A DNA stretch of 64,000 nt from NCBI RefSeq assembly GCF_020382885.2, contig NC_058513.1, positions 10,077,774-10,141,773 on the forward strand. The letters are read 5' to 3'. Position 1 is the first letter of the stretch. Each line of letters starts with the position of its first letter. The notes beneath the pieces were generated by a model, which did no database searches, was not told the origin of the DNA, and worked only from the letters and a program-made list of their open reading frames with translations. Origin of the DNA: Scatophagus argus (Eukaryota; Chordata; Actinopteri; Scatophagidae). Of this stretch, positions 1-64,000 are shown one piece after another. The position numbers were made by a program, and so were the translations under genes.

Positions 1-284
1 TTGAATCAGTACAGTATGTAAACGATTTACATACATGACAAAAGCATTTGGCGCACATTTTGTTTCTCTCTAACCACTGCTAGAGTTACATTTCACACTG
101 CCAGTCTTAATGCAGTCCACTGTCTTGTTTTGTTTTTTTTAATTAACTGGGTTACACGATTCTCTTTTTGGTTCCCTCTCTCTAACAACTCTAATATTTT
201 TAAAACCATGAAAGAGACCAGCTCCACCCTCATTTCCACAATAACAAACAGACAAAAAAATAAAAAAAAAGTCCTGCTGTGTCC

Positions 285-3200
285 TCAACCAAAGAGTTTG
301 ATGAAGCACGGGTGGCAGTAGGGTTTGTTCTCCTGCTCCTTGAAGCAGCCTTTGCTCAGGGGCTTCAGGCAGAAGTGACACACGAGGTGGTGGGGGTGGA
401 ATTTGGCCCCCATGGCGGTGACGCAGCGGCCCAGGATTGGCTGCTGGCAGGCCTGACACATGCTGCCACGGGACTGGTGGTAGTGGGCCTCACACAGGGG
501 TTTGCCCTCGTGTTCAAAGAAGCTGCCGTTGACAAATGGGCTGTAGCACTCCTGGAGAAAAGAGGAAGTGAGAGTCAGTTGCAGCCCTGACTCATGGAAC
601 TATAATTAGAAAGTTGTCCTGTGAAAGGACAACTTTCTCATGACATAATTCCAAGTAATTTTGAGGTTTTCAGTTTTTTTTTTACATGGCAGTTTTACTT
701 AGAGCAGGACTGCCCTGCTGACACATATGACACAGTTACACATCACAATTCGATCTGTTGGTCACTGAGCAGCTTCAAGTGCCTTGTTCATTGGAACTCA
801 TAAAACAAACAGGCAGTTCATTTGTCTCCTAAATGTGCCGTGATGCATTTGCAGGGTCATAGCAAGGATTTTTAGAAATACTGACCTGATAAATCCAAAT
901 TGCACAGTGGAATTGTTTTATAAATAATTGTCTGAGAGTTTCACTAAACACAGAGATAGCACTGACTTGGAAAGAAGTTGCTTCAATGTAAAAAAAAACA
1001 ACAAAACAAAACAAGGCTGTGGTGTAATTAAATAGTTCTGCCATGTTACTGTAGCTTGACACATTTATTAGCTTCAGTGTAGTGACGCTTCATTTAATGT
1101 ACTGTAACTGGTAGGTTAGCTCACTACATTTCCATGTAGCCTGCCCGACACCACTTTTGACTTCTCCAACTTTCTTGACTCCTTGTCCAAATAAATCTTT
1201 AAAAACTGCAACCATGATACTCCAAGAAATCAAGTCCTTGGTCACTCACACTCACCCTACATACGAAGCACTGTGGGTGCCAGAGAGAGTTGAGAGCTGA
1301 GATGTAGTTTTCCAGAATTGGCTGGCTGCAGCCTTGACAGCGGGAAGCAAACAGAGTCAAGAAGCACTGCTGGCAGTACTGCTGGCCCTCACGGTCATGG
1401 AAACCTGCAGAAGATCCGGTCACAGCTTTACACAGTTCAACAGTTTCTTTCATAAAGGTTAAATTAACTGAATGACGAACAGTGTCTGAACCTTTTCCAT
1501 GTGACTCCAATCTGTGGAACATAAAACTACAATTTGTAGCAGTTTAAGTTTTGAAGATTTAAACATTGACTGTATTTTTTGTCTCAAAGCTTGTTCTGCT
1601 TTAAATTTGTCCATTTTCGTGCCAAAGTATTTCCTGAACTCTTTGTAGGGTGGAGCAGAACATTAACTAGCCTTTGAAAACCGTACAAATTGAATGTTTA
1701 TAGCAGCTTTTTAAATCAGTCTTACAGTTTAGGGAAACGTGTACATGTCTACCTTCTATAGATTTCTATAGTAAATAAACTCAACAATTCACTGAATGAT
1801 TAATTGAATGTGTTCATTTAGTCGTGCAAAGTTTTTTATTTATGTAAGCATGACTCTGCTGAGATTCACTGTTAACAGTTGTGTTGAACCCAGACAGGAT
1901 GTGCCGCCCATTACCTTCCTCTCCGAATGCCCGGCTGCACTTAACACAGCAGAAACACTCTGGGTGCCAATTCTTATCCAGAGCGGTGACCATTTTCTAA
2001 ACGACAAGCGGAATGAGAAGTTAAATGGCTTCAGGTGGGTCAACTGGGGGGATTAATTCAAGCTGTTCAAGTCAAAAAAAGCTTTGTGATACATGACAAA
2101 TGCACACTCAAGTCTCTCACATTTAGAATGGGCTTGTTGCATTGTGCGCAGTGAGGGGAGAACAGGGTGAAGTAGTCCGACTCGCAGTACGGCCGTCCAT
2201 CCTTCTCAAAGAAGTTGCGGCTGCCTAACTCTGTCTCACACTCAGTGCACACAAAGTGCTCTGGGTGCCAGACCTTCCCAAGAGCGGTTACCACCTGCAT
2301 GATGAAACGTACGAAAGTCTTAATGAACAACATTTTCAAACGATCTTCTTTATGAATTTTGTTAAACTTACACATATGAAGTGAAAATAATTTAAAATAA
2401 TTTTTGGAACATCAGTTCTAAGTATCATCATATCAATAAAACAAAGTTGTCTCAAGTTTATTATTCTTTTTCATAGTCTTTATAGGCTTATTACGATAAC
2501 TCACCTGTCCTACCACTGGCTTTTGACAAGCTGAACAGTTTCCCTTGGAGGATGTCTGAACTCCTTGTCGGCTCAGGTCAGACTGAAGCAGCCCGAGCAT
2601 GCTGTCCAATGAGCCCCCAGATGAGGGCTGCGCTGGGGCGGCGGGCTGCTGTGGTGTTGGCACCACCGGACTGACAGGTGCAGCTGGCTTTGAGAAGAGA
2701 AAAAAATAAAAATAAAAATGATATCTCATCTGTTATTGGTATTTTAATTCTCCATGAGTTAAACTTCAGTCTGCAGTTATTCTGAAATTAATTGCTATAA
2801 AAAACAGTGACTGTAAGGCTTTTGACAAACAGATAGGAGGATGTGTGGACCAAGGGTGCAGGTTTGGTTGTTTGTAATGCAACTGAAATACAGGTTTCAC
2901 TTCACTTCACTTCACTGTGAAGGAAATGGCCCTGGTCATACACACACCACAACATTTGGAAACTAGTAGGCTGGGTCACTATGTGGCCTTTCATGCCTGT
3001 TCCCTGGAAGTTATCTGAAGTGTTTCTGGTAAATGCAGGAAAACACTGAAGGTACAAGTCTGCTTTCAAACAATAATAAAAGTCTAAGAAATTCCAGTCG
3101 CTCTGTGAGACTTAAATACAGCAATTCTTTATGGCAAATGTTAACATCATAACGCTAACGTGCTCATAAATGCAAGACGACCATGATGATGTTAGCAGGT

Positions 3201-4636
3201 ATGATGTTCACCATGTGCTAATTAACACAAAACACAAAGTGCAGCTGAGGGAAATGTCATTAATTTTGTTGGTTTTTGGTCATGAAATTACTGGACACAA
3301 TGCTCACACTTGTTATTACTCCCAGCTGGACTACATGCTGGAACCTACAATGACTCAAGGAATCACTCCCTTTGCTTACACTGCAGTCACTCACTGAAGA
3401 AGAGAATGACTGGCTTATGTACCACATCAAAAGTAGACCTATAACTCTATGTGAAGCTATTTTTGAAGCTGGAAAATTTCTCCACCAAGACTAGTTTCCA
3501 TCCTCAGGCTCTATCTGGTGACTGGTTTACAGCAGGAAGGCTGTGCTGTGGCCAGGCCACACAATAACAGTGAAGACATCATGAAGTGAACATCTTCATC
3601 AGTCAGTGTGAGCTGTGTTTAAGCCTGGAACAACTGGGGTTGAATGGTAGAAAAAAAATACACACGCTCACGCAGTATCATCTTGGGCATAAGAGCGACC
3701 AAAATACGAAGCCAAACTGCACAGACTCTGGCTTCAAATGACATCACCAGCACAAGATGGCAGCAGACTTGTTTGAGATCTTTTGCCTTTACTTTTGTAC
3801 AGTCGGAAGAAGTGTCATCCATCTTTATATATGGTCTACAATTTATACTAAGCATTTACAGGTTCAGTGATTTAAAATGCATTTGTGTGGTCTCTTACTT
3901 TGCTCTGGACTCTGAAGTCTGACAGGGAAGCCATCAGTTTGTCCAGTTCCAGTGTGGCTGAAGTTGCTGAAGGCTTCGCAGAGCTAGAGTGCAAAAGTTT
4001 TTATAAACCCACAAAATATACAGTTTCACTTGATCTTACTTAAAATACAGATGACATGACCGCACACCAAGCTCCGATAACTTCATTAGTGACGCTTTGG
4101 CCAAGCTTACATTTTTGCTTACAGAGATACATAATAACATCAGTGGAGCTTGGTTAAAAACACTGCCCGAAATTAAAACCGAGAGGGACTGTTTGTGGCT
4201 GTTAGTCTGCAACTATTTCAACAAGCCATCTGTCTTTGAAAGTGTAATAACAAAAAAACTGCAAAACTGACTTAATTAAGACATTTACTCACTCATACCT
4301 TGTGCAGATCAGTTAAAACAGACCTGGAATAAGTGCTATAAAATGCAATGTAATGTATATGTTGAAAAATGTACTTCATAATGCATTATAGACTATATTT
4401 CAGGTTATTTTGATCAAACTGTTTAAAAATTGTAAAAAAAAACCCCAAAAAACTTCATTTGATACAAACTACGGTGATAATTTAAATTTGATTAAACTGA
4501 TTAGATTTGGTACCTGGAAGAGGAAGTCGGGGACTTATCCTTCATCTTGTCCCTCTCATCTTTCTTAGAAGGGAACTGAGCCAGGATCTCATCTGATCAC
4601 AAAAACAAGGTCATATATGAGAAACAATTCAGAGTT

Positions 4637-4675
<39 letters not shown>

Positions 4676-7600
4676 AACTAACCTGTGATGTTGAACTGGG
4701 TGGCGTTCAATTCCTGCAGCAGATGGTCCAGTTCACTCAGACCTCCTCCCAACAGCGAGGAGGAGGAGAAGGCTGGAGGAGGATCTGTTGTGCGGGGAGA
4801 ACGCGGTTTACACACTGTGCTGTAAGAATTACAAGACAGGCCAAAATTAAGATTAGGAAACATCCTGTCACTAATGTGTTTGGCTTCATTGTGGTCATGA
4901 CTCACAGGAGACTCTTAAACTTCAGTTGTCCATTCAGAAATGAGTCACGTGGCAACAGATTACACTCATCTGTGCATGTGGTTTAAGATCCAAACACACT
5001 CATTGTCAAAACTGATTCTTCTTGAATGTGGTTCTACCTAGCTAACTAGCTTTATGCTGATATTTTCCCATCAAAGCTCAATGAGAGACTTTTTCTCTGA
5101 TGTGAAATCTGTAGAACAATTTCTATTCAATAGATGTGCCCAAGTACCCAGATATTTTGAATAAAAGTAGCAATACTGTAGTATAAAAATACTCTGTTAG
5201 ATGTCCTGGTTTTTCAAAGTCAAAAAGTTTTATCTCATTATGTAATTTAGCATCATTTTGTTTTATAATATTAATATTATAAGGTAATTTTATTATAGAT
5301 CTGGCAGTGTGGCTAAGAAATGTATTCCCTGCAGATGAAGCTTTATTTTAAAATCAAGGAGAGAGTTACCTGTATAATTTGTCTGGGTTGGAGTTCTGGG
5401 AGGATTTCATTGCAGCGGAAACAGTCTGAGAGACACAACAGGAACACAATCGATCATAATTTTCACTGAAGAAGGTGTTACAAAAGCAGCATGAAGTCAC
5501 AGAGACCAGGCAAAATCTCTGCTGAGAAAATTGGTATGAATCCAACCCATCGTCCAGCAGCTAATTGCCTACCTGCTGTGGGGTGTAGGCGGGCGGCGGC
5601 GGCCGGGCCGGGGCGGTGTCCTCGCTGACAGGATCAACATTTTGCGGAGGGTCAGAGGTGAGCAGGACAGGACATCGAGCGAGAGGAGAGCCGGTGTTCT
5701 CTAGATCAGCCAGGAGGGCATCTGAGAGGGAGGGAGAGAAAGAAATCAACTGAATCAGACATACAGAATCAGCATAAATGTAGTAGAAATTTGGTTAGAT
5801 TTACAATTCACTTAGCTTTTTGATGAGAAAAGACAGTTAATTTCCCCATAATGTATCTCTATATAATGTGATGGTGTTATGAGTTTGTTTATGAAGCATC
5901 AAAGGGAAAAAGAAAAAGATATGAGTTAAGAAACGGATTTAAGAACCATGCAGTGCAGACGATAACACACTGGATGACTGACATGGAGACAAGGTTAAAC
6001 AGGTAAATGACAGAACGAAGCACATGCAAACACGGGCACAGACAGTTACGTACCAAACACAACAATACGAGGACTGAGAGGGTAATTAGGTGGCTCAGGC
6101 ACTCCTAAGGAAAGACAGAGAGCCTGTGTGACCAATATAACAGCAACAAAATCAGCCCATGTCAGACGTGACATGGAGGACACTGGGCGTCCTCAGTCAA
6201 AACAAGACAGTCCGAATTTTGCACGACCCAGAGAAAGTCCGTCCACACGGCGAAGTTATTAGAGCTCACAAGCATTTCTGCATTCAACTCAAGACATGCT
6301 GGCATGGAAAGGAAGCAGAGGAGGAAGAGTGTTTGGCAACTGATATCTAAATGCACTCCGCTCCTCCCTTGTTCACTCACTGCATGCTGAAGTGGACGCT
6401 GCCCAGAAACTAAACTTGTTCAAAGGGTAGACTTTGCCGCTGCATGACATCATTCAGTGCTGACAAAATATATGTGCAACTGCAGGCCAAAGTTGTCATA
6501 CTAAGTATTAATTTAGTAGTTCTCAACCTTTTTTGCCTAATGCGCCCACACAGATCCATCAGATAGCTGAAGTATCCCATTAAAGGGCCCACAGAGTGAT
6601 TTAGTATCACACTTCATAAAAGCTCTGACACTTGCAAGAGACTCATCTAATAATAAATTAATCAAAGTCACTGCAGAAGAGACCAAATTATCCTGGAATT
6701 TGGAATTCTGGATCCTACAGTTCCCATAATTCAACCCAATACCATCTGTCTTTCCAATATATCCCACATCATACAGACTTAATGCAGGGTGTATGTAAAA
6801 AAAACTGCACTAAGCAAACTGTTATCAGGGTCATTTTCCCAGACTTGCTGGAATCTTGGAATCGTTGTTGTTTGGGTCTGGTCTCTTTTTTTCCCAGTAG
6901 GCTTGCTCGAGCTTGCGCACTGCTACCACTTGGAACAGCAGACATTGGGTGGTTCAACCATTTAACATCACTTTTTTGTCTGTCTATTCAACAGGCATTC
7001 ACACACTCACAAATGCACCTTGTCATGGTAAGACTGACTCAGGTTGGTGGTGGTGGTGGGGGGGGAGTGTGTCCTGTACAGTCACTGATTGGTTAATCTA
7101 ACCGACAATAAATATACAATTGTAGAAGCAAATACCTCTGATTGGTAATCACTGATCTGCTGTAGATCATCGTGGGAACAAAAATGAGACATAAAACCAA
7201 GTTAAGATCAGAGCTCCAGGACAGGACACGGAGAGGAGCTTTAATAAGGTGCTGTTCCTCATTAACAAGCTTTAATTATAACCATATGCTTCTGCTCTCA
7301 TCAGTGTCGGTAACATGCATCAGCATGGGGGAAGTCTCACCACAAGGTGTTGGAACTGAAGATGTTCAAATTTCATTTTTTTCAGACAATTTACTTATAT
7401 TTATTTATATAAATTTCAACATTTATTCCATGTAGAACAGCTACTACTCAACGGATCTCGTTGTGAATTTTCTGATCTACGGTTTCCACGGTCAAGAATG
7501 AATTCTGAACCTCAGATTCTCACATTCTGTTGGTCTTTGTAGATGTTTGATTCATCAGGCTTTTCTCTGATACGATAAACCTGAGCTTATTTACGTTGCC

Positions 7601-8957
7601 TTAGTTCACTGTGGTGGTCACTTCTGCCCCAGATGATTCACACTTCTGGTACGACCATGTGGTGAGAATCTTGCGCATATATTATTTGCCCTCCTCCTCC
7701 CTGCTGAGTGTGTGTGTCTCTGTCTCACACACACGTACTCTAAACTGCTCATATAAGGAGCTGAACCTCTCTCAATGGGAATTATGACCATATTTAGAGC
7801 TGCCTGTCGACTTGTTTGTGTTGGCCAAAGCAATCTCTAACAAGTGGTCTCTCTCAACGAAAAGCCTCGCCAGATCCAAGATATAAACTTACAACATTGT
7901 TGGACAACAGTGTAAACCGAGAGTCCCGAACATGGCCACTGCCTAACTGAAACACTCACCCAGTCACCCAATAACTTGGTCTCACTGCATGTAATCCAAT
8001 CCAGATGTGCCCAGATGTACTTGGCTACATCTAGTCATTCCTTCCAGTTTTGCTTGAATAGCATAAATCGCCCAATTCTGAAGTGGACTTCAAGCAAAAA
8101 AAAAAACAAACAAACAAAAAAAAGCAGCCGAGACAAAAAAAGGGCCTTTCTATTTTCATTGAACTCTGTGGCTTTTTGAAACAGCAGAGCGGCCCTGGGC
8201 TATTTCAGGGCCTTTCCGACACAGTTATTCTCAAACACAGAGCCAGCTTCTCATAATGTTGTCCTGAGAAAGGGAAGAAGGCTTCCTTTGACATCACTAT
8301 CAAGCAGAAAAGACAGAGCAGGGCATGCCTCCTCACTGATGTCTTCAAAATGGAAAACACTCTGTTGCCCATTATGTGGCTTCTCTGCATCCCCTGACTT
8401 GTTAATATTAATGGAGGAGGACAGACTGAGGTGGATCCCTTTTCAAATCTAATTTACAAAGAATTTATTAAATTTGCAGGACACACACGAACCACTCAGC
8501 AGTGGTCAGGCGAACACACAGCAATGTGGCTCTTGTGTTACCTGTGTGAGTGTGTGCATTTGTGGCCTGTTTGCTTGGAAATCTAAACACAATTCTGCCA
8601 TTAATAAAATCTGAGAGGATGGAAGCACTCTGGGAACAGGTTAATAAGGTATCACAAGATGTCATATGAGAGAAAGCCCTCATTCAGTCCAAGTTTTTTG
8701 CCTTTGCTTTTCTCTGCCTGTATGTTGTGTTATATTGTAAAATCCGTTAAATCCCATTTACATTACAGCCTCATACATGTCTTTGTAGATAAGGAAAGCA
8801 AATTCTGCTGCACTGTGACTGCCAGAATGAACAGAGGGCTTATTTCCTCTGTAAAGGCACACCACCCCTTCCCCAAAGATCCCCTCAGGATATCTCACCA
8901 TGTAGTTCCAACGCTTGAAACGAAGGAACAGCTCTAACACTTACCCAAATCGTCCAT
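285..8957 (-). CDS. tgfb1i1: Hic-5 (TGFB1I1), paxillin-family LD/LIM adaptor
   Basis: Focal-adhesion and nuclear-receptor coactivator scaffold. Eleven coding exons on the minus strand, all in phase: 8945-8957, 5573-5721, 5370-5425, 4683-4819, 4514-4592, 3899-3983, 2505-2687, 2121-2294, 1915-1996, 1256-1404, 285-551. The joined product is 457 residues (human Hic-5 is about 461). LD1 ([12 protein letters not shown]) comes from joining exons 1 and 2. A second LD motif ([16 protein letters not shown]) lies near residue 101, a third ([13 protein letters not shown]) near 153 and a fourth ([17 protein letters not shown]) near 201. Four LIM zinc modules fill about residues 224-457 and the chain ends KLFG. 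The peptide STVCKPRSP and the KLFG end favour Hic-5 over paxillin (longer N-terminal region) and leupaxin. The start is the only ATG in exon 1. The 3' UTR continues below 285 and may leave the window. Confidence 0.95.
608..638. repeat. Perfect 13-bp inverted repeat, 5-nt loop
   Basis: The arm AGAAAGTTGTCCT at 608-620 is exactly complementary to 626-638, with loop GTGAA. It lies in the last intron of tgfb1i1, about 57 nt upstream (in gene orientation) of the acceptor of the final exon, so it could fold in the pre-mRNA near the branch-point region. Confidence 0.85.
4640..4668. repeat. (CA)n microsatellite
   Basis: Run of alternating AC in intron 4 of tgfb1i1, just downstream of the exon 4 donor in gene orientation. 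Confidence 0.95.
5140..5330. mobile_element. Fragment of a common teleost non-autonomous DNA element
   Basis: The text around 5145-5205 (AAGTACCCAGAT, AAAAGTAGCAATACT, AAAAATACTCTGTTA) resembles a repeat I know from many fish genomes, whose ends read CAGTGGTGGAAG. No terminus is present here, so this is an internal, degraded piece within intron 3 of tgfb1i1. Boundaries are approximate. The same family appears near 44.4 kb and 47.7-48.0 kb. Confidence 0.5.
6054..6104 (-). other. tgfb1i1: Putative in-frame cassette exon of tgfb1i1
   Basis: A 51-nt segment in intron 1. It is preceded on the minus strand by a pyrimidine-rich tract ending CCTTAG and followed by a strong donor, GTACGTAA. Its length is a multiple of three and both flanking phases are 1, so it inserts 17 residues (beginning [10 protein letters not shown]) without a stop between MDDL and DALLADLE. 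It looks like a real alternative exon that separates the two halves of LD1. No equivalent in other paxillin-family proteins comes to mind. This rests on sequence signals only. Confidence 0.55.
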
Positions 8958-9290
8958 GATACGTTTTCAGCCGAGTGTTTCCCTCCTTCTGTGACACGAT
9001 ACGGACGCGGACAGCATTAACAAGTAGTGATGGAAGCGTATCAAAGCCCGCAAGATGAGACTATTGTCTGCGTCGGTCCTGAATAACTTCTTGGACACCG
9101 TTATCCGCCAAGAGAGGAGGAGGAGGAGGAGGAAGAGGAGGAGGGCGTCCCGTTTCTTTCTTTCTTTCTTTTTTTTTCTACACGACTCTCTTCCTGTGTA
9201 ATGCCTACCAGGACCTCAGGCTGGAGAAGGCGTAGTTAAATAAATGTGGTTACAAACCCCGCATTCCCCGGACACAAGACGTCATCCTGG

Positions 9291-9311
9291 ACATTCCTAG
9301 TCCATATTTGG
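9291..9311. promoter_or_regulatory. TEAD (CATTCC) plus CArG/SRF motif upstream of tgfb1i1
   Basis: A perfect CArG box, CCATATTTGG, lies at 9302-9311, about 345 bp upstream of the tgfb1i1 start. A CATTCC (MCAT/TEAD) motif lies a few bases away. Hic-5 is known as a smooth-muscle, SRF-responsive gene, so the pair is a plausible muscle-type control element. Binding itself is inferred. Confidence 0.55.
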
Positions 9312-11002
9312 GAGAGAAAATTAAGCATTTAGTGGCGCCGGGAGCTGCACAAAGTGCAGCAGGACTCGCTGCAGCGAAAATGTTGGTAAATGCATTTTAC
9401 TGGCGTGTCCCTGACAGTGAATACAACCTGAGGATACACAGTGACCGGCCGACTCCACAGCATCTGCATGGTTACTGTTATTTCCACTTTAAAAAAATAT
9501 ATATTATTAGGCCAACATCTGATACAAGCAACATGGATTTTTCTCAATAAAAGAATAAAATTATAAAATTTTTGAAAAGGCTTGAAAAAAAATTGGATTT
9601 TCCGTTCAACTGCTCTGTTGTAAATTTCTATTACAAATTCATTTTCAATATATGATTGTACCAAAACACGATTTTCTAAGAACTTGCTCCACTCCATGAC
9701 AGGATTTAAGCCCACATTTGTTGTCTCAAGTGCTTCTTAATATAATACACACATTTCCATATACACACTTAAAAGGGTTGCTGATCCCTGGACAGGAGAA
9801 ACAACTTAACTGTTAAGGCTCCCTTTTGCCTTTTTTAGTTCCCAGTACAGCACACACATCTGGAATAATACAGATGGAGGCCTCATTATATTTTGCAGAG
9901 ATCCAGAAAACAACCTGTACTTCTACAAAAGAATAACCACCCTTGGCCCCTGGGGGTTTTCTGTATATCTGTTAGTATGAGGTAACTTGTTGAAACAATT
10001 TATTCAGCTAAATGCACCAAGAGCGCAAATGTGTTAGATTTAAATTTACACAACTGACGGAAAAAGTGAGACTTTTGGGAAACCTAGAGGTCAGGGTTTT
10101 TTTTGCATATATTTCTTCATAAACTCCTTAGTTTTTCTTCTGCATTATAAAAGCTGAAGACAATGGTGACAAAATCAAAAAATCAAAAGTCTGTTTTTAC
10201 TAAAACCTCATGTTTTGAACCTCATAATTACAAAATAAAAACTGCACTGAAGGTGTTCAGATTCTAAACAAAACAAAAAAAAAATCAGATGTTTTTCACT
10301 AAAGCCTTTGACATGTCACAGTATGAACAGTGAAACCAGTGAAAACATTTGCTGCAAAAAAAGGCTTCTGGAAACTACAGCCCTGGCTAACTGATCCTTT
10401 AAATTCTGTTACTTTCATTAAATAGTCAACACATTCCTTAAATAAAAGACAGCCAGAAGTGTAAAAAAAAAACAACAGGAAAAACTTTTAATTAAGCAAG
10501 CTCACAGTTACAGGCTATGTGTGATTAGGGGAAGGTGCTGCATTGGTGTTGGTGACATGTGGTGTTGTGTGCATTTCCAAAACTTAAGTGTAAACACCAG
10601 GAAATCTATCCTCCTGTGTACACTGTATGTCACAGACAGAATACCCTTTGACCAAATATCCCTCTGTTGTTAAAGAGGTACCTGTTTTTGGTCTCAGTGC
10701 ATGACACATAAAGACAGAATTGACAAGTGGAACATAATGAAAAGACAAAACATAATGGTTACAAAGACTTTCTTTCCTGGTATAAACCCAAATCAGAAAT
10801 CTACAAAAAATTGGGGAAAATCACACCAAGGAAACTTATCAGTTGAAGGTCTATCTCTTTCTTTGAAAATAAAGCATTTGTTTTTAATTTCATGCAGTTT
10901 TGCGATTCAGACACCAGACTCTTAACTTGAGCACATTACTTCTAGAGAACTGTGATGCACAACTACATCTTCACCTTTTCCCAAATATTAATGACAATAA
11001 TT

Positions 11003-11005
<3 letters not shown>

Positions 11006-11038
<33 letters not shown>
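11006..11038. repeat. (CA)n microsatellite
   Basis: Uninterrupted AC run downstream of elob. Confidence 0.95.
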
Positions 11039-11040
<2 letters not shown>

Positions 11041-11349
11041 GAAATCAACACTTTCCAAACCAACTTCTTCAATTTGAGCCAGTCAGTGCATAAGAATAAA
11101 GTCAAGGAGCAGAATCGCATGTGACGTGGAAATGATAAAGAGTTTAAAAAATGACATGTGAAGCAAATTGGGTGGGGTGATGGGATGATAGCATGAAGGT
11201 AACACAGATAGGCTTGGTTACCCATAATGTCCCAATCCATCGACTGAAACTATATTACATATCCTTCACCCTGCTTCTTCTCCACTGAAGTTAATTTCCA
11301 TGTGCCCACTTCCATCCTCCTCTCCAGTGCTCATTTCCTCTCCCTGTCA

Positions 11350-13556
11350 TCACTGCACAGCCTGTTCATTGGCAGTGCTACCAGAGTCCTGAGGCTTCAT
11401 CACATCAGGGAGCTCTGGGGGGCTGGAGAAGGCCTCGATGTGCAGCTGTTCGAACATCTCGTCTGGAAAGCAGAGTAGACAAGGAAACGTTAGCTCCACC
11501 GTGACAGCAGTGTGGCATGTGGCTACATCAGTCATGTCATAAAGTTGCCGCAGTGGACATTGACTGTGGCAAGTCTTTCTGGGTGGATAAATTTAAGCGT
11601 GAATGTAAGAAGTACACCGGTTAATGTGAAGATTCAAAAACTGCCCACATGTGAGGATATAATTATCGTGAATCATATTTCAGCTACATTCATAGATGGT
11701 TTGAAGTCCAATTGCAATCTAATTTGTAGATATTTGTTTCAGGCTCATATAAAATTCCAAATGGAATATATTTCATCACTTATGTTGACTTGTGCTTGTA
11801 AACTCACGTACAATGTAAAGAAAAATTACATCCGAAATTGCCACGGCTTCAGCCCATACACAAGACTTTGCAGTGATGTTTAGAAGTCTTGCAAGGACAA
11901 ATCCAATGCAGACAAGACAGCACCTTCATCTTTCACTTTAGTACTCTACTGAAGGTAGACTGAGGTGGAATTAGTATAACATGGAGAAAAATTACATTAT
12001 TTTGTCAAAAAAACAACTCAGATGCCGTTGATCACCTCTGACTGGTATTTAGCAGTGCAAGAGAATGAATGAGTTATACTTGAGTTAATAATCACAGTTA
12101 TCTCCTCACATACATACTGTCACAGAAACCAGTTACAGTTTAAAAGAACCAGACGGACATAATATACTTGTTTTTACCCAGGGAATCACCATAATATTAG
12201 GGGAAAAAACAAAACTTGTTCCTGAGTAGCTCAAAAATAATAAATAAACAAACTGAACACACCATTTATGCGGAACGCCAGACCAACTGTAGCTGGGGCT
12301 TGAGGTCTGGCAGTCTGGTTGGTGAATCCACAGTCACCAAGAGTTTTGCTGTCTTCTAGCAACTGGTCATCCTGTGGAATAAGAAAAAAAAAAAGAAAAT
12401 GTAGAAATGTAGGAAATGTCACAGAATCTGCAAAGGTCCTCAAAATGTATGAACGTTGCTCCAGTGGACATCAGGACATTTCCAGAGAATATTTTTGGTC
12501 ATTTTGAGGAAATACAAATTAAATTCTGCCAACACCTATAAGGACACTAAAATTCTGCATGTATTTAATCCAGACAGAACTGCGATACTGTGGTTTACAT
12601 GACCAGCCTTGATTAGGTGTCACTTATATACTTGATTCTAAACTCACTTTGTAGAGTCTCTGGTCTTCAGGTGTTCTCTTAAGAATTCCTTCAACAATGC
12701 GCTTCAGCTCATAAACAGTGGTGGACTCCTTGGCATCTGTGAAGATTGTGGTCTTGTGACGCCGGATCATTAAGAACACGTCCTAAAGGAAAGTGGGCAT
12801 AGAATTATATGAATAAAATAACCATATCAAAAGGCACCTTCATTTTCTATCCTGATGATGAGGATATTAATGTTGGTTAGGGTTATCCTACTGTCACTTC
12901 ACAGGACAGCTGTGTAAAGTAAGGCTGTGGCTCAGATAAGCGTTTTATAATCAGGTTAACTGACAATTACTTCTTTAACTCCTTTATTTGACATGTTAGC
13001 CACTCAAGCCTTTGACGGTTATCCATACGGCAACTATTTGTTCAAGGAAATTAAGATATTTAGTTGGTTGTTACATTATTGGCAATTCACTGACTCATTA
13101 GCTAGCCACAAACAATGAACGGCGAGAAGCATAGGTAGGCATTTGAGCTAGCACGAAGTCAACACGAAACAGAAACTTCAATACTTTGGACTCAAAATTA
13201 CGCCTGTGAGTTACTTTAATAGACACTCTAGGGCTGACAATGACAATATAGGTTCAGCTGATCTAACTTGGTTAACTGGCCTAGTTGCTAGTGTTACATC
13301 GGTTACAATGTTAGCTAACCAGAGATAAGTTAGCTCGCTAGCTAACCCACACTTGTCATGACAGCTACAGTGCAGTTAGGCATTGCAAAATTAGCGTTAG
13401 CTGGCTAAAAACCACAAACTGAAATGAGCATTTCTACACCTGACAGTATCGTTTGTTATGTTAGCGTCTTTTTAACAAAGACATGAACGCGAATTCGGTG
13501 CTTGCAACTACGCTCATAGCTCACAAAATTAATGACAACAATAATAAAGTTACCAT
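11350..13556 (-). CDS. elob: Elongin B (ELOB/TCEB2)
   Basis: Ubiquitin-like subunit of the elongin BC complex. It serves the elongin transcription factor and is the adaptor of CUL2/CUL5 ligases with VHL- and SOCS-box proteins. Four coding exons on the minus strand: 13554-13556 (the ATG alone), 12648-12782, 12263-12371, 11350-11462; together 119 residues (human 118). Exon 2 starts [20 protein letters not shown], exon 3 has the [18 protein letters not shown] stretch, and exon 4 ends [19 protein letters not shown] followed by AVQ and stop. The conserved C-terminal tail and near-family length make this essentially certain. The gene is head to head with pkmyt1, about 1.07 kb between start codons. 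Confidence 0.97.
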
Positions 13557-14627
13557 TTCCAAACGGTCAGCTAGCTAGCCAGTTGCGCCAGCCCTGTGTT
13601 GTGCAGCAGAACCCCAGACTGCACTGCTTGCGGATATTGCGCAATTCAGATAAGTATTTTGTATTCACAAACGGCAGGTACGAAACACTGCGTATAATTT
13701 TCAGAATTTGGCGCGAGGTAGTTGCATGCTTGAAACTGTACGCACAATTTGATTTTGGATACAGCGAGTATCTTTGCCCACCGTTTTGAAAGACTCTCGT
13801 TAATGCCGGATCATGGTACGTGGTGACGTTTCTTATATCTCCTTTATCTGAGCTGTCAGTTACAAAACGTTATTTGACGGGACGTTAGCCAGTTAGCTAG
13901 GTTATGTTGTGTTGTTGTTGACCGGGTCCGCCCTTAGTTAACGTTAGCCAAAATTTGTTTTGGAGGGGTGACAGTAGAAGAATTACTACTGTCATCTTAC
14001 TTCTTAGAACAATGTATACGTTAGCCATGGCTAATTCAATATTGTAACTGAAATAGGTAATGCAGGTGAAAACTGACTTATCAAACCTTTACAGTGTTTA
14101 CTCAGTTAACCTAGCTACTGTCCTACTTCTAAGCGCCAATAGCTATCTGTAGACAGAGAACCTGCCAAGGAGTTTGTTTAGGATGTCATATTTCTGTCAT
14201 CGTGACAAATGAGTGTGACCAATTTGGAAATGAGAACTTCCACCACCAAGTCTTGGTCAATTTTACCACAGTTAGTAACACAGGTACATTTTTGTGCCTG
14301 AACATTTCTTTTTAATCTTTACTCTCCATTGGCAGGTCATTTTTTTAAAAAAAAATAGCTCTTGTGTCCAAGTTTATGTTTTATAGGAACAATTAAATAT
14401 TACACCCTTAGTTTTGTTCTGTGGCAAATAGAGTATGGCAGGTTAGTTCTCCAAAATGTTACACCTGCAAGTTTCAATAGATGTACTTACATTGAATGGG
14501 TATGAGCAGTGCAAACGTGATACAGGTGAATTCATATTAACTGTCAGCCAAGACTGTTACTGTATTAACATTTTGTTTTGAATGTTGCAGCTCACTATCT
14601 TCAAAGACAGGAACTGAAAAAGTCACA
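13557..14627. promoter_or_regulatory. Shared elob/pkmyt1 intergenic (bidirectional promoter) region
   Basis: The two genes diverge from here. The stretch, together with elob intron 1, is rich in GTTAGC/GCTAAC/GCTAGC words (for example near 13310-13345, 13393-13402, 13570-13578, 13886-13900, 13940, 14021). A pkmyt1 5' UTR intron probably ends at TTGCAG (14585-14590), giving 37 nt of leader in the exon that holds the ATG. No TATA box is evident and the transcription starts are not fixed by sequence. Confidence 0.55.
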
Positions 14628-17329
14628 ATGTCGGTGGCAATGGAAACCACAGCCGGGGGGCCTCTCCCTCTTCCGATTCACTTTTCCCATGCGGAACAGT
14701 CCTTCTCCCTCAAAAAGCGCCGTGTACCTTTTTCCTCATCGTCTACGTCCAACTCACCCTGCTCTTCCCCTGCCCGCCTCTCACATACTCTGCCCCCGCT
14801 GCCACCGTCCAAGGGATGTCCCCCTTTGAGCAGGATGTTCCCCCAGCATCCATCCCCCTGGACACCCCTGTCTCGTTCCCTTAGTAAGTCCCCCCCTCTG
14901 AATTCTGTATACGATCCCAGCAAACAGCAGTCCTATTTTAGTCAGTGTTTCACTAATTTGGGCCTGCTGGGAAGAGGATCGTTTGGAGAGGTCTACAAGG
15001 TGAGCAAGACAAATTTGTGTGTGAATGTGCATGAAAGCGATATAATACACAAACTAAATCTAATTTGAAAAGCTATGACAAGCTAATGTGCCGTTTTATT
15101 ACCTCTACCTTCGTTTTCTTTTGATTCTTTTCAAACATCTTGACTGTCTGCACATCCATGTGGAAGCTCTGTATGCCATATTTTCTCATAGTGACCAAGA
15201 TTATCATTTGGAGACTCCCCAGTACAAGATTTCTGCATTTTCTATATTTTTCCAGGTACAAAGCAACGAGGATGGCCGCCAGTATGCAGTCAAGCGCTCC
15301 GCTCATCGCTTTAGGGGGAACAGTGAGAGGAACCGGAGTGTGAGAGAAGCCAGGAACCACGAACGCCTGTGTCCTCACCCTCATGTCCTGCATTTTGTGG
15401 CAGCCTGGGAGGAGTGTGGTCGACTGTACATTCAGACAGAGCTGTGTAGCACCAGCTTGCTGCTTCATGCTGAGAATCAGCCTCCTGGCCCAGGTCTGTC
15501 TGAAAGAGACAATAAAATTGATTCAGATGTTGTAGTAGCTGTATTTTGACACACTAACTTAACTTTCGTTGAAACATTTCAATCCAGATGAGCCTGCAGC
15601 TTGGGCCTACCTGTGTGACCTCCTGTCAGCGCTGCAACACTTGCACTCTCATGGTTTTGTACATCTGGACCTCAAGCCTGCTAATGTCCTTATGACTGAC
15701 TCTGGACGTCTCAAGCTGGGAGACTTTGGGCTGCTGCTTGAGCTTAACAACAAGAGTACAGAGCCTGTAGAGGGGAAAGTGAAAGAGGACATCCAGGAGG
15801 GAGATCCCAGGTACATGGCCCCCGAGCTGCTCCGTGGGCAGTATGGACCTGCTGCAGATGTTTTCAGGTACCATAATTGAGAAAATGAAATGATATTCTG
15901 TCACAGATTGATCTGATTTAAATTAGTATCTAAATACTGTGAATCTTTTGTATTTAGTTTGGGTGTTTCTATTCTGGAGCTTGCCTGTAATATTGAAGTT
16001 CCAAATGGTGGAGAAGGCTGGCAGCAGCTCAGACAAGGCTGCCTCCCCTCAGAGTTTACCAGCAGTAAGATCCACTCTTTTTAAGCCCTCATATATTGTC
16101 CAAATTGTCTTTATTCAAACGATTTATGTTTATGTTTTTATGATTTCCGTATGTGTTTGCAGGCTTGTCGTCTGAGCTTCAGACAGTACTGCGGATGATG
16201 CTGGCCCCAGAACCGTCTGAGAGGCCCACAGTGTCTGAGCTCCTAGCCCACCCTTACGTTTGGAAACACCGGTGGAAAAGGCGCATCCACCTGATGGTCG
16301 CTGAGTCTGCACTGACACTGGCCTCCCTCTGCCGGGTAATGTGTCTAATAAACATACACCCTTAAATGTAAATGCATTCAACATGTAGTCTTGGAAAGAG
16401 TCACTTAACACATCAACAATTGGTGCCGTTTAACAAGTCAGGAAACTAAGTAAATAAAATAATATTCAAAATGTAGCACTGGTTTCTGTAATAAACAGCA
16501 TGCAGTACAATGTGTTTTATTTTCTCAATTGTGCCAGTTACAGTTATGTGTTTTTGTGGTCTTTTTCTTGTAGCAGGTGATGTGCTTTGGGTGTAGACTC
16601 TTGTCCTCCCTTCACTTGTCGTTTCTCCCTCATTGGACCAAGCCAGTGCCCTGCACCCCCCCTAAGGATAGCTGGGACAGGGATTTAACTTTACCCCTCA
16701 GTGCCATGCAGGCTGACTCGGGGAGCCCTGAGGATGATGTAGTGTTTCTGTTGGATCACAAAGACCCAGAGCTTTCCCCCACGTTCTCACACAGGTAGAG
16801 AGCTGATAGGCTGATGTTACTTTATTTTAAGTTTTAGAAATGTTTCTCTCATACAAACATCCAACAGCAAGAGATGGCTCCAAGGACATTTCCATTGCCT
16901 TGAGCTAAATTTCTTATTCCTGTCAAAACTCCTGCTTTTTTTTATTTTTTTTTCCTCCACAGGGTCAAATCCAGACTGTCTATGGAAAGCACATCCACTC
17001 CTCTCCCAGGTTCACCAACACGCAATCATCGAAGTCCTGCCCACACTCGCTCAAGTATGTGTGATTGGTCTTCCTGTAGCTTAGCACAAACCCCATCCAG
17101 CATCCACTCAAATGGTTCCTGCCACACCCTGACGCCCAGCGCGAGCCCCCTACCTGAAGAGCTTCACGCAGACATCACAAATGAAAAATCAACGCACGGC
17201 CGACTTTCTTCATCTGCCAAGTCCTCGCAGCGGCGTGGCCGCAACTGGGTCCAAGCGGAAGAGGCTTTACCTCGACCCAACTTTGAACCAAAGAACCTGC
17301 TCAGTTTGTTTGAGGAAACAACTCCATGA
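14628..17329 (+). CDS. pkmyt1: Myt1 kinase (PKMYT1), membrane-associated CDK1 inhibitory kinase
   Basis: Phosphorylates CDK1 on Thr14/Tyr15 at ER/Golgi membranes and so restrains mitotic entry. Exons: 14628-14999, 15256-15493, 15588-15867, 15958-16064, 16163-16335, 16574 (or 16577)-16794, 16963-17329; 585 residues (human 499, with a longer tail here). The N-terminal 100 residues are Ser/Pro-rich. The kinase domain starts near 110: glycine loop [15 protein letters not shown] lysine, catalytic loop [29 protein letters not shown] hydrophobic segment (residues about 388-406) fits the membrane anchor but is weak. RVKSRL near residue 464 is a candidate cyclin-docking RxL. The start is the first in-frame ATG after the acceptor. 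AATAAA follows at 17647. Confidence 0.95.
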
Positions 17330-17646
17330 GTAAAAGGCTGCCAGTTTACTTTCAAGGGCAAGGTTTTTTCACTTTAAAATGTTGGGTGTTTAACTACATG
17401 AATATACCATTTTCACTACTTACTACGTATGAACTGCTTTTGCCATTTTGTAGCAGTGCTGCAACAGCTTCTTCTTGGGGAAAAAAATGTAAGGGAAAAG
17501 GCTGAATATGTAATCAGACCTTGAAAGCACTTTTTATGTTTGTGTAAATGCAATCTGTTGCTGAAATGACGAAGTCATGATGTGTTGTTAAATACGCTTT
17601 TGGCTTGGTGTACTCTGAGTTATTTACCTCATGAGTTACAAACAAA

Positions 17647-17652
17647 AATAAA
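17647..17652 (+). terminator. Poly(A) signal of pkmyt1
   Basis: AATAAA 318 nt after the pkmyt1 stop codon, the first canonical hexamer downstream. Confidence 0.6.
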
Positions 17653-17933
17653 ACATGGAGGGAAAGAGAATCTGAACTTGTGGAATATTTATGAAGTTAG
17701 AGGAACTTTCTAAATGTAAAAACGTGTGATTATCAAGATTCACGTGAGTCTGAAGCAGTTTTCCCTATCAGTGACAGGTCACTGGCAGGCCCAGTGTTAT
17801 TTTCAACAAATCAGACTGTAAGGGACAAAAAAATCGGAAAAACGTACCATAATATCAACTGAGAACGAATGGACCACCGTAGACTTGAAAGATCCATCTT
17901 GCTCGGGATTTCTCAAAGCTGTTTGCGTTTTCA

Positions 17934-17947
17934 CCAGTAGATGGCAG
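17934..17947 (+). promoter_or_regulatory. CTCF-type core motif
   Basis: CCAGTAGATGGCAG agrees with the vertebrate CTCF core CCASYAGRKGGCRS at all 14 positions. It lies between pkmyt1 and the zinc-finger/Rho cluster. Occupancy is not shown by sequence. Confidence 0.55.
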
Positions 17948-17992
17948 CAACGCATTTCACGCTGGATGTCAGCCGACTATGAAACGCAGGAA

Positions 17993-18018
17993 GGGGGTGG
18001 GTGGGGGTGTGTGGGTGG
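17993..18018 (+). promoter_or_regulatory. Possible G-quadruplex
   Basis: Five runs of three or more G separated by 1-5 nt satisfy the usual G3+N1-7 pattern. It sits about 130 nt upstream of the inferred first-exon donor of the zinc-finger gene. Confidence 0.5.
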
Positions 18019-18488
18019 GAATGTTTGTGCACACAATACCCACACCTATCTGGATATTTAATTTGCCAAAACCATTTTGGATTCAGAGTTATCTGGTGTA
18101 AAAGCAGCATCTGTAGATGCATCGTCTACATCGCCTGAGGTTTGTACCGTAAGTGTGGATATCTGCATATTGTGGGCATTGTAAACATTTTATTGGGTTA
18201 TCTGGGATTCATCAAAACCGCGACAATATTTTACGGGATCCCATTAGGTTCAAGGTATGTTACTTTTCCTTTTGTTTCTATTTTTTCTAGTCTTTTGGGT
18301 ATACTACTGTGTTCATATGCGTTTTTGTAGTGATATCCGAAAGCTATAAATTGCTAAAATTTGTTAGTTGGAAAGCTCAGAAGTCATCATGTTGGTTAGG
18401 AAGCATGTTGCTCGTGGAAAAAGATCTATGATGCAAAGACACTGATCAACACCTATTCTCCATTCATTCCAGTTATCAGTGTGTGAAG

Positions 18489-19652
18489 ATGTCCAAAATT
18501 GACCGTCTTAATGCCCGAGTGGGAGAGCTGCTGTCTCGAGCTGTGCAGGAGGTTCTGGAAGCGGTGAAGGAGACGGTTTCAGAGTACCAGGAGAAAACTG
18601 CCAATACCCTGCGAGAGAACCAGAGTCTGAAGAGGAGATTGCAAGAGCTCCAGGATACAGTAAAACTGGAAAACAATGGTAAGACAATATGATGCTTGTG
18701 TTCAGAGACTGTCAAGTAAAACTGTTGACTGATTGTCTTTTTTTTCCACCTTTGTTGCTATGCAGGATTAGTGGCACACTTTTCCCCTGCAGCCCAGGAG
18801 TCTGATGAAGAGCCTCATCTCATGCATCAGAAACAGAAAGAAGAGCTGGTAGAGGACACTGAATTCATCCCCTGTGAGAAGGACATGACAGTAATGTGTC
18901 CATCATATCCATTTGAGGACCTTGACTGCGAAGCATCCATCGCATCATTGGCCAGCCCCTGTCTTTCCCCTAGAGCTACAACAGGACTGCATCTAAGTGG
19001 TGATAACATGAGCAATCTAAGAACTCTTAAAACGGAGTCTGACAATGGACTGTCAGTGCCATTTTCAAACCACGTAGACCCTGTCACTGCAGTCACACTC
19101 TCTAAAAATGATCATAAAATGAAAGTAGAGCCAACATCTGACGAAGACGCCATGCACACCACAAAGTATTCATGTGATAATGCCGGTACGAGTTCTACAT
19201 CCTTACAGAAACTAAACCTAGAACATCCTCAAGCCAGTTCAGGATTGTGCGATGTCTTCAATCTGGACCAAAATGGCATAGAAGACCCGCTATCTCAAAG
19301 ATGCAACAAGACAAACAGCGTTGGAGCAGAAAAACAACACTCCATTCAAACAAACCCAAAAGAAAGAGGTTCGGGCTCAAAAGCGCTCCAGAGAAACGTT
19401 CGAAAACACTACTGCTGCTCGCTCTGTGGTCGCACCTTCAGACACGCAGGTGACTACAAGAAACACAGCAGGGTGCACACGGGGGAGAAACCGTACTGCT
19501 GCTCGGTGTGCGGGAAGAGGTTCAGTCAGTCGGGCTACCTCACAGTGCATCTGCGCTACCATACAGGAGAGAAGCCGTTTGGCTGCAGTCACTGTGGCAA
19601 AAGTTTTAGTCACTCGAGTAACATGAAGAAACACCAGCAAACTCATCTGTGA
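18489..19652 (+). CDS. C2H2 zinc-finger protein, tandem copy A
   Basis: Probable nuclear DNA-binding regulator. Two coding exons: 18489-18678 and 18766-19652, 358 residues. Exon 1 encodes a helical, coiled-coil-prone N-terminus beginning [15 protein letters not shown] and rich in heptad Leu/Val/Glu, a module I associate with many teleost zinc-finger genes. The middle is acidic and low in structure, with possible SUMO sites (MKVEP, LKTE). Three C2H2 fingers lie at the C-terminus (about residues 275-356) with TGEKP linkers; helix positions -1/3/6 are H/D/K, Q/Y/V, H/N/K. The ATG follows an acceptor at 18472. The paralog at 22550 has the same exon 1 length (190 nt) and phase. The orthologue name is not recognised. 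Confidence 0.9.
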
Positions 19653-20925
19653 GACTGCTGTTTTACACACATTGTTTCTATACATTTCATGGTAAAGATG
19701 TTTAGGGTTGAACAGTGGAAAAGTCTGTCTGTTTGTGAGCTACAAATGGAAATAATAAGTTATCATCTATGAGCCTTTATATGGAGGTCAGCTGAGCGTG
19801 TTGCAGTCTTATTTAGAAAATGATGTTGCTTCAAGAGAGGAAAAGTGGTGCCTTCTTTAATGGAAACACAAAGCTTATTATTGTGCACACGTTGTCTTTC
19901 AGATAATAATTCCCGTGGTTCTGCCATTCTGCTGTTTTGTCAGATGTTTAGAGATTCGTTTAATGTGTCGTTGCAGAGGTTCTTGTGGGGTCCAAATAAA
20001 TGGTGCTTCTTTATGTGTATTTTAATGCTTTGTATTTCCAATAAGATTGCTTTAGCTCAGCAATGCGCTAAGCAAATTGTTGCCTGCTGCATGAAACTTC
20101 ACACACTGAACTAAATGTCCCAGTATGATTTTGAAGTTGACCTGTCACAGGACAGATTAGTTATCAGTGATGAGATGTATTTCATTCTGGTGAGAGATAC
20201 CAGGTAGTGTAATTAATAATAAATTCTGCCGCTAGAGAATTCATTTCAGCATGGATAGTGTATGAATCATAACTCAACGATTTCTGACTCTTTACGGAGG
20301 CTTGGTGTATATACGTCCCTTACAACCTACAACTTAAAAGTGTAAGCATTACAAGATTTTAGAAGTTTTACAAGGTGAGTAACATTGCAGCACCTCATTG
20401 CATTCCGTCTCAGAGGGGATGACAAAACATACTTCTCAACCATCATTTCGCAATTACAAAATTTCCCTTTCCTTCCCAGTCGGTTGTGATATGTTTGAGC
20501 GTGATACTTGGTTTAAAGAAGTGCCTGCTTAAACAGATAATTCACATCACACCACATAGATTTCTTAGATACTTTCAGGGGCGAGCTACAGGACACACTC
20601 CTACAAGACTGAGATACAACAGGTTTGACAAGTAAGTTAGACTTTTCAGTAGCTATTGACGCTCAGTCTGGTACTATCATTAGTCAAAAATTAACATTCT
20701 TAATTAATGTATAATTAGCCTGTGCTTTGGCTTTAAGTTTGGATTTCAGTTAGAGCATGAAAAAAACACATTAAACTCAGGTTCACCATTATCTTTATTC
20801 GATATTTTCGAAAGGGGCTGGATGCTGAAGCACTAAACGGAAATGCATAAACTATGTGGTAGCCTGTGCTTAATCATGAACCTTTCTGATTGTGTTGTAG
20901 AATTTCTGGAGGCGAAGTTGTCATA
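19653..20925. other. Intergenic between zinc-finger copy A and the RhoG-like gene
   Basis: Zinc-finger 3' UTR up to about 20.0 kb, then AT-rich sequence. An acceptor TTGTAG at 20895-20900 puts the last part (20901-20925) in the 5' UTR of the RhoG-like gene. No further genes are seen. Confidence 0.6.
19995..20000 (+). terminator. Poly(A) signal of zinc-finger copy A
   Basis: AATAAA 343 nt after the stop codon of the upstream zinc-finger gene. Confidence 0.5.
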
Positions 20926-21498
20926 ATGCTGTCTATCAAGTGTGTGGTTGTTGGAGACAGTGGAGTTGGAAAGACCTACCTACTCTCCACCTACATCAAA
21001 AAGGTTTTCCCTAAGGAGTACATACCATGTTTCTTCGACACATACACTACCCAGGTTCATGTTGACAGCCAAACTGTCAGCCTGACTCTGCAGGACACTG
21101 CTGGCAGAGAGGAATATGACCGTATTCGCACCCTCTGTTACGGTCAGGTCAGTGTCATCATCATCTGCTTCTCCATTGCTAACCCAACATCCTATGATAA
21201 TGTCAAGCGCAAATGGCATCCAGAAGTGAAACACTATTGCCCTAATGTGCCCATCCTCCTTTTGGGAACTAAGAGTGACCTACGAGATGATCAGGGGGTC
21301 CTGGAGAAACTGAGAGAGTCGAATCAGACCACAATCACCCAGCAGCAAGGAACAATGATGGCAAAGCAAATAAAAGCTGTTAAATATCTTGAGTGTGCGT
21401 CGATCAACCTGGATAGACTGGACGAGGTGTTTGATGAGGCTGTACGTGCTTTTCTCAGACATTCATCTACCACCAATAAACCCTGTGTGCTCTTGTAA
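20926..21498 (+). CDS. Atypical RhoG-like small GTPase
   Basis: Rho-family protein of 190 residues in one coding exon, as in RHOG. Closest remembered match is RhoG ([36 protein letters not shown]). The length and numbering equal Rac/RhoG, so substitutions can be read directly: Gly12 to Ser (GDSGVGKT), switch-I Thr35 to Cys (YIPCFFDTY), Trp56 to Gln, Gln61 to Arg (DTAGREEYD), and CSAL to CASI in the base-binding loop. The P-loop Lys16/Thr17, DTAG and TKSD are kept. The tail ends CVLL, a geranylgeranylation-type CAAX box, but the usual basic stretch before it is missing. The start is the ATG at 20926, after an acceptor at 20900; the open frame upstream of it lacks another ATG. Family is sure; nucleotide cycling is doubtful. 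Confidence 0.92.
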
Positions 21499-22549
21499 TT
21501 TGAGGTTGCATATAAATAATTTGGATGTGGCAAAGATGATCTTTGTATGTGCATTTCTTTACATTTCTGTATATCTTTGTGGCTTAATGTGATTGTAAAT
21601 GGGAGTAGCACTGTGCCTCCTCTTTATTTTATTTGTCAAAACATTAATATTGGTTGGTTGTACGTTTATTACTTGTTAAACCTTTATTCTGAAAAACTAC
21701 ATCACAGAGGACGTGATTCAGTTCCGCTTCCGGGGGTTTCGAGTTGTTATGTTACGTTCTGATTTGTGCTTTTTAATATATTAGTTTTTTTTTTCATTTA
21801 TTTATTTTTAAGTCAGATTAGTTGGAAATTAATTAAAAAAACAAACGTCTTGCTAACACCATAACCGCACTGTGAGTTTGTCGGAAGTTTAAAGGTACGG
21901 AGTTAGCTAATGTTGCTAACGTTATCTATCCACATTACAAAATATCCACTAACTTCAGTTTGCAGGTAGAGCAGTGCTTAACGGGCTTATATGGGGACTG
22001 ACACTAATTCAAGTGTTGTCATAAAACACGTGTTATAAATATACTTGCTTTGCAGCTGATATCATATGATTATAAACAGGTAACAGAACACTTACTGTAG
22101 CGTGGAAATGCTGACCTGACACGGAAATTTAGTAAACATTTCACTGTGATGGCAGTTGACTTGTCTGAGTGAAGATGACTGTGCCACCAAAATATCAGAC
22201 CAGACTATGTATGTAATGGGTTTAAAAGGCTCAGGCAAAAAGGGATCGTCATTAACCAAACGTTTGCTATGAAGTGTAACTTCTTACTTGTTTATATTGA
22301 ATGTGTTTGTCCTTTTAACTCATCCGCTAACTTCAGATTGCAGACAGTTTCTCCAGCTTCCAAAGTCACTTATTGTCTGTTGATGAATGGACTTATAGCA
22401 GAGAGTTTATTTGCGTCATTGTTTCCATACATTGCTTGTGAAACATATCCTAATAATTATTAGGTCGTGTTATGTACATGCTGCTCACTTTGCAGAGGGT
22501 TTTGCATAAGCTGTCCACAGTTATTTCCTACACCTGATTTTATTTCAGG
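21499..22549. other. Intergenic between the RhoG-like gene and zinc-finger copy B
   Basis: AT-rich. TTAGCTAA/GCTAACGTTA words near 21902-21923 may mark the zinc-finger B promoter. An acceptor TTTCAG ends at 22548, one base before the zinc-finger ATG, so the 5' UTR is spliced. No coding content is recognised. Confidence 0.55.
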
Positions 22550-23776
22550 ATGTCTAAACTTGAACGTTTGAATGCTCGCGTGGCCAAGCTACTGACTGTG
22601 GCTGTGCAGGAGGTTCTGGAGGTGGTGAAGGAGACGGTGTCCGAGTACCAGGAGAAAACTGCCAGAACACAAAGAGAGAACAAAAGTCTGAAGAGAAGAC
22701 TGCAGGAGCTCCAGGACAAGATAACAAGTGACAACAATGGTGGGTAACAAGTGTTGTTTCCTTATGCCATTTATCATTATAGATGTGACTATCCTATAAT
22801 GAGAAGTTACTCATTCATTACCTAATAATATTTTTGTCTTAATTTTACAGCTGTAGCATCTTCTAGAAGTCCATCACCTGAAGAACAAGATGACACAGAA
22901 AATCAAGGATCGTTCAAGGATTCAGGACTTGCTTTGAGGCAGAACTCAGAACTTCCTCTCACAGAGAAAAAAACAATAAGCAACCACAAATCTGATCATG
23001 ACACGGAGCAGGAATTGGAACAACAGGAGAGCTACAGTAACCCTGAATCACGAGCTGAGTGCAGCTTGATGCAAGCAACAGAGCACTGCAAAGCACAACC
23101 AGAGGAGGCAATGATAGTCCACACATCACACAGTGTAAACAGAGACATCGGCACTGTCTCGCCCAATAATGCATGCACCTCCCATCCCAGCTCATCACTT
23201 GGGGTAGACTTGGCTGTTATCAAAAGAGAGCCTGAACCAACAGACTGCACAATATCAGAACCACCATGTTTTCAAGAACAGTATAGTGAATGTGTGGATT
23301 TAAGCTGCAACTCTTCTCGTTACAACTCTGCTGAGGTACACAGACCACAAGTTGGTGAAGAAACATGCAGACTTGTCTTTGTCCAATCAAATCATGTCAT
23401 ACCTAGGAGGCACGGACTCACGAAAAGCAACAGGGCCACATTCGACGGGAGAAAAATCAGGATGGAGCACTTCAGGACAGATGGCTCACACTCGTGCATT
23501 GTGTGTGGAAAGACATTTAGCAGGGTCGGGAACTTGAGAATCCATCAGCGTTGTCATACAGGAGAGAAGCCGTATGGTTGCACACAGTGTGGGAGGCGTT
23601 TTAGTCAGGCAGGAGACCTGAAAAAACACAAGAGGGTCCACACGGGGGAGAAACCGTACTACTGCAATCAGTGCGGCAAAAGCTTTAGTCGGGGGGAGAA
23701 TCTGAAAAGACACCAGAAGATCCACATTGGACAGATTTTACAGTTACAGCAAGTGTGGAGGGAGCAACAGCAATGA
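22550..23776 (+). CDS. C2H2 zinc-finger protein, tandem copy B
   Basis: Paralog of the gene at 18489. Exons 22550-22739 and 22851-23776; 371 residues. Exon 1 (MSKLERLNARVAKLL...) is nearly the same helical module as copy A, with equal length and splice phase. The central region is acidic and diverged, with an IKREPEP stretch that fits a SUMO consensus. Three C2H2 fingers lie at about residues 280-360 with TGEKP linkers; helix positions -1/3/6 are R/N/I, Q/D/K, R/N/R. The contact residues differ from copy A at most positions. The chain ends in a Gln-rich tail. Likely a sequence-specific nuclear regulator; target unknown. Confidence 0.9.
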
Positions 23777-25691
23777 TTATCATAGTGGACTCACTGCAAA
23801 ATCAGCACACTTTTTGTTCTGTGCCATTAGTTTAAGAAGTAGTTGCAAGAACCAGTTGCTTCAGAAGTTTAAAATTAAAAGGCTAGCTCATTGTTACTGG
23901 GAGTTACTTGCTATTCTGGTATGTAGCCAGTTTTGTGGTACTTATGATAGTCTTTTTGTTTATCTGTTCATGATGGAGCTAAAGCTTTACAGAGAGAAAT
24001 GCACTGATATAAAGCTTACTCTCGATATCTGGACTGATACTTTTTCTGATATTCTTTTTGGTTTTATGTGAAAGTTTGCTAAATAGAACTGTTAAATTAG
24101 CAGAAGATCAAAAGAGTTATTCTTTAAAGGTCCTGCACACATACATAAAGGTTATTGACATTATTTTGGATGATTAGGTGTCCCGTTAGGACTTTGTTAC
24201 ATCTCTCACAATTTTGTTGCACCTGGCAGTGTGTCAGAAATTACACCTCCATCACTCCCATTAGTACAGAGTAAGTAGTAAAGAGTTTTGTGCTCTTCAC
24301 CTAACCACAACCTGAGTGACGGCCTCATGTGTCAGAATAAATGAAAACACCTGTGGGTGTGTATAATGTAAAATGTGTAAAATGCATAACATATCAGTAA
24401 TGCGTCTGACATTAAAAAAGGCAAACTTTTGGACACCAACATTTACTTTAAAAAAGCCATATTGGTGTATCTCTACTTTTTTGTAACAGCTAGTGTCTAA
24501 ATTGGATTAAACAGATTTACGTCCATTGAACTTTTAATTAAAAAACAGGTTTCAACCTTTTAAGATGACAGTGTGTCAAACAGTGTAACCTTTGGCGGTG
24601 TACAGAATGAATTATCTGATCTGAAGTAAATGCTGAAGACAGTAACTGAAACTTTTAACATGAAAAGCATGATTGTCATTAAAACTGCTTGCTTTTCCAG
24701 ACCGATGCTTGCTGTATGCTGGATATATTTATTGCAGATTTATTTATTTAGGATAACAACGGAGGAAAATCATGTTTAAGCAGCAAAAGCAATAAATTAA
24801 TTTAATACCAGCAAAATGGCTCAGTAAGTGATGTTTCAGGAAAGTATCCTTCAGAGGACATCGTTAAAGGCTCGTTGAGGTAGTTCCAGGTGTATTGTGT
24901 CATGGCTTAATTGATTAGAAAGTAACAACAGACAAACATCACCTTGTTTCTTACATACTGAATTGTTTGGATTGACTGCACAGCAGGTTAGGGATTTAAT
25001 ACACACAACTTATGCACACCCTCAGCCAAAAAGTGCAAAACAAACTGGCATCTGAGGAAGATCCTTGTAAAATTTATGTTCCAAATACTGAATGAATTGT
25101 GCAGCATATATATATATATATATATAGAGAGAGAGTTTTGCTATGCTTATTTATCCCCCACCAGTTGTAACAAATTACATGGTAAATGCTGCTGTTGAGC
25201 CCCTATACATGATCCACTGGTCTTTGTGTGTGTGTCAAGCACCTGTGAAGTATAGCACATATGACAGAGAACACATGGCAACTTCACTGTATGACCAAGG
25301 ACCCAGAAAACTATCATAGTATGTCAACTGTCAACATTTCTGTTTAGAGTTTTTAGAAAGATACAACACATGAGTACAATGTAATCTAAAATAACGAAGG
25401 CCATAAAGTGGATTGTGAAACAGAATCAGGATCGAGGTTAAAGCCGAGAAAGATTTCACTTACAAGGGCTTTGCCTTGGTGTTTCTGGCACATAGCAAGC
25501 ACAGAATAAAAGAAAGAACAAAAGTGTGGAATCACAAAATTAGATCTTTTTAATGAAAAGAGCTGTGGTGTTCAAAACTAAGAGGACGAAATACCAGCCC
25601 AATGAGTGTGCCAACGTTCACAATATACGCAGTGCACAAGATAGTAAACCAAAACTGTGTGTTAACGTAACACCAACACCAACAGCCAACT

Positions 25692-25728
25692 GTGGATACT
25701 TCACGTTAATGGAGCGTGAAGTATCCAC
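25692..25728. repeat. Perfect 14-bp inverted repeat, 9-nt loop
   Basis: GTGGATACTTCACG at 25692-25705 is the exact reverse complement of 25715-25728. Function unknown. Confidence 0.85.
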
Positions 25729-26132
25729 GGGGCGAGTCTGTCAGTAGGGGGTCTCGGGTCTCAGTGATGCGAGGCAGTCAGGTGGCCCCTACATGAGCCA
25801 AGAAATGTCTTAATAGTGGAAAATCTGACTTAATCGTGCTTTACTTGTGCAAATTTCCAAGCAAATTTGTAATTAATTAAATAAATAAAACTTCTGCACG
25901 AGTCCACCTTGTCTGACAGGTAATGCGTATTTGCATATGTAACTGTTAATTAAATGGTAATTAACACGGTTATGTAATTTCTTTTCTAAAACGGTTTGCT
26001 TTAATATAATTCATTCAGTTCAGTGAACCTCCATCTGTAGCCGTTCACACATCCCATACAGTTTGTGCTGTTGACGTGGACCTGCCCTCACCTCAGCACC
26101 CAGGAAGTGATTGACACACACACTCTCCGCAG

Positions 26133-26143
26133 GAAACCGAAAC
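26133..26143 (+). promoter_or_regulatory. ISRE-type motif near the PHETA-type gene first exon
   Basis: GAAACCGAAAC fits the interferon-stimulated response element GAAANNGAAAC. It lies 22 nt before the inferred noncoding-exon donor, so it may be in the leader or core promoter. An ETS-type CAGGAAGTG lies about 30 nt upstream. Confidence 0.35.
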
Positions 26144-26581
26144 ACATTTACACGCTTCAGAAAGGTGAGCAAACAAGAGCAATGTGGAAGTGAAAAAAAA
26201 ACATGGTTTGTCCCGGCTGTTTCTCAAGTTAAAGTAGGTTACACATGGAAAGCGAAACATGAGCGTCAGACTCAGTTATTTTTATCGTAGGAGAAATGTG
26301 TGTTGAGACGATACCTTAAAAACAGCTGGCGGGTCATTAATGGCGGTTATTGTTGGCTCGTCCCCAACACAATAGAAAGCGTATTAAATTGCGCACTTGA
26401 CTTTTTATTCGGGATATGGAGCAACACGGAAGTGCGCCATAGAGATGGCGAACTTAAAATTAAGCCTTGAGTCCGTTGATAATAATTCTGCACAAACACA
26501 CAAACAGCCTTAAATGAGGAAGAAGGCTAAATTCATTTTCTTTTGTGTCCGTGTTGCAGGTCCAGTTCAGAGCATCCTGTG

Positions 26582-26593
26582 ATGTTGAAATGA
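26582..26593 (+). promoter_or_regulatory. Minimal uORF overlapping the PHETA-type start codon
   Basis: ATG TTG AAA TGA: its stop overlaps the main ATG as ATGA. It lies in the same exon (from 26560) as the main start. Confidence 0.7.
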
Positions 26594-29149
26594 AGCTTGA
26601 TGAAAAAATCGTCTCCTATTTTGAATCATCCAACTCCCCAGTAGACAAAGAAGGGTACCTGTACAAAAAGGTAAGACACTTTGGATGGGACTTCATCTAA
26701 ATTCAGGAGGAAGTTTGCCTTTTCCAGTATATTGTGGTTGGTTTCAAAGAAGTATCTATGGAATAGTCAACTTCCCCTTTCAGTGCTTGCATCAGTAATT
26801 TCATTTAACACAGTTAACTTCCCAGTAGGCTGCTCATTTCACCAACCAGGTTGTGTAATAGATTGAGCAAACCAACGATTTCTAACAGAGACAGTAAACC
26901 ACAAATGGCACAATTGCCCCACAGGGTGAGATAAAGACTTCATATCAGAAACGTTGGTGCGTGCTGAAGGGGAACCTCCTCTTCTACAAGGAAAGACCGT
27001 CCGACCGGGACCTGACAGGAGTGATTGTTCTGGAGGGCTGCACCGTCCAGCTGTGTGAGTCCGAGGAGCAGTTTGCCTTCTCGCTGGTGTGGAGTGAGCC
27101 GGGGCTGCGAACGTACAAGTTTGCTGCAGAGGATCAGGCCAGTCAGGAGAGCTGGATCAAAGCCCTGCTGTCGGCCAACCACAGCTACCTGGCTCTTCTA
27201 GTGATGGACCTGGAGAAGAAGTACAAAGGTGAGCGACTGAAAGTCTCAGTGCTATCATTTATCTGTGGGTGAAAGAAGGCTGCTTTTGTTCTGGAGAGCA
27301 GCTGCGTGAGGCGCTGAGTCACTGTTTACAGATGCCATGTACATGGTGGTACACGGTATGCAGACAGTTTAATCTCCTAACATCTGTCTGTGGATACTGT
27401 GAACACGGTAAGTCAAGTTTGCAGTGATCTTATTTTTCAGACTTTGTCAAGGATAAAGATTCAACTCTCGCTGTAGTTTTTGATCGTATAGTTTTTAGTT
27501 ATGTTCTATTTGATTTAAGGATGCATGATATATGTCTAATTTTATAATTATTATTTATTAAACACGACAGTCTTCTGTATGCCTTTTGTCATTGTGTTTT
27601 TCTGCAGTTCTATAAAAGTCTTTATTTTGGATTGACATGACAGTGTGACATGAGTGTGTCAAAGCATTTGATTTGAATTTGCTATAAATGCCAAAATCTG
27701 TTTTTTGATTTACCTTATTGGAAAAAAAATAAACATTTGAATCTTATCAGCCATGAGAAGCTGTTCAGCAGTGTCAGCTGGAAAATCAGGTATAAATGAT
27801 GGTTTGTCGTCTTCTGTATATGTGAATCAGTTTCTGTCTGATGGTGTACTTTATCATAAGCTTCACAATGGCTGTCTTTATTGCTGAGTTATTTTTATAT
27901 ATAATATAATTTTTTGTATGGCTGCATCTTCAGTTACACTATTTACAGTGGTATTCAGTGATTATCATGTAATGAAGTGAATTAATGGCCTTATGTTTAA
28001 TAAATGATGGAGATTTTGGAGACTTCAGGAAGGAAGTTTTTGTAGGGAAAGCATGACAATTTGTGGTCTCATTAAACTCCATAAAAAATTATCACTCCGT
28101 CCTCCAGCTCAGCTGTACTTTATAGGTTTCAAGAGAGACATTTGAGACATGGTGGACCAAGAGTGTTGTTGGTCATAAATAAAGTATTTAGGGTGATATA
28201 AACACTTAGTAAGCTGCAAAGATTGGATGGTTTTTATCTTCTGGTTTTGCAGCCTTGCTAGGAAATAAAAGGGTTGCTCTAAAATACATACAGAAATGGG
28301 TTAAAAAGAAAACGTTAACATGTCGACCTAATTTAAAAATAAATCAGTAGTAAATAATAAATCAAAGCAAAGGGGATGTTTGTGTAGTGGTCTCGCCCCT
28401 CCATGGTGGATGGTTTGAGACTCCTGTTTAAGAGTTTTTACATTTATTTATATTGTAACAATGCAAACAATGACTTTTTCAGTAGGATAAAATCTTTTAA
28501 AAATTAAAGCCTTTATGTTGTAAGACTTTTTCAGTGCTCTACAGCCTGAGTGGCCGTAGGTGGCAGAGTGCTTTGGCTATGATTGTAGGACTGGTTGTTT
28601 GATCCGTGGCTCCTTCCAAGACCTGAACCAGCAAAAGTGTAGGAAAAGCAGCTTTGGTGTCTCTGTTAACATAACTTCAGCCATTTGGTTATTTGTGTTT
28701 TTTTCTGTTTCTCAGAAGCCTTATTTGAGTTCTCGAGTGAACCAGTCAACACTTTCGTCATGCCAAAATTCAACACAGCAGAAGCGGGATATCCTGCAGC
28801 AGGTCTAAGCACACAAACTTCAGCACCGTCTTTGTATCCAGCACCAGCTGTGGGAGCAGGACCCAGTCTGAGCTCCAGTCAGATGCTCCAAGCTTCAACC
28901 ATTTCATCCAAAACAGCAAGTAAAAGATCACCCAAACTCTGGCCCAAGAGGAATGCAAATGTGGTGCCTGTCAACACTCCTGCTCTGCCACTGGAGGAGT
29001 GGTCAGGGGCCTGTTTAGGTACCATGGAGGAATTTAGTAAATTACATGAAGATTATGGAAAAGAGGTGAAGGAACTGATTGCTGATTGGTTGAAGAGGGG
29101 ACGAGGTGATAAAGCTGTTCAGGAAGAAAACTTGATAGATTTTGGATGA
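26590..29149 (+). CDS. Sesquipedalian (PHETA/Ses/FAM109) family PH-domain protein
   Basis: Endosomal adaptor family that binds OCRL/INPP5B and helps recycling and retrograde trafficking. Exons 26590-26670, 26925-27228, 28716-29149; 272 residues. The N-terminus (MKLDEKIVSYFE, PVDKEGYLYKKG) and PH domain (residues about 20-120, ending DQASQESWIKALLSAN) match the family. After a Ser/Pro/Ala-rich linker, the C-terminus has FSKLHEDYGKEVKELIADWL, like the F&H motif used for OCRL binding (residues about 232-251). It ends in ENLIDFG, which looks clathrin-box-like but may be chance. The N-terminus is nearer PHETA1 than PHETA2; I leave the symbol open because fish carry several copies. Confidence 0.85.
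28540..28625 (+). repeat. Possible tRNA-derived (SINE-like) remnant
   Basis: GTGGCAGAGTGCTTTGGCT followed by GGTTGTTTGATCC (degenerate B-box of the GGTTCGANTCC type) and TGGCTCC resembles a short tRNA-like repeat unit seen in fish genomes. It is short and diverged, in intron 2 of the PHETA-type gene, just upstream of exon 3. Confidence 0.3.
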
Positions 29150-29309
29150 ACATAACTAAACCTAAACTTTAATTCCAGTATCTCTGGTTGCACTGCAAAA
29201 CTATAATGTAAATAGAAATTACAGAAACTATACTGAAGATATATTTCATATATTTCATATATTTGTATATATTTTGTTAGTTGTATTTTAATTATTATTT
29301 CATATATTC

Positions 29310-29315
29310 AATAAA
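29310..29315 (+). terminator. Poly(A) signal of the PHETA-type gene
   Basis: AATAAA 161 nt after the stop codon. Confidence 0.65.
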
Positions 29316-31477
29316 TGGTCTATGATCTCCTGCTCTTTTGATGTTTCATCTTTGTGACGTGTGAAGCACTCATGGAAAATTTTAAACAGAAAATGACACT
29401 TTTTAAAGACACTAACACCAGCTTCAAATGTGACATCTTTTGTACTCTAGCTACTCTATTGTCTCATTCAGTCTATCAATCAATGAATGAAAATTTGATT
29501 AAGATTAGATTAAGATTTCCTTTATTTCCCCACAATGGGGAAACAAACCCCTGTGTCAAATGTGTCTGCCCATACTGTCTGGTTAAAATGAATCTTCAAG
29601 GTATTAAAGTACTTTATATAAATGCTGACTTGATACCAGAGTTTCTGTACAGGTACTAAAATGATACTTTTTCTGATATCTTTGAGAAATGTATAGTCAT
29701 GATGTTTGTCCAAAAAAATAGACATTTATTTTAGTGAGTGAAAGAAGCTGAAGTTCTCATCCCCAAATACAAAAGGCTGTACATTGCCTACAGGATTACA
29801 AGACTCTGAATGCCTGGTTTCCGGATTGACAACAGTTTTTTCTTTTAACATGAAAAAAAAGGTGTTTTTGAGGTTGATGATTTGATTGTCCAATTGGATT
29901 GTACACCTGTGAATTAAAGTTGCAGGCCGTTTTCACTTTAATGCAGGCCAGTGATTGCGTGGTTAAAAAAAGAATCAACAATTGTATGGGGGCAAACCAG
30001 GCCAAGAAGAGGAAAGTCTTGAATCATAGAAGAGAGTCAGAATAGCTGAGAAAGAGAATGGCAGGGGGTAGGCAGAGCTATTTCCGTCTCTACAGCTGTC
30101 TTGTTTTTATGGTCTATGACAGAGCTTGGTCTCTTTCTCCCTGTGTCTCTCTCTCTTTTCACCTTCAAGCCCATACTTGAAGTGGCTCGTCCACTGCTCG
30201 CAACGTTATTCACATACAACTTAAACTCATTTCTCAGCAAATCGTTCTTTATAAGTTAAGATAAGCAGGGGTTGGATATTTAATCAGTCAACACCCAGAC
30301 AGTAAAAACATTGCTATGTGAAGTAGTAGATTTACAAATGAGCAAAGACACAGTGTCAGCTCACGCTGGGGCTGGATCCCAATACATAGCTCAGCGGTAG
30401 AAGGGTGTGATTGATGGCAGCCTATGGAGCTCATATATGGAGTTTAGTGGGTGGGTCACTGTCCTATTTTTCTAAAGCAACTAAACTGGGAACCTCTAGG
30501 AGCAACCCAAATTAGTGCATCCATGGTGGGAAAGCTGCTCATTTAGTCCAATCATCATGTTCTGTTTCCCATCACAGATGTGACTAAAATAACAGAAATA
30601 GATTTTAACAGATATTAACAGGTCCTCCTATTACAGAGAGAGATGAAGTATTTGAGAACTAGATTAAATCTGTCACGTGCTATGAAACATAATTCCTTAT
30701 ACCTGCTAATATGTAAACTTCTGGTTTTTTTTTCTAACTGTGTGTGGCATTTTGCACTTCTACCTGTGTGCAAAACAGTGAAACAACATGAGAGAGAAAC
30801 CAACAGGCTACCATTAGGTGTCTGAATGTAGTGTGCTACAGCCTTTCTCATTGATGCATAGTCACTGTTTCTAGAGGCCTAGTAGGCGTGTGTCAGCGCT
30901 GGAGCTAGACCAGTGTCCATCAGCCAAATGTTTTTAAGTTTCATGGCTGATTATAAACCCTGCTGGCCACTACTGATCTGGTCGTGGGCACTAATCTCGC
31001 ACTAAACCTGTCATTTAGACAGGTGATGACTTTAGGATATGTTGACTGCCAATATGTGTTGACACTTCGAGCAACTCAAAGCTGTTAATTACTTTTAATC
31101 CCACATGTGTGTGTATCAAGGGAGTGAAGCAGCCTGTCATAATACTCTGGGTTTTGTACTCCCATGGTGGAATCAAAAATAGCCACAACAAAGACTCTCA
31201 GTATGTCAAGAAGAAGGGTATGAGGACAGTTCAGTAGTCCTGCAGCATTCCCTGTCTGGCAGTTTTGCCATATTAGTCCACAGATAACACCAAAGTCACG
31301 CCTGCGTGTTGGCATTGAATTCACCTCATTCCAAGACTACTGGGGGCCAATTTTGGAGCATTGGTAAGCTGATCCGCTCCACCACCTTCTTGCTCCTCCC
31401 TCTTTCTCTTACTTTTCCTCAGCTCTGTTTCCCTGCCAAACCTGATGTGTGGCTAAAGTTAGCCCCCCGTGGGCTAG

Positions 31478-31486
31478 TATATAAGG
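31478..31486 (+). promoter_or_regulatory. TATA box of mylpf
   Basis: TATATAAGG 98 bp upstream of the start codon. Highly expressed muscle genes commonly use TATA promoters, and transcription would start near 31510. Confidence 0.7.
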
Positions 31487-31575
31487 CCCCAAGGGTCCAA
31501 TACCTACATGTCAGTCACATCGGCTTTGGCGTAGGCTTCTCTTCTTGACCAACAACAACCCCACAAACTTGAGAG

Positions 31576-34084
31576 ATGGTGAGTGTGGCCACGTTCCTTG
31601 GAAGAACTGTCTCTAGGGATGTAGGATCTTCTCAGCACTAAACTGATGAGATGAAAGCATCACTGAAACATCTACTATCTGGATTACCAATGGCTCGTGA
31701 AGTAAAATTCTCTTGAACCGAGCATCCTGAACTGTGGATTCGGACCCAGTCTTAACTTTAATCTGCTCGCTTGAACTAAAGTTTAGTTAACATCTCAGAT
31801 CTTAACCATGATGAAATACTGAAAGGCAAAATGTTTTGGGATGACTGGTACGTTATTTTAGCTCCCAAAGCAATTACGTGGTACTTTACCCTCTAAATTG
31901 ACTGATAGATTTAAAATGGATAGACTTTTTTTCACAAAAGCTTTGTGAACTAAATGTGTGATTTGTTAGCAGTTTGGCCATAATACAGATGTAGAAGTTA
32001 CTGAAAGGAGAAGTTAAGTACTTCTTTGTGTACTTCAAATAGGGCATCCTTGATAATCTTACGATTACCACTCAGAGTTATGCACTGCATTTTATAGTGA
32101 TGTCTGTGTGGATAATGTCATGCTTGAGGCTTTACTTTTTGTTTTTAGTTAGTTTTTTGTTTTGTTTTTACCTTGCATCATTGTACAGGCACCCAAGAAA
32201 GCCAAGAGGAGGCAGCAGCAGGGTGAGGGTGGATCCTCCAATGTGTTCTCCATGTTTGAGCAGAGCCAGATCCAGGAGTACAAGGAGGTAAAGTTTTCTT
32301 TATCAGATCTCCAGCACTTCAAATTTTGTAGTCATGGGAAATCAAATCCTTCTGGTCTTGAGAGAAAGGGGATTTTTGTGGGGCTCATATTAGTGATGAC
32401 TCCATGTATCATTGACCTTGGTGGTAACTTGAGGAAGCTTCCAAATGATATAGACCTGATTTGGTTGACTGTGTGACAGCAAAAATGTCCTCATCAGCAT
32501 GACAGTACCGTAAATCAGTTTTCCGATGACAGCAGCTACCTCTCCCCAGGGTTGGCTCAGTAATCCTCCTAGAGACTCAAAACACTCGTTCTCTAACCCC
32601 ATAGCGATGCCTCCCAACAGCTGGTGGACAGTGATATTAATCAAAGCAGGAAGTATGCGCTCAAGGTTGAAACAATGAGAAAAAAGATGAGCTTCCTAGA
32701 TTTAAAGTTGAGCCTACATTTTGTGAAAAGAAAAGGGAACAGTAGAAAGGTTGATTGAAAAGAGAATACAGTGGATCCAGTGGCTTAGCTGACCTTTTAG
32801 AGGGTCACATTGGGGGATAAGGTCGGAAAATTTAGTCACAAGGCATGAAAAGAAGAAGAGGGGCGGTGACAGCTGTAATCAATACCTTCTCCTTAAATGT
32901 CGCAAGGGGCTCGTCTCACATTCCGAGACCATTTTAACACCTTAGAAAGACAAGTGGCCGACCAGCTGCCAAGTCCCAAAAGGTTTGCAATGCCATCTTT
33001 GGTTTCACTGGATGCTACGCCCAGCTATGTGCAAAGAGAGGTGGATAACAGCTCCACATTCACACGCTCATGTTGGCGGACTACTGCATGCAAATAATTA
33101 TCACAAACAAGCCTTATGACGAGGACTTGTGAGAAATGTGAGCGTCTCAAGTTTCACTGTTTTCATTAGTTTTTGGGGTTTTTTTTTGTTTATATTGTGT
33201 GAGCTCATGAGTGCCACCTGAGGAGGTGGTGAACCATTTGCAGCAACGTTGAAGCATAATGTCTGTATTTTTTATGCATTAATTAACCTCCCCTCTCTCT
33301 TTCCTGGCAGGCTTTCACAATCATCGACCAGAACAGAGATGGCATCATCAGCAAGGACGACCTCAGGGACGTGCTGGCCACCATGGGCCAACTGAATGTG
33401 AAGAATGAGGAGCTGGAGGCCATGGTGAAGGAGGCCAGCGGCCCCATCAACTTCACTGTCTTCCTGACCATGTTCGGCGAGAAGCTGAAGGGTGTGTTGA
33501 CACATGGACACTTCAAGCCTCCCCTGCTTGTTGCTTTTTGTCTTACTCATAAACTTTTTAGCATTGCAAAGAGTACATTTATCCTCTTACTTCTCTTCTT
33601 GTTTTTTATCCTTTTTAAGTGAGACTAATGGGCTGTTTTTAACTCTTAGGTGCTGATCCCGAGGACGTTATTGTCAGCGCTTTCAAGGTCCTGGACCCTG
33701 AGGGCACTGGCGCCATCAAGAAGGAATTGTAAGGGCTTTTAACTTTAACCTACCTTTTGTCACAACAGTCCGAACTGTCACAATTTTGACTTAAGATACA
33801 TCCTCTGATATTCATTTTTCTCCATCTACTCCCTCCAGCCTTGAAGAGCTCCTGACCACCCAGTGCGACAGGTTCACCGCTGAGGAGGTGAGATGATCAG
33901 TCTTTGTCTCACTGATATTCCCATTCATTCAGTAATTAGTTGTCCAGGGTTGTAAACTGTTTCTGTAATCCCTCCTCTGCAGATGACCAACCTGTGGGCT
34001 GCTTTCCCCCCTGATGTGGCTGGCAATGTGGACTACAAGAACATCTGCTACGTCATCACACACGGAGAGGACAAGGAGGAGTAA
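31576..34084 (+). CDS. mylpf: Fast skeletal myosin regulatory light chain (MYLPF)
   Basis: EF-hand light chain that binds the IQ/neck region of fast skeletal myosin heavy chain. Exons: 31576-31578 (ATG alone), 32189-32287, 33311-33491, 33650-33728, 33839-33887, 33983-34084; 170 residues (family about 169). The N-terminus [12 protein letters not shown] is followed by [10 protein letters not shown], which holds the MLCK-phosphorylated Ser. EF-hand 1 ([13 protein letters not shown]) keeps the divalent-ion ligands; later EF-hands are degenerate, as is normal. The chain ends [14 protein letters not shown]. The short TATA-to-ATG leader and strong polyadenylation sites fit an abundant muscle mRNA. 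Fish may have a and b copies; which one is not decided here. Confidence 0.96.
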
Positions 34085-34323
34085 ATCCCCCTCTCTCAAG
34101 ATCTCTACCTCCGTTCAAACCCATACTTGCCGCACCATCTACTCACTCCCCCTTCTCCGACGCCGTGGCTTCCTTGCACACTTTCGCGCCCCGGTCCACT
34201 CTTTTCACTTGCCAGCTCACTACAAAAAGACTTGTCTCCTTTATCGAGATATTCAGTGAGAGGACTGGAGGCTGTGGGGGTGTTTGTGTGTGAGTACCAA
34301 CAGGGGAACATGGGATTATTTTC

Positions 34324-34329
34324 AATAAA
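34324..34329 (+). terminator. Poly(A) signal of mylpf
   Basis: AATAAA 240 nt after the mylpf stop codon; another AATAAA near 34929 could serve a longer 3' UTR. Confidence 0.65.
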
Positions 34330-35473
34330 AATAATCTTGTGGCACTGAAACACTCTCTCTATCTCTGTCCCTGCCTCTTGTTCCTCCGTCTTTTCCTCCC
34401 ATCATTCATCCTGTTCTTCTGTGTTGAGGCCAACAGTGCATGCATCACACCTACGTGCCGCATGTATGCATATGTAGTTCAGTGTATACAGCGATCAGTC
34501 ACAAATGTCTCTTGGGTGCTGTGGTGCAAACACAGTCACTTGCTTGAAACAAGTAAGCAGTCTGACCCAAGTGGTCTGTTAGTCTCAGCCTGACACAGAG
34601 TGCGTAATGGATCTATCCCTTTGTTTGTATTAGGGAGGAGCGCACAGCAAAAGAGAGGGAGTACTGTACTATAATAGTTTCCCTACCCCTCTCTTTTTAT
34701 TCTGTCTCTCCTTCTTTTTAACACAGGTATACACAGGAAAAGCCGCAGTGAAAAAGAGGAAAGTTTTTCTTTCAAAACATTAATTCTTATAATTAGAGAA
34801 AGAGATGGTGACAGATGGTGAGTGGGAGGCAGAGGTGAAATAAACAAAAGTAAAACATCTTTGTTTCTGACTCTTCTTCCTCCCACTCACTGCTGTTTCT
34901 CTCCTGTTGTTGTGACTGTGTCTGTAACAAATAAAGAAGTACAAATAAAATCCACTATCTTTCGTATGACACTGTGTCTGTTGGTTTAAGTGGGGGCGTG
35001 GGTGTAAGCACTGCTGGTTAACCATGCCTGGACATCCCTAAAATGACACTGACTGTAGTGTACATATGGAGAAGTATAATCAAGATTTCGATGGCATATT
35101 TAATCATCATCATAATCTCAGAGTCTAAAAATATATGAAATATTTCATGCAGTATCAACCCATGTCTCTAAATCTGCAGCACAGAAGGAAATCCTGGAAA
35201 TACCTAATAATACAGAAGTAGGAATGAAATGGACTGGACTATTGCCATATAAATCCTGGGCCATTACTGATGTCACTATGTGACAACGTGTAAATCAGAT
35301 TCATCATATGAATGCTACAGAAACTAGTACAAAAATTTATAATGTTAGTGATTGCAAGATTAAGGTTATGGCTTCAGGTTACAGTTTTATGTTGCTGCTG
35401 TCAGCATCCTTATATAGTTTAATTTACATTATGACCTTTCCAAGACCGAGAGAGGGGGGAGAAAGACCATCTT

Positions 35474-35511
35474 CCTATGTACCCTGTGCCTTTAGGGCTG
35501 AGGTACATAGG
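35474..35511. repeat. 10-bp inverted repeat
   Basis: CCTATGTACC (35474-35483) pairs exactly with GGTACATAGG (35502-35511). Confidence 0.8.
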
Positions 35512-35999
35512 CTCCCCAGGAAACCATCATTAATCACCAGATCTCAGGAAGGCATCAATGGTACCAATCACCAGACACTACAATCTATTCCCAACCCTAA
35601 CCAAGTGTTGCTTTTCTGTGCAAACCTAACTAGATCTTGAGCTCAACATTGTCATGACAGTTGGAAAGTGCCATATAAATAAATGTAAACTAAAGAAATG
35701 TATAGTTACAGCATATCTGTGATTTGCAACTGTACAATGGCAACATTTACTCTGTGATTGTGTGGAAAACCGATGTCTGTTGACAGATGTGACGGATGAT
35801 AAAGTTTAACGTCCCTTGCCACAATTTTGCTATTCAAATCTACAGAACTTTCTCAAACATGTCATTTGATCACTTTACTCAGCAAGAGGTAGACTCGTTC
35901 AGTTTCTGTCGGTGGGTGTTTTCATTCGATTAATTGGACAGCAACAGAAAGTTGCATTTTTTGTTTTGTTTTTTAGCAACACCGCCACCAGAAATCTAA

Positions 36000-36851
36000 A
36001 TGTCTAAGTTAATTAACATCACTGACTACTCTAATACAACTGCTGATGAGTGTGAACCTGGGAATTTTATCTTCTGGACATGTTTCACCATAGTTTCCTC
36101 TCTTTTTGGTTTTCCTGGAGCTGTTGCCATACTTTTGAACATGTTTTGGAAAGGAAGAAAAGGAGCAACATTCACCCCAAATGATGTCTTTACTTTAAAT
36201 ATTTCTATCATGGATCTGGTTTACTTCTCCTTTACTCCTCTAGAGTTGTATACTACCAGTGTAGGCCATCCTAACTTAGTGTATTTAGCATTTATTTCCT
36301 TCTTGTACTCATTCACTTTGTGTGGAAGGCCTCTCTATATAACCTGTATCTGTCTGGACTGCTATGTGGCTGTGGTTCATCCAATTATTTATCGTGAAAA
36401 AAAGAGTCTGACTCCCAGGATCCTGGTAGCTGTTGGTGTTTGGACTGTGACTGTTGCTTATGCATGTTGTTTTGCTTTTGGACTTGAGAGAGAGCTTGAG
36501 ATGAATCCGGTATCCTTTTTCATTTTGACTCTCCCTGTTATTGCTTTCTGTGATTTATCCATCCTCTGGACTCTGAAGAGATCGAATCCTGGAGGACGAA
36601 ATGTCCACCCGCAGAAGAAGAGGGCTCTGCAAATCATCATCAACAACTTTGTTGTTTCCATTATATCCTATCTTCCTGCAGTAATAACTTGGGTTCTGTT
36701 CCAGGTTCTGAAATTCAGCAAAAGTAAGTTTTTTTGTCTTTTTTTTCTTTCAATGATATGCATCACTGTGACAGGAAATACTGTTTCAGTCATGTTGCAT
36801 TTGAGCAACTTAGGAAAACTGGACTGGCTTAAATGTGGGAAGAAGAAATGA
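36000..36851 (+). CDS. Atypical intronless class A GPCR (P2Y-like)
   Basis: 283 residues in one exon with seven hydrophobic segments: about 25-49, 60-82, 98-120, 138-160, 170-190, 214-236, 247-270. The N-terminus has NIT and NTT glycosylation sites. TM3 reads LYITCICLDCYVAVVHPI, clearly rhodopsin-class, resembling nucleotide/lipid receptors with DRYxAVVHP. The DRY Arg is Cys, the loop between TM4 and TM5 is very short and lacks the usual Cys, and TM7 has no N/DPxxY (GNTVSVMLHL instead). It ends WLKCGKKK, a short basic tail. I do not recognise a named orthologue; ligand unknown. It may be a fish-specific receptor that signals oddly or not at all. The start is the first in-frame ATG. Confidence 0.85.
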   Translation: MSKLINITDYSNTTADECEPGNFIFWTCFTIVSSLFGFPGAVAILLNMFWKGRKGATFTPNDVFTLNISIMDLVYFSFTPLELYTTSVGHPNLVYLAFISFLYSFTLCGRPLYITCICLDCYVAVVHPIIYREKKSLTPRILVAVGVWTVTVAYACCFAFGLERELEMNPVSFFILTLPVIAFCDLSILWTLKRSNPGGRNVHPQKKRALQIIINNFVVSIISYLPAVITWVLFQVLKFSKSKFFCLFFLSMICITVTGNTVSVMLHLSNLGKLDWLKCGKKK

Positions 36852-37012
36852 ACCTCATACAGCCACTGTTCTCTATTTTCAGTTTTACTTTCTGGAATTT
36901 TGCAATCTGTGCAGAGTGTGAGAAAGTGTAATAATGCATATGTCACCATGTTTATTGTAGCAACATATCTTAATTTAGTGCCATAGCATTTGTTTGATGT
37001 CTGAGATTTACA

Positions 37013-37018
37013 AATAAA
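37013..37018 (+). terminator. Poly(A) signal of the GPCR gene
   Basis: AATAAA 162 nt after the stop codon. Confidence 0.55.
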
Positions 37019-37818
37019 TGTTAATTATGTTTATATTTTTATTAGAATATTATTGTCATTGTTGTTTTCTGTTGTTTTCATTGTATGTATTAGTCATTTA
37101 ATCATTTGAGGGTATAATGTCTTCTGGAAAACCAGTCTGGATCTTTAAACCAACGTGTTTGACCAAAAAAGAATAATAGTATAACTTGTCAACTTTTCCC
37201 ATCTTAAAAGTATTTGAAGAATGTGTTTTCCTAATAAGAATAAATTGATTGTAACTTTACTGTTTTGTTGCATTGAAACTAGATGTGTTAAAATAAAGGA
37301 ACTAAATGCTGTGATATTTGCAATTTGTTTCCTAAAATAATATCAGTAGTCGGATATGTTACTCACTTCATACAATTACCAAACCATAATATACACTCAG
37401 AAGTTAGAACAACAAATATATTCTGTGTTTTGTTCACTTAGTGTTTTTAAACAGCGCTGTATTATATCAACAGTTTTTGAAATGATGTATGTAACGTGTT
37501 TTGTTTTATTTGACACCTGTCTGTCATTACTCACCACTTCATTTACCTTAAAGGCTACCTCATTTACGATTTGCAAAACACTGATGTTCACTGGCTGTGG
37601 AAAGTGACTGGTGTTGAATAAGCATGATGAGTTAGACAGTGAGAAAAGACTTGCATATATTCAAAGCAAGAGATATTTTCCATAACTGCGAAAACACCTG
37701 TTAGCGTTACACTTTCATCCAAAAGCAGTGAGGGAGGCTTGTACAAAAAAGTTAAAAAAGTAAGCTTTTGTTACTCAACTTTTCACGGTGTTTTAATCCC
37801 CTTAGATACTCTCATATA

Positions 37819-38022
37819 CAGGGTCAGCCAAAATAATGTATACACACATCAGGAAAAAAAGGGTAATGCCATCTGTTGGGAAAACATCGTACAACAGTGT
37901 TATCGTAATTTGATCAAACTTCGAAAGAGGTATCTATATGTATAGAAGTACTTACACAAATGAAATATTTATACATGTTTTTCTGTTCCTGATGTGTGTA
38001 TACATTATTTTGGCTGATTCTG
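37819..38022. mobile_element. MITE with ~37-bp terminal inverted repeats and TA flanks
   Basis: The left end starts CAGGGTCAGCCAAAATAATG. The reverse complement of the right end starts CAGAATCAGCCAAAATAATG, and the match continues to position 37 with only two mismatches. TA lies on both sides (37817-37818 and 38023-38024), as expected for Tc1/mariner-type insertion. The element is 204 bp with no coding capacity. Near-identical ends suggest fairly recent mobility. Confidence 0.88.
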
Positions 38023-38695
38023 TATACATATCAATGTTTTTAATTTGTTTTATTATTCCTGTGTTTTAATATTTATAATTAGTATTGTTCTTATTTTTAT
38101 TTGTAAGCATTATGATCGTTATCATTATCAAAAATTATATCATACAGACGTACCATAACATCGATCTAGGTAATGCGCACGTCAATAGATCAATGAATCA
38201 CGTGACCTTGTGACGTACATTTAATACAGGAAGTAAATTGAACTGTATCATAACGTTCGGCTTTCATAATAAAAGCCACCAATAAGTCGCTTGTCACTTT
38301 ACAATATCGGTACTGTATCTAACAAATAAGTGGGCTAACAAAACTAGAAGTATTTATCCAAACTAAATGGAAAGATCAGACTGCACACGTGATACTGTAG
38401 CTGAAACTCGATATTTTATCGCACAAAACAAAATCTTCCATAAACTTCCACTTGTAAAGATTTTGTTTTGGAAATGACAGCCGGAAACGTTGCGTGGGAT
38501 GAAACTTGATCCTAATCAAAGAGCAGGGGAACAGTGGACATACACTGTTCTAACTGTAATACATTTCAAGCCTGGTTTGTAGCATCCAACTAGGAATGGC
38601 TGTCTAGTAATGAGGACAGTCGGCTGTGGAAGCCATCGTTGCCGCTGTCGTCCCGCCGTGCCTTTGTGAGCTCTGACTGGCCGAGACCCTCCGCC

Positions 38696-41600
38696 ATGGC
38701 CTCAGCGTTACCCCGCTGCACATCTGTCAGACTCCCCGCTGTGGCCACTGTCGTCTTGCTCCTGATGTCGTTGAGCACTGTACGGTCCTCTCAAGGCGAC
38801 AAGGAGCCGGTTTATCGAGACTGTGTTAAACAATGTGTCCGGACCAACTGTACCGGAGCTCGGCTAAGGGGCTTTCAGTCCTCCCAGCCGCAGTACATGG
38901 CGCTGACAGGTGAGTTGTTGTTGTTGTTGCCAGGTTAACTTAAGCTAACTTAGCTTGCTAGCAGTCCGTAACTACATTTCTGAACAGTATACCCACTGCT
39001 CTTACCTACAATGCATCGTGCTATTTTGATACATTTGATAAATGTATCCCTGGACTATCTTAACATTCATATGTTTACTCATCCACGTTGCTGCTTTGTG
39101 GTGAAGCTCATGGTTGCAGTGCGATATTTAACGCGGTGGATTTTCTCACCTTTGACCATTCATGAAACATGTCAGGCTTTTTCACGCACTGAAACAGTTG
39201 AAAGCCTGTTTCTCCGGTTGTACAAGGTGTCACAAAGGTAATATTGTAACTCCACCCTCGGCCCGTCTTTAACAACTGTATCGTGTGTCTGTGTTAGAGT
39301 TAAAAACACAATAAACGTACGCATCATCTAATCCAGTTTCACTCATTTCAGACGTTTGAAAAGAGGAAGCAGTCGATACAGTGTAATCCAGCCAGGAAAG
39401 AAAACCTTAAAAATACTGCCACCTTGTTTTCTTTTTTAGGGCTACCACTAACCATTATTTTAATTAATGAAATGCTACATCTTCAAAATGTCATATTAAT
39501 GTCTTTGCTCAACCAGTTTTCTGTTCATCTACTTTTCCCTTTATTTGCTTATGGTCACAGTTCTGTACATTCAATCAAAACCTTTTTCAGATACATTTTA
39601 TTGATGAGTATTTGTACTCATTACCTAGAAGGCTAACTGAACCTGACCCTCTGACCTGTGCCAAACCCTGTTCATGGCCCCATCTCCTTCTCTTTGTTCC
39701 TGTGTTCCAGGTTGGACATGTCGTGATGACTGTCGCTATCAATGCATGTGGACTACCGTGGGGCTCTACCAGGCCGAGGGGTACAGGGTCCCACAGTTCC
39801 ACGGCAAGGTTTGTGCTTCTTACAGAGGCCAGTGTGTGTATCACACTGAGCTTCATCCCAAAATCTTAAGTTTTTCTGCTTAAGTGGCTCTGTAAACAGT
39901 GCTTCAGTCTTTCCTTGAGTGAAATGTTATCTCTTTTATTTCTCACAGTGGCCGTTTGCACGCTTCCTGTGTTTCGAGGAGCCAGCTTCTGCCCTGGCCT
40001 CTCTACTCAATGGCTTGGCTTGCCTTCTCATGCTGCTGCGGTATCGGAGCATGGTGCCACGCCAGAGCCCCATGTACCATACCATCAACGCCTTCTCTCT
40101 GGTTTGTTAAATTCAGCCCCTGTCTGAGTGAGATGGAGAGAATACACCAATACTAAAATGTCTTTCCACTACATTGCAACAATTTTACCATGCGTTCTTA
40201 ACAAGAGCCCATGTGTGTTTCTTTAGGTATCTCTTAATGCCTGGTTCTGGTCCACAGTGTTTCATACCCGGGACACCTATCTCACTGAGGTAATAATAGT
40301 TACTGGATACTTGTAAAGATACATCAAGTGATTTTTACTAGACAGAAAAAAGAGCAGCATGGGCATCTTTTCAGAGTTTTGTTTCTCTATTCAGAACTGA
40401 TGTAAAATTAATAATCTCTGACCTTTCAGGCCTGCTGTGTTCTACTTGTTCCTGAGAAAGATGTCTTCAGTCAGCTCGCAGCTGGGGCTCAATATGCAGA
40501 GCAGTGTACCAAAATAATGAGCTGACATTACTGTAATTAGATTAAAAAACACTCAATGCAGCTTTCTTGCATGCTAACTGGAGAACTGCTAAAATACCTT
40601 TCCAGCTGCAGAACTCCCCCTGAGATGAGCGTTTTTTCTGTTTTGTTGGCTACTAACTTCTTTAATGCCACTACTGACAAGCCCACCAGCTGTGTGCAGT
40701 ATATTTTCTGCAATATCCTACGGGCACAAATGTTTTCTCTTGATCTTGATTTCTGTTCTAAGTAAATGTGTTTTTGTCTGTATGTGTCATTCTTTTGCAG
40801 AAAATGGACTATTTCTGTGCAACAGCTGTCATTCTTTACTCAATCTACCTATGCTGTGTCAGGTAAGGTCTGAAACGGGTGGCCTACGAATGTCTCCATT
40901 TGTCTCATGATAGAAGATGAAAATATGGTCGCAGAAGAACCAAAATCACATTCAACTCTGTTAATGTTTGAGCCTGGTTAACATTTCTGTCCAATGTTTT
41001 CCATGATTGTTATGGTAAGGCTGAATTAAGATTTACTTGATGATGTCAAGGAGCTGGCAAAACAAACAGATCTTCTTGCAAATGTAAATGTTACAATGCT
41101 GTGTACCCCTCCTTCATCAGAACATTGGGTCTGAGGCGACCTGGGGTGTCCAGCATGGTGGGAGTCCTGCTCATCCTGGCCTTTACGTCGCATGTGTCCT
41201 ACTTGACCTTTGTCAGTTTCGACTACGGCTACAATATGGCTGCTAACGCCACCATCGGTACAGAAAATACACAAAAGTCACATGAAAGCTCATATTTAGT
41301 TGGTCATAGTAACATATTACACAGTTGTGTAATTTTGAGCACTTTTGTCTTATTAACATCTCAATGCAAGTAGTTTATCATAATCAATTTTACATTTTTT
41401 ATTCAGTCTGCAGTTTGAACAACTCAGAATATCACAGATAAACCTCTGCCAAATGATGTACTGTATTAAGATGAGTTTCAATGTAGTGACTTATCCTTCA
41501 AATGGCTTATCTTGTGCTTTTAATGTTTTTGTCTGTAAAGGCATGGTGAACCTCCTGTGGTGGCTGTGTTGGTGCTGGCAGAACCGGCGGACCTTGCCGT

Positions 41601-41976
41601 ACTGGTGGAAGTGCGGTCTGGTGGTGCTGCTGCTTCATGGTCTGGCCCTGCTGGAGCTGCTGGACTTCCCCCCGATGCTCTGGATTCTAGATGCACACGC
41701 TGTGTGGCACCTCAGCACCGTACCAGTCCACTTCCTTTTCTACAGGTTAGCCCTCTCACCTGCTCTGCCTTTGTTTCACAGCATTGCTGAAGAGAGGCGT
41801 TTGTGGGACTGTGTGAAAAAGAAAGAAAGATTGTGTTTTTGCCTTGAAATGTCATCAAAATGGGAGAGAGATAGATGCCTTGTAAATGATCTGTACTTCC
41901 TTCTCTCTCCAGTTTCCTGATAGACGACAGCCTCTACCTTCTAAACACAGAGAAGATGGGTGTCAAGGTCGAGTAG
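38696..41976 (+). CDS. pgap3: PGAP3 (PERLD1), GPI-anchor lipid remodelling enzyme
   Basis: Golgi multi-pass protein needed to remove the unsaturated sn-2 acyl chain in fatty-acid remodelling of GPI anchors. Exons: 38696-38909, 39711-39808, 39949-40101, 40227-40289, 40801-40862, 41121-41257, 41541-41745, 41913-41976; 331 residues (human 320). There is a signal peptide (about residues 1-31), then a Cys-rich luminal part ([26 protein letters not shown]), then seven hydrophobic segments. The CREST-type motif [13 protein letters not shown] (about 158-170) and [14 protein letters not shown] near 293-306 carry the conserved His and Asp. The ATG has an excellent Kozak context (GCCATGG). The gene is immediately upstream of erbb2, the same neighbours as in human. 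Confidence 0.97.
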
Positions 41977-42943
41977 GAGGAACTCATTGCCTCTTCACCT
42001 ACACCCTCGCACCTCTCCAATCAGGGCAGCCGGACACCCAAACACGGAAGTAGCTCAGCCTCCCACATGACATGTGTGACACCACTATGACGTCTATCAA
42101 AGTAGACATTGTTTACATTTTTTTTTGTTTTTATTTTTTGTATTTTCTTCCAGGTAATTTTGCTCTTCTTTTAGATTTATCATGATTGATGCCTGCTGTG
42201 CTTAACTTTGCCTTGTACTGATATGTGCTCTTCCGGTTCTGTTGCCATTTGTCATAACTGCAAAAGAGGATGAAGGAAAAAGTATTTTACTACAGCAGAC
42301 CCATTTTTTGACATCCAAATAGGATGCATATCCTGTTTCTTCAGAAATTGATCCCCTGAACCCATGATTTGACTCACACCAGCTCCTTGGAAGTCCAATA
42401 TACTCGGCTCAGGGTAATTTGCTGTGGCTGACAATAGATGGCACCAAATCCCTTTGCCAAGGCATCATCACCTACTTTGTTTGGTGCAGCATGTGTCGGG
42501 TTCTGTCTATGCCAAAAGTGGACTGGCAGATACAGAGAGGTGCCCCTTGTGAAGGGGAAGCAAGAGGGGCTGCTAGCAGATTGTTCCAGAGAGAGAGGGG
42601 GGAGGGGGTTTATGTTTAGAGGCCATTCTAGCTGACTGTGTTTTTTTTTCTTTTCTCACCATCACACCTTTATTTTTGTGCCTCTGTTGTTTCCACTGCT
42701 GCTTTTGTTTCTCTTCTTTATATTGTCAGACTTCCATTTTCATTTGCTGCTTTCGTTGTTTTCGTCCTTTTGTTATTGTCTACCAATTTGTGCTTTATTC
42801 TGTTGACAGCTTTCTTTTGATTATTTGAGTTTGAATTTGGGTGGGACATGCCTGATGGTTATAAAATGCAATTTTTTTTTATTTTTAATCACCTGGATTG
42901 CCTTTTAGTGTGAGGAAAAGGAGAAAATGACTGAGATGGGAAA

Positions 42944-42949
42944 AATAAA
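42944..42949 (+). terminator. Candidate poly(A) signal of pgap3
   Basis: AATAAA 968 nt after the pgap3 stop; further hexamers near 42989 and 44105 leave the true 3' end open. Confidence 0.4.
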
Positions 42950-44329
42950 GTGCAACGGGAAGCTGCAGTCAGAGGACCCAAAGTTTCTAATAAATTCTGG
43001 AGTTAGGTGGTGTGTGTGAATGAGTGTTCAGATGTCCGTTTAATGCCCATTATTTGAATTTGGTTGCATTTCTTGTCGTAATATCCCCCAGAGTGGCACT
43101 CACCCACTTCAAGTAACTGCCCCTTCATGTAAAATATTCCATTTGTTTCACTCCATGTCTGCCTTACAAACTGTATGATCAGGTTGATGAACAGTTGGCA
43201 CCAAAACTCTTGAAGTCATACCATGTATGTCTTCATCCCTCAGAGTTTCCCTTCCATATGTGCACTTTACATGTGACTGTATGTTTACAAGCCTTTTTTT
43301 TTTCTTTGCTTGAAATCCTGCCCATGCCTTTGTTTTCTGTGTGAGCGTGTGAACAATGAACAGTATGTGTGTACACACTGCCTTGACTTGACAGTTTGTT
43401 GGGGTTTTTTTTGCCTTCGTAAACGGAATCGCTGTGTGTGAGAGCTAAATTGTTCTTGATCCTTTGTATGTGTGTTGGAGGTTTGCTGTGTGAATGTGTG
43501 TGAGATGATGGGTAAATTTAGCTTTGCTGACAGCCTGTGATTGGGGTGGGGGAAGACCGAGGATGAAAGACATAGAGACAGTGTAATAGTGTATTTCAGA
43601 TTCCTGAAATAGTGGCAGAGACGTTGGCCTTAGGAGATGAGAGACATCATGTTTTCCATATGCTATTTGTGATGGACCAAAATTGATCAAATTCTCAGAT
43701 GTAGTATGTAGTTATTAAGCACTGACATTCAAGAAATGATGTCTGCAGCTCAACTGTGACAGTATATACATATAAAAAACCAAAAAATAACTACTCATTT
43801 GAACAAAATCTAATTTCAGCTTATCACAAAATCACAGCAATTTCAGAGTTGAAATGATTTTTTTCTACTGATAGGAAACATTTGACTGGTGTCTGTTTTA
43901 ATAAGTTGAAGATATCCCAAGAGATTAACATTAAACAAACTTCATGGTCTTTGCTCTGTAAATTATTTCATTGCTCACTTCCTTCTTCCTTGCTAATAAC
44001 CTCCCCACCTCCCCACTCATTTGCTGCCCCCTGCCTGCTGCCCTGTGCACTTTCCTCCACCTCACATATTTGACCAAAAAAATCTGAAGAAAGAAATGAA
44101 TCAAATAAAAGTGTTCTTCTAAGGCATGGGGCTCGATTGTGTCTTCTTTCCCCCAGACTTGGCTTTTTGTCCTGAAATGTGATTCTCTTCTTAAATAACC
44201 TGTTTTAGTGGTCCAGTAAGTATGTGTGAGTAGAGTGTACAAGAGGAATATTATACTGTACATGACACCAAAACATGTTTGCCTTTAAAAACGACCTCTT
44301 AGGCGTGTAATTTCTCCACTGTCATGACT

Positions 44330-44470
44330 TGTGTAAATGCTCTCAATGTAGTAAAAATGCCAGTATTTCTTAGGGAAATGTTGTGGAGGGACATACTCAA
44401 AGTACAAGAACCAGAAATCTGCACTGAAGTGCTGTACTTGAATAGATTTACTTAATCCATTACTGCAAGA
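44330..44470. mobile_element. Fragment of the CAGTGGTGG-type non-autonomous DNA element
   Basis: The stretch containing AAATCTGCACTGAAGTGCTG, then TACTTGAATAGATTTACTT, resembles the internal end of the same fish element seen at 47.7-48.0 kb. Boundaries approximate. Confidence 0.4.
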
Positions 44471-44659
44471 CAGCGATTTTCTTAACATCAGACCATATTT
44501 TAGCCCTGATGATGTATTTTCTCCATGCACTGCTCATAACTCATGGTTCATTGTGAGAAACATATTCCAGATTAAAGATTAATTGTCACCGTAACACAAG
44601 AATGTATGACCAAACTCATGTTTGCTTTGAGGCCTTCTTAAGTTTCTTGAGCTTACTTT

Positions 44660-45270
44660 ACCAGAGTGGAGATGTTTGATATCCATGGCATGTACTCTGT
44701 GATGTTGATTCCCAGGAACCTGAAACTGTCCAGCTTAACTCCACTGACATAGACAGGGGTGTGTGTCTCTTTGGTGCCTTTTGTCTAAAATCAACAGTCT
44801 TGGGTTTACTGACGTTGAGCAGTTGGTTGTTCTTTGTGCATCACTCTGCAAGACTGTTAATTTCCTCCTGCTGAGACCTCTCATTGTTTGTAATTCATCT
44901 GATGATTGTGGTGTTGCCCACAAACTTCACAACAGAGTTCTCTAAATGTCTGGTGTTCAATACTAGAGTAGAGGTGCGACCGGCAATCCGAACTGTCTGG
45001 GGTCTGTCTGTGAGGGAGTCCAATTTCCCTCTACAGAGTGTTTTATTCAAGTCCAGACTGCTAAAGGTTTTGCCATCGGTTATATGGGGCATGTTGTATT
45101 AAATACAGAGCTGAAGTAAGCAAACAGCATTCTGGTGTGCTGAGTGGAGACAGAGTGGAGGGCAGTGGAGATGTCATCCCCTGTCGACGTTGTTGCTGTG
45201 AAATGTTCACATGCCAAACATTTTCAGCAGTATGCTAAACTCATTTGCAAAGACGACGTAGTGTGTCCAG
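44660..45270 (-). mobile_element. Degraded LINE reverse-transcriptase fragment
   Basis: Read on the minus strand in shifting frames. First comes RMLFAYFSSVFNT, the RT motif usually FxDFSSAFNT. Then LTDRPQTVRI and STLVLNTR follow, and a deletion removes the G-PQG block. After that come KFVGNTTII in place of the catalytic FADDTT, and NNQLLNVSKPKT with VDFRQK. The order and spacing fit the RT domain of an L2/CR1/Rex-like fish LINE. Frame breaks, the internal deletion and loss of the catalytic Asp pair show that it is dead. Confidence 0.8.
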
Positions 45271-46239
45271 GACACAGTCAGTGACTGGTGTATCCAATGC
45301 AGTCTGATGTACAGGACGTGTACCTTGTGCCAGTCTTACATGTTAAGCTATGAGATAATGTTAATTATCCAAAACAAGCCTGCGCTGAATATTTCTCTGA
45401 GTCTGTGTAGTTGTTGTCCCTGTACTTTCTCACTTGCACACAGTATCTCTAGCTCTGGTTGGTTGGTATTAACTTGTATGAGTGTATTTTGTACTAATGT
45501 ATTTTTAAGAAAATTGACTATTTCTACAAAGCCAGCAAACCAAGACTTGAGGCCTGAGAACTCCTCATAAAACTTTGGTTAATTCATTTTACAGAAGTTT
45601 ACGGCTGAGAAAATCATACAACCAGAATGCTCTGGTCCCTCAAAGTCCTGCAGCACACTGACTTATTCTGTGGGAACCAAACATTTAAGCAGCTCCAGGA
45701 CCACTAACCCTTGCAAAAAAAACAAAAAAAAATGTCTTGCATGTGTGTTCTGCGTGGCTCAGTGAGAAGCTTTTTGTTGTTTTGTGCAGCTTTGCGCAGT
45801 AGACTGGACTCTGACCCTGGCTGCTGTGGGTGGGGAGAGTGGATAGACTGGGATGAATAGAGTTTATTCTTCCTCCTTCAACTCCTGATTTGTGACCGTG
45901 AAGTGAAGGGCATGAGAAATATGAAGATGCTCTAAGCTCAAATCATTTCTCTTTTTCTTTCTTTCTTTTTTTTTTTAATTTCAGTGGCACACCAATATCT
46001 GTCACATAAGAAAGTTGAATTGGAATATCCACAATTATGCTTGAGTTTGAAAGCGTAAACAGCATAACATCTAGAAGGAATGCAGTTATCAGATGGATTC
46101 TGGGGTAAAAATGTTTTACTTGGATGCTCTTTCTTCAATTAATGATTAATAAAGTCATAAATAACAGCTTTATAGAGAGGCCACAAGTAGACCTTGTTTG
46201 TATGGTAGTAAGCCTCCAAAAACCCACTTCTCTTTATTC

Positions 46240-46560
46240 ATTGTAACGCTAAAAGAATTATACAGCACCTTTCTTAATAAAGTTACAAGGTGCTCGAACA
46301 AGAAGAATTAAACAAAATACAGATAGCATAATGCAAAATATAGTACAAACTTGCAATACCAAACCAATTAAATAAATAAACTTTAGTACAGGCAATGTTT
46401 CGAAACATTAAGACAACATAATGGAGAAAAACATATCGAAATAATAATTTAATAGTAATTTCTACAATAATGAGGTTTAAAAGAGATTTAAAAGTAGAGT
46501 CTGAGCTTGCTAACCTGACGTCATCTGCTCCAGAGTCTGGATAGAATTTTACAGCTTGTG
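46240..46560. repeat. Probable dispersed repeat remnant
   Basis: TTATACAGCACCTTTCTTAA followed by TAAAGTTACAAGGTGCT recalls fish interspersed repeats that start with a TATAGCACCTTTC-like head. It is AT-rich and diverged; the class is not assigned. Confidence 0.4.
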
Positions 46561-47739
46561 ATGTCTTATGGTTTATACATTTGCCACCGGTTTACCACTG
46601 AATAGTAAAGTAGTCTATTTGTACAGCAGTAGTAGTATTTAAGGTTTACTTAAATACTTCAGGTCTTTTGTGCTTTTTTCTTCTGCATTCTACTTTTGAA
46701 GATTAAGATTTTATAGTCCATAAAAAAGCAAATGTAATCATCTTATTATTGTGGATAAAACTGCCAAACTGTTTAAAGTCATTAAAATCTGCTGGTATAA
46801 CACTCAGAAAAGCATAATGACCACAATTTATATTTGACAATGATGATGATGATAGGGACATGCGCAGCGTGTTAGGCTCAGATTTAACATGAGCACAGAG
46901 GCTTTTTCCGCTTTCGGCACGTGAATGTAAAACAGACTCCCAGTGTCACACTCTGCACACCATCAGTACATCATCCTGCATGACGAAGCTCAACATCCAA
47001 ATGAAACAACAACAACAACAACAACAAAACAGGAAGCAAAACACATAGCTGAGTCCAGAGTGACTGTAAAGTCATCAGATAACATGGGATAAACCTACCA
47101 AAACCACATTCTTACTGAGAGATGAACAACTAGGATGAAATGTACTCCTGTTTTCAGTAGTGGTTACTCAAGTAACAACTATTTAAGTACAAATGACAAG
47201 TACTTTTGCATTGCTTGATTATGTTGTTTTCATGCCACTTTCTACTTTGTGAAACTTTGAAACGTTGTGCTCTCCACCACACTATAATAATTTGACAGCT
47301 TTATTTGTTAGTTACTTTACAAATGAAATTAAAAAAAACATATGAGAAGCATAGAAAGTATGGCACTTTGGTCAATTGAACTACCCAGCAGAGGTCAAAT
47401 GATTACTTTATTAATCGATTAGTCTATTAACAAAAAAAATTAACTGGCAACTGTTTTCATATTCGCTTAAGCCACGTTTCATGCAAAAACATTTCATACA
47501 TATGAGGATTTGCTTCTTTTTTACTTAATAACTGTAACTTATTTTTAATAATTTTAAGATTGGGACTATTGACTGCACAAAATAAGCATTGCAAAGGTGT
47601 CACTTTGCGCTCATGGTAATTATGCAATTGGTAATTTTCAAAATTTCTTTTACTAACTAAACAATGAATCATTTCACAGAGAAAATAATTAGAAGATTAA
47701 TCTGTAGGCTAATGAAAAGAACCACAAGTTTCAGGCTTG

Positions 47740-48017
47740 TAAAAAGTAGTTAAACTGAGCTCCACCTTAATCTTGTACAAGAATAAAATCATGCTTTTAC
47801 TTGAATGCATGAGTAATAATAATCCAACATATAGCAGCATAACAGTCATATTTTTCTTCACTGAGTGATTCTCCTCAGTAAAGGATCACGCTTTCAGTGA
47901 GTAATAATTTACCTGAGTTGTAATATTTTACTTGAGTTGCCGTTGCAGAGGATCTTTGCAGTATGATATCTGTACTTTTACTTGGGCAAAGGGATCACAG
48001 TACTTCTCCCACCACTG
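47740..48017. mobile_element. Teleost non-autonomous DNA element, right end intact
   Basis: Contains AGCTCCACCTTAATCTTGTA, GTAATAATAATCCAA, TGTACTTTTACTTGGG and ends CCACCACTG, the reverse complement of the CAGTGGTGG terminus of a repeat common in fish. The boundary at 48017 is sharp and lies about 50 bp from the erbb2 promoter GC box. The left end is not found; similar sequence may extend to about 47.1 kb. Confidence 0.6.
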
Positions 48018-48065
48018 TAGCAGATCGTTGACGCAGCACTGCCCTGCAGATTAAACTGAAGTGGA

Positions 48066-48080
48066 GGGCGGGCTGAGTCA
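48066..48080 (+). promoter_or_regulatory. GC box (Sp1) and AP-1 site in the erbb2 promoter
   Basis: GGGCGGG at 48066-48072 is followed directly by TGAGTCA at 48074-48080, 260 bp upstream of the erbb2 ATG, in a locally GC-rich, TATA-less stretch. The promoter role is inferred from position. Confidence 0.5.
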
Positions 48081-48312
48081 ACGTGCCACTCCCCGCTCAG
48101 GCCTTCACAGGCGCGCGCCTCTGCTCCTGCGCGCTCTCGCGCTCCACTACCAACAGGCACGGAATTCTAGGGAGGAAGTTACTGAGATTGGGAAACGAGC
48201 AAGAACTCCTAAGGTGCAGAAAAAGAAAAAAAACCGAACAACCTGGAGACAAGAGCACGTCAGAATACGGCAATTTCTCACTGGGAACAATAAATCCTCC
48301 TAACTTTGGAAT

Positions 48313-48321
48313 ATGGACTAG
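48313..48321 (+). promoter_or_regulatory. Minimal uORF in the erbb2 leader
   Basis: ATG GAC TAG ends 19 nt before the erbb2 start codon and is the only upstream ATG in 48018-48340. Human HER2 mRNA is known to carry a short repressive uORF close to its start. Confidence 0.65.
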
Positions 48322-48340
48322 AGGCGCTGGGTCACAGCAG

Positions 48341-51300
48341 ATGGAGGCGGCGAGAAGTTTGGTGTTTGTCGGGGCCGTGCTGCTCGGAGTGACGGGCGCC
48401 TTGGGCAGAGAAGGTGGGTGACGTTCCTCGCCTTTTAATGGCTCAGCCGTTCGCAAAAATACACGCGCAGTCCAAACGGGAGAGTCAAAGTAGTGTGTGG
48501 GTTACACTTGAGTATACTTTCGAGCTTCGGCTTGGTCCTCAGAGGTCGATATTTCTGGTTAGGAGCACATTCCTCCGTGAGTCCGCAGCCCTCGTCCTCA
48601 CTGCTGAGGCTCGTGGGACTCATGGAGCGCTGACTGGGTGGAAGATCACACCTGTCACAAAGTAGCCTCGACTGATTGTTTGGACTATAACAACCATGTT
48701 GCAGCTTGAAGCACGCTTTTGTTGCACAAATAAACCCCGCTGGAACAATGTAGTAGTAGTAGTTGTAGTAGTAGTAGTATTAATAATAGTGAAACAGGTA
48801 AGAAATATGAGAACTTGCCGAAGCGCCGACTGACTTGCGTGTGCAGGCGGACGTTAGGCTGGTTTGCGCTGTGCGTAAACAAAAACAAACCTGCACTAAC
48901 AGACAGCGCATTGTGTGCCAGGGATCATGACGATGTCAATTATTCACTTCTGGCTGTAAAGAGGACATTGTCTGATAGAGGACCACTTGTCAAACTTGGA
49001 GCTTGAGTGCATGCGAGGAAAACAAGAGCTAACTGAAAGTGGGACAAATTTTATTTTTATTCTGCGAGTTGATAATGCTAAAGCAAATGAGCATTTAATG
49101 ATGTAGGATCTCATCTCATTTCGTGCAATTTCACCCCTCTTTAAACATCAGTGTCTCAGTTTAAAGGTTAAACACTGTTGACATTGTAAAGGACAAACAG
49201 TTCATCTTTATCATGTAAACAGTCTTTATTTGCAGCTCTAGTTCGTAGTCGTGGTTGCACAGGATTCCGCATTGATTGAGTTCTGTTTTCAAGTGAACTT
49301 AAATGTCAATAAACCTGGGCTGACGATTTTAAAAGCATTTAATGTGTCACAAGCTCATGGCAAAATATTGACATTTGATAATTCCTGGCAGTCTTTATTG
49401 ACATCTGCTTGGCCGGTTTTGCTAAAAAACTAAACCCAGTTGAGGAAATATTGACCAGTGCATGACTTTAACATGATAATATGAAGCACCATCATGTGTT
49501 CTTTACTACTAAAATGGCTAACACGAGTAAAAATATATTGTAGTGACGCCTTGTTGTCTTTTATTGGCTGCTACCACCATCACCTCTATAGACACACAAA
49601 AAAACAAAGCCAAGAGTCCCAGGTCAAGTAATTTCAAAATACAAATGCATTGTTGGTAGGAACAGGTTGGTGCACTTCACTCAACACTGTCAATCTCCAA
49701 AGCATCGCTTCAGTGTGAGGGCTGTGATTGGTCCATAATCACTGAAATCTGTAAGGATTCACGCGCAAGGGGATCATTTTTCACAGTCTTGCTTGCAGTT
49801 ATTAAACATTGTTATGTGAACAGTTTGTATCCACACACTCACACACACACAAATCCTGTGGCCGACAAGTGTGTGATTTAAAAGGTTGGCGGTTGTGTAT
49901 TATTGTCTTGTGAATGAAGTTCCATAATCTGCCACTGTGTAAGAACACGCTGTGTGTTTGTTGGCCTCACTGTCCACATAGTTCATGTCCTCGTCACACT
50001 CCAGTGCACCCATTGAGCGAAACCCACTGCAAAGTGATTAAGTCCGAGTCTGAATCGCCCTCAGTGGCGGGTTAACTCAGCCGGCCGTGACTCACCAGTG
50101 TGTGCTGTGTGTGATCTAACTCGCTCTGGGCTGAGGAAGGGGCCGTCAGTGGGGCTCATTACCAGCCTCGGACGAAACTGTCAACACCTTCCTGTGTGCT
50201 TTTCTACGGTTTGGGTTACACACCTGTAGTCTGCATTTGCTGTACACTGACACGCATCAGTACGGTTTGAGAGTAAATCCCAGCAGCCTCAACCAAAATG
50301 CTTTTGTTCGGGTTGATTTTCAGCACAGGTCTTCTATAGAGACCCAAGTTTCTATTGTTATCCTTCACTAACCTGAAGCTGAACACTTTTCAGTCAAATT
50401 TCAACCAGAAATCATATCTGAGATGACAAGTTAAGAATGAGAATTTCAACAATTTCATCCATACCGTTGTGATAAACATTAGGGATGGGAATTGATTAAA
50501 CTTTAATAGTATGGCCGTTAATAATTCTATTTTCAGTCTGAGTCATTATCAGAGACAATCATTCCTGCTCAGTGGACCTGTGGCAATGGTCTGTCATCAT
50601 CTAAAAGAGATCAAATGAGAGAATATATGTACAGCATTGGTTTAATCTTGTTATTTTTGGCCAAAAATCAGCACATCCTGCCTGCATGACTCCAGTGTTG
50701 TTGCAGGATATTTACCCTCTGTAACGGATGTGATTTATTGGGAAGCAGTGGTCCTTGTGTGAAGAGTGTCAGATACGTGGCATTTCTGAAATTTAAGCCC
50801 CTGTTGTGTAGTTTTAGCATGTTACTCGTGTTTCCTTCCTTACTTGAAATTATCACTTTACAGACATTAAAACCTGCACCACTGTCAATGTTCCTTTGTG
50901 AAATGAAGCCACGCTTTGGAACGTTTCTTCCTCCCTGATACAATTCCTTCATTTTCCAAGTTTTATGTCTTTGTTTTGCAACGTGCAACCGTCAGAAAAA
51001 ACATGCCAGCATCGATGACAGGAATTTATAAGCTCGGAGGTGTGAAATTGAGACTTACCCAACAATTTGGAATCGGTTTTCAAATGGAACCGCTTCTTTT
51101 ATGCCCCCATCTCTAATGAGTAATCAGTTTTGCATATTGACAGCAGATTATCACCCTCATAAAGAGTGTTTGGTAGCAGCTTTCTACTATAGGAGCACCA
51201 TATCACCCTGTCATCATCCAGCCTTAAATTCAACAGGTTTTAAACATTAATTAGCTCTTTGCACTTTATACAGTTTTCCCTTTCAAAAGAGCTTTACATG

Positions 51301-54300
51301 TGGATTCTGATGCTTTCAAACTGTAGTGTATTCTGATGCAGTGGTGTTGTCTGAGGTAGGAGTGAGGAGTTCATATCTGTGTCTTCAGTGGAGTATGGAT
51401 CCTGTTCTGCTTGTCTGTTGAGCAATACCTGTTTTTTCGTCCTCGGCTGTAGAACGAAGGGGAAGAAAGAATGTGTTCAGGAAGGTTGGGAGAAATTTGA
51501 AGTTTATGCAACACACATCGTTAGGATTAGCAGTGTATTAGAAATAGCAATGACATGTTAAATCTGAGGGATAATAAACTGACAGAGAAAGTCCTGTTGG
51601 ATCACCTAGTTCTGTTTTTGTTAAGTTCTGACGGGATCTGATCCATTAGAGGAGAGAGTCAAACCTGGGAATTTTGTTAACTCTTCTAGTGGGTCAAACT
51701 GATGGATTTTTTTCCACCATGGATCAGGCTAACTCCTGCAGTAGCATCGCTGACACCACGTTTCTGTCATTTCCCGCACACACTCTCTAGTAAACACACA
51801 TGCACACTCCCTGTGCTAACTGGCATGCTGCCACACACAGGTGTGGTTTCAAGATGGCTTTCAGTTTGCAGTGTCAAGAAGTACGCTGGTGCAAAAGTCG
51901 CCACATCCTCTCTGGTAGGAAACCAAGTTAAGATACACTCAGGCACTATTACAAGGTACGGCCTGAAGTCACTAAAATAGCCAACAACGTCACTGGGGAA
52001 AGACCACTGAACTAGAAATTAGCTCTGCTCTGTTTTATATGATTGTATAGTTAATGCCTTTGAGTTTTAGTCTGTTGCCTTGGGTTCTGTGAATTATGAA
52101 CAGTATTCTTAACATTTTTTTTTGTGAATTTATTAATTAAAAATTAATAACTTGAATTAAGAAAATTTGTGGGACTGAATAAAATTCATTTCTTTCATGT
52201 CTTTTCTTTGATTAGTTGATATTAAGCAAATTACAGGATGCTTACTAACTTGATGCAAGAAAAGATTGGCAATATTCTTTTCCTAATATCAGAATTGGCA
52301 AACGAGATACCACTTCTTAAAATATTAGTATAGGTAAGAGCTGAAGTAAAGAAAACATTAAACTAGCATTACGTCAGAAGGCAACACTGTTTACAGCTTC
52401 TCGAAAGCCAACAATTAAACATTCACACCCACTTCATGCAGTGATTGGCCAGATATGCAATGTAAGCAAGGTGCAAACGTCCTTTCTCAGTTTCTTCCTC
52501 AGTCAACGTTGTGTGTACAAAGAAGTGCAACACTATGACTGCCCTCCAGGAGAGACAGTGTCTATACAGTGTCTGTATTGTGTCTCATGCTGTTTATGAT
52601 GGCAAGCTTTTCACCTTCAGACAAGGCTGACAGCATGTTCTACAAAGTGGTTTGCTCAATTCAGGTTCCTATGATGCATTAAAACCCTCAGCATATATGC
52701 TGAAACACTGAATGAGATCACAGTGAATGCTGTGTCCTAACCGGACTCAGAATTATCAGAATGAGGACAACACACAGACAAAACCTCAGACAGACAAACA
52801 GACAAACCTGGACAGTGAAGTTTCCATAGCCATGAAACTCTGTGCAGAAACCAGCACATTTAACTGTGTGTGTTCACTTGGATGTCAGTGACAATCACTG
52901 GTTGTGTGGGTGACCCTTTGGACTCAAGTGCCGGAGGGTCACTGGTTGCTGATGGGTCTTTCAACAAGACTGAACTGCAACCTGGTTTCTCTTGCCTGCC
53001 TCCCCCAGAACAGCCATGTGTGTCATCTTTTAGATATGCAAAGACACATTCCTGTGAAATGACACTTTTCCAGAGTCCAAAAAGAGTTGGGCAACAACTC
53101 ACGGAGGAAGAAATGACTGTGGGAACTGGACCTGGAGGTGAAATGTTTCAAACGGCTTGTTTCTGAAAGCAGGTAATAAAGACATGTAGTGGGTGAATTT
53201 GAAGGAGGAGGACAGGGATTATCACGTGACGGTGAGCAGATAGAGCCAAGTAAGTGATAAAAGAGAGTGTTTTAGGCCGTGAGGATGGCGGGGTGGGCTG
53301 CTCCTCACAAGGCCACACATACTACACACAGGCGCACACAGCCGTTGCTGAGAGACTTTTGGAGAACAAACAATGAGGGAATGAAAGGAGAGGAAGCTGA
53401 GAGCTGGCTTTACACACACGTGTTGGAAATGGAAAATCTGCTCTGTTGTACTTTCTGTTACGGCACATTAACCTAATCCCCAGAGCTGGAGCTGTCTCTG
53501 TTGTTTGTGTGTGTGTGTGTGTGTGTGGTAGTTTGTGGCGACTCAGGGAGTCAGTTTCTGTTTATGTCTTCTGTTTTACCATAAAGATTTAAATGGTGGA
53601 GAATAAAAGCAGGACTTCCTTCTTGGTAAGACGTGTAAAACTATTTTCCATGATGCCATCACTGAAGACGGCAGTGATTAGTCATTTGATTTGATATTTG
53701 ACACAAGCTGCAAAGCCTGGGTGTGTATTTTTGGCCGCCACTCTGTTAATCACAGACCCGTTTGCTGCATTAGCTTGCTGTCACATCTTAATGCGGACCT
53801 GATTTATGCTTTATGACCCAGTGCTTCTTAGCAGAGGTGCAGGAGTTTTGATGTGGGTCAAATTGCTCAGCCATCACCAGGAAACTTAACACGTGGCAGA
53901 CGCATTTTGTGATAAGAGCATGCCTTTCCTTAACTATGTTGAACCCCAGTGTTTCATAAAAATCACCGTCTTCTGCCTGCCTGCCAGCTCTTCCTGTTCC
54001 TCTGATGATGTATCTGAGTCCTTCCTGAGGGACAGAGATAGCACAGGGGCTTCAATCGGGAAAAGTGGGTTGACTATTGAAGGGCTGTTGGAAGGGAGCC
54101 AGAGGAAGTCATTTATAACCCCAGCAGAGGAGGGACTGTCCGCTGCGTGACTGCCTGCTAAAACATGGGAGCTATGTGTGTGCAACAGCCCCCCATGAAT
54201 TGTAGGACTGTGTGACCCTGAATGTAATGCTGTGTGTGACCCGCTGTGGGGAATCTGTGCTGTCTGCTGCCAGTGGAAAATATATCATAAACGCTGAGAG

Positions 54301-57300
54301 ACAGACAGAGGCAGTGCAGATGGTGTGCTTTTCAGAGTACCCATTCAAGGCCACTTGTAAACAGTTACACCGTCAAAATATGTGAAAGTCCTTATAGTCA
54401 TCGTCATTGCAATCTCTTATATATTCTGCCCAGAAAGACTAAGTCGGTGTTAAGACAGTGACACTTGAAACCTCTGTAATGAGATTCTTTATTTAGATTT
54501 CCATCTTTGCTTAGATTATATATATATATATATATATATCTTTGCTGAGCTCATGTGAACAGATGAGGCAGAACAATCACCAGGGTCTGTTCAGGATGTG
54601 TCCCACAGAAAACTGAGTGTGTTGCTGTAGAAATTGTAAATATATTATCTACCTGCTGAATATTCTTTCAGTCAGTCGGTCCCAAACAGCTTCAGACAGT
54701 TTCTAATGAGGCTGAGTGAATGGAATTTAAAAATAAATAACTATAAATAGATAATTTAATCGTGATCCCATTCAGGAATTGAATAAAACTAAGCAAGTTA
54801 AGTAAGGGGGAGGTGAAGGGGTGCCTTTTTCTGAGCTTGGTCTGAGGGGAGGGCCACAGTCTCAGACCTTGAAAAGCCTTGGTTTAATCCATAAAATGTA
54901 AGAAAACAATGAGGAAATCTCTCAGTTTTACCAGATGTTCCCAAGGTGAAGTCTTTAAACACAAACACAGTTTCTTTCCCCAAGCAGTCACTCTGTTGAA
55001 GTGTCATCATCATCTACCTCACTAATTTAACAACACAGTACCATTATTATCTGTCTGTTGCACAGCACTGCCTTGCACTGTATTTATTTATTTAAATCCT
55101 AGTCTACCTACACTGTCACTGCACTACTCCACAGATTCACTGCTACTGTATATAGTATTTTTTTCTATTTTTTATCTTTATCTTATTGTATATAGTACCT
55201 TTGTGTTCTTACTGCTAGGTGTTTGTTTTTGTACTCGAGAGCAAAGTCTAACCGGAGTCAAATTCCTTGTTTGTACACGCAAACTTGGCCAATGAAGCTG
55301 ATTCTGATTCTGATTCTGATTCTGATTTAAATCCCTTCTTTTGTCTGACCAACAGTCCCACCCCAAAGATATTTAACCCGTAATGATATAAAGTGGAGAA
55401 AATGAGCAAATTCTTAATTCTGAGAACCTGAAATATTTGATAATTTTTCTGAAATAGTGGATTAATTTTTAGTTAGCTAATTGTTTCAGCACTAAATAGA
55501 GCATGTGCTCATTGCTCAAACTTACAAAATTGCAACATTAAAACAGAATTGGCTTTAAAAAACGCATAAATGTTGAGCCACAGAAAAGGTTTTTATTTTT
55601 ACTGTTTTACATGCCGAATGAAGTCAGGGTCATATGTTATCTGTGTTGCAGTGTGTCTTGGTACAGACATGAAGCTGGCTCTACCCTCCAGCCTGGAAAA
55701 TCACTACGAGACCCTGAGGCTGCTCTACACTGGCTGCCAGGTCGTTCATGGCAACCTGGAGATTACGCACCTTCATGGAAACCCTGACCTCTCCTTCCTT
55801 CAGGTAAAAGACTTTGTGTGTGGGTTTTTAAGGTGGGGCTGGTGTTTTTGGGTGGGCTGTTACACAAAAAAAAATGGCGTTTGAATGGAAACCAGTTTAA
55901 TCTTGACATGAAATAAGAACAAAACAAAGACAAAAGGTAGATGTTACCTGTTTCTGTTGCCATAACAGCATCATGTATTTTTTTTGTCTCTTTGCCTCGT
56001 CTTCTTCTTCAAGGGGATCGTGGAGGTGCAGGGCTATGTGCTTGTAGCCCATGTGTCTGTGAGTCTGATCCCTTTGGACAACCTTCGGATCATAAGAGGC
56101 AGCCAACTGTACAACTCCAGCTACGCACTGGCTGTGCTGGATAACACTCTGGGCGGACAGGGGCTCAGGACGCTCCGGCTTCGTAGTCTCACAGGTCAGA
56201 TACCAGTACAGCAGAGCTCAGAGTTGATGTCCAAACCCAGTATGACCTGTCTGGACTGGACTGGAACTATGACTGCATGTTTCAGTTGTTTTGGCTGATT
56301 CAGTTTATCAGCATCTTCACATTTAAAACGTTAAAGCTTTTAAGAGAGTTTGGGGAAGACCTGGAAATGGTGAGGAATTCCGTGGCCTCCTTTCATCCAG
56401 CATTTGTTGTATCTATATATTGTGTTCCTTACAGAGATCCTGTTGGGTGGGGTGTATATGTGGGGGAACCCCCACCTGTGCTTCCCAGACCCCCAGAACA
56501 TCACCTGGAGGGACATTTTGGACGAGCAGAACATCCATGCCAGGCTGTACCGGCTGCAGCCTCGGGCCCCTAAATGTGAGCACCTGATTGACTGATTTTT
56601 AAATGTTATTGGAAAAATTTCACTTGTGTCACAGTAAGCACAAAACAGGAGACAGGGGCAAAAGCATTTCTGTGAGCGTATGGAAAAGATAGACCAGATT
56701 TAAAACTTACTATACACAATTACAAATGGTCAAACAATAAGGGCCACAATGGAATTTGAATGAAATATCTCATTAACTACTGGATGGATTGCCATAAACT
56801 GCTTTGCTACACATATTCATGGTCCCTTGAGGATGAATACCACTAAATTTGGTGATCCCCTGACTTTTCCTCTTGTGCAACAAATGGGATTAAAAATTGT
56901 GGTTTTGGCTGAAAGATCTTGACAACAAATTGGGGGAGGAGGGGACTACACCAAGTCACTGTGTGAAGTGGGTGTAAATGTTGGATTGTCACTTTTGGGA
57001 AATTACAGAAACGGTTGAATGCAGCCCCCTGTCTGTTCTGACGTTGGAAAGGTGTGAGTCTAGGGGCTTTCCAGAGCTGTTTGACTATCCAACAAGCAGT
57101 TTATGTGTTTAAGTCAACTGGCATCTCAAACATAACCCCAGAGCCGTTTGCATAAGTGTATGCTAATTTTATTTCCTCTTAAATTGTGTTGGATACATGC
57201 TAGGCTCTTCTTATTTGTTCTTGTTGGGTTTCTCCTGGTACAGGTCCAGATTGTTCTGCTGCCTGTGGGGAAAGCTGCTGGGGAGAAACTGCACAAGACT

Positions 57301-60300
57301 GCCAGACCCGTGAGTTATGTGCACTCAGTATAACACTGTTTGGTTTTCATTGGAAAAAGTCCAGAGCAGGTGATAATTTTCATTTTGTAATGTCTGTTCA
57401 AAGTGACCCATATTAAATGTGGGTCTAGCTGTCAGCGGTGTAAAGGTCCCCTTCCTAATGACTGCTGTCACACGCAGTGTGCTGCTGGATGCACCGGACC
57501 TAAAGACTCAGACTGTCTGGTAAATCACAAACACACACAAGCTTATCATATTGTTGCGTTTTCTTATCTCCGGTGTAATCTGCTTGTGTTGTCAGTGATC
57601 CCTCTTTTCTGGAGTAACATATTTCCTCCCACCTGTTCTCTTCAGGCTTGCCGACACTTCAACGACAGCGGTGTATGTAAGGAGAATTGTCCTTCGCCTA
57701 CTATTTATGACCCCGTCACCTTTCAGACCAAACCCAACCCAAACAAGAAGTTCAACTTTGGAGCCACCTGCGTCAAGACGTGTCCTTGTGAGAACTTATT
57801 TTGAAAAAAAGAAAACTTAGGAGGAAGGAAGTTAGCACACAGTACTCAACTTGTTGCCAGTATGCATTTTCACTGCTGCACCTGATGTTTAAGTATCTTA
57901 CTATAGGGGGCCTTGATAAGGGTAGATGCTGATGGCAGAAAGAGAAATAAAGATTATTTATTCATTTTCTTTGCCAAGATTTCTACACACACTCCAGGGA
58001 TTCAAACTTGGCAATGTCACAGCCACAGTCCTGCTTCTGTAATGGTTCAGGCTACCATAATGCCATGTCAGCATACCTAATTAATTTCCTTTTTCTCTGA
58101 AATTGCCCTTTGAACACTTTGTCTTCGTGTCTGTAGATAACTATCTGGCTATGGATATGGCCTGTACTTTGGTTTGTCCCAAAGCCAACCAGGAAGTTAT
58201 CATCACCCAACCTGATGGAATGGAGTCACAGAAATGTGAAAAGTGTGAAGGAGACTGTCCTAAAGGTGGGGATCATTGTTTCTTTGTGGGTACATTTGAG
58301 TTAAAACGTCACATGTTGTTGACATGCACTCAATAGCCCCTTTATTATGCTCACCTGTGCATCTGAACATTAGTGCATATGATCAGACAGTCAATTGGCA
58401 CAAACCCAGTGCATGTAAAGGCATACAGACACAGGCATGCTCAAGACATTGAGTTGTTCAGAATAAACACCAGGATGGGATGAAATGTGATGGAAGTGAT
58501 TTTTACCATGGAATGATTAAAGATAGGATGCGTTGAGTATCTCAGTAACTACTATTCTCCTAGGATTTTAATGCATAATAGTCTTTTGAGTTTACAGGGA
58601 TTAGTGAAAAATGAAATGATAAAAAAACTGTGTGTGGGAGGGGGGACTCAAAACTTTCAGAACTTCAACAGGAAACAGTTACGTGTCATATGATTACTGA
58701 CGTTCTGGATTAATTTAAGTTGAGCGTTCTTCACATGCATGACAAAGAGCTTCAGTGCAGGTGATTATGATACATACTGATGCTCTGATGCATAGCATGA
58801 AGACAGACATGTAAAGTGAACCAACCTGTTTCTGCCATACCCTGTTATGTTTGGCTTTTGCCTCTTGCATCAGCATTGATAAGTGATTTCTACATGGCGA
58901 AACAATGAATCCTTTCTTCATACTTCAGTTCTAGAGTTAAGTGGATCCATTCTAGGTAGTGGGTTAATTTGGTTATCTTGGTTAATTCAGTAATTCTGCG
59001 TTGGGAGAGAGTTCTCAGCTATTACATAAGTTAATTAAATTACAGTTTATTTTCTGGAGTTAAGATAAAGTGATTAACAGCCATTGTCGTGTTTTGTACT
59101 GCAGGGTGTTATGGCCTGGGTATGGACAACCAGGGCGTCGTGGACAACAATGGCATAACCATGGTAACATCCTCTAATGTGGAGCAGTTCAACAAGTGTA
59201 AGAAGATTTTTGGTAGTCTGGCCTTCCTTCCTCAGAGCTTTGCACGGTAAGAGATGGGCAAGACCTTAGAAACAACAACAAAATGAAATAATTTAAACTT
59301 AATAATGTGCATGTAACCACACATATATGCTTGAAGTTTATTCTGCCACAGAGCAACGTCCCTTCTGTTTAGCACTTCAAATATTTGAGTTTGCAGAAAC
59401 ATCTGTGGAAGATTCTTTGTGTAAGTCCAGGGGGAATGTTGCCACCCAAGCCAAACCCTTTAGGTTACTGTACTCAGACATGAATGTTCTTCACTTTTAA
59501 TACTGTCTTTGTGTCAACAAGAAAGAAGAAAGAGAAATGTGTTCATGTATTCGTTATGATTGTTCAATTGAAAATGAAGTCTAATTGAAACAAAGTGTGC
59601 CGAATAACAATGGTAACGAGTAAATGGTAGAATTTCTGCACTGTAATAATATATACATAACTAATCAGCTGAGTCACTAGTCCCTCTGTGGACGTTAACT
59701 GAAAGGCTGGTTGATCAGTCTACGTGACACAAACTGCTGCCGAGATGCCAGGTCCCTGATAAATGATTTTGCGTAGGCCAGTTATTCACAATGAAAGTGT
59801 GAAATGTAAACACAAACTTGAGATAACCTGCACCACCTGAGATTTTATCAGAAGGAGAAAATCATTATGTTCCAAATCAAAAATGAAATGATCTAACTCC
59901 TTCAGTTGTGTATTAACTTATTTGAACCTTATGTTGTCACTGTCCAGGGACCCTGTGACCAACACGTCAGGCTTGACCCTCAAGCAGCTGAGTGCCTTCA
60001 AGAAACTAGAGGAGATTACAGGTACTGATAGTACATATTGGTGTTTGCTGCAGTAAGTGTTTATTAAGAAAAGAAAATCTGCTTATTCATTTTTGTAAAA
60101 TCATAAGATTCAGAACTGCAGTTTTGCCATTTCACTAAAATTTTCCACATAACCCAGCACAGATGCCTGGTATACAGAGCAGCCTATGTCTGCTCTTTTC
60201 AAGTGTTTTAATGTTTTTGTCTGATTTTTGCTCTGCAGGTTATTTGTACATTGATGCCTGGCCAGAAGAGTGGAATAACCTGAGCGTGTTTGAGAACCTG

Positions 60301-61984
60301 AAGGTGATCAGAGGCAGGATGCTCTACAAGTAAGACTTTTAAACTGTCTGACTGACATATAAGTGAGTAAAATCAAAGGTCCCTCACTGTGCTGTACAAG
60401 TTTAACACTGTTGTGATTTTAGCTGCCTACAGATTTTTCTTATGCAGCTTTATACTGCTGCAATAAGTCTTCTTACTGTTGTTATGCTGCTTTGTGTCTT
60501 GGTTTGTGCTTGTTTTTTTAGGTTATGTGTCTCTGGTTCAGTTGGTGCAGTTTGTTCACTTTCAGGGTTGTAAAGGCTAAATATTAGCCAGCACAGCTGC
60601 TTTCACTTGCAGCACACACCAGACAGGATAGCAGTAAATGTCTACAGATTTCTGGCTAATATAATCTGCTCAAACCATACAGCAAAGTCTGACGTTATTG
60701 TTTGGGTAGAACAGTCCGGTCAATTCTTTGTTGTAATTAAAGTTTCTTCCTTGCAGTTCTTTTTTCATCAGTGTTATTTGTGACAAGATGGTCATTTTCC
60801 CAAGCTTTCTTCAATTCAGTTTTTTATTCCAGTTCTATAGGCTTTATTGGCATGAAGTTCTGTATTTACTGCCAGAGCCCAACCACAATTGGGAAAAAGA
60901 GGATGTTGATGTTGTTTTTCTTCCTTGCTTGCCCCTCAAAGTGTTGTGTGTTGCACTAGTAATATCTCCTAATCTCTGCCTTTTCACTTTCTTTTCAGGG
61001 GTGTGTTTTCACTTGCAATCCAGAATCTACACATCCAGTCTCTTGGGTTGCGTTCGCTACGTAGTGTCAGTGGAGGTTTGGTCCTGTTGCATAACAATTC
61101 TCAGCTGTGCTACACCAGCTCACTGCCCTGGGAGACTCTCCTCCATCCCACCGATGGACCTCACCGCATTGTCAGCAAGAATGAGGACCCCCAAGTCTGT
61201 GGTAGGTGAACACAGCAGCGTCAAGCTCCACCAAAGTGACCACACACTTGTCACTTGGCAGCTGTCTTTATCCAAGTTAAATACCTTGACCAGATACAAG
61301 ATTCAGTTTCATTTTGTGTTCAAGCAAAAATCCAGCGACTGTTTTATGAATTGCATTTTAAAAAACATTCATGGATGTTGTTGCATGATAGATATTTGCA
61401 ATTTTTGATAAGACAGGTGGTGCATGTTTGCTTCATCCCTTACAAACTGACATAAACAATTGTTTTCTCTGTTTTTGTATGTGTGTTCAGTGAAAGAAGG
61501 GCATGTTTGTCACCCGCTGTGTAAGGGGGGCTGCTGGGGCCCAGGGCCCAGCCAGTGTGTGTCCTGCAGTGCTTTCCAACGCGGCACAGAGTGCGTAGAG
61601 CAGTGTGACATCTATCAGGGGTAAGAAGGTTTGTGTGTGTGTTTGTGTGTGTGTGGCTGCATTAAACCAATAATAATAAAAAAGACAAACAAGCGCTAAT
61701 GTTCCAAATAAAGCCGTATTCTGTGTGCCATAATCCTCTAGAAGTTCACCAGAGTAAACAAAAAAAAAAAAAACAAAATAAAACTTATCATGTATTCACC
61801 CAAAGCAAAAATGTGAACAGATGGATTTAAGTAGGGTTGATTTGACTGGATTGCAGCCAATGCCAAAATAGTCACAGCAAATCAATATAAAAGCTTTTAA
61901 CTTAAATTGTGCCCTTGAGCAACTATATCTCACTGACAAAGTAAATAAATGAGATACCACTGGGTACTCAACGCTAAGATTTCC

Positions 61985-62021
<37 letters not shown>

Positions 62022-63085
62022 ATGTGCATATTTCACAGAAGTTAAGTGAATAAGTAGAGATCCATTTCAAAGTGGTCCTGATTTGATGATATATGTGTAT
62101 GCTTCACTCAGTCCAAAGGCCTAAAATACCCTAATAAAGCCATGCTACACAATTAACCTGTCACATTTTTAAACTCTACTTAAATCGTCTTTGACTATTT
62201 TTAGGATGAAATAAGAGTCCTCATTTTTATACGTTTGAAAATGTGTTAGTTGCCCATGTTTTGTCCAGCATTTTTTGGCTGTAAGGGTTGAGCCATTTGG
62301 TTAAAATCAACATCACATTATGCATATTTAAAAGAATCTTGATGTTCACTGAACATCAAGATCAACATTGGTAATGACTTGTTCCAGTGCATCCCATGTA
62401 TGCCTGAACACACTGAGATCTGGGGAGTTTTGGGGGCCAAATTGAGCTTTTTGTCATGTTCCACAAGCTGTTCCTGAACATTTTTTGTGGTGTGGTTACT
62501 TGGTTTGTCTTGCTGAGCGGACGACCACCGCACTAAGAGCATGGCATTATTCTCTTCACATGTCAGTGGTTTTAATGTTTTGGTTGATCAGCATATGCCC
62601 AGTTGTCATGCATTACATTAGAGAAGGTTTTTCATACATGTAAAACTTGGCCTGTATGCCAGGTATAAAGCTACATCAGCAGCCAGTTAGCCTAGCTTAG
62701 CATTAATACTGAAAACATCATGATATGATCAAATTTTAACAATACAATTTCACTCAAAGTTGATGACCAACAGTATGCATTGTTGCCTGACTCTTTGTGG
62801 TTCAGAGGGCAAGCTATCCTGAGCAGGTCATCTGGTCTAAGTCTAAGGCTCATAGCTATTTGCAGCTGGGGGCCCCCCTTTCTAAAAATGTGTGTCCTTA
62901 TGAGAGTGTCAGGTGCTTTGTATAAAAGCATCCAACAAATGCCAGACTGTGTAATTTGATGTTATGTTCTGTGCCTGCTGTGCTTGTGTTGCAGGGCTGT
63001 GCGTGAATACGCAGATGGATCTTTGTGTGTCGCCTGTCACACAGAGTGTCGGCCTCTTAATGGCTCTGCTTCCTGTCATGGCCCG
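48341..63085 (+). CDS. erbb2: ErbB2 receptor tyrosine kinase, N-terminal part (gene continues past the window)
   Basis: Ligand-less EGFR-family co-receptor of the plasma membrane. Fourteen exons are seen: 48341-48413, 55652-55803, 56014-56194, 56435-56575, 57244-57309, 57404-57519, 57646-57787, 58137-58265, 59105-59246, 59948-60021, 60239-60329, 60999-61201, 61491-61620, 62995-63085. They join in phase to 577 residues: signal peptide (about 1-22), L1 (from VCLGTDMKL), Cys-rich domain II ([27 protein letters not shown]), L2 ([28 protein letters not shown]) and the start of domain IV ([12 protein letters not shown]). The remaining domain IV, TM and kinase lie to the right. TDMKL, CKGPLPxDCCH and the pgap3 neighbour favour ERBB2 over EGFR/ERBB3/ERBB4. 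Intron 1 is 7.2 kb. Confidence 0.95.
54517..54539. repeat. (TA)n microsatellite
   Basis: Alternating TA in erbb2 intron 1. Confidence 0.9.
55030..55327 (+). mobile_element. 3' end of an L2/CR1-type fish LINE
   Basis: Ends CAAACTTGGCCAATGAAGCT followed by tandem GATTCT units, the tail typical of these fish LINEs, preceded by CAAATTCCTTGTTTGTACAC. No RT coding part is present (5' truncated). It lies in intron 1 of erbb2. Confidence 0.75.
61989..62021. repeat. (GT)n microsatellite
   Basis: Long GT run in intron 13 of erbb2. Confidence 0.95.
62318..62590 (-). mobile_element. Degraded Tc1-type transposase fragment
   Basis: The minus strand reads [20 protein letters not shown] then [20 protein letters not shown]. 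In fish Tc1-like transposases this block has an Asp-Asn-Ala-Pro-Cys-His core; here it is altered, and the downstream DLNPIEHLWD block is lost by frameshift. It is a dead C-terminal remnant in intron 13 of erbb2. An 11-bp palindrome (62338-62360) sits at one side. Confidence 0.7.
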
Positions 63086-63215
63086 GTAAGGTGTTCATGC
63101 AGGTTAAAGTCCTTCTGACTGTACAGTGCTGATTGTTATAATTATGTTGGGTTTTATGACAAAGTAAATAATCTGGAAATGTCTCACGTACATGACGCAA
63201 CCATAATGACTTCCG

Positions 63216-63463
63216 ATGAAATTCAATTCAATTCAATTCAATTCAGTTTATTTATATAGCGCCAGTTCACAACAACACTTTCCAATTTGAGCAGGTCTAG
63301 ACCAAACTCTTTAATTAAATTGTAAATAGAGAGAGCCCAACATTCCCCCTTCAGCAAGCACTTGGCGACAGTGGCGAGGAAAAACTGCCTTTTAGAAGGC
63401 AGAAACCTCGGAGCAGACCCTGGCTCAAGATGGGCGGCCATCTGCCTTGACCGGTTGGAGAGA

Positions 63464-63505
<42 letters not shown>

Positions 63506-64000
63506 CAGAGGGGGTGGGGTGTGAGAGAAGGAGCACACAAGCAGAGATGCATAGCAGCAGTAATAATACCAGAAGTATCGGAAATGTAGATAGTGATAAT
63601 GACAATGAAGTATACAGAAGTTATTATGGTGATTTTGATAACAATAGTAGTAACAATAATGGTAGTAGCTGTACTGAGTCGTAACAGATTTAAATCAGAT
63701 TATGACTAAACAGTAGTAATTGCAGTAGGTTTTGAGCAGGACCGCAGCAGGAGGTCCAGTCGTGATCGATAGGAATCTGCGGGACAAGAAAGCACAGGGA
63801 CTCCAGGGAAGAAGTTGTGTTAGTAATATGCATTAATGGGACATGAATGTGTGCAGAAGGAGAGGGAGAGGAAGAAAGAGCTCAGTGCGTCATGGGAGGG
63901 CCCCCGGTAGTCTAAGCCTATAGCAGCATAACTAGGGGCCGGCCTAGGCCAGCCCTAACTATAAGCTTTATCAAAGAGGAAAGTTTTTAGTCTACTCTTA
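63216..64000. repeat. Dispersed repeat with (AATTC)n head and TTTATATAGCGCC motif
   Basis: Begins with tandem AATTC units followed by AGTTTATTTATATAGCGCCA, then GAGCCCAACATTCCCCCTTC and CTTGGCGACAGTGGCGAGGA. These phrases are familiar from a widespread teleost interspersed repeat. It contains a (GA)n tract at 63457-63504. It lies in the intron after erbb2 exon 14 and runs off the window. Class not assigned. Confidence 0.6.
63457..63504. repeat. (GA)n microsatellite
   Basis: Nearly pure GA run inside the dispersed repeat. Confidence 0.95.

Follow-up and report, generated by a model that had tools for sequence, protein, structure and literature searches.

Within the 64,000-nucleotide stretch of Scatophagus argus DNA analysed here (the window), a single open frame resembles RhoG but departs from it at residues on which the GTPase switch depends. 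This raises the question of whether the gene encodes a Rho protein that works without switching or a duplicate that is losing its function. Judged by its sequence, the gene is genuine and intact, a RhoG duplicate that has evolved fast and whose switch has been dismantled. If functional, it would be a further member of the atypical Rho proteins; if not, it is an ordinary relaxed duplicate. Publications are identified by their PMC numbers and are cited from excerpts of their text.

Gene, frame, and identity

The coding sequence lies on the plus strand at positions 20926 to 21498 and is open from ATG to TAA, with 190 codons plus the TAA, no internal stop, and no coding intron. The 190-amino-acid product matches the Pfam Ras family (PF00071; E = 1.3e-44). 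Among the best 60 of 805 phmmer matches to known structures, human RhoG (6uka) ranks first (237.6 bits, E = 6e-70, residues 1 to 190), ahead of the top rows for Rac1 (226.6 bits) and Cdc42 (198.2 bits). Identity is 112/190 with human RhoG and 114/190 and 119/190 with two RhoG genes found elsewhere in the same genome, here called C12 RhoG and C14 RhoG, whereas four longer Rho-family exons of this genome reach only 33 to 38% identity.

The protein thus resembles the three RhoG sequences in its identity (59 to 63%), in a near-gapless alignment, and in its CAAX box (CVLL or CILL). The earlier note had described the alignment as gapless up to residue 66; this understated it, as the sole gap against RhoG is one codon in the tail. 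The Rho insert region is present (residues 120 to 140, gapless against RhoG). The CVLL box at 21484 to 21495 (plus strand) would presumably be geranylgeranylated under the CAAX rule. Downstream, the sole match to AATAAA or ATTAAA in 21499 to 23000 is an ATTAAA at 21832 to 21837 (plus strand), which may be a chance occurrence.

Judged by its top match and by the tree described below, the gene is a RhoG paralogue by descent but is not a canonical RhoG. This bears out the paralogy proposed in the earlier note, which was also right that the frame is intact and that the CAAX box is kept.

Related copies and descent

A search of the 570.7-Mb assembly (48 contigs), in which 150 of 153 candidates were scored, revealed at least three RhoG-type genes. 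Besides the window gene, these are C12 RhoG (C12:15159166-15159735, minus strand), which shares with the window gene an intronless coding sequence, and C14 RhoG (C14:22974707-22975685, minus strand), whose coding sequence is in three pieces. Both are canonical at all 12 compared sites that are altered in the window gene.

A nine-row tree, in which the Rac rows lack their first residues and the Cdc42 rows lack the tail, places the window protein within the RhoG rows (fork 91/88, not starred) and as the sister of C14 RhoG (support 93/91, below the tool's star threshold). Its end branch is 12-fold longer than that of C14 RhoG (0.60 versus 0.049), and the placing of so long a row is unsure.

A Frag1-family gene, PGAP2-like in look, adjoins C14 RhoG. 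Human RHOG adjoins PGAP2 in the same manner, and C14 is for this reason probably the ancestral RhoG locus. The two coding introns of C14 RhoG lie after codon 43 and at about codon 100, have GT-AG ends by eye, and are both missing from the window gene; the first of them is rich in (GT)n. With the C12 and window copies lacking coding introns, this is an apparent case of intron gain in a vertebrate gene. The C14 introns look like later gains, as they are missing from C12 RhoG and also from the coding sequence of human RHOG.

No tandem copy of the gene was detected in the window by tblastn (three other matches, best E = 2.6). Peptide-pattern scans of viral and bacterial/archaeal genome contigs, which are collections not meant to hold fish, found no relatives.

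The 5' region contains a candidate untranslated-region intron at 20632 to 20900 (plus strand), with a donor-like gtaagt at 20632 noted by eye and an acceptor-like ttgtgttgtag ending at 20900. An acceptor-like AG precedes the ATG by 25 nt in the window gene, 29 nt in C12 RhoG, and 23 nt in C14 RhoG. When segments chosen by hand were compared with mononucleotide shuffles, the alignment score across this site was reached by 1/2000 shuffles for the window and C14 genes, 0/2000 for the window and C12 genes, and 36/2000 for C14 and C12.

We considered a retrocopy of RhoG as the origin of the gene and regard it as unlikely, given that the three genes resemble each other across the acceptor-like site and that the frame is open, even though the window gene has neither coding intron of its C14 sister. 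Because a retrocopy would not carry the end of an intron, copying at the DNA level is indicated, and the gene is probably a DNA-level duplicate of the C14 RhoG lineage that has kept the 5'UTR splice site.

Altered and retained residues

Relative to RhoG, the window protein carries G12S, C18Y, T35C, V36F, N39T, W56Q, Q61R, P73G, S158A, and A159S. The earlier note had listed S12, C35, Q56, R61, CASI, and CVLL, all of which are present as claimed; C18Y, V36F, N39T, and P73G are additions to its list. The P-loop (20953 to 20979, plus strand) has G12S, A13G, and C18Y but keeps G10, G15, K16, and T17. In switch I, which reads CFFDT (21028 to 21042, plus strand), T35C, V36F, and N39T surround a kept F37. 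The segment QDTAGR (21091 to 21108, plus strand) has W56Q and Q61R on either side of an unchanged D57-T58-A59-G60, and the G5 motif (residues 157 to 160; 21394 to 21405, plus strand) has gone from CSAL to CASI through S158A, A159S, and L160I. The G4 motif, TKSDL (residues 115 to 119; 21268 to 21282, plus strand), confers guanine specificity and retains T115, K116, D118, and L119. The protein therefore has none of the G12, T35, W56, Q61, and SAL that are canonical in RhoG and Rac, and its S12 and R61 represent the loss of Gly12 and Gln61 that is typical of the atypical Rho class.

Among 96 columns that are identical in human RhoG, C12 RhoG, and the RhoA of this genome, the window protein keeps 75 and changes 21: G12S, A13G, C18Y, I21S, T35C, V36F, A42T, W56Q, Q61R, L67I, S71C, P73G, T75V, N76S, S86N, V113L, P136T, A144M, S158A, A159S, and G164R. 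A retained fold and 75/96 Rho-invariant columns are what an ordinary cycling GTPase would show if its changes compensated each other. However, Gly12, Thr35, Trp56, and Gln61 are all lost together, and in RAC3 the single changes G12R and Q61L each highly suppress hydrolysis (PMC9473360, in excerpt); we consider normal cycling very improbable.

We compared 50 switch and G-box columns (10-17, 28-40, 57-76, 115-119, and 157-160 in Rac numbering) with the rest of the protein. In these columns, 15 positions of the window protein depart from human RhoG, compared with 1 in C14 RhoG and 2 in C12 RhoG, in agreement with the earlier claim that residues of the GTPase cycle are altered. For the remaining 128 columns, counted up to residue 178, the corresponding numbers are 54, 32, and 28. 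Lineage-unique changes fall within the 50 columns more often in the window protein (14/42) than in the two paralogues (2/25; P = 0.02). Between C14 and C12 RhoG, the 50 columns are strongly protected (2/50 changed versus 42/140 elsewhere; P = 6e-5), whereas they lack significant protection between the window protein and either C14 RhoG (14/50 versus 57/140; P = 0.13) or C12 RhoG (16/50 versus 60/140; P = 0.24).

Nine core residues that hold the phosphate, Mg, and guanine (10, 15, 16, 17, 28, 57, 60, 116, and 118) are nonetheless kept 9/9, with a chance of 0.038 given 14/50 columns changed, for a list that was picked after the alignment had been seen. As read from the alignment, the pattern is that of a lost cycle and a retained nucleotide pocket.

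T35C, W56Q, and P73G each require both the first and the second codon position to change. Other key codons are at least two bases away from both paralogues, a count that may in some cases include an older silent change. The need for two-position changes suggests that the switch losses are not all fresh single mutations or the latest event in the history of the gene. Basic residues of the tail are also reduced. The earlier note had described the basic tail as gone, which holds in comparison with human RhoG (KRGR) and C12 RhoG (KKNTKK) but less so in comparison with the C14 sister, whose own tail (SKRP) is thin.

Constraint on the coding sequence

The window gene has 42 unique amino-acid changes compared with 10 in its C14 sister (P = 9e-6), although unique changes at fourfold sites are about equal (9/33 and 8/33), which argues that the amino-acid excess does not come from a higher mutation rate. 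Identity between the two genes at codon positions 1, 2, and 3 is 0.74, 0.76, and 0.41. A codon model rejects omega = 1 (P = 0.0005), on saturated distances. The parsimony count of unique changes at positions 1 and 2 versus position 3 gives 61/380 versus 44/190 (P = 0.05), and the contrast with fourfold sites gives P = 0.14. A branch-specific codon model favours a separate omega for the window branch (P = 0.046), which we read for direction only, as its value (0.03) is unreliable: distances ran into their upper limit (t about 20), and GC3 differs (0.53, 0.83, and 0.67).

These data bear on the somewhat unlikely but serious alternative that the gene is a decaying duplicate in which constraint on the switch was lost, so that it drifts with little or no function and is open only through youth or weak constraint. 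The 12-fold longer branch would be expected of such a gene, as would a codon-position contrast that reaches only P = 0.05. Furthermore, the functional columns have changed as freely as the others, since 14/48 conserved switch columns are altered compared with 35/105 other conserved columns (P = 0.71). Against decay, the frame has no stop, for which neutral simulation gives a probability of 0.035 to 0.065 at about 100 to 130 mutations (substitutions only, with indels left out of the model), and it has no indel relative to RhoG except the one tail codon. The rejection of omega = 1, subject to the saturation noted above, and the sparing of the nine core nucleotide residues also speak against it.

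Overall, the codon comparisons support constraint that is relaxed or shifted rather than absent, and they lend modest support to purifying selection on the window branch. The support for the earlier description of the gene as selected and not dead is accordingly modest too.

Proposed mode of action and published precedents

The reading that we favour, to which we give slightly less than an even chance, is that the window protein is an atypical Rho derived from RhoG that would bind nucleotide, be unable to cycle, and work in the manner of RhoH and Rnd. Intact GxxxxGKT, DTAG, and TKSD motifs would allow the Rho G-domain fold and guanine nucleotide binding to persist. The loss of both Gly12 and Gln61 would make GTP hydrolysis slow, and the loss of Trp56, together with the altered G5 loop, would let nucleotide exchange proceed independently of Rac-type GEFs. 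The changed switch I (C35, F36, and T39) may no longer easily adopt the usual effector-binding form. Since hydrolysis, GEF exchange, and switch I would all be affected, the output of the protein may be set by the amount made and not by switching. It could then act stoichiometrically at membranes, anchored by prenylation of its CVLL tail, and bind some of the partners of RhoG.

RhoH and Rnd1-3 are the proposed parallels. In excerpts of the literature, RhoH is described as having no Gly12 residue, a changed G3 motif, and no GTPase activity and as being set by its expression level (PMC13236570), and it has a CaaX box (PMC2565660) to which the CVLL of the window protein is comparable; the likeness is one of description. 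Rnd1-3 are presented as atypical Rho proteins that escape inactivation by GAPs (PMC13236570). By best match, the window protein appears to belong to neither group, as its closest matches among the best 60 of 805 are RhoG and then Rac1; the nine-row tree was built without RhoH or Rnd rows. Should other fish turn out to conserve the altered residues, an unswitchable Rho protein would have originated independently once more, this time from the RhoG line.

RAC1 C18Y and N39S are dominant-negative alleles. A table of alleles expressed in zebrafish lists both under microcephaly (PMC7762611), and the window protein has the same change at C18 (C18Y) and a change at the same site at N39 (N39T). Head and neck tumours carry RAC1 A159V, C18F/Y, and N39S; in the same excerpts, C18 and A159 are placed around the G-box, and N39S is found to raise tumoroid growth but not invasion (PMC11816149). 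W56 contacts Tiam1 (PMC7174510). One wild-type protein thus unites changes at sites that are linked singly in human RAC to tumours or brain malformation, and it is thus a natural experiment on the mutual compensation of such changes.

As read from these sites, the direction of the effect is mixed. Other changes at the sites of G12S, Q61R, and A159S are activating, and T35C, V36F, and N39T are in the effector loop. In NRAS, the Q61R form is predominantly in state 2 and the addition of T35S restores the inactive state 1 (PMC12116848, in excerpt), in which effector affinity is much reduced (PMC5379185). An effector domain nevertheless drew the T35S/Q61R protein back toward state 2 (PMC12116848), which suggests that effectors may still bind when Thr35 is changed. 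In RAC1, a basic motif in the tail governs RhoGDI1 binding, with its position mattering more than the number of charges (PMC8622166, in excerpt), and the thinned tail of the window protein may therefore lower extraction by GDI.

The same sites could instead indicate a pseudo-GTPase that is free of nucleotide or binds it weakly, in which Mg-GTP is no longer bound stably, owing to C18Y, T35C, and the changes in the P-loop and G5, and the fold serves only as a scaffold or decoy. C18Y, T35C, and the G5 loop are at the nucleotide pocket (for the place of C18 and A159, see PMC11816149). For RhoA, section 5 of PMC5379185 states that G14V, which is the Gly12 site, hinders the binding of both nucleotide and effectors, and such an effect would favour a nucleotide-poor protein, opposite to a GTP-locked one. 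However, GKT, D57, G60, K116, D118, and F28 are all kept, and we judge this alternative unlikely.

A more specific reading is a fish-specific antagonist conserved within its clade. It would be permanently loaded with GTP (S12, R61, and S159), with switch I disabled (C35, F36, and T39) and no GEF-selecting Trp56, and it would tether partners of RhoG, for example ELMO-DOCK, to membranes but would not activate Rac. If true, this would be a case of activating and effector-blocking mutations naturally joined in one wild-type protein, although we regard it as quite doubtful.

Extra or RhoG-like fish genes are named in print (PMC8268205, PMC9961154, and PMC9697846, in excerpt). Zebrafish rhogd is a hub gene alongside coro1a (PMC9961154), and a large yellow croaker "RhoG-like" gene is tabulated among those whose expression changes in hypoxia and acidification (PMC9697846); the comparison of these two with the window gene is by name and not by sequence. 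No description of a RhoG with an altered switch was found among the matches listed from the open-licence literature.

Neighbourhood of the window gene

The window gene is accompanied by a LIM/paxillin-type gene, a PKMYT1-type kinase gene (by eye), a PH-domain gene, and others, and these differ from the neighbours of C14 RhoG. No recognisable neighbour is common to the window and three stretches around C14 RhoG, in one of which (L060) 6083/9901 bases read N. The use of synteny for dating the duplication was tried and set aside. The PH-domain exon has other matches at C16:19824690-19824992 (63%) and C4:12763847-12764161 (52%) and none on C14, and the kinase exon lacks a near duplicate, its next match by E-value having E = 1e-11 and 40% identity.

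Two C2H2 zinc-finger genes on the same strand flank the RhoG copy, at 18432 to 19652 and 22829 to 23776. A rhodopsin-family receptor is encoded in a single frame at 36000 to 36851 (7tm_1, E = 2e-12). Some 17 kb beyond the RhoG copy, a Per1-family gene that is PGAP3-like by eye (38594 to 41400) neighbours ERBB2 (55900 to 58400), an arrangement that also occurs in human 17q12, where PGAP3 and ERBB2 are neighbours. A window frame at 53276 (66 amino acids) weakly matches, at the protein level, a stretch near C14 RhoG (L050:4683-4835; E = 5e-6, 36%).
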